A stretch of DNA of 34,509 bases from contig JABDPN010000286.1 in the NCBI GenBank assembly GCA_013042715.1, positions 1 to 34,509 of the forward strand. Direction: 5' to 3'. Under the pieces are notes generated by a model, which did no database searches, had not been told where the DNA came from, and saw only the letters and a program-made list of their open reading frames with translations. Shown here in pieces: positions 1 through 34,509 of this stretch; positions within the stretch are counted from its first letter, which is position 1, and every line of letters begins with the position of its first letter. A program made the position numbers and the translations under genes. The DNA comes from Flavobacteriaceae bacterium. Lineage in GTDB: Bacteria; Bacteroidota; Bacteroidia; Flavobacteriales; Flavobacteriaceae.

Positions 1-2
1 CA

Positions 3-431
3 CCTAACTATATCGTTTCAGAATCTTTAGCTGAAAAGCTGATTTTGGATGAATACTTTGACTGGAATACATTTGGTTTAAAAAACCAATATTGGACGAG
101 TATACTCAAGGAAACTCCAGAATATATTAAAAATGATAAAATAGAATTAACTATTAATCAAAAATTAAAATATATAGGAGAATATAGTCACCCTGCTTAT
201 GGTGAAATTGAAATACATTTAACAAAAGATAATCTGCTCATGTTTAAAAGGTCTTTAGTTGATTTTGAACTTATAGCAGAAGATGACAATATTTTTAAAA
301 TATATGCCCCATATACTATGTATAGAGAAAAAGAGGTAAAATTTATTATAAACGATTCTGAGAAAGTTATTGGCTTGACTGTGAATTTTGAAAGACAGTT
401 AGACCCAATTTTGTTTTATAAGAAAATATAA
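3..431 (+). CDS. C-terminal part of a serine hydrolase/beta-lactamase-family protein with DUF3471-like tail (5' truncated by window edge)
   Basis: Frame is open from position 3 (PNYIVSESLAEKLILDEYFDW...), continuing into the listed ORF. The tail (YIGEYSHPAYGEIEIHL...) resembles the C-terminal domain that follows class-C beta-lactamase-like hydrolases. The TTG start at 45 is probably artefactual. Confidence 0.55.
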   Translation, partial: PNYIVSESLAEKLILDEYFDWNTFGLKNQYWTSILKETPEYIKNDKIELTINQKLKYIGEYSHPAYGEIEIHLTKDNLLMFKRSLVDFELIAEDDNIFKIYAPYTMYREKEVKFIINDSEKVIGLTVNFERQLDPILFYKKI

Positions 432-459
432 AAAGCCACTCAAGAAATTGAGTGGCTTT
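432..459. terminator. Bidirectional intrinsic terminator-like hairpin
   Basis: Inverted repeat AAAGCCACTCAA-gaaa-TTGAGTGGCTTT flanked by A/T runs, between the converging truncated CDS and tRNA-Asn. Confidence 0.75.
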
Positions 460-468
460 GTTTTCTTG

Positions 469-542
469 CTCCCCTTCTTGGACTCGAACCAAGGACCCTC
501 TGATTAACAGTCAGATGCTCTAACCAACTGAGCTAAAGAGGA
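469..542 (-). tRNA. tRNA-Asn(GTT)
   Basis: Reverse complement TCCTCTTTAGCTCAGTTGGTTAGAGCATCTGACTGTTAATCAGAGGGTCCTTGGTTCGAGTCCAAGAAGGGGAG folds as a cloverleaf. Acceptor TCCTCTT/AAGGGGA, anticodon loop CTGTTAA, T-loop GGTTCGAGTCC; CCA not encoded. Confidence 0.96.
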
Positions 543-611
543 AGATATTTCGCTTTTGCGAGCGCAAATATAGGTTATTTTTTAAAATAAATAAATAAAT
601 ATTAAAAAAAT

Positions 612-1958
612 CTACTTAATAAAATGCCTGTAAATATCATTCCCAAATGCAAAGACAAATAAAGCTATTAGCAAGAAGAAACCAACCATTTGTGCATATT
701 CTAAAAATTTATCGCTTGGTTTTCTTCTAAATATAATTTCATAAGTTAAAAACATGGCATGACCACCATCTAATGCTGGAATTGGTAGCAAGTTTAAAAC
801 ACCTAACATTATAGATAAAAATGCTGTTATTGTCCAAAATATTTGCCAATCCCAAGTGGTTGGAAAAATTTTAGCTATAGATACAAAACTACCTAATCCT
901 TTATAGGCTCCAGATTTAGGATTTGCTAATTTTTTAAGTTGCTTCCCAAAAGATTTAAAAGTCTCGATAAAATCTTTTGTTCCTGCTGGAAACGATTCTG
1001 TGAAACTATATTTTAAAGTAGAAAGTTTATAATAGCCAAGTTTCTCTAAATCTTCTATGCTTGCACCTCCATGTATAACACCTAATTTCTGATCTTTAAT
1101 TTCAATATTTGCAGTAATTTCTTTCCCTTTTCTAATAATAGTTACTGGCACAACTCCATTTTCAGAAGAATCAAGATAATCTATAAATTGATCTGAATAC
1201 TTTATTGATTGTCCATTTACGGACACTATAACATCACCTTTTTTTATGTTTAAAACATTATGTGAATCTTCTGGAACTTCTGCTATAATAAAAGGAAAAC
1301 GAATACCTAATAAACTTTCTGGCTCTTCTTCTATTAAATCTGAAAGAAAATCTTCTTTAATAGGAAGTGTAAGAATTTCGTTATTTCTTTTTACTTCAAC
1401 CTCATCTGCTAAAAGAAGATTTGAACGAATTTGTCTATAGGACTCTACAGACTCTCCATCCAATGATATTATTTCATCTCCTGTTTTTAAACCTATGGTT
1501 TCTGTTAAAAACTCTGTTACTTCAAGTCCATCTCCTATTTGATTAGCAGGTAAGAATTTATCTCCCCAAGTAAAAGCTATTCCAACATAAATTATCCAAG
1601 CTAAGACAAAGTTTACAAACACACCTCCAAGCATAATTATAAGTCGCTGCCACGCAGGTTTAGATCTAAACTCCCAAGGTTGTGGTGGTAAAGCCATTTG
1701 TTCTTTATCCATGCTTTCGTCTATCATCCCTGATATCTTAACATAACCACCTAATGGTAACCAACCAATTCCATAAACGGTTTCGCCTATTTTCTTTTTA
1801 AATACTGAAAACTTTACATCAAAAAAGAGGTAAAATTTCTCTACTCTGGTCTTAAATAATTTTGCAGGAATAAAATGTCCAGCTTCATGAAGTATGATTA
1901 GAATTGAAAGACTTAAGAAAAACTGACAAACAATTATTACTATTTCGGTAAAACTCAT
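612..1958 (-). CDS. rseP: RseP-family site-2 zinc metalloprotease (M50) with PDZ domains
   Basis: HEAGHF zinc motif near the N-terminus, PDZ-like repeats, C-terminal NLLPIPALDGGH motif. Confidence 0.93.
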   Translation of the reverse strand: MSFTEIVIIVCQFFLSLSILIILHEAGHFIPAKLFKTRVEKFYLFFDVKFSVFKKKIGETVYGIGWLPLGGYVKISGMIDESMDKEQMALPPQPWEFRSKPAWQRLIIMLGGVFVNFVLAWIIYVGIAFTWGDKFLPANQIGDGLEVTEFLTETIGLKTGDEIISLDGESVESYRQIRSNLLLADEVEVKRNNEILTLPIKEDFLSDLIEEEPESLLGIRFPFIIAEVPEDSHNVLNIKKGDVIVSVNGQSIKYSDQFIDYLDSSENGVVPVTIIRKGKEITANIEIKDQKLGVIHGGASIEDLEKLGYYKLSTLKYSFTESFPAGTKDFIETFKSFGKQLKKLANPKSGAYKGLGSFVSIAKIFPTTWDWQIFWTITAFLSIMLGVLNLLPIPALDGGHAMFLTYEIIFRRKPSDKFLEYAQMVGFFLLIALFVFAFGNDIYRHFIK

Positions 1959-2028
1959 ATTGGTATTTTATAAACAGTTGGCAAAAGTAAAACTTTAAAG
2001 CTATAATATAAAACTTAATGTAGCCTCA

Positions 2029-3978
2029 TTATTGTTTTAACATGGTTTTATGAAAAATGCCTTCGTTAGTTTTAAAACGAATAAAATGTAAACCTGAAGT
2101 AAGATGTTCTATGTTAATAGTATTTGAGAAATTGAGCGAACCTTCAAGCTGACCTAAAATGTTATAAACTTCAATGATTTGAATCTCTAAAGCATCAGCT
2201 TTTTCAATATATAAAATATCTTGAGCTGGATTTGGATATAACTTTAATATGTTTACTAATGATTGCTCATTAAGACTAAGTACAACAGTATTGTTTTTAG
2301 AGATTAAATCGCGATCTGGATCAAATTCTACAGAATCTATAGTAAAAGATATTGGTCTAAAAAATACTTGATTATTAAATGTATTATCTAAAACAACATC
2401 CATAGTTTCACCACCAGTACCATGTATTCTAAGTGGCACAGGTGATTCAAAATAGTCAACCGAAGCATGACTTTGTGTTTGACTAATTTCAATTCTTATC
2501 TGTGAAGGATCGTCTTGATTCCATGCTACAGTATATGATGGATAACCCTGATTGTAAATCCAATCGTTAAAAAACTCTGTTAAATCTTCACCGCTAGCGT
2601 TTTCCATAATTGGAATAAATTCTTCGGTTTTAGCATAAGCAAAGGCATGATCTGGATCGCTTAAATAATCTTGAAGTCCTTGGTAAAATTGTGTGTCCCC
2701 TAGTTTTTTTCGCAGCATATGAAGAACCATTGCGCCTTTATTATAAGATAGCCTACCGTTAAAAATTCTACTCACACTTGTTGTGTCTTGATCTGTTAAA
2801 TAAACTGCGCCATCTGGTTGCGATGTAATGGAATTAATTCTGGATTGCTTCCATGCTGTAAAAGATGCGTTACCATCCAGATGTTCTACAACTAAATCTG
2901 AAAGATATGTTGCAAAACCCTCGTTTAACCATATATCTTTCCAACTTCCACAAGTAATTTTATTTCCAAACCATTGATGTGCTAATTCATGAGCGATTAA
3001 ACTTCTTGAAAAACTTCCCATAAAAGAAACTGTAGTATGTTCCATTCCACCTCCCCAACCAAATTGAGCGTGACCATATTTTTCACTTGCAAAAGGATAC
3101 TCCTCAAAAAGGTTTGTAAATAAATTCATAATATCTACAGTTACAGGAGTTGATATTTGTGCAGTTGATAAACTTTGAGGAAATACATAGTTTACAATCT
3201 CAAAAGGATTTCCATTATTTGGAACTGTATGTGAATAAATTGCATAATTAGTTACTGCAATTGCAATTAAATAAGCTGGAATTGGATATTGATGCTTAAA
3301 ATGAGTGGTTTTATTAAGACCATTAATCGTTTGGCTTTGCTCAACACCATTACTTACTGCTATATATTCGTTATTGTTAGGATTTAATATTGGAGTTGTT
3401 ATGTAAACATCAATCTCATCTATTTTGTCGTTTAAGTCTTGTTTACATGGCCACCATGCTTTTGCTCCGTAAGGTTCGCTTAGTGTCCAAATAATTGGAT
3501 CGTTATTGGTGCCATGTGTGGTTTGTTCAAAAGCTCCAAAACCTGAACCTTCCGGATTTCCAGAATATGTAATCTCCACTGTTCCAGACTGCCCTGTTAC
3601 TAAAGATTGAGCCAAAATAATAACTAACTCATCGTTGGCGTTTTGAGAGAAACTTAGACTATTTCCATTTTGGATGACTTGAAATACTGTCATGTTATCA
3701 TCCAAATCGAAAGTAATTTCACTCATGGGTTCTTTAGCTGTAAATGTTGATGTTACAACTCCAGAAATAAAAGCAACGTTTGGATCTAATGTAAATTCTA
3801 ATTTGTGATAGGTTAAATCGTAATTTCCTGTATTTGCATTAATTCTGTTTTGAGCATTAAAAAAAGAGGCTGCGGCTTTAGACTCTGCTTCAACAATTTC
3901 TATTAATTGCTCTTGAACATTTTGAGCATATATACTTATTGAGAAAAAAGTGAGTACGTAAAGTAATAATCGTTTCAT
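2029..3978 (-). CDS. M1-family aminopeptidase with C-terminal T9SS type A sorting domain
   Basis: GGGMEHTT and HELAHQWFGN...NEGFA motifs; C-terminal LYPNPAQDILYIEK...GLHFIRFKTNEG...KTMLKQ. The ORF track starts at 4071, but the signal peptide MKRLLLYVLTFFSISIYAQ places the likely start at 3978. Confidence 0.92.
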   Translation of the reverse strand: MKRLLLYVLTFFSISIYAQNVQEQLIEIVEAESKAAASFFNAQNRINANTGNYDLTYHKLEFTLDPNVAFISGVVTSTFTAKEPMSEITFDLDDNMTVFQVIQNGNSLSFSQNANDELVIILAQSLVTGQSGTVEITYSGNPEGSGFGAFEQTTHGTNNDPIIWTLSEPYGAKAWWPCKQDLNDKIDEIDVYITTPILNPNNNEYIAVSNGVEQSQTINGLNKTTHFKHQYPIPAYLIAIAVTNYAIYSHTVPNNGNPFEIVNYVFPQSLSTAQISTPVTVDIMNLFTNLFEEYPFASEKYGHAQFGWGGGMEHTTVSFMGSFSRSLIAHELAHQWFGNKITCGSWKDIWLNEGFATYLSDLVVEHLDGNASFTAWKQSRINSITSQPDGAVYLTDQDTTSVSRIFNGRLSYNKGAMVLHMLRKKLGDTQFYQGLQDYLSDPDHAFAYAKTEEFIPIMENASGEDLTEFFNDWIYNQGYPSYTVAWNQDDPSQIRIEISQTQSHASVDYFESPVPLRIHGTGGETMDVVLDNTFNNQVFFRPISFTIDSVEFDPDRDLISKNNTVVLSLNEQSLVNILKLYPNPAQDILYIEKADALEIQIIEVYNILGQLEGSLNFSNTINIEHLTSGLHFIRFKTNEGIFHKTMLKQ

Positions 3979-4029
3979 AGCTATTATTATTTGGTTGTTA
4001 AAAATAGATAATTTAAATGAATAGTATTG

Positions 4030-4037
4030 TATTTTTG
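4030..4037 (+). promoter_or_regulatory. Bacteroidota -7 element (TAnnTTTG) upstream of SCO1-like gene
   Basis: TATTTTTG, 38 nt before ATG 4076. Confidence 0.55.
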
Positions 4038-4075
4038 CAATTCGAAATACAAAAACACAATTTAGAAACATAAAT

Positions 4076-4747
4076 ATGCTATCATTTTTTGGAAAATATA
4101 AGTTCTTCGGTATTAGCCTTTTAATAGTCTCTATTATTATTATTTCAATCTTTTATTCTATTTTGAAACCTAAAAAAGTGTTGCCTATATATCAACCCAC
4201 ACAAGTTAGTACAGAACTCGTTGATAGTACAATCCAACATAAGAAGAAATATCATAAAATTGCAGATTTTAGTCTTGTTAATCAAAATGGAGACACCATT
4301 ACCCAAGAGAACTACAAAAATAAAATCTACGTTGCTGATTTCTTTTTTACGACATGCAAAACTATTTGTCCCGTAATGACTAAAAACATGCATGTTTTAC
4401 AAAAAGAATTTATTACAGACAGCGAAGTGATGTTGCTCTCACACTCTGTAACTCCAGAAATAGATACTGTTGCACAACTTAAACGATATGCTACAGAGAA
4501 GTTTGTTAATTCTAGTAAATGGAATTTGGTAACTGGAGATAAAAAACAGATTTACGAGCTTGCAAGAAAATCTTACCTAGCTGTAAAAGATGATGGCGAT
4601 GGCGGACCTTTTGATATGGTGCATACAGAAAACTTTATGCTTATAGATAAAGAACGTCAAATTAGAGGGTTTTATGATGGTACTAAACTAGATGACATTG
4701 ATAGATTAATTGATTATATCGCTCTTTTAAAAGAAGAGTATAAATAA
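4076..4747 (+). CDS. SCO1/SenC family protein (copper-binding thioredoxin-like)
   Basis: N-terminal TM; TTCKTICPVMTKNM (CxxxCP motif); HTENFMLIDKERQIRGFYDG. Confidence 0.9.
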   Translation: MLSFFGKYKFFGISLLIVSIIIISIFYSILKPKKVLPIYQPTQVSTELVDSTIQHKKKYHKIADFSLVNQNGDTITQENYKNKIYVADFFFTTCKTICPVMTKNMHVLQKEFITDSEVMLLSHSVTPEIDTVAQLKRYATEKFVNSSKWNLVTGDKKQIYELARKSYLAVKDDGDGGPFDMVHTENFMLIDKERQIRGFYDGTKLDDIDRLIDYIALLKEEYK

Positions 4748-4773
4748 AAAAGTGCCTTTATTAAGGCACTTTT
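4748..4773. terminator. Bidirectional intrinsic terminator hairpin
   Basis: AAAAGTGCCTT-TATT-AAGGCACTTTT between SCO1-like CDS (+) and a 36-aa ORF (-). Confidence 0.85.
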
Positions 4774-4795
4774 AATTCTATAACTTTTTTGATAT

Positions 4796-4906
4796 TTATC
4801 TATAACGTCTTCTTATATTCCATGTTATAGCAGATGTATTCCCAAATACTTTTGTTGAGATTCCTTCTTTGCTTTTTTTGGCAAATTTACTATACGTTGT
4901 TTTCAT
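4796..4906 (-). CDS. Small basic 36-aa protein of unknown function
   Basis: Not in ORF track. Translation MKTTYSKFAKKSKEGISTKVFGNTSAITWNIRRRYR*, preceded by a consensus promoter (TAAATTTG at 4940-4933) and followed by a terminator hairpin. Confidence 0.6.
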   Translation of the reverse strand: MKTTYSKFAKKSKEGISTKVFGNTSAITWNIRRRYR

Positions 4907-4932
4907 AATTTTATTTTTATTATTTGAGACTG

Positions 4933-4940
4933 CAAATTTA
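4933..4940 (-). promoter_or_regulatory. Bacteroidota -7 element for the 36-aa ORF
   Basis: Reverse complement TAAATTTG matches TAnnTTTG, 26 nt upstream of ATG 4906. Confidence 0.6.
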
Positions 4941-5158
4941 CGACATCATTTAGGTATAAACACCATATTAACAGCTATTTAAGAGATATTTTAGTCGATT
5001 TATTATTCTAATAGAATTTGATAAAAAACTTTACTAGGTTAGTATATAATCATACAAAATATTGAATTTTAAAGAGGTAAATGCATATGTATAATACGAA
5101 TTAGATAATAGCTTTTTAAATTGTTTATAGTTAATTTTTTTAGCGCTTATTTTTCGCT

Positions 5159-5166
5159 TATTTTTG
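5159..5166 (+). promoter_or_regulatory. Bacteroidota -7 element for feoAB operon
   Basis: TATTTTTG, 26 nt upstream of ATG 5193; overlaps an 11-bp tandem repeat CGCTTATTTTT (5144-5154, 5155-5165). Confidence 0.55.
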
Positions 5167-5192
5167 CTTCTTTAAAATCAATCTAAATAAGG

Positions 5193-5426
5193 ATGCCAAT
5201 TAGTGTAGCTGATTTAAAAAAAGGAGAACGCGGAATTATTGCAGATAGTTCTTCAGAAGCTATTCCTCTTAAACTTCTTGAAATGGGTTGTCTTCCTGGA
5301 AACGAAGTCCAACTTTTGCATCTTGCTCCTTTTTCAGATCCTTTATATCTTGATATTAATGGTAGCCATGTAGCCATTAGAAAAGAAACAGCATCATTAA
5401 TTTTAATCAATAAAATAGATGAGTAA
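5193..5426 (+). CDS. feoA: FeoA-domain ferrous iron transport protein
   Basis: 77-aa SH3-like FeoA: LLEMGCLPGNEVQLLHLAPFSDPLYLDINGSHVAIRKETASLILI. Overlaps the feoB start by 8 nt. Confidence 0.92.
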   Translation: MPISVADLKKGERGIIADSSSEAIPLKLLEMGCLPGNEVQLLHLAPFSDPLYLDINGSHVAIRKETASLILINKIDE

Positions 5427-7518
5427 GCAAATTAATGTTGCGTTAATTGGAAATCCTAATACTGGAAAAACATCTGTTTTTAATGCGCTCACTGGTTTAA
5501 ATCAAAAGGTAGGTAATTACCCTGGAATTACTGTAGATAAAAAAGAAGGTGTTTGTAAACTTTCTAGAAACACCAAAGCACATATAATAGACTTACCAGG
5601 AACTTATAGTCTTAATGCTTCTTCTATAGATGAGAATGTTGTAATAGAATTACTATTAAACAAAAACGACAAAGACTATCCCGATGTTGCTGTAATTGTT
5701 TCTGATGTAGAAAACCTTAAAAGAAATCTACTTTTATTCACTCAAATTAAAGATTTAAGAATTCCTGCAATTCTAGTCATTAATATGGCTGATAGAATGG
5801 ATCGAAAAGGGATTTCTTTAAATATTGAACATTTAGAGAAACATCTTAATACAAAAATTGCATTAGTTAGCACAAGAAAAAAACAAGGTATTGATAAGCT
5901 TAAAAATCTCATAGAAAATTATAGGCAATTGTCTCTAAAGCCATGTTTAAATGCTTCAACCATTGACACATCGTATTTTCAGAATCTTAAAAAAGCTTTT
6001 CCAGATCAAGATTTGTATAAACTCTGGTTGGTAATCTGTCAAGATGTAAATTTTGGAAAGATTTCACGTAATGAGCTTGACTTTTCAAATTTTAAAATTA
6101 AAACTGAAAACGAATTAAAAAGACTTCAGCAAAAAGAAACTATTAAGCGTTATCAGTTTATAAATGCTGTTCTTAAAAAAGGACAAATAATTGATAAAGA
6201 AAAAGCTAGAGATTTTAGAACTATACTTGATAGGATTCTTACCCATAAAGTTTATGGTTATCTAATATTCTTTGTGATCTTGCTTACCATATTTCAAGCC
6301 ATTTATGATTGGGCAAGTGTTCCAATGGAGTTTATAGATGAAAGTTTTGCGTCATTAGCAAATTGGACAAAAGCTTCACTTCCTGAAGGTGTTTTAACTA
6401 ATTTATTGGCAGAAGGAATAATTTCTGGTATTGGTGGCATTGTTATATTTATTCCACAAATTGCCTTTTTGTTTTTATTTATTTCCATACTAGAAGAAAG
6501 TGGTTACATGAGTCGTGTGGTTTTTTTAATGGACAGAATTATGCGACGCTTTGGGCTTAGCGGAAAAAGTATTGTACCTCTTATCTCTGGAACTGCATGT
6601 GCAATTCCAGCAATTATGGCAACACGAAATATTGAAAGTTGGAAAGAACGCCTTATAACAATACTCGTAACACCATTTACAACCTGTTCCGCAAGACTTC
6701 CAGTGTATATAATTATTATTCCTTTGGTTATTCCAGAAGGTCGGTCTTTAGGTTTAAGTTACCAAGCATTATCATTAATGATGCTTTACATTATTGGTTT
6801 TGGGATGGCAGTTTTGTCTGCTTTTATTTTGGATTCTATAATGAAACAAAACCGAAAAACATTTTTTGTAGTTGAAATGCCTGGATATAAAATTCCGTTA
6901 TTTAAAAATGTAGCTATTACAGTAATAGAAAAAACAAAAACCTTTATTCTTGAAGCTGGTAAAATTATATTGGCTATTTCTATTGTACTTTGGTTTTTAG
7001 CTTCATATGGTCCTGGAGATAGTTTTAATAATGCAGAAACTATTGTAAAATCTAACAATACAGAACTTACAGCTAACCAATTAGATAACAAAGTTGCTGC
7101 ACATAAACTAGAGCATTCTTACATTGGAATAATTGGTAAAACCATAGAGCCTGTTATTAGACCTTTAGGTTACGATTGGAAAATAGGCATTGGTCTTGTT
7201 GCATCTTTTGCAGCTCGCGAAGTTTTTGTTGGAACACTAGCTACAATATACAGTGTTGGAAGTGCTGTAGAAGACGAAGATGATAATACCATTAAAAAAC
7301 GTATGGCTGCAGAAGTCCATAGCAATGGCGAGAAAGTGTTTACACTTGCTTCGGGTATTTCGCTGTTGCTCTTTTATGCTTTTGCGATGCAATGTATGAG
7401 TACTTTAGCTATTGTTAAGCGTGAAACAAATAGTTGGAAATGGCCTATTATTCAACTTGTTAGTATGTCTGCAATTGCTTATATATTTGCTTTTATTGCT
7501 TTTCAATTTTTAAAATAA
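5419..7518 (+). CDS. feoB: Ferrous iron transporter B (full-length FeoB)
   Basis: [24 protein letters not shown], then GTACAIPAIMATR and TPFTTCSARLPVY Gate motifs and C-terminal QCMSTLAIVKRETNSWKW. Confidence 0.96.
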   Translation: MSKQINVALIGNPNTGKTSVFNALTGLNQKVGNYPGITVDKKEGVCKLSRNTKAHIIDLPGTYSLNASSIDENVVIELLLNKNDKDYPDVAVIVSDVENLKRNLLLFTQIKDLRIPAILVINMADRMDRKGISLNIEHLEKHLNTKIALVSTRKKQGIDKLKNLIENYRQLSLKPCLNASTIDTSYFQNLKKAFPDQDLYKLWLVICQDVNFGKISRNELDFSNFKIKTENELKRLQQKETIKRYQFINAVLKKGQIIDKEKARDFRTILDRILTHKVYGYLIFFVILLTIFQAIYDWASVPMEFIDESFASLANWTKASLPEGVLTNLLAEGIISGIGGIVIFIPQIAFLFLFISILEESGYMSRVVFLMDRIMRRFGLSGKSIVPLISGTACAIPAIMATRNIESWKERLITILVTPFTTCSARLPVYIIIIPLVIPEGRSLGLSYQALSLMMLYIIGFGMAVLSAFILDSIMKQNRKTFFVVEMPGYKIPLFKNVAITVIEKTKTFILEAGKIILAISIVLWFLASYGPGDSFNNAETIVKSNNTELTANQLDNKVAAHKLEHSYIGIIGKTIEPVIRPLGYDWKIGIGLVASFAAREVFVGTLATIYSVGSAVEDEDDNTIKKRMAAEVHSNGEKVFTLASGISLLLFYAFAMQCMSTLAIVKRETNSWKWPIIQLVSMSAIAYIFAFIAFQFLK

Positions 7519-7519
7519 A

Positions 7520-7654
7520 ATGAATACAACCCTACAAAATATTGGAGTTTTAATTTTAGTTGTTTTAGCAGTTCTATTTCTAGTAAAAAAATTCTTCTTT
7601 AATACTAAAAAGAAGAATTCTAAGTCTTGTGGAAGTAATGACTGTAATTGTTAA
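7520..7654 (+). CDS. FeoB-associated Cys-rich small membrane protein
   Basis: Not in ORF track. MNTTLQNIGVLILVVLAVLFLVKKFFFNTKKKNSKSCGSNDCNC*: one TM plus a Cys-rich tail directly downstream of feoB. Confidence 0.8.
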   Translation: MNTTLQNIGVLILVVLAVLFLVKKFFFNTKKKNSKSCGSNDCNC

Positions 7655-8049
7655 AGAATTTCGATATCTAAACAATACATCTTTTCAGGTATTCTATGAT
7701 GTACTTCAGGATAAGGTGATAAACTTAGCGCATTAATAATTAAACCATCTCCATTAAATAATATATCATCTGATGTATTTGTTACTCCTGAAGGATAGAA
7801 AATCAATTCTTTAGATTCTATTAAATTATCTTCTTGATAAATATTTATAAGAATTTTTGCTTCACCAGCTCTTACACAAGTTACACCTTCTGGGCATCTA
7901 GAATCTGAAATTACTTTTACAAATTCAATGCTTAATCCATTAACAAACAAAGTTTCTCCATATTGAATTTTAGCTAAATTTGGAGTAGCTTGTGTAAACC
8001 CTTGTAAAGAAGCAATTATTAGAAAATATAATAAAATATTTTTTTTCAT
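7651..8049 (-). CDS. Small secreted protein of unknown function with CPEGVTCVRAGEA motif
   Basis: Signal peptide MKKNILLYFLIIASLQGFTQA (start 8049; track start 8070). Conserved-looking SRCPEGVTCVRAGEAKI segment. Confidence 0.7.
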   Translation of the reverse strand: MKKNILLYFLIIASLQGFTQATPNLAKIQYGETLFVNGLSIEFVKVISDSRCPEGVTCVRAGEAKILINIYQEDNLIESKELIFYPSGVTNTSDDILFNGDGLIINALSLSPYPEVHHRIPEKMYCLDIEIL

Positions 8050-8104
8050 GATTATAGATTTACTCATCATAATACCTAAATCGTGCCAAAATTGAATAAG
8101 TATC

Positions 8105-8866
8105 TTATTTATCCTTATTAGATAAATCTAGATTTATACTGCCCCCAAAAGAAATGTATTTCATTTTATGGTTTAATCCAGTTCCGGCAGATAAGTCTAA
8201 TTGGAGGTTGTCTTTTACCAAATAGGTAATTCCAGCATCAAAACTAGCTTCATGATTATCTAACTTAACCAATGCTCCAAAAGGTTCAATATACATACCT
8301 ACTTTTTCAGAAATTCCAATTCCTAATGACAATGAATAGGTTAAATTTCCAGAACCAAATCCAAAATAATCATAACCAACATTGTAACCAAGACCGAATG
8401 TTTCTCCAATATCATGAGCAATAGATAATTTATTAATTGTACCTATTTCATTTAATGTCAAAGCATCTTTAGCTGTTGGAATTATCACATGAGACACAAA
8501 AGCAATATCGGTCTTAATGTCTTGTTTTTTTAGAATTTGAATTTTTGTTCCTAATTGTAAATCTGATATTCCACTAGTTTTATAAGAAGTGAGTTTATCT
8601 TTTACACTTGCAATCTCTGTTAATAATCTCAATTCTATACCTTTTGTAATTCCATATCGCCATAAAACTGTTGGAGCTAAAACTAATTCTTCTGAAAAGA
8701 AATCGTCTTTTGCTGTTCCATATAAAATACCCGTTTCTATTTGAAGTTCTCCTCTTCCTATAGTTAACGAACTTTCGGTTTGATCTGGTCTATCTGTTAT
8801 TATTGTTTGGGCAGATACTGCATAACTCGTTAATAACAACGCAAGTGATACTACATATTTATACAT
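8105..8866 (-). CDS. Outer-membrane beta-barrel protein, MetA-pathway-of-phenol-degradation-like transporter family
   Basis: Signal peptide ...SYAVSAQ; TDRPDQTESS N-terminal motif; alternating amphipathic beta strands to the C-terminus. Confidence 0.7.
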   Translation of the reverse strand: MYKYVVSLALLLTSYAVSAQTIITDRPDQTESSLTIGRGELQIETGILYGTAKDDFFSEELVLAPTVLWRYGITKGIELRLLTEIASVKDKLTSYKTSGISDLQLGTKIQILKKQDIKTDIAFVSHVIIPTAKDALTLNEIGTINKLSIAHDIGETFGLGYNVGYDYFGFGSGNLTYSLSLGIGISEKVGMYIEPFGALVKLDNHEASFDAGITYLVKDNLQLDLSAGTGLNHKMKYISFGGSINLDLSNKDK

Positions 8867-8887
8867 TTTATATTAAAGTTTTAATGT

Positions 8888-10303
8888 TTAAAATAGTCTC
8901 CAAATTTGAGCGACTAAGAATGACACTATAAAGCCTAAAACTACAGGTGCGATTGAAGCTAAAGCTGTCCATTTGGCGCTCTTTGTTTCTTTGTAAATAG
9001 TATAAATAGTTGTACTACAAGGGTTATGTAATAAACTGAATAGCATTAAGTTTACAGCAGTGAGCAAAGTCCATCCTCCAGCTCTTAAAATATCTCCTGT
9101 TGCCGTAACAGAATCTAACTCAAACATCACACCTGCACCTTCGCCACCTGCGATTCCTGTTACTAAAACCGTTAACATTAATATGGTTGGAATGACAATT
9201 TCATTAGCTGGAATTGCGACAATATAAGCAACTAAAATAACGCCATTCAATCCCAAAAGCCATCCAAATCCATCTAAACCATTAATCATCCAATAGGCAA
9301 TACTATAATCACCTATCATTATATTAGAGATTAACCAAATAACTGCTCCTGCAGGGGCTGCAAATACAATTGCTCTCCAGAGAACAATTAAAGTTCTATC
9401 TATTAAAGATGTATATAGTGTTTTCCAGAATCTTGGTGGTCTGTAAGGTGGTAATTCTAGATTAAAGGTAGACACTTCACCTTTTAACACTGTTTTGGAT
9501 AAAGCCCAAGAACTAAAAAACATAAAAGCCATACCTAAAACGGCAATACCTATAACAGCTCCAACAGAAGCTAATCCAGTTAACGATTCTGGAACTACTG
9601 CTCCAATAAATATTGTTGCAATTAATATTTGTGTTGGCCAACGTCCATTACACAACGAAAAGTTATTTGTAATAATCGCAATTAATCGTTCTCTTGGACT
9701 ATCAATAATACGTGTTGCAACAACTCCTGCTGCATTACATCCAAATCCCATACTCATTGTTAAGGCTTGTTTACCATGTGCTCCAGATTTTTTAAATAAG
9801 GCATCTAAATTAAATGCTACTCTAGGTAAATATCCAAAATCTTCAAGAAGTGTAAATAACGGGAAGAATATTGCCATTGGTGGTAACATAACAGCAATTA
9901 CCCAAGCTACCGCAAGATAAATACCATCAATTAAAAAGCCATCAAGCCACCAAGGCATACCCATACTAGCTGCTCCACTTTTTAATAAAGGATGAATTGT
10001 ATCTAGTAATAAACTGGCTAACATGCTAGAAGGATAATTAGCTCCAATAATTGTTAACCAAAGTACAGCTCCTAAAATGAGGAACATTAACGGAAATCCC
10101 CAAGTTTTACTTGTTAGAAATCTGTCTAATTTAGCATCAAAAGTTTGGTTTTTTTTGTTTTTATCTGTTTGAACAGAACGACTCACAATTTCTGAAGCAT
10201 CTGCATAAATACCTTCTGCTAGATTATCGTGAAAATCATCACCAATTTGCCAACGTAACTCGTTAGATAATTCTAATATATTTTTTATAGTTTTCTTTGA
10301 CAT
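8888..10303 (-). CDS. FeoB permease half (split FeoB, nucleoside-recognition/Gate domains)
   Basis: Multi-TM protein with [25 protein letters not shown] and [20 protein letters not shown], corresponding to FeoB Gate regions. Lacks the GTPase domain; starts 5 nt after the GTPase gene stops. Confidence 0.88.
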
Positions 10304-10308
10304 TTTTT

Positions 10309-11091
10309 TTATTTATACAATTCGCCAGATTCTAAAGCTTCAACAATACGTTTATCGCCTTCTAATAATCTAAAAGCAATCCATCTGCTATTTGGTAATC
10401 CTGGAAACTGTTTTTTAAGTTCTGAACTTAATTTCTTTACAGCCTTATTTATGTTATCTGGGACATTTTTAATTCTGTGTGGTTTACAAATTATATTTCC
10501 ATTAGCAACTTCATTTATGGTTGTAATTAAATCAGGAATTCCTTTGTTGAAACGTGCACTTGTTGGTACAACTGGAATACCTAAATCCTTTGCTAAAGCT
10601 CTTTCATCAATTTCAAAATTATTTCGTTTTGCTTCATCCATTAAGTTTAAACACAGAACTGCTTTATTTGTAATTTCTAGTATCTGAATTACTAAATTAA
10701 GATTACGTTCTAATCGACTTGCGTCAACAACAATAACAGTAACATCTGGTTTCCCAAAAAGGATAAAGTTTCTTGCAATTTCTTCGTCTTGAGATGTAGA
10801 TAACAAACTATAGGTTCCTGGTAAATCAACCAGTTTGAACTTTTTCTCGTTATATTCAAAAGCACCTTCTGCTCGTGTAACGGTTTTTCCAGGCCAATTC
10901 CCAGTATGCTGCCTCAATCCTGTTAACGCATTAAATACTGTGCTTTTTCCTGTATTGGGATTTCCTGCTAATGCCACAACAAAATCTGTGTTTTCAATAT
11001 TTACACCTAGTTTTTTTAAACCATTTGCATTGTATTGTGGACAAACCTCACAAGCTGTACTTACTGAATTACTAGTTTTATTCTTTGCCAT
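10309..11091 (-). CDS. FeoB GTPase half (split FeoB, G domain)
   Basis: [56 protein letters not shown]; ends before any TM region; N-terminal CEVC. Confidence 0.92.
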
Positions 11092-11095
11092 CGTA

Positions 11096-12112
11096 TTAAT
11101 CTTTTTTAATTAGAATTCTAGAAGCTTGTTTGTCACGTAAAGCTATGGAAGTGCCTTTTACACTATAAGCTTTAGGATTCTTTAAAGGACTTACCATATT
11201 TATTTTTATAGTTGTCCCTTTTACAAAACCTAAGTCCAAAAGTCTTCGTCTTGCATCACCTCTACATTCTTTTGATATCCCAACAATAGTAGCTGTTTCT
11301 TCTTCTTTTAAACTTGATAATCTAATCATATCCTTTTCTTCATGAATTTCATTTTCAAGAACCTCAACGGTTAAATTTGCAGCTACTACAGGAGCTAATA
11401 CAAACTCTTCTCCTTCAGAATAAAAAACAATGCGTTTTGTATTGCTTTCTACAACTCTAATTTGTGAACCAATATGAATATTTTCTGCAAGTATTTGCTT
11501 GTAAATAACATCTGGTTCATCTTCAATATGAGTAATTCTACCAATGGTATTTACAGGAAGTTTAGAAAGTAATTCACCTTTTAATTCGGCTACTCGTCCT
11601 TTGTGTGTAGGAATTGGGTCTCCATGAGGGTCATACATTGGCTGACCTAATTCTGTAGCTAATAAATTAGTTTCTTCGTGACTTAATTTATGCTCCATTT
11701 CTTCAGCTCTATCATGCCATTCTAGTTTATCGAAACCAGTTTTTTCGGCTAGATATTTTTCCCATAATCTATGAACTCTTATTATTTTAAGCGCATAATC
11801 GCGACCTTCGTTGGTTAAACTTAGAACTTCTCCATCTTGTTCAATTAGTTCTTTTATAGATAATTCCTTTATGGCATCTATAATAACATCATCACTAAAT
11901 TTTAAGCTTCTGGTTAAACTGTTAATACTTGCATTTTCTCCTGAATCTTCATAACGAAACAAGAGCTTTAAAATATCCTCACTTACAATTTTTTGGTTGA
12001 CTTTTAGGTTGTTTCTAAAAATCCAAAACCATCCATTTTTAGGTTTAAAAACATAATATCCTAAAACTAAAAGGACAAAAAATATAATAAGATTTACTAC
12101 TGGATTTGACAT
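11096..12112 (-). CDS. Apparently membrane-anchored DtxR-like regulator fused to C-terminal SH3/FeoA domain(s)
   Basis: N-terminal TM ([16 protein letters not shown]), winged-helix region, [28 protein letters not shown]...YDPHGDPIP (DtxR dimerisation/metal domain), SH3-like segment, then [31 protein letters not shown]...[20 protein letters not shown] (FeoA). Confidence 0.85.
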
Positions 12113-12114
12113 AC

Positions 12115-12774
12115 TTATTTAATTGCTTTTACAAAGAGGTTTTCAGCTACGTTTGCAGAAATGACCATTTTGTTATTATTTATTTTTATTTGTAAAGACT
12201 TATCGTAAGGCTCAATGCTAACCACTTTAATATGATTCCCGATTGAGATTTCATGTTTGTTTAAATATTTTAAAAAATCGTCTGATGAGTCTTTTACACT
12301 AAGTAGTTTGCTTTCTTGATTTTCTTCTAAAGTAGATAGCGACACTTTATCTAAAGGATTTAGATTTCCATTTTTATCTGGAATAGGATCACCATGTGGA
12401 TCATGAGTTGGAAACTCTAAAAAAACCTCCAAATGTTCTATTAATTTTTCAGACTTAATGTGTTCTAATTGTTCTGCAACATCATGCACTTCATCCCAAG
12501 AAAAATTAAGCTTATTAACCAAAAACACTTCCCAAAGTCTATGTTTTCGTATTACAGAAATGGCTGTATATTTTCCTTTATTTGAAAGGTTAACACCTTG
12601 ATATTTTACATAATTAACTAATTCTTTTTCAGCTAATTTTTTAATCATATCTGTAACCGAAGATGCTTTAGTTTCCATCTTGGAAGCAATAGCGTTTGTG
12701 CTCACAGAAATACTTCCATGATTACTTAAATGGTAAATTGCTTTTAAATAATTTTCTTCTGATAATGTAACCAC
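12115..12774 (-). CDS. DtxR/MntR-family metal-dependent transcriptional regulator
   Basis: N-terminal wHTH (LSEENYLKAIYHLSNHG...), [40 protein letters not shown]-terminal SH3-like region. Confidence 0.93.
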   Translation of the reverse strand: MVTLSEENYLKAIYHLSNHGSISVSTNAIASKMETKASSVTDMIKKLAEKELVNYVKYQGVNLSNKGKYTAISVIRKHRLWEVFLVNKLNFSWDEVHDVAEQLEHIKSEKLIEHLEVFLEFPTHDPHGDPIPDKNGNLNPLDKVSLSTLEENQESKLLSVKDSSDDFLKYLNKHEISIGNHIKVVSIEPYDKSLQIKINNNKMVISANVAENLFVKAIK

Positions 12775-12793
12775 AATATTAATTTAAGGGTTA

Positions 12794-12801
12794 CAAAGAT
12801 A
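12794..12801 (-). promoter_or_regulatory. Bacteroidota -7 element for the metal operon
   Basis: Reverse complement TATCTTTG matches TAnnTTTG, 19 nt upstream of ATG 12774. Confidence 0.6.
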
Positions 12802-12807
12802 GTTATT

Positions 12808-12823
12808 TTTACTTAAGAGTAAA
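12808..12823. promoter_or_regulatory. Candidate DtxR/MntR operator palindrome
   Basis: TTTACT-TAAG-AGTAAA perfect 6-bp inverted repeat just upstream of the -7 element. Confidence 0.45.
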
Positions 12824-12849
12824 TATTTTTTTAGATAAGCCTAAATTTA

Positions 12850-13635
12850 TTAAAACCCTCTTTCTTTTTGTAAGTATTCGTAAGCTTCTTGAACTTGTCT
12901 AAACTTTTCTTCTGCACCTTCTTGATGTTCTTTACCTAAATGTATAACACGATCTGGATGGTATTTTTTCGCCATTTTTCTGTAGGCTCTTTTAATTTCG
13001 TCTACAGTTGCAGTTTTATCAATTTCAAGAATTTTATAGGCATTTTCTTCAGTATTATAAAACATCGCTTTAATACTCTCAAAATCACGAGAGCTAATTC
13101 CTAAATATCCCGAAATGGTGTAAATTTCACGCATTTCAATTTCTGATACATGTCTGTCTGCTTTAGCAATTCCAAATAAAAAATGAAGTAATTGTAGTCG
13201 TGATGCATGATCCATCATCTGTTTTATCTGCAAACAAACCTGACGCTTAGAAATGTTTTTTTGCTCACTTATTTTCTTGAAGAGCTTAAAGGCATTATTT
13301 GCACGAGTTTTGCCATACATGTTTACAAACTGCTTTCTTACAAAGTCTAATTCGCGTTGGTCCTTTTTCCCATCAGATTTTATAACTATTGAAGCAAGGA
13401 TTAATAGACTCACTTCAAAATCTCCAGATTGTGTTTGTGGTCTTTGTCTTGTTCTATAATTTGGTTGTTTTCTATATCGAGGTTTCCTTCTCTTTTGTTG
13501 TTCGCCAAGTAATGGCATACCTTGGCCATCAACCACTGCATCTACAATACTTCCTAATGCTAATCCAATAATTGCTCCAATTGGCCCTCCAAAAGACCAT
13601 CCTAAGGATGCTCCTATCCATTTTGAAATACTCAT
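12850..13635 (-). CDS. TerB/DnaJ-domain co-chaperone (DjlA-like)
   Basis: Gly-rich N-terminal membrane segment, TerB-like alpha-helical region ([18 protein letters not shown]), C-terminal J domain with HPD (KYHPDRV). Confidence 0.88.
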
Positions 13636-13710
13636 AAAGTATAAGTTTTATTTATAATCAAATATAATATTTGTTAGTTGATAGTATAGCTTATATGTTA
13701 CACATTTATT

Positions 13711-13718
13711 TATATTTG
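13711..13718 (+). promoter_or_regulatory. Bacteroidota -7 element for bacilliredoxin gene
   Basis: TATATTTG, 25 nt upstream of ATG 13744. Confidence 0.55.
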
Positions 13719-13743
13719 CGCAGTAAATAATAAATTAAAAGAT

Positions 13744-14154
13744 ATGTATCCAGCAGAATTAGTAAAACCAATGCGTGAGCATTTAACACAAGTAGGTTTT
13801 GAAGAATTACATACAGCAGAAGCTGTAGATGCTATAATAGCAAAAAAAGGAACCACATTAATAGTAGTTAACTCTGTTTGTGGTTGTGCTGCTGCAAATG
13901 CACGCCCAGGAGCGATAATGAGTTTACAAAACGCTAAACGTCCAGAAAATCTAACTACTGTTTTTGCAGGAGTTGATAAAGAGGCTACAGATAAAGCTAG
14001 AGAACACATGATTCCTTTTCCTCCTAGCTCACCTTGTGTTGCTTTATTTAAAGATGGTGAATTAGTGCATATGTTAGAGCGTCATCATATTGAAGGTCGT
14101 CCAGCAGAATTAATTGCCGAAAACCTTATTGATGCTTACAATGAGCATTGTTAA
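13744..14154 (+). CDS. BrxA/BrxB-family bacilliredoxin
   Basis: NSVCGCAAANARPG (CGC motif) and the overall YphP/YqiW-like sequence. Confidence 0.92.
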   Translation: MYPAELVKPMREHLTQVGFEELHTAEAVDAIIAKKGTTLIVVNSVCGCAAANARPGAIMSLQNAKRPENLTTVFAGVDKEATDKAREHMIPFPPSSPCVALFKDGELVHMLERHHIEGRPAELIAENLIDAYNEHC

Positions 14155-14177
14155 TTCAAATTAAACCTTAGATAACT

Positions 14178-14204
14178 AAACCACGTAATTAACGTGGTTT
14201 TTTT
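14178..14204 (+). terminator. Intrinsic terminator
   Basis: AAACCACGT-AATTA-ACGTGGTTT followed by T-run. Confidence 0.88.
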
Positions 14205-14228
14205 ATGCTTTCAATTCTATTAATTAAC

Positions 14229-14236
14229 TATTTTTG
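14229..14236 (+). promoter_or_regulatory. Bacteroidota -7 element for acyltransferase gene
   Basis: TATTTTTG, 21 nt upstream of ATG 14258. Confidence 0.5.
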
Positions 14237-14257
14237 ACACATTAAGTTTACACGTAC

Positions 14258-14995
14258 ATGCAAAAATTTTTAGCATATCCTCTAACTATTATCTATTTTC
14301 TTTATTTTGGATTAGTCTTACTAATTTTTCATCCCATACAATGGTTTTGTTTTAATGTTTTAGGTTATAAAGCGCATAAAGTAAGTGTAATATGGTTACA
14401 GTTTTGGATAATGCGTTGCTTAAATATTTTAGGAACACGATTTTCTATCAATAATCCTTATGAAATCGATAAAAACCAGCCGTTAATTATTGTCTCTAAC
14501 CATCAAAGTATGTACGATATTCCTCCTATACTTTGGTATTTTAGAAGAAATCATCCAAAATTTATCAGTAAAAAAGAACTCGGTAAAGGTATACCAAGTG
14601 TCTCTTACAATTTAAGACATGGAGGATCTGTTTTAATAGATCGTAGAAAACCTATTGAATCCATACAAGCTATAGAACAGTTTGCATTAAGAATAAAGGA
14701 AAACAATTGGGCTGCTGTTATTTTTCCAGAAGGAACTAGAAGTAGAGATGGAAATCCAAAACCTTTTAAAACTAAAGGTTTAATAAAGCTTATTGAAAAC
14801 ATACCAAATGCATTAGTTGTTCCTTTAACCATTAATAATTCTTGGAGAACTCTAAAATATGGTAAATTTCCAATGGGACTTGGTGCTCATGTAAAGTTTA
14901 AAGTTCACGAGCCATTTTTTATAAATGATTTTTCTAAAACCGAATTACTTAAAAAAGTAGAGGAAGAAATAACTAATTCTATAACACATGACTAA
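14258..14995 (+). CDS. Lysophospholipid (1-acyl-glycerol-3-phosphate) acyltransferase, PlsC family
   Basis: NHQSMYD (HX4D) and FPEGTRSRDG motifs. Confidence 0.93.
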   Translation: MQKFLAYPLTIIYFLYFGLVLLIFHPIQWFCFNVLGYKAHKVSVIWLQFWIMRCLNILGTRFSINNPYEIDKNQPLIIVSNHQSMYDIPPILWYFRRNHPKFISKKELGKGIPSVSYNLRHGGSVLIDRRKPIESIQAIEQFALRIKENNWAAVIFPEGTRSRDGNPKPFKTKGLIKLIENIPNALVVPLTINNSWRTLKYGKFPMGLGAHVKFKVHEPFFINDFSKTELLKKVEEEITNSITHD

Positions 14996-15644
14996 TTTGC
15001 AATTAATAGAACTAACAAAAGATTTTGTAAGAAATCAATTAAAAGATGCTGAAGGTGGTCACGATTGGTTCCATACTCTTAGAGTTTTTAATAATGCTAC
15101 ACATATTTCCAAAGACGAAAATGTTGATAATCTTATCGTTGCATTAGGAGCACTTCTCCATGATATTGCAGACAGTAAATTTCATAATGGTGATGAGACC
15201 ATTGGTCCAAATATTGCCAGAGAGTTTTTGTTTAAACACAATGTCGATAGTGTTATTATAGAACATGTTGTGAAAATTATTGAAAACATTTCATTCAAAA
15301 AATCATTAGACAAGAGCTTTAAATTTAAATCCAATGAGTTGGATGTTGTTCAAGATGCCGATAGATTAGATGCTATTGGAGCTATTGGTATTGCGCGTTG
15401 TTTTAATTATGGTGGTTTTAAAAACAGGAAACTATTTGATCCTGCAATAAAACCAAACCTTAACATGACTAAAGCTGAGTATAAAAATTCTGATGCGCCA
15501 ACCATAAATCATTTCTACGAAAAGCTTCTGCTTTTAAAGAACAAAATGAATACCAAAACAGGTAAAAAACTAGCCGAAAGACGTCATAAGTTTATGGAAT
15601 TATACCTTGATGAATTTTATGCGGAATGGGATGGTAAAAAATAA
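14988..15644 (+). CDS. HD-domain phosphohydrolase
   Basis: GGHDWFHTLRV, LLHDIADSKF, DADRLDAIGAIGIARCF motifs; overlaps plsC end by 8 nt. Confidence 0.92.
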   Translation: MTNLQLIELTKDFVRNQLKDAEGGHDWFHTLRVFNNATHISKDENVDNLIVALGALLHDIADSKFHNGDETIGPNIAREFLFKHNVDSVIIEHVVKIIENISFKKSLDKSFKFKSNELDVVQDADRLDAIGAIGIARCFNYGGFKNRKLFDPAIKPNLNMTKAEYKNSDAPTINHFYEKLLLLKNKMNTKTGKKLAERRHKFMELYLDEFYAEWDGKK

Positions 15645-15877
15645 TATTTCAGAAGAACTAATTAAAGAAAACTTTACTCATCAAGTACTTATATCATTAC
15701 AATCGTTATATCAACACGATTTAACTTAAAATATGTTTTTAACAAAACGATATAACTAATTAATTTTCAGATAAATAAATAAACCACTAGCTAAATTAGT
15801 TTTTTTTTAACACTACAAACGCAGACAAACATTGGGATTAGTGTTATTTTTATAGCTTGAAAATAAAACTTCTCAAT

Positions 15878-18028
15878 ATGAAAAAATTAACACTTACACT
15901 AGTTGTATTTCTACTTACTTTTTCCTCTGCTTTATTTGCAAATGAAGGTATGTGGTTTTTAATGCATATAGAACGATTAAACCAACGTGATATGCAAAAA
16001 ATGGGATTACAATTAACTCCCGAAGAAATTTATAGTATTAACAATCATAGCTTAAAAGATGCTATTGTACAATTTAATGGTGGTTGTACTGCAAGTATTA
16101 TTTCTAGTAATGGATTAGTACTTACCAACCATCACTGTGGATATGATAAAATTGCAGAATTATCTACAGCAGAACAAAACCATCTTAAAAACGGATTTTG
16201 GGCAACTTCACTAGAAGAAGAACTTAAACCTCAACGTTCATATGTACGTTTCTTTGTAAGAATGGACGATGTGTCCAACAGAATACTATCTCAAGTAAAT
16301 GATAGCATGTCTGAAAAAGAACGTGAGGCGGTTATCAATAAAGAAATAGCTAAAATTCAAGAAGAAAATAACGAAGGTGGAAAATACACAGTATCTGTGC
16401 GTCCGTTCTATCAAGGAAATGAGTACTACTACTTTGTTTATCAGGATTATAACGATGTGCGTTTAGTTGGTACACCTCCCGAAAGTATTGGAAAATATGG
16501 TGGAGATACAGACAACTGGGAATGGCCAAGACATACTGGAGATTTCTCTTTATTTAGAGTTTATGCAGATAAAGATGGAAATCCAGCACAATACTCAAAA
16601 GAGAATGTACCTTTAAAAGCAAAACACCACTTACCTGTAACAATCGATGGTGTAAAAGAAAACGATTTTGCAATGATATTAGGTTATCCGGGACGTACTA
16701 ACCGTTGGATGCCAGCTGAAGGAATAGAACAAAATGTAAATTATGCTTATCCTGCTTGGGTTGAAGGTTCAAAACTAAGTATGGATGTTATGAAAAAGTA
16801 TATGGATGAGAGTGAAGGCATTAATTTAATGTATTCTTCAAGCTATGCTAGAATTGCTAATTACTGGAAGAATCGTCAAGGAATGATTGACGCCCTTACA
16901 GCTCATAAAACTGCAGAAACAAAACGTAACGTTGAAAAGAAATTCAATAAATGGGCTAATAAAAAAGCCAATTTAGAACGTTATGGAAAAGTTATAGAAA
17001 ACATTAATAACTATTACAAACTCACAAACGACAGAGCGAGACACGCTAACTACTTAAGAGTATTATTACGTTCTAGCAACTTCTCTGTTTTACCTTACAG
17101 ATTAGGTAGTGGATTAGAAAACTATGCAAATGCTAATGAAGCGCAACAAGAACAGTTGCGTCCAAGACTACAAGCTATGATAGAAGGTTCTTATTCAGCT
17201 ATTTATTTACCTTTAGAAAAAGATGTGTTTGCTCAGCAATTAAGCCTTTATACAAGTAAAGCAAATTATCCTTTACCAGAACTTGTGGTTAAAGTTGGTG
17301 AAGCAAACAACAATGATTTCACATCTTACATAAGTTCTATATTTGAGTTAAGTATGTTCTCATCTAAAGAACGTGTTGCTGCATTTTTAGAATATCCAGA
17401 TATTGAAATACTTAAAAACGATCCACTATACAAACTATCCGGTGAGTTATTAGCTAAATACAGAGAGCAACCAGAAGAGCTTAAGCAACCAACAAACGAT
17501 TTTCAAGCGTCATTTAGATTATTGGTGGAAGGACTTAGACAATCTGGTTTAAGTAAAATTAAATATCCAGATGCTAACTCTACTCTACGTTTGTCTTATG
17601 GAAAAGTAAGAGCTTTACCAAAAGATCCAAGAAACGATGCAAAAATAAATAACTACACAACTCTTAAAGGTGTTGTTGCAAAATACCAACCTGGAGATGA
17701 TGAGTTTGATTTACCAGAAGGAATGGTAGATTTCTATAACAATAAAGACTATGGTAGATATGCAAACGAACGTGGTGAATTACCTGTGAATTTCTTATCC
17801 GATAACGATATTACAGGAGGAAATTCTGGTTCGCCAGTACTTAATGGTAAAGGTGAATTAATTGGTTTAGCCTTTGATGGTAACATTGAAGCTATGGCTG
17901 GAGATGTAATTTTTGATAAAAAACTACAACGTACTATTAATGTTGACATTAGATATGTACTTTGGTTAATAGATAAATTCTCTAATGCTAAACACATTGT
18001 AGATGAGTTAACTATAGTAGGAAACTAG
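15878..18028 (+). CDS. S46-family dipeptidyl-peptidase (DPP7-like)
   Basis: Signal peptide MKKLTLTLVVFLLTFSSALFA (start 15878; track start 15857); TNHHCGYDKIAELST and GGNSGSPVLNGKGELIGLAFDGNIEAMAGD. Confidence 0.92.
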   Translation: MKKLTLTLVVFLLTFSSALFANEGMWFLMHIERLNQRDMQKMGLQLTPEEIYSINNHSLKDAIVQFNGGCTASIISSNGLVLTNHHCGYDKIAELSTAEQNHLKNGFWATSLEEELKPQRSYVRFFVRMDDVSNRILSQVNDSMSEKEREAVINKEIAKIQEENNEGGKYTVSVRPFYQGNEYYYFVYQDYNDVRLVGTPPESIGKYGGDTDNWEWPRHTGDFSLFRVYADKDGNPAQYSKENVPLKAKHHLPVTIDGVKENDFAMILGYPGRTNRWMPAEGIEQNVNYAYPAWVEGSKLSMDVMKKYMDESEGINLMYSSSYARIANYWKNRQGMIDALTAHKTAETKRNVEKKFNKWANKKANLERYGKVIENINNYYKLTNDRARHANYLRVLLRSSNFSVLPYRLGSGLENYANANEAQQEQLRPRLQAMIEGSYSAIYLPLEKDVFAQQLSLYTSKANYPLPELVVKVGEANNNDFTSYISSIFELSMFSSKERVAAFLEYPDIEILKNDPLYKLSGELLAKYREQPEELKQPTNDFQASFRLLVEGLRQSGLSKIKYPDANSTLRLSYGKVRALPKDPRNDAKINNYTTLKGVVAKYQPGDDEFDLPEGMVDFYNNKDYGRYANERGELPVNFLSDNDITGGNSGSPVLNGKGELIGLAFDGNIEAMAGDVIFDKKLQRTINVDIRYVLWLIDKFSNAKHIVDELTIVGN

Positions 18029-18048
18029 TACCGTTTAATTTATATTTA

Positions 18049-18084
18049 AAAAGGTGAGTTGTATTTAACCAACTCGCCTTTTTT
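18049..18084 (+). terminator. Intrinsic terminator
   Basis: AAGGTGAGTTG-tatttaac-CAACTCGCCTT followed by TTTT. Confidence 0.85.
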
Positions 18085-18256
18085 AGTTTTCTTTTGCTAC
18101 CTCTAGAGCAGTAATTTTATTTTCTAATATTGAGAGTTCATCACCATATCTAATTATCTGATCTACAGTTAGGTCATTACTACTATTAACCAAATCAATT
18201 AATTCCTTACTTTTGATACTATAATATTCTATTGTTGATTCAATTTTATCTTTCAT
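18083..18256 (-). CDS. Small (57 aa) coiled-coil-like protein of unknown function
   Basis: Not in ORF track. MKDKIESTIEYYSIKSKELIDLVNSSNDLTVDQIIRYGDELSILENKITALEVAKEN*; starts 9 nt after the araC-like stop on the same strand. Confidence 0.6.
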   Translation of the reverse strand: MKDKIESTIEYYSIKSKELIDLVNSSNDLTVDQIIRYGDELSILENKITALEVAKEN

Positions 18257-18265
18257 TTTCTAAAA

Positions 18266-19144
18266 TTATTCAATTATTTTCTTGATTTCCCCTCTATATT
18301 GCGAAGCACTTTTCCCTGTAAATTCTTTAAACAATTTATTGAAATGAGAAAAATTATTAAATCCACATTCAAAACAAATATCTGTAATACTCATTTGGCT
18401 TTCGTGTAAAAGCTTAGTTGCATGTACAACTCTATACTCATTTACCAGTTTTGTAAATGTTTTCCCAGTAACTTTTTTAAAGTACCTACAAAATGCAGGA
18501 ACTGTCATACTTGCTTGATCTGAAATTTCATCCAATGTAATTTGACTTGTGAAATTGGCATTTATGTATTTGAAAATAATGTCGATTTTCTGGCTGTCTT
18601 GAGGTTTTGTTTCAAACGCATAACCATTACTGTTTAAAATCTCATAATCTTTAGAAACTGCAAGATCTTGAAGAATTTCCATAAGTTTTACTATACGATT
18701 AAACCCATCGTAGTTTTTAAGGTTTTCAATTTTTGGTCCTAATCTGTCTTTTGTTTCTCTTTTAAATCGAATTCCTTTTTGTGCGCGCTTTAAAAGGCTT
18801 TTTAACTCAGCCATTTCAGGTAATTCAATAAATATATTACCAAATATTTCAGGTTTAAACTGAATAAGTGTCTCTTTACCATATCGTGTTAAACGATCTG
18901 TAAACCCATTATGTGGCAGGTTTGCTCCAATTAACAGTAATTGACTATTATTAAAATAGGAAAGGTGATTTCCAATATGTGTTTTTCCATGTCCCTTGTT
19001 AATATAAATTAACTCAACCTCTGGATGAAAATGCCAAAACGCAGATGTTCTAGGCTTATCATTAGCATCATAATGCTGTCTAACCAATATAGACTTACCA
19101 AACTCTGGAGTCACTTTTTCAAATGTAGGATTCTTTTTAAGCAT
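18266..19144 (-). CDS. AraC-family transcriptional regulator with N-terminal cupin-like domain
   Basis: ASMTVPAFCRYFKKVTGKTFTKLVNEYRV...ITDICFECGFNNFSHFNKLFKEFTGKSASQYR (double HTH); N-terminal FHPEVELIYINKGHG. Confidence 0.93.
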   Translation of the reverse strand: MLKKNPTFEKVTPEFGKSILVRQHYDANDKPRTSAFWHFHPEVELIYINKGHGKTHIGNHLSYFNNSQLLLIGANLPHNGFTDRLTRYGKETLIQFKPEIFGNIFIELPEMAELKSLLKRAQKGIRFKRETKDRLGPKIENLKNYDGFNRIVKLMEILQDLAVSKDYEILNSNGYAFETKPQDSQKIDIIFKYINANFTSQITLDEISDQASMTVPAFCRYFKKVTGKTFTKLVNEYRVVHATKLLHESQMSITDICFECGFNNFSHFNKLFKEFTGKSASQYRGEIKKIIE

Positions 19145-19310
19145 TTCTTTTAATTTTTATCAAAATTAAATTTTAATATACATACAAATCTATACTTATT
19201 TAACCATTTAGTGTTCTATATTAACAATAATTAAGCTATAACGTTTTCGATGGGTTAATATAGTATACAAATTTATTAAAATTGTTGTTTTCACAAGTTT
19301 ATTATCAACC

Positions 19311-19318
19311 TATTTTTG
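19311..19318 (+). promoter_or_regulatory. Bacteroidota -7 element
   Basis: TATTTTTG, 27 nt upstream of ATG 19346. Confidence 0.5.
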
Positions 19319-19345
19319 CCCTATAATTATTAAACTAATTATGTT

Positions 19346-19543
19346 ATGAAAAATTTTAATTTAAGAAGTGTAGTGTTAAAACCGATTTTTAATTCTACAA
19401 AAGGGAAACAAAAGCAAGAAGTTTCATTAAACTACTTAATTGATGACAAGCTATCTAATAGAGACGTAATATATCAATTAACAGCTCTAATGATGACTTT
19501 ACCATTAATCACAGGACTATTATTATTATGGTTCAATATTTAA
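19346..19543 (+). CDS. Small hypothetical membrane protein (65 aa)
   Basis: Promoter upstream; C-terminal hydrophobic segment ALMMTLPLITGLLLLWFNI. Confidence 0.55.
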   Translation: MKNFNLRSVVLKPIFNSTKGKQKQEVSLNYLIDDKLSNRDVIYQLTALMMTLPLITGLLLLWFNI

Positions 19544-19571
19544 ACAAAAAATAATATTAAAAAATACAATC

Positions 19572-20003
19572 ATGAAACGAATTATAAAAAACAGTTTATT
19601 AATAGTAGTCTTTTTAACTACAATATTCGGTAATGCAAATGAAGCATTTATATTGACCAAATTAAGAGACAATAAAACAACAATGTTAACATTGTTAGAA
19701 GTAAAAGAAGGAAGTAGCTTATTAATTAAAGATAAGTCTGGAGTAGTGCTTTACAGAGAAAAAATTAAGAGTTCTGGGATTTACACAAAAGGATTTGACT
19801 TTACTTCTTTACCTGAAGGTAATTACTTTTTTGAACTTGATAAAGATTTTGAAATTCCATTTAAAGTAATTAAAACTATAAAATCAAATTCATCTAAAAT
19901 TTCAAGATCTAGAAGAGTAAATGTTGATATTGAAGTTGAAAACAAAATTTTAAGCTTAAAAGGAGAGTATTATTCTAAATACTTTTTAGAAAACAACAAG
20001 TAA
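19572..20003 (+). CDS. Small secreted hypothetical protein
   Basis: N-terminal signal sequence MKRIIKNSLLIVVFLTTIFGNANEA; beta-rich body; same strand 28 nt after the 65-aa ORF; terminator follows. Confidence 0.65.
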   Translation: MKRIIKNSLLIVVFLTTIFGNANEAFILTKLRDNKTTMLTLLEVKEGSSLLIKDKSGVVLYREKIKSSGIYTKGFDFTSLPEGNYFFELDKDFEIPFKVIKTIKSNSSKISRSRRVNVDIEVENKILSLKGEYYSKYFLENNK

Positions 20004-20020
20004 TTAAAATTGTATAGAAC

Positions 20021-20054
20021 AAAAAAGAGGAAGTTAAATACTTCCTCTTTTTTT
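20021..20054. terminator. Bidirectional intrinsic terminator
   Basis: AAAAAAGAGGAAGT-taaat-ACTTCCTCTTTTTT between convergent genes. Confidence 0.88.
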
Positions 20055-20835
20055 ATTTACCTGGAAAATCAGCTTTTCGTTTTTCCAGAAATGCGGTGGT
20101 TCCTTCTTTAAAATCTGCTGTTCCAAAACAATTGCCAAATTGTTTAATTTCCACTTTAAAACCGTTTTTACCATCCTTGAAATTGGCATTAACAGATTTA
20201 ATAGCTTTACCAATTGCTACTGATGAATTTCGCATGATTCCTTTTGCAATATCGTAACAACAAGACAACAATTCTTCCTGAGACTTTACATGATTTACCA
20301 AGCCATAACTTAATGCTTGGTTTGCGCCAATCATTCCAGCTGTCATTATCATTTCCATAGCTCTTCCTTTACCAACTAATTGAGGTAACCGTTGTGTACC
20401 TCCATACCCAGGAATAACACCGAGAGAAACTTCTGGTAATCCCATTTTTGCATTAGTGCTTGCAATTCTAAAATGACAAGCCATTGCCAATTCTAATCCA
20501 CCACCCAGTGCAAAACCGTTTACAGCAGCAATCACTGGAGTCGATAGATTTTCAACTAAATCAAATAATAACCCTTGTCCTTGTGCGGCTAGTTGTTGTC
20601 CTTCTGCTACATTAAAATGAGCAAATTCGCTAATATCTGCTCCTGCAACAAAGGCTTTTTCGCCACTTCCAGTAAGTACAATAACTTTTGTGTTTTTATC
20701 ATCTTCTGCATGACTAAACGCATCATGAAGCTCCTCAATAGTCTCTTTATTTAATGCATTGAGTTTTTTAGGTCTGTTAATAGTAATGGTTGTTATCCCA
20801 TTTTCTGTTTTAGATAGTATGTTCTTATAATTCAT
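20053..20835 (-). CDS. Enoyl-CoA hydratase/isomerase (crotonase) family protein
   Basis: AFVAGADISEF, NGFALGGGLELAMACHFRIAS, PEVSLGVIPGYGGTQRLPQLVGKGRA. Confidence 0.93.
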   Translation of the reverse strand: MNYKNILSKTENGITTITINRPKKLNALNKETIEELHDAFSHAEDDKNTKVIVLTGSGEKAFVAGADISEFAHFNVAEGQQLAAQGQGLLFDLVENLSTPVIAAVNGFALGGGLELAMACHFRIASTNAKMGLPEVSLGVIPGYGGTQRLPQLVGKGRAMEMIMTAGMIGANQALSYGLVNHVKSQEELLSCCYDIAKGIMRNSSVAIGKAIKSVNANFKDGKNGFKVEIKQFGNCFGTADFKEGTTAFLEKRKADFPGK

Positions 20836-20845
20836 AATTTATACT

Positions 20846-22303
20846 TTATACTTTAGGAAAGGTTACTTTAAATGTTGTGCCTTTTTGTTCTACAGAAGTA
20901 AAGTTAATAGTTCCTCCATAGGTTTCTACAATCTTTTTTATCATTGGTAAACCTAATCCCATACCACTTGATTTGGTGGTAAATTTAGGTTCGAAAACCT
21001 TTTCTTTATAATCTTCTGCAATACCACAACCATTATCCTCAACTGTTATCACTACGTTTTCATTCTCTGGATAGACATCGATTAATACTTGAGGGTTTCC
21101 AACATCTTTCACGGCTTGAATAGCATTTTTAACCAGATTTGTAATCACTCTTATAAGTTGTGTTCTATCAAATTTTGCAATAATTTCTTTTTCTGTTGAA
21201 ATAAATTTAATGTAAGGTTCTGTGAAAATTTCAGTTGCTAGATCTATTATCTCAACAATATTGAGCAGCTCATTTTTTTGTGCTGGCATTTTAGCAAAAT
21301 TCGAAAATGCTGAAGCAATAGAGCTCATAGTGTCTATCTGTTGTATAAGTGTTTTACTGTATTCTTCTACTTTCTGTGTAATATCAGGATCGTCTGGATT
21401 AAATTTTCTTAAGAAACTTTGCACGCTTAATCGCATAGGAGTTAACGGGTTTTTAATTTCGTGCGCAACTTGTTTAGCCATTTCTCTCCATGCTTGTTCA
21501 CGTTCGCTTGTAGCCAATTTTACAGCACTATCTTCCAGCTCGTCTATCATACTATTGTAAGATTCTACAAGCAATGAAACCTCTTGACTTGCTCCTTTAA
21601 GTTCAATTTTTTTATTCCGTTTTTCAAGTCGTGTTTCATCCATTTTATCACTTATAGTTTTAAGTGATCTCGTAATAAATCGTGATACAAAATAGGCAAA
21701 TGCTACAGCTACAAGAAGCATGACTAAATAAGCATATCCAAGTCTGAATAAGAACTCTTTTAATTCGGCTTCATTGAAAGAGTCGTCTTCAAAATAAGGA
21801 ACATTTAAAATACCAAGTGGTTTCGAGTTTCTGTCATTAAAAATAGTGTACGACGATTGAAAATCGCCACCTAATTGCTCGTCTTTTTCAACATAACGTT
21901 TGGAAATTGTCTGATGTAGATTATTTAAAATATCAGGAGGCAAGCATATTGTAATGGTGTCATTATCAAATGTTGGTTTCGATTTTTTTATCAATGCACC
22001 ATCTAAATCGTAGAGGTTAAAATCAACTTTAAGGTTATTGGCAATAGCATAGATTTCGTCTTTAAAAATTAAATCTAAATATTTGGTTTCTCTTGGATAT
22101 GTTGTTTTGTCCAAAACATATCTAATACTAGATAGAATTTGCGCTTCTTTACGTTCCAGACGTTGTTTGTGGTAATCTTTGGACTGCTCGTTATACTGAT
22201 AAATTGTAACTGCTGCAATTAAAATTGAAGCCACTACAACAAGCAATATCATGTAAATGAATATTCTAGATCGTAAAGACAGTCTTCCTTGAGCCATTGT
22301 CAA
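20846..22303 (-). CDS. Sensor histidine kinase (NtrY-like, HAMP + HisKA + HATPase)
   Basis: Two TM segments, HAMP, QVAHEIKNPLTPMRLSVQSF H-box, NLVKNAIQAV, DNGCGIAEDYKEKVFEPKFTTKSSGMGLGLPMIKKIVE. Confidence 0.93.
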   Translation of the reverse strand: MTMAQGRLSLRSRIFIYMILLVVVASILIAAVTIYQYNEQSKDYHKQRLERKEAQILSSIRYVLDKTTYPRETKYLDLIFKDEIYAIANNLKVDFNLYDLDGALIKKSKPTFDNDTITICLPPDILNNLHQTISKRYVEKDEQLGGDFQSSYTIFNDRNSKPLGILNVPYFEDDSFNEAELKEFLFRLGYAYLVMLLVAVAFAYFVSRFITRSLKTISDKMDETRLEKRNKKIELKGASQEVSLLVESYNSMIDELEDSAVKLATSEREQAWREMAKQVAHEIKNPLTPMRLSVQSFLRKFNPDDPDITQKVEEYSKTLIQQIDTMSSIASAFSNFAKMPAQKNELLNIVEIIDLATEIFTEPYIKFISTEKEIIAKFDRTQLIRVITNLVKNAIQAVKDVGNPQVLIDVYPENENVVITVEDNGCGIAEDYKEKVFEPKFTTKSSGMGLGLPMIKKIVETYGGTINFTSVEQKGTTFKVTFPKV

Positions 22304-22378
22304 ATTTTAATTATTAAAGATAGCAATAATTAAGCCATATTTAGAAAAATAGTAAAGTCTAAAAACGAGTAAACATGT

Positions 22379-25300
22379 TTAATCTTCAACAAACAAATAG
22401 TTAAGGTTTTTCTGGTTAAAAGATTGGTTAAAGGCTTTAATTTCTTCGTTAACTAATTTGTTAAATACTTGTAACTGCTTATTTATTTTCTCAGTTAATT
22501 CATTTTTTACAGCAATATCTTGAGTTGTTGGAGCAAAATCTCCCATGCTAATTAACGAATTAAGATGTCCTAGTTTATTAGTTAGTCGAATTGGGAAATT
22601 TAAAGGGTCTTGACCACTTTTGTTTTTGGTTTGATACAATGCTTTTTCGATATCTGAAAACTGTTCTCTTAATTTTTTTGCTTTTTCAATTAAATCTTTT
22701 ACAACTTCATCATCTTTATATTGCGATTCAAAAGCTAATAACTGCTTATTGATGGCTCTTATTTTTTTAATGGATTTATGAGCATTATCTATTGTTTTAT
22801 TTACATCTTTAACAAACTCGAACTGTTGCTTCATATCTTCCAAAGAACTTTCTGATCTTGGATCAGCTAAAATTGTAAATGGTTGTTCTTGTGCTTTGCC
22901 ATTAACATTTAAAGACACTATATATTCTCCAGGAATAGCTCGCGGACCTTTTAAACTTGCCCACCAAAGTATCATACCTTTCAAACGTTCTGCGCCTTCA
23001 TAAGTCATATTCCACACAAATTGGTTTGGTCCTTTTTTAACTTTAAGTTTGTTCTCTTTATCTGTTGTGCTAAACGTTTTAATGGTATCACCTTGTGTGT
23101 CGAAGTATGTAAGAGACACCTCATCTTTTTCATTATAATCTAATAAATTAAAATAGGTAATAACACCATTTGGATGATTGGTTCCTGTTGTTTTACTGCT
23201 TTTTCTTGAACCTCCACGCATCCTATAGGTGTCTTTTGGTTTGAATAGCAGATGTTTATTTATGTCTTTTGAATACAATTGATGCAACAAAGTTAAGTCG
23301 TCTAAAACCCATAAGCTTCTACCTTGAGTTGCTACTATTAAATTGTTTTCCTTAATGGTTAAATCTGTTATTGGTACAACTGGAAGATTTAATTGAAACG
23401 GTTTCCAGTTCTTACCATCATTAAAAGAAATATACATTCCAGTTTCTGTCCCAGTATACAGCAACCCTTTTTGTTTTGGATCTTCTCGTAAAACTCTGGT
23501 GAAATGTTCAGCGTTTATACCATTAGTGATTTTAGTCCACGATTTTCCATAATCTGTAGTTTTGTATAGGTATGGTGCAAAATCACCTGTTTTATATTTT
23601 GTCCCGGCTATGTAACATGTTCCAGCATCAAAAGCACTAGGTTCAATACTATTTATCATCATCCACTCTGGCATACCTTTAGGTGTGATATTGTCCCAAG
23701 TTTTGCCACTATCTTTTGTTACATGAATTAATCCATCGTCACTACCAACCCAAAGTAAACCTTCTTGAAGCGGCGATTCTTGCGCTGCAAAAATAGTACA
23801 GTAATATTCTACAGATGTATTGTCTTGTGTAATTGGTCCTCCCGAAGATTTAAGTTTTTCTGGATCGTTTCTAGTTAGATCTGGGCTTATAATTTCCCAT
23901 GATTGCCCTTCGTTTTCTGTGACATGAACGTGATTAGAGAATGTATATAATCTATTAGGATTATGTTTTGAGAATATAATTGGGAAATTCCATTGGAAAC
24001 GATATTTCATGCCTTCTGCTCCATGACCCATTGGATTATCTGGCCATACATTAATAGCTCTAACCGTTCCTTTTTTATGATTTACACGCGTTAAAAATCC
24101 ACCATAACTACCTCCATAAACAATATCGTTATTTTTTGGGTCAACAGCTATATGTGCTGATTCTCCTCCTGCTGTTGATTCCCAGTCGTCTTCAGTTATA
24201 CTTCTACCATCTGTTCTATGAGGTATTCTCACTGTAGAATTATCTTGTTGTGCTGCATAAATGCGATAAGGGAAGTGATTATCTGTAGTCACTCTGTAAA
24301 ATTGAGATGTTGGTTGATTATGGTAAGTAGACCATGTTTCGCCTCCATCATAAGTAACTTGCGCGCCTCCATCATCACCAATTATCATTCTATCAGGATT
24401 TTCTGGTGCTATCCATAAATCATGATGGTCGCCATGTGGTGCATTGTAAGTACTAAATGTTTTTCCTCCATCTTCACTTCTATGATAACGAACATTTAAA
24501 ACGTAAACTTTATCTATGTCTTTAGTATCTGCATAAACTCGTGTGTAATACCAGGCACGTTGTCTTAATTTGCGTTCACTATTTATTTGTTTCCATGTGT
24601 CTCCACCATCATCACTTTTGTACAAACCGCCTTTATCTTTGTTTTCAACTATTGCCCAAACACGCTCATTATTGATAGGAGAAACTGTTACTCCAATAAT
24701 TCCTAAAGTTTCCTTTGGGAAGCCTTCATTTTTAGAAATTTCTTTCCAAGTTTTTCCGCTATCTGTACTTTTCCATAAAGCAGATCCTTCTCCTCCAGAG
24801 CTCAAACTGTAAGGCGAACGTTGAACTTTCCATGTTGAAGCATAGATTATTCTTGGATTAGTTGAGTCTAATAATAAATCAACAACACCTGCTTGATCGT
24901 TTGAAAACAAAATTTTATTCCATGTTTTTCCTCCATCTATACTTTTATAAAGACCTCTATCTTGAGTTGGTTTGTATATGTTTCCTAATACGCCAGCATA
25001 AACTATATCTGAATTTGTTGGATGAACAGCAATCCTTGGTATATGTCTAGAGTTTTTAAGTCCATGTGCTTCCCATGTTTTTCCAGCGTCAACACTTTTC
25101 CAAATACCATAACCAGAAGACACATTTCCTCTTACAGTTTTTTCTCCGCCACCAACATAAATAACATTAGGATCACTTTTTGAAACACTAATAGCTCCAA
25201 TACTTCCTCCAAAAAATCCATCAGAAATATTTTCCCATTCGCGTCCTCCATTTGTAGTTTTCCAAACACCACCTCCTGTTGCTCCAAAATAATATAAGTT

Positions 25301-25468
25301 AGGTTTGTTTGGCACTCCAGTTACTGCAGCACTTCGTCCTCCTCTAAAAGGACCAATAAGTCTATATTCTAATGCCGAATAATGTTTTTCGCTAAATTCT
25401 TGAGCATTGATTTGAGATGATAATGTAAATATTATTAAAAAGGTAGTGAGGTTAAATATAACTTTCAT
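22379..25468 (-). CDS. Secreted VPS10/sortilin-like BNR-repeat (beta-propeller) protein
   Basis: Signal peptide MKVIFNLTTFLIIFTLSSQINAQ; repeated S/DxDxGKTW motifs (TTNGGREW, SVDAGKTWE, SIDGGKTWN, STDSGKTWK, SDDGGDTWK, TKDSGKTWD, TTDYGKSWT). Confidence 0.9.
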   Translation of the reverse strand: MKVIFNLTTFLIIFTLSSQINAQEFSEKHYSALEYRLIGPFRGGRSAAVTGVPNKPNLYYFGATGGGVWKTTNGGREWENISDGFFGGSIGAISVSKSDPNVIYVGGGEKTVRGNVSSGYGIWKSVDAGKTWEAHGLKNSRHIPRIAVHPTNSDIVYAGVLGNIYKPTQDRGLYKSIDGGKTWNKILFSNDQAGVVDLLLDSTNPRIIYASTWKVQRSPYSLSSGGEGSALWKSTDSGKTWKEISKNEGFPKETLGIIGVTVSPINNERVWAIVENKDKGGLYKSDDGGDTWKQINSERKLRQRAWYYTRVYADTKDIDKVYVLNVRYHRSEDGGKTFSTYNAPHGDHHDLWIAPENPDRMIIGDDGGAQVTYDGGETWSTYHNQPTSQFYRVTTDNHFPYRIYAAQQDNSTVRIPHRTDGRSITEDDWESTAGGESAHIAVDPKNNDIVYGGSYGGFLTRVNHKKGTVRAINVWPDNPMGHGAEGMKYRFQWNFPIIFSKHNPNRLYTFSNHVHVTENEGQSWEIISPDLTRNDPEKLKSSGGPITQDNTSVEYYCTIFAAQESPLQEGLLWVGSDDGLIHVTKDSGKTWDNITPKGMPEWMMINSIEPSAFDAGTCYIAGTKYKTGDFAPYLYKTTDYGKSWTKITNGINAEHFTRVLREDPKQKGLLYTGTETGMYISFNDGKNWKPFQLNLPVVPITDLTIKENNLIVATQGRSLWVLDDLTLLHQLYSKDINKHLLFKPKDTYRMRGGSRKSSKTTGTNHPNGVITYFNLLDYNEKDEVSLTYFDTQGDTIKTFSTTDKENKLKVKKGPNQFVWNMTYEGAERLKGMILWWASLKGPRAIPGEYIVSLNVNGKAQEQPFTILADPRSESSLEDMKQQFEFVKDVNKTIDNAHKSIKKIRAINKQLLAFESQYKDDEVVKDLIEKAKKLREQFSDIEKALYQTKNKSGQDPLNFPIRLTNKLGHLNSLISMGDFAPTTQDIAVKNELTEKINKQLQVFNKLVNEEIKAFNQSFNQKNLNYLFVED

Positions 25469-25512
25469 TGTTTATTTGTTTAGTTAGTAAGACGAAAAAT
25501 AAGAAATAATAA

Positions 25513-26868
25513 TTACTCTTTTTCTTTAAGTCTTAATTTTAAAACAACTTCTCTGTTTAAAAAGAATGCAGTAACTATAGTTGATAATATATCTGAAATT
25601 GGAAATGCAATCCAAACACCTAATTCGCCATAATAAATTGGTAAAATAAATATTAAAGGAATAAAGAAAAACCCTTGTCTTGTTAAGGTTAAAAATAACG
25701 CAGGAATAGCTTTCCCAACTGCTTGAAAATACGCGGCACCAATAAGTTGAACCGCAATAATTGGAGTAGCTGCAAAAACCCAACGCATTGCGCTAGGTGT
25801 TTCTTTTAACACTTCTACATCGTCTGTAAATAATCGTGTAATAAACTCTGGAAATACCATTAGTGAAATGAAGACTAATGTGGCTAATCCAGCTGCATAT
25901 TTAATTGCTGTAGCAATTGTATTTTCGACACGCTTGTAATTTTGTGCGCCATAATTATATCCTGCGATTGGTAAAAATCCTTGTGTAATTCCATAAACTG
26001 GAAACAAAGCAAACATGAGCATTCTTCCAACTATAGCATAAGCTGTAACCGAAGATTCTCCTCCAAGATCAAACAAAATATTATTCATTAATAAATAGGT
26101 AACGCTAACTACTGCTTGTCTAGAAAGTGTTACAAAACCTAAAGAACTAATTTCGTTTACAATCTTTTTATCGAGGTTAAAATGTGGAATATTAATTTTA
26201 AGTTCTGAATTTTTTGAAAGAAAAAACCAAAGTAGATATATAAAACACATAATGTAAGAACCCGTTGTTGCCCAGGCTGCTCCAAGCATACCAAGATCAA
26301 AAAATTTGATTAAAATCACATCTAAAACCAAATTACCAACAGAAGGGAATAACATCGCATACATTGCAAACTTTGGTTTTCCTTCTGCTCGTACAACTGT
26401 ATTCCCCATCATGCATAATGCTAAAATTGGAATTCCATAAAGGACTACGCGATAATAAATTTTAGCTGGTTCAAAAATTAAACCTTTACCTCCAAAAGCT
26501 GGGATAATATCATCAATATATATCAATCCAAAAACCACAAGAACAGTTGTGAGTACAGTTGTTAAGCTTAATTGATTTCCAAAAGTTTTAAGCGCTTTTT
26601 CTTTGTTTTCTGCTCCAAGTGCTCTTGAGATTATTGAAGATCCTCCTACTCCAATAGACATACCTAATGCAGCAATAAAAAACGAAACTGGTAATACTAC
26701 ATTAATCGCTGCAATAGCAATAGAACCAATCCAATTACCAACAAAAATAGTATCTACCAAGATATTCAATGACATTACCAGAATACCAATTGATGCTGGA
26801 ACTGCTTGTTTAACCAATAATTTACCTATTGGCTCACTACCTAGTTGTTGTGCTGTAACTTTTGCCAT
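25513..26868 (-). CDS. MATE-family efflux transporter
   Basis: 12-TM pattern; LVKQAVPASIGILVMSLNILVDTIFVGNWIGSIAIAAINV; QGFLPIAGYNYGAQNYKRV. Confidence 0.92.
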   Translation of the reverse strand: MAKVTAQQLGSEPIGKLLVKQAVPASIGILVMSLNILVDTIFVGNWIGSIAIAAINVVLPVSFFIAALGMSIGVGGSSIISRALGAENKEKALKTFGNQLSLTTVLTTVLVVFGLIYIDDIIPAFGGKGLIFEPAKIYYRVVLYGIPILALCMMGNTVVRAEGKPKFAMYAMLFPSVGNLVLDVILIKFFDLGMLGAAWATTGSYIMCFIYLLWFFLSKNSELKINIPHFNLDKKIVNEISSLGFVTLSRQAVVSVTYLLMNNILFDLGGESSVTAYAIVGRMLMFALFPVYGITQGFLPIAGYNYGAQNYKRVENTIATAIKYAAGLATLVFISLMVFPEFITRLFTDDVEVLKETPSAMRWVFAATPIIAVQLIGAAYFQAVGKAIPALFLTLTRQGFFFIPLIFILPIYYGELGVWIAFPISDILSTIVTAFFLNREVVLKLRLKEKE

Positions 26869-27003
26869 TTAATAGCTTAGAAAAAAATAAAAATTTCATG
26901 AAAGATAGTAAATTAGATGGCTTTAAATTATTGCTATTGACTTTTTATTTTATTTATTTAACATTCATATTTTATTAGTATTTTAGAGCACTAACTTAAT
27001 GTT

Positions 27004-28122
27004 ATGAGTCTACTGTTATTTTACGCTTTTATTTCAATCTTTTTTTCATTCTTGTGTTCAATACTTGAAGCTGTATTACTAAGTATCACTCCAACATTTA
27101 TTAATGTAAAGTTGCAAGAAGGTAAAGGTTATGCAATCACTTTAGAGGAATTAAAAAAAGATGTAGACAAACCTCTAATTGCTATTCTCACGCTTAATAC
27201 AATAGCACATACAGTTGGAGCAATTTTAGTTGGTGTACAGGCTAAAGCTGCTTATGCAGAACTCTATGGTACTGAAACCAGATCTATTTTTGGAATATCT
27301 TTTACAGAAGATGTTATGGTGGGTGTTGTTTCAACAATCATGACCATTTTAATTCTTGTTGCTTCTGAAATTATTCCTAAAACAATTGGTGCTACATATT
27401 GGAGTCAGCTTGCAAATTTCACATCAAAAGCATTGGTAATACTAATTTGGCCCTTAAAAATAACAGGTGTTTTATGGCTACTTCAACTTACTACAAGATT
27501 AATTGGAGGAAAGGGTCATGGTAGCGTATTGAGTCGTGAAGAATTTCATGCTATGACACAAATTGCAGAAGACGAAGGTGTTTTTCATGAGTCTGAAAGT
27601 AAGGTTATAAAAAATATGTTAGCATTTAAGGATGTTATGGCTAAAGATATCATGACACCTAGGACGGTTATGAAAGTAGCTAACGAGAATGTAACTGTCG
27701 AAACATTTTTTAATGAAAATCAAAATCTTCGTTTCTCTAGAATTCCTGTTTTTAAGGATACTTTAGATAATATAACCGGAATTGTTCTTAAAGACGATAT
27801 CTTCAAAGAAATGGCTAACGACAATAATTCCACAAAGTTGTCTGAAATACGTCGTGATATTTTAGTTACAAGTAGAAATATACCAATCCCACAGCTGCTA
27901 GACGAGCTGGTTTTAAATAAAAACCACATGGCATTAGTTGTGGACGAATATGGCTCTGTTAGTGGTATTGTAACTATGGAGGATGTAATAGAAACGCTTC
28001 TTGGTATAGAGATAATGGATGAAAGTGATAATGTAGCAGACTTACAACTTCTAGCCCGTAAAAGTTGGGAGTCTAGAGCAAAACGTTTAGGAATTATAGA
28101 ACATAAAGCAGAAGAAGATTAA
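27004..28122 (+). CDS. CNNM-domain/CBS-pair membrane protein (CorC/HlyC-related)
   Basis: N-terminal CNNM TM domain, SREEFHAMTQIAEDEGVFHESESKVIKNML, MAKDIMTPRTVM, VVDEYGSVSGIVTMEDVIETLLG. Confidence 0.9.
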   Translation: MSLLLFYAFISIFFSFLCSILEAVLLSITPTFINVKLQEGKGYAITLEELKKDVDKPLIAILTLNTIAHTVGAILVGVQAKAAYAELYGTETRSIFGISFTEDVMVGVVSTIMTILILVASEIIPKTIGATYWSQLANFTSKALVILIWPLKITGVLWLLQLTTRLIGGKGHGSVLSREEFHAMTQIAEDEGVFHESESKVIKNMLAFKDVMAKDIMTPRTVMKVANENVTVETFFNENQNLRFSRIPVFKDTLDNITGIVLKDDIFKEMANDNNSTKLSEIRRDILVTSRNIPIPQLLDELVLNKNHMALVVDEYGSVSGIVTMEDVIETLLGIEIMDESDNVADLQLLARKSWESRAKRLGIIEHKAEED

Positions 28123-28595
28123 TGCAAGAGTGTTTTATAAATACACCTTTAGGTATTACTAAAATTGAAGGAGATGAAAATGGTATTAGTAGCGTTTCTG
28201 TTTTAGAAACTAAAGAAAATTTATCAGAAGTTATTCCTGTACAACTTCAAAATTGTGTGTCACAGCTTAAAGAGTATTTTAATGGCTCTAGAAAAAAGTT
28301 TAAATTAAAATTAAATCCTAAAGGCACAGATTTTCAAAAGAAAATCTGGTCATTCCTTCAAGAAATTCCTTTTGGACAAACAACATCTTATCTAGAATTA
28401 TCAAAAAAATATGGAGATGTTAAAGCCATAAGAGCTGTAGCAAATGCTAATGGTAAAAATCCGTTGTGGGTAATTATTCCTTGTCATCGTGTAATTGGAA
28501 GTGATGGAAGTTTAAAAGGTTATGCTGGTGGATTATACAGAAAACAATGGTTACTTAATCACGAAAACTCATGTAAGCAGCAATCATTGTTTTAA
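28122..28595 (+). CDS. ogt: Methylated-DNA--[protein]-cysteine S-methyltransferase
   Basis: IPCHRVIGSDGSLKGYAGGLYRKQWLLNHE; active-site PCHR. 1-nt overlap with preceding stop. Confidence 0.94.
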   Translation: MQECFINTPLGITKIEGDENGISSVSVLETKENLSEVIPVQLQNCVSQLKEYFNGSRKKFKLKLNPKGTDFQKKIWSFLQEIPFGQTTSYLELSKKYGDVKAIRAVANANGKNPLWVIIPCHRVIGSDGSLKGYAGGLYRKQWLLNHENSCKQQSLF

Positions 28596-28627
28596 TTTAT
28601 TATATTTAATATCTAAAATAAACCTTA

Positions 28628-29803
28628 ATGAAATTAATTAAAAAACTAGTTAAATGGTTAATCATTCCATTAGCTTTAATCGTTGCCATATTATATATAA
28701 CAGACACAGATTATCTATTAAAAGCAGTTAGAACAATTTACGCAAAAGGACATACTACAGCTTTTCTTGAGGACTACAAAGAGTTTGATAACAGAACTAT
28801 AGAAGTTGGTGTTGGACAACCTTGGGCGCTTCACAAAGATTATAATTCTGTTAGTGAAACAGAAGAATTAACAAAATGGAATAACAAACTAGGCACTGTT
28901 GCTTATGTAATAATAAAAAACGATAGTATTTGGTTTGAAAACTATTATGATGGTTATAGCAAAGACTCCAAAAGTAACTCTTTCTCTATGGCGAAAAGTG
29001 TGGTTTCTGCTATGTTAGGTAAAGCCTTAATGCAAGGTAAAATTAAGAGTTTAGACCAACCATTAAGTGATTTCTTTCCTGAATATAGTGAAGGATTCGA
29101 TGCAAAATTGACTATTGGAGACTTATCGTCTATGACCTCTGGATTAGATTGGGATGAAGCATATTATTCACCTTTTTCTATTACAACACGAGCTTATTTT
29201 GATGATGATTTAGAATCTATGATGTTAGGTTTAGATACTAAAGAAGAACCCGGAAAATCATACAAATATTTAAGTGGAAATACACAGCTACTTGGTATGG
29301 TTATAGAAAAAGCGACGGGACAAACACTTTCAGACTATCTAACTGAAGAATTCTGGAAGCCTCTAGGCGCAGAAAACGAGGCTTTTTGGCAACTTGATAG
29401 CGAAGAAGGTGGACTTGAAAAAGCATATTGTTGTATTGCTAGTAACGCAAGAGATTTTGCCCGATTTGGAAAACTCTATAAAGACTATGGGGAATGGAAT
29501 GGTAAGCAAATTCTAGATTCAACATTTGTTGTTAAATCTATAACACCTAAATTTAGCGAAAGTCCTCAATATGGTTATGGTTGGTGGTTATTACAAGATT
29601 ACAAAGGCAAAAACTTTTTTATGATGAGAGGTCATTTAGGACAATTTGTAATTGTAGAGCCAGATGATAATGTAATAATTGTAAGATTAGGACATAAAAA
29701 CGCTAAAGGATTAGACCCAACAATTCATTTTTCTGATGACATTTATGCCTATATAGACGAAGCTTATAAAATGATGAACCATGATAACAAAGCTAAACCT
29801 TGA
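28628..29803 (+). CDS. Serine hydrolase (class C beta-lactamase-related)
   Basis: SMAKSVVSAMLG (SxxK), YLSGNTQLLG, RGHLGQFVIVEP. Confidence 0.9.
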   Translation: MKLIKKLVKWLIIPLALIVAILYITDTDYLLKAVRTIYAKGHTTAFLEDYKEFDNRTIEVGVGQPWALHKDYNSVSETEELTKWNNKLGTVAYVIIKNDSIWFENYYDGYSKDSKSNSFSMAKSVVSAMLGKALMQGKIKSLDQPLSDFFPEYSEGFDAKLTIGDLSSMTSGLDWDEAYYSPFSITTRAYFDDDLESMMLGLDTKEEPGKSYKYLSGNTQLLGMVIEKATGQTLSDYLTEEFWKPLGAENEAFWQLDSEEGGLEKAYCCIASNARDFARFGKLYKDYGEWNGKQILDSTFVVKSITPKFSESPQYGYGWWLLQDYKGKNFFMMRGHLGQFVIVEPDDNVIIVRLGHKNAKGLDPTIHFSDDIYAYIDEAYKMMNHDNKAKP

Positions 29804-30494
29804 AAATATACTTTTTCTAGATATTGAAACTGTTCCAGAAGTAGAGCATTTTTCAGATTTAGACAATACAAAAAAAGAATTATGGGAGCATAAATCTCAA
29901 TACCAACGAAAAGACGATTTTTCTGCTGAAGAATTTTATAATCGAGCAGGAATTTGGGCGGAATTTGGTAAAATAATTTGTATTTCTGTTGGATATTTTA
30001 CATTTCAAGGTGATGTCAGAATGTTTAGAGTGACTTCGTTTCATGGCGAAGAAAAATCACTTTTAAAAGAATTTAAAACCCTTCTCATTTCCCATTTTAG
30101 TCAAGCAAAGCATTTACTATGTGCTCACAATGGGAAAGAATTCGACTTTCCATATATAGCAAGAAGAATGATAATTTATGGTATGACATTACCATACAAG
30201 CTTAACTTATTTGGTAAAAAACCTTGGGAAGTACCTCATCTCGATACTTTAGAATTATGGAAATTTGGCGACTACAAAAACTATACTTCTTTAAAATTAT
30301 TAACCAATGTTTTAGGTATTCCCTCTCCTAAAGACGATATAGATGGAAGTGAAGTCTATCGTGTTTATTACCAAGAAAAAAACATAGATAGAATCATTGA
30401 TTACTGCGAAAAAGATACTATTGCTGTTGCGCAAATACTTTTGCGACTTAGAGGTGACGAATTACTTCATAATAATGAAATAATTCATATATAA
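29781..30494 (+). CDS. Stand-alone 3'-5' exonuclease, DnaQ/PolB-exonuclease-like
   Basis: LFLDIETVPEV (Exo I), LCAHNGKEFDFPYIARR (Exo II), YCEKDTIAVAQILLRL (Exo III). Overlaps upstream gene by 23 nt. Confidence 0.85.
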   Translation: MITKLNLENILFLDIETVPEVEHFSDLDNTKKELWEHKSQYQRKDDFSAEEFYNRAGIWAEFGKIICISVGYFTFQGDVRMFRVTSFHGEEKSLLKEFKTLLISHFSQAKHLLCAHNGKEFDFPYIARRMIIYGMTLPYKLNLFGKKPWEVPHLDTLELWKFGDYKNYTSLKLLTNVLGIPSPKDDIDGSEVYRVYYQEKNIDRIIDYCEKDTIAVAQILLRLRGDELLHNNEIIHI

Positions 30495-30496
30495 AA

Positions 30497-30523
30497 AAGA
30501 CCGAATTTTATAAATTCGGTCTT
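30497..30523. terminator. Bidirectional intrinsic terminator-like hairpin
   Basis: AAGACCGAATTT-tat-AAATTCGGTCTT flanked by A-rich sequence, between convergent genes. Confidence 0.8.
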
Positions 30524-30545
30524 AAATACAACAAGTTAATCTTGA

Positions 30546-33500
30546 TTATTCTCGAATGAATCGTTTAACGATTGTTTCATCTTCATTTTGTATCTCTATA
30601 AAATACATACCAGATTTTAGCCTTGAAACATTTATTTTGCCTTTAGAATTACCCTTCATAATGGTAAGCCCAGATATGTTCATTATTCTATAATAGAACT
30701 GTTCTAATTCAATCACTTCAACATTAAGAATGTCTTCTTTTACTGGATTTGGATGTACTATTAATTCTGAACTAGAAACTTGTGTCCCAATTTTAACAAG
30801 TCTATTACGAATAGACCTCGCTGAAATTCCATTAATACCAGTAATTGTTACTTGATCAATATAAATATTATCAGTCCTGTTAGATGCATCTACTTGAAAT
30901 CTAAACCCTGCATTTGACACAAAATTATATTGACTTGAATTTAAAGTTACAGTTGCATTATAAAAATTATTGTTATAAATATTAACGCCACTTATCCATG
31001 AATCAACGGTTGTCCAATTAGACCCATCAAAATAGCGTAACCAGAAATCTTCTCCATTTTCCATACTACTTACATAAAAATAAAAATCAATTTCAATTTG
31101 ATTGAATGGGGTTACATCAACATTAGATAAAGTCATAGAAGATTTAACGCCTGAATTATCTCTTATCTGTATAGAATAATTTCCTTCGTATGAATTAGAT
31201 CCGCTATAACGTTCACAATCTTTTCCGCCATCTATCCAGTTATCCCAACCTGATTCAAAATAACCTTGATTTAAAATTACATCAGTTGGTTCACATGGTT
31301 GGCATGAACCTCCACAATCTACTCCAGTTTCATCCCCATTTTGAATGCCATCGTTACAAGTTGGTGTTGAAAGTGTTGTTTCATTAATAGTATTACTTGC
31401 AGATGATGAATTTCCTGCAGCATCTCTAGCTATAATATAAAATGCATATGTTGTGGTCTCGCTTAGCCCTGTTACTTGATGTGTTGTAATTGTTGTATTA
31501 ACAACAAAAATACCATCTTGATATACATCATATCCAGTCACGCCTAAATTATCCGTTGAATCATTCCAGTTTAAGTCTGTAGAAGAATCCGTAGTATTAG
31601 ACGCAACAAGTCCATTTGGAGTGCTTGGTGCTTCTGTATCAACAAAAATATCAGTAGTTACATTTGCTGTATTGCTAACTGTTGAAGCATTTCCAGCTGC
31701 ATCCTTAGCTATAACATAGAATGCATAAGTAGTATTAGAGCTTAGTCCTGTAACTTGATATGAATTGGCTGAAACGTTTGAAATGAAAACTCCATCTTGA
31801 TACACATCATATCCTGTAACGCCAATATTATCGGTAGACGCATCCCATGACAGATCTGTACTATTGTAAGTTGTATTAGTAGCTATTAAATTTGTTGGTG
31901 CTGATGGTGATTCGGTGTCTGGAGGATCAAGGGTTGTAACATTTGTTGTATTACTTGCCAATGAGGAATTACCAGCTGCATCTCTAGCAATAACATAAAA
32001 TGAATAGGGTGTGCTTGCGCTCAAACCAGTTACTTGATAAGTGGTTGCTAAAACATTTGAAACAAAAACTCCATTTTGATATACATCATATCCTGTAACG
32101 CCAATATTATCTATAGATGCATTCCAAGATAAATTTGTTGTTGTTTGAGTTGTATTTGATGCATTTAAATTTAGAGGTGTGCTTGGAGGTGTAACATCTG
32201 GGCCTGAAGGAGTCCCTTTAATAATAACTTCATCTATATATATATAATCATTATTCCCTGATGCATCACATTGTATTCTAAATTGAGAGTTTGATGCTAA
32301 GTTGTATTGTGCTTCATTTAATGTGAAAGTTGCAGAACTAAAACTATTATTACTAAAATCAGTTCCACTTACATAAGTATTAATAGTTGTCCAAGTAGAG
32401 CCATTATAATATCTCAACCAGAAATCTTCACCATTTTCCATACTTCTAGAATAATAATAAAAGCTTATTTCTACATCAGCAAATGGTGACAAATCAAAAG
32501 TTGGAGATGTCATTGCTGAAGCAGTTCCTGAGTTATCTCTAATCTGAATTGAATAAATTCCTTCATAAGAATATGGACCTGAATACCTAGAACAATCCCC
32601 TCCTCCATCAGACCAACCATCCCATCCTGTCTCAAAATATCCTTCATGTAATGTAACCGTATTTATAGTACTAAATATAACAGAACTGCTATAAGGTGAT
32701 ACATTAGTATTGCAATTACTTCTTACCTGAACTTCATATTGAGTTGCAAGACTTAAATTAGTTAGATTAACAGAAGTATTATTTGTGCTTAAAGTTGTCC
32801 AAGTTGAAGTTCCAACAACTCTATATCTATAATCGTAATATGCACCAGTTATGTTATCCCAACTCACAGTAGCAGTAGATGATTGAATATTGGAAACTGA
32901 AAGTCCTGTAGGCGCTTCTGAAGCTATAGGAGATAACATAATATCAGGTATTGAAACCGTTTGATAATTTGAAATGCTTTGGTTTGATAATGTAAAAGAT
33001 TGATAACAATCTGCTTCAAACAAAATATCATAAGTGCCAGCAATAGTTGGTCTGTAAAAATCTCCATATGGTAATTCAGTAATCGTATGTGAGTTTACAT
33101 CATCATGGCCAACTAAAGTAATGGTAGCTTCTATAGGGTTATTTGTTAAGCCATCTTTAACAACGCCCCTAAATCCATATGTTCCTTGTTGTAGGTATTC
33201 AATTAAAGCTTCTTTATTATAAGTCCAATGCGCATTTAATTGAGAAGCAGGTATCGTTTTAACATCTGATAATTCTATAGTAGTTTCCTTGCATTGTTTA
33301 TAATAATTCATGTAATCCTGACGTCCACCTTCTACACGATACCAATCCGCTCCATTCGTTACTCCTGGCCAAACATAATTTGTATACATTGCATCCATGT
33401 AGCCACTTGGACTGTTATTCTGGCAATTCACAGCATATTCTTTACTGATTAAGAAAAACCAAGAATCATCTGGGTGTCTAGTATAGGTGTTATCCCATGG

Positions 33501-34433
33501 GTAATTAACAACTTCTGTCCCACCATGAAAATTAGCAGAAAGTACAAAATGATACGTATCAGCAAGTGACATAAAATGCTGTGTTTCTAATTCATAATTT
33601 GAATTCCCATCTGGATGTGCTCCTCCAATATTATCTGGATAATTTCTATTTAGATCCCAGCCATTAGCATTTGCTCTTCTTGCGTTTGCAACAGAAGTGT
33701 TTGTTGGATCATTGTAATACGTACCATCAGGATTAGCATTGGGATTTATCCAAATTTCAGTTGTGTCTAATAAGTTTTTAATTCTTAGATGGTCTACGTG
33801 TCCAGTGTCATTATATACAGTAAGAAGATAATTAATAAGTTCCAACATCATAGGATAGCCTGCAATTTCATCTCCATGCATTGATGATGTATACATCATT
33901 CTAGGTTCTTGCTCATTAGTTGAAACATTCGCAGATAGTTTTGCAAAAAGTAATCTTTTATTACCTCCTCCAACTCCTTCGGTAGTTCCTCCTATGTCAA
34001 CAATTTCACATAGAGAAGGATATGTTGTTTCAAAATCTAGCATTTGTTGCGCATAGTCTGCATAAGTTGGATACGCATTAAGAGGAAAACTAAGAGTTGA
34101 TAATAAACTTGATCTTGAAAGCTGATTAGACATAAGTTGAGGTCCAACAACATTATCTTTTTCTCTAACCTCAAAATCTATATTATTCAATAGAAAATTT
34201 CTAAACTGGTTTGTATTTGCCCAGGCATAAACAGTTTTAGTGCTAGGATCATAGTTTAGAATTGATAATTCTTTTGTCCACCTATCTAGTTCAGATACAT
34301 CATTAACTTTAAAATTAAAATTAACTTCTCCTTTTTGGGTTAGGTACTCTTCAGCTTTTTTTTGATGGTCTTCCTGGGCGAAAATAGAAGACATACTCAT
34401 TAGTAAAATGAGTAAGGTTAGGGATTTTTTCAT
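30546..34433 (-). CDS. Secreted M14 zinc carboxypeptidase with FN3 repeats, duplicated jelly-roll/MAM-like modules and T9SS type A sorting domain
   Basis: Signal peptide MKKSLTLLILLMSMSSIFAQ; SSMHGDEIAGYPMM (HxxE), NANPDGTYYN, GWDLNRNYPDN, ANFHGGTEVVNYPWD, CKETTIELSD; FN3 units; C-terminal VHPNPVKEDILNVEV...GMYFIEIQNEDETIVKRFIRE. Confidence 0.93.
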   Translation of the reverse strand: MKKSLTLLILLMSMSSIFAQEDHQKKAEEYLTQKGEVNFNFKVNDVSELDRWTKELSILNYDPSTKTVYAWANTNQFRNFLLNNIDFEVREKDNVVGPQLMSNQLSRSSLLSTLSFPLNAYPTYADYAQQMLDFETTYPSLCEIVDIGGTTEGVGGGNKRLLFAKLSANVSTNEQEPRMMYTSSMHGDEIAGYPMMLELINYLLTVYNDTGHVDHLRIKNLLDTTEIWINPNANPDGTYYNDPTNTSVANARRANANGWDLNRNYPDNIGGAHPDGNSNYELETQHFMSLADTYHFVLSANFHGGTEVVNYPWDNTYTRHPDDSWFFLISKEYAVNCQNNSPSGYMDAMYTNYVWPGVTNGADWYRVEGGRQDYMNYYKQCKETTIELSDVKTIPASQLNAHWTYNKEALIEYLQQGTYGFRGVVKDGLTNNPIEATITLVGHDDVNSHTITELPYGDFYRPTIAGTYDILFEADCYQSFTLSNQSISNYQTVSIPDIMLSPIASEAPTGLSVSNIQSSTATVSWDNITGAYYDYRYRVVGTSTWTTLSTNNTSVNLTNLSLATQYEVQVRSNCNTNVSPYSSSVIFSTINTVTLHEGYFETGWDGWSDGGGDCSRYSGPYSYEGIYSIQIRDNSGTASAMTSPTFDLSPFADVEISFYYYSRSMENGEDFWLRYYNGSTWTTINTYVSGTDFSNNSFSSATFTLNEAQYNLASNSQFRIQCDASGNNDYIYIDEVIIKGTPSGPDVTPPSTPLNLNASNTTQTTTNLSWNASIDNIGVTGYDVYQNGVFVSNVLATTYQVTGLSASTPYSFYVIARDAAGNSSLASNTTNVTTLDPPDTESPSAPTNLIATNTTYNSTDLSWDASTDNIGVTGYDVYQDGVFISNVSANSYQVTGLSSNTTYAFYVIAKDAAGNASTVSNTANVTTDIFVDTEAPSTPNGLVASNTTDSSTDLNWNDSTDNLGVTGYDVYQDGIFVVNTTITTHQVTGLSETTTYAFYIIARDAAGNSSSASNTINETTLSTPTCNDGIQNGDETGVDCGGSCQPCEPTDVILNQGYFESGWDNWIDGGKDCERYSGSNSYEGNYSIQIRDNSGVKSSMTLSNVDVTPFNQIEIDFYFYVSSMENGEDFWLRYFDGSNWTTVDSWISGVNIYNNNFYNATVTLNSSQYNFVSNAGFRFQVDASNRTDNIYIDQVTITGINGISARSIRNRLVKIGTQVSSSELIVHPNPVKEDILNVEVIELEQFYYRIMNISGLTIMKGNSKGKINVSRLKSGMYFIEIQNEDETIVKRFIRE
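31370..32198 (-). repeat. Three tandem near-identical FN3 repeats within the M14 peptidase gene
   Basis: Units of about 90 aa at about 32198-31930, 31920-31651 and 31640-31370, each with SWxASxDNIGVTGYDVYQxGxFxxN...TGLSxxTxYxFYVIAxDAAGNxSxxSNT. Near-identical DNA 'catcatatcctgtaacgccaatattatc' in two copies. Confidence 0.88.
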
Positions 34434-34509
34434 TTTATGGATAAATTAGTAGGAACCAATATCGTAAGTATTAAGCTTTGTTTTTAATGTATCTGAATTT
34501 ATTATTAAG

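Follow-up and report, generated by a model that had tools for sequence, protein, structure and literature searches.

Several described proteins come close to the architecture considered here. PgMntR (PG1044) of Porphyromonas gingivalis shares an operon with the Mn transporter FB2 (FeoB2) and binds three Mn per monomer, with an overall Kd for Mn of 2e-11 M (PMC4805248). Binding to its own promoter was seen in vitro at 700–950 nM, even with EDTA present, and only when its FeoA2 domain was included (PMC4805248). In YtgCR of Chlamydia trachomatis, a membrane-fused DtxR domain is reported to be cleaved and then to repress transcription, and permease–repressor fusions have been reported in 11 phyla (PMC5599777). 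On the transport side, GTP-bound FeoB is stabilised by FeoA (PMC8980893).

The locus analysed here lies in a window, meaning the whole stretch of DNA under study, of 34,509 nucleotides from a Flavobacteriaceae bacterium (contig JABDPN010000286.1). An earlier sequence-only reading had placed a 338-residue open reading frame at 11096–12112; the frame is sound, and its strand, absent from that reading, is minus (12112 to 11096). The product is a membrane-tethered protein with a DtxR core and twin FeoA domains, for which we coin the name TMFA.

TMFA resembles PgMntR in its DtxR core, its twin FeoA domains and its linkage to a FeoB-type transporter gene. Going by published residue numbers, the PgMntR ligand positions H85, E89, H104, 108, E111, H112, D132, H134, H166, D169 and E170 would all fit TMFA at a constant offset of 29. 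PgMntR differs in being soluble, in having no transmembrane segment, in its reported promoter binding, and in carrying Cys108 where TMFA has Glu137. The position of its Asp19 relative to Asp46 of TMFA likewise indicates a protein lacking the transmembrane segment, and PgMntR is apparently an unanchored member of the TMFA family. No PgMntR-type sequence was present in the genomes sampled, where family f18 gave only ordinary DtxR proteins. Like YtgCR, TMFA holds a DtxR-like domain at the membrane and is encoded beside a metal importer gene, but YtgCR is fused to an ABC permease and its importer is not FeoB; TMFA has a single transmembrane helix and no ABC-3 or other permease domain (Pfam, AF2 model). 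The FeoAB fusions, as in B. fragilis (PMC8980893), keep a FeoA domain physically near the FeoB G-domain on which it acts, as is proposed for TMFA, but they join FeoA straight to FeoB and have neither a DtxR core nor a separate membrane anchor. The MntR/DtxR repressors (the window's own at 12115–12774; 5zr6, SloR, ScaR, IdeR) share the fold and core ligands of TMFA, but are soluble, keep the recognition helix and wing intact, and have no transmembrane segment and no second FeoA domain. TMFA is thus not unprecedented, since the twin-FeoA architecture is known from PgMntR and a membrane-fused DtxR domain from YtgCR. No description of a membrane-anchored DtxR–FeoA protein was found in the literature searched, outside which most subscription papers fall, and its novelty is provisional.

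The operon and its soluble repressor

TMFA comes second in a minus-strand operon whose order is MntR, TMFA, FeoB G-domain half, FeoB permease half and a Phenol_MetA_deg/porin-like protein. The first gene (12115–12774, GTG start) encodes a soluble MntR/DtxR-family repressor of 219 residues whose DNA-binding domain is intact (PF01325, 1.5e-15). Downstream of TMFA are the G-domain half (10309–11091, 260 residues; FeoB_N, 7.2e-62) and the permease half (8888–10303, 471 residues; Gate, 7.1e-26; FeoB_C, 1.8e-13). A conventional feoA–feoB pair occupies the plus strand at 5193–7518, so the genome has two different FeoB systems, one of them linked to TMFA. The porin-like protein assigned by Pfam (8105–8866) lies 3′ of the FeoB halves; proteins like it also trail the operon in several related loci, and it is possibly an outer-membrane component.

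FeoB lies directly 3′ of the TMFA-type gene in 100 of 100 loci. The sequence-only reading had paired the protein with a split FeoB, and the pairing itself is constant; the split is not obligatory. Among anchored loci 75 have a split and 15 an unsplit FeoB (15 of 90 unsplit), and among loci without the transmembrane segment three are split and seven unsplit, which rules out a strict tie between membrane anchor and split FeoB. An N-terminal CxxC stands ahead of the G-domain in 97 of 100 partner FeoB proteins (CEVC in the window) and is absent from the conventional FeoB at 5419–7518; it may form an extra metal or redox site.

A soluble MntR is encoded immediately upstream of the TMFA-type gene, typically a few bases away, in 57 of the 100 loci and in the window (58 of 101). 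Sequence inspection had already picked out an operator-like palindrome at 12808–12823 (TTTACTCTTAAGTAAA, minus strand). It is real and is one of two boxes, the other being TTTAGGCTTATCTAAA (minus strand) at 12830–12845, of the conserved form TTTAGN6CTAAA and spaced 22 bp from the first. Upstream of MntR the strict palindrome TTTAGN6CTAAA occurs in 28 of 58 loci, compared with 0.10 expected and never more than two across 300 shuffles; relaxing the pattern raises this to 51 of 58, compared with 2.62 expected. Because the pattern was drawn post hoc from these same sequences, the enrichments serve as description, albeit with a very wide margin. Given this conservation upstream of MntR, the 12808–12823 box is most likely an operator of the soluble MntR. 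At loci without an adjacent MntR, boxes were found in only 6 of 33 anchored cases (0.31 expected) and in none of 10 without the anchor. An operator read by the anchored protein itself was rejected as an explanation, since these counts give little support for self-binding by TMFA.

Architecture, ligands and the former DNA-reading surface

The AF2 model of TMFA (pLDDT 86.9, from an alignment of 21 sequences) comprises a helix at residues 4–21, a second at 28–35, a segment of winged-helix (wHTH) shape at 40–99, the DtxR core, and two FeoA domains. The closest solved structures are Mn-dependent repressors, namely 5zr6, SloR and ScaR; about 215 residues share the fold of 5zr6 with a target-normalised TM-score of 0.89 and 27% identity. 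The DtxR metal-binding and dimerisation core, as first recognised from the letters alone, is confirmed at residues 100–169 (11606–11815; PF02742, Fe_dep_repr_C, 1e-23). The FeoA family (PF04023, 5.6e-24) matches TMFA in two stretches, of which the better, residues 264–336 (FeoA2, 11105–11323), is the complete FeoA domain that had been described. The segment before it, earlier called SH3-like, is itself a FeoA domain (FeoA1, residues 176–250, 11363–11587) at 24.1 bits, above the cut-off, and the C-terminus of TMFA is therefore a twin FeoA.

The single hydrophobic N-terminal helix of the first reading is borne out by the model and by hydropathy as a transmembrane helix at residues 4–21 (12050–12103), with a hydropathy of 2.61 and a charge of +4 after it compared with 0 before it. 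All 91 anchored relatives carry a hydrophobic 17-residue N-terminal window (hydropathy at least 1.6), and so the helix is kept in these orthologues, and the same feature is missing from all 58 neighbouring MntRs; because the anchored set was partly defined by leaving out forms without the helix, 91 of 91 describes bimodality and is not an independent count. The other mode consists of 10 relatives lacking the helix, nine of them from Verrucomicrobiota. Net charge is higher after the helix than before it in 91 of 91 anchored relatives (means of +4.20 and −0.35), which by the positive-inside rule would put the metal sensor on the cytoplasmic side together with both FeoA domains. A soluble product from a later start is ruled out: no in-frame ATG, GTG or TTG lies between codon 1 and codon 51, and the TTG at codon 51 is past the conserved E45-D46. 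The short Trp/Phe-rich helix that the model shows at residues 28–35 (WFWIFRNN, 12008–12031) possibly sits at the membrane interface.

The metal ligands are strongly retained. TMFA keeps Asp46 at the position of Asp8 of MntR, and within the core H114, E118, H133, E137, E140 and H141; these are near-invariant, and the full set of invariant or nearly invariant family positions is E45, D46, K49, H114, E118, H133, E137, E140, H141, D161, H163 and D165. The claim that the His/Glu/Glu/His ligands and the Asp8 equivalent persist thus stands, except that the Glu11 position of MntR is Lys49 in TMFA, and so the binuclear MntR site is not fully retained. The THIEDEP motif of FeoA1 (residues 194–200, 11513–11533) is a family signature and a candidate source of extra metal ligands, with H195 present in 90 of 91 anchored sequences and E197, D198 and E199 each in 91 of 91. 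This H195-x-E197-D198-E199 motif is not conserved as such in the neighbouring MntRs, which share only the D198 position; H166, D169 and E170 of PgMntR would correspond to H195, D198 and E199 by published numbering at the same offset. In FeoA2, R288-R289-R290 is invariant across the anchored set.

The DNA-reading surface has fared differently. PF01325, the DtxR DNA-binding domain, gives no match to TMFA even at E ≤ 1, and matches 5 of 30 family members compared with 29 of 29 neighbouring MntRs; PF02742 matches 30 of 30 members. Inspection of the recognition helix, as had been suggested, found it degraded (residues 74–86) and the wing shortened within the wHTH-like segment (residues 40–99, 11816–11995), which also contains E45-D46-x-x-K49. 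Across 58 paired genomes, the recognition helix has a mean top-residue frequency of 0.37 in TMFA and 0.64 in MntR, whereas the cores are equal (0.72 and 0.69); the charge of recognition helix plus wing is −0.78 compared with +2.47. The TMFA family has lost both the MntR motif [SA][SA]V[TS]DMxKKL and the YxKYxG wing. The simplest reading of these sequence patterns is that selection may have relaxed on DNA contacts and continued on metal binding and FeoA surfaces. Members without the anchor from Verrucomicrobiota also have a degraded wHTH, and the loss of residues that read DNA is therefore not tied to the tether. With operator boxes lying upstream of an intact MntR, the degraded wHTH points to the neighbouring MntR, and not to TMFA, as the DNA-binding repressor. 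The chief argument that DNA binding has not been lost completely is the promoter binding of PgMntR: seen at 700–950 nM even without metal, it means that a degraded wHTH may keep some DNA affinity. Such binding is also unlike that of a classical repressor.

A proposed role beside FeoB

The first reading had offered two possibilities, a membrane-tethered repressor or a former repressor repurposed as a FeoA subunit. The second is favoured, given that the transmembrane helix, the metal ligands and FeoA2 have all been conserved, that FeoB is the next gene at every locus, and that the surface once used to read DNA has degraded. What speaks against the first is the presence in the operon of a separate soluble MntR, intact and served by conserved operator boxes. 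We consider it somewhat probable that TMFA is a membrane-anchored FeoA-type subunit whose DtxR core reads cytoplasmic metal and tunes the FeoB GTPase or its gating. The N-terminal helix would anchor the protein, with all other domains in the cytoplasm, where the dimeric DtxR core would bind Mn2+ or Fe2+, probably with further ligands supplied by the HIEDEP motif of FeoA1. Depending on metal occupancy, the two FeoA domains would change position against the G-domain of FeoB and thereby slow or speed its GTPase or gate, a form of direct feedback on import. What was once the DNA-reading surface would no longer be in use, and the separate soluble MntR, at the upstream boxes, would set operon transcription.

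A rival reading is a structural subunit that uses its membrane helix and FeoA domains to keep the split FeoB together and stable, the DtxR core being a mere dimerisation scaffold that does not signal. The twin FeoA, the constant synteny with FeoB, the split FeoB of most anchored loci and the stabilisation of GTP-bound FeoB by FeoA (PMC8980893) all agree with it. We judge it unlikely, as the ligands stay near-invariant in several phyla in which the wHTH surface has decayed, HIEDEP is specific to the TMFA family, and the 15 anchored loci with unsplit FeoB need no assembly. A DNA-binding repressor, either tethered or freed by proteolysis as chlamydial YtgR is cut from YtgC, has precedent in YtgCR and the fusions of 11 phyla (PMC5599777) and in the PgMntR mobility shifts (PMC4805248). 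It seems improbable for a protein whose recognition helix and wing have decayed and lost their positive charge, whose family retains PF01325 in only 5 of 30 members, and whose gene neighbours, at 58 of 101 loci, one for an intact MntR that has operator boxes; moreover, DNA binding needs neither a C-terminal FeoA2 nor constant FeoB linkage. It is quite doubtful that TMFA is a cytoplasmic acceptor or chaperone that takes the ion at the FeoB exit and passes it on without gate control, for although conserved ligands at the membrane face, the extra HIEDEP ligands and the CxxC of 97 of 100 partner G-domains suit that role, DtxR cores bind metal tightly, unlike a hand-off chaperone (PgMntR Kd 2e-11 M Mn, PMC4805248), and hand-off alone leaves the twin FeoA unexplained.

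Returning to the tuning of FeoB by a metal-reading subunit, Mn2+ is the likelier cargo of the TMFA-linked FeoB, and Fe is possible. Transcriptional control by a separate soluble MntR at the upstream boxes points to Mn2+, and transport of Mn by the P. gingivalis counterpart system (PMC4805248) is counted toward it. A strong NRAMP match occurs in 2 of 41 family-bearing Bacteroidota genomes compared with 145 of 355 others (Fisher p 7.5e-7, an optimistic value because the sampled genomes are related); such rarity would fit alternative Mn importers. A single operon (L154) that runs MntR, NRAMP, TMFA, FeoB is likewise taken as a link to Mn. The contrast is absent in Flavobacteriaceae, where three of three family-bearing genomes, this one included, match NRAMP (about 1e-91 to 1e-94).

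A wider account is put forward tentatively: a repressor lineage may have turned into a transport regulator, an anchored DtxR dimer that reads Mn2+ or Fe2+ and gates FeoB through twin FeoA domains, with a soluble MntR encoded in its operon to control transcription. If true, one metal would be sensed twice, by sister folds, at the levels of transport and transcription. The account bears on the mode of action of FeoA on FeoB and on possible metal feedback in Feo importers beyond transcription, and the family unites a known metal-sensor core with FeoA domains tethered beside FeoB. Because the G-domain is often a separate small soluble protein, FeoA–FeoB signalling and its metal dependence could be tested with purified parts. 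The family also provides an alternative reading of the odd metal-independent, FeoA2-dependent DNA binding of PgMntR, and suggests that annotating TMFA-type genes as iron or manganese repressors is misleading.

The family and its distribution

TMFA is a member of a discrete family. In a profile search of 396 Bacteroidota genomes, 41 have a TMFA-family protein at 316–544 bits, and the next-best Bacteroidota proteins, ordinary MntRs, reach at most 159 bits. At a relaxed threshold (E ≤ 1e-60), which also lets in forms without the membrane helix, matches occur in 25 of 199 Acidobacteriota, 10 of 195 Verrucomicrobiota and 4 of 199 Planctomycetota genomes, and in 27 of 119 genomes of the class sampled around an Ignavibacteria locus; this last sample overlaps the Bacteroidota sample, with several coordinates identical, so the two counts are not additive. 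The 91 anchored relatives span Bacteroidota, Ignavibacteriota, Verrucomicrobiota, Planctomycetota and Acidobacteriota.

A 53-sequence tree sets the entire family apart from MntR with support of 100/100; in it the anchored forms cluster at 84/91, with one long branch lacking the helix (L125) inside. The position of the root decides whether the tree implies a single gain of the helix or its loss in Verrucomicrobiota. The relatives without the helix (L114–L122 and L125) are twin-FeoA proteins encoded beside a mostly unsplit FeoB, have no adjacent MntR and also have a degraded wHTH.

Individual loci add further arrangements. One (L154:4248–10921) encodes on one strand MntR, an NRAMP protein with a C-terminal Usp domain, TMFA and the G-domain and permease halves of FeoB; the NRAMP extension was considered as another DtxR fusion, which its identity as Usp rules out. 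A contig labelled Rickettsiales (L025, PBTY01000032.1) has its nearest relative in Marinoscillum (Bacteroidota) with matching synteny, and the MAG or contig label is therefore probably wrong. In another Bacteroidota locus (L152:3307–4791, plus strand), an ABC-3 metal permease (PF00950) continues at its C-terminus into a fused DtxR core and FeoA domain, with no PF01325 match; this YtgCR-like fusion is another DtxR core tethered to a metal importer.
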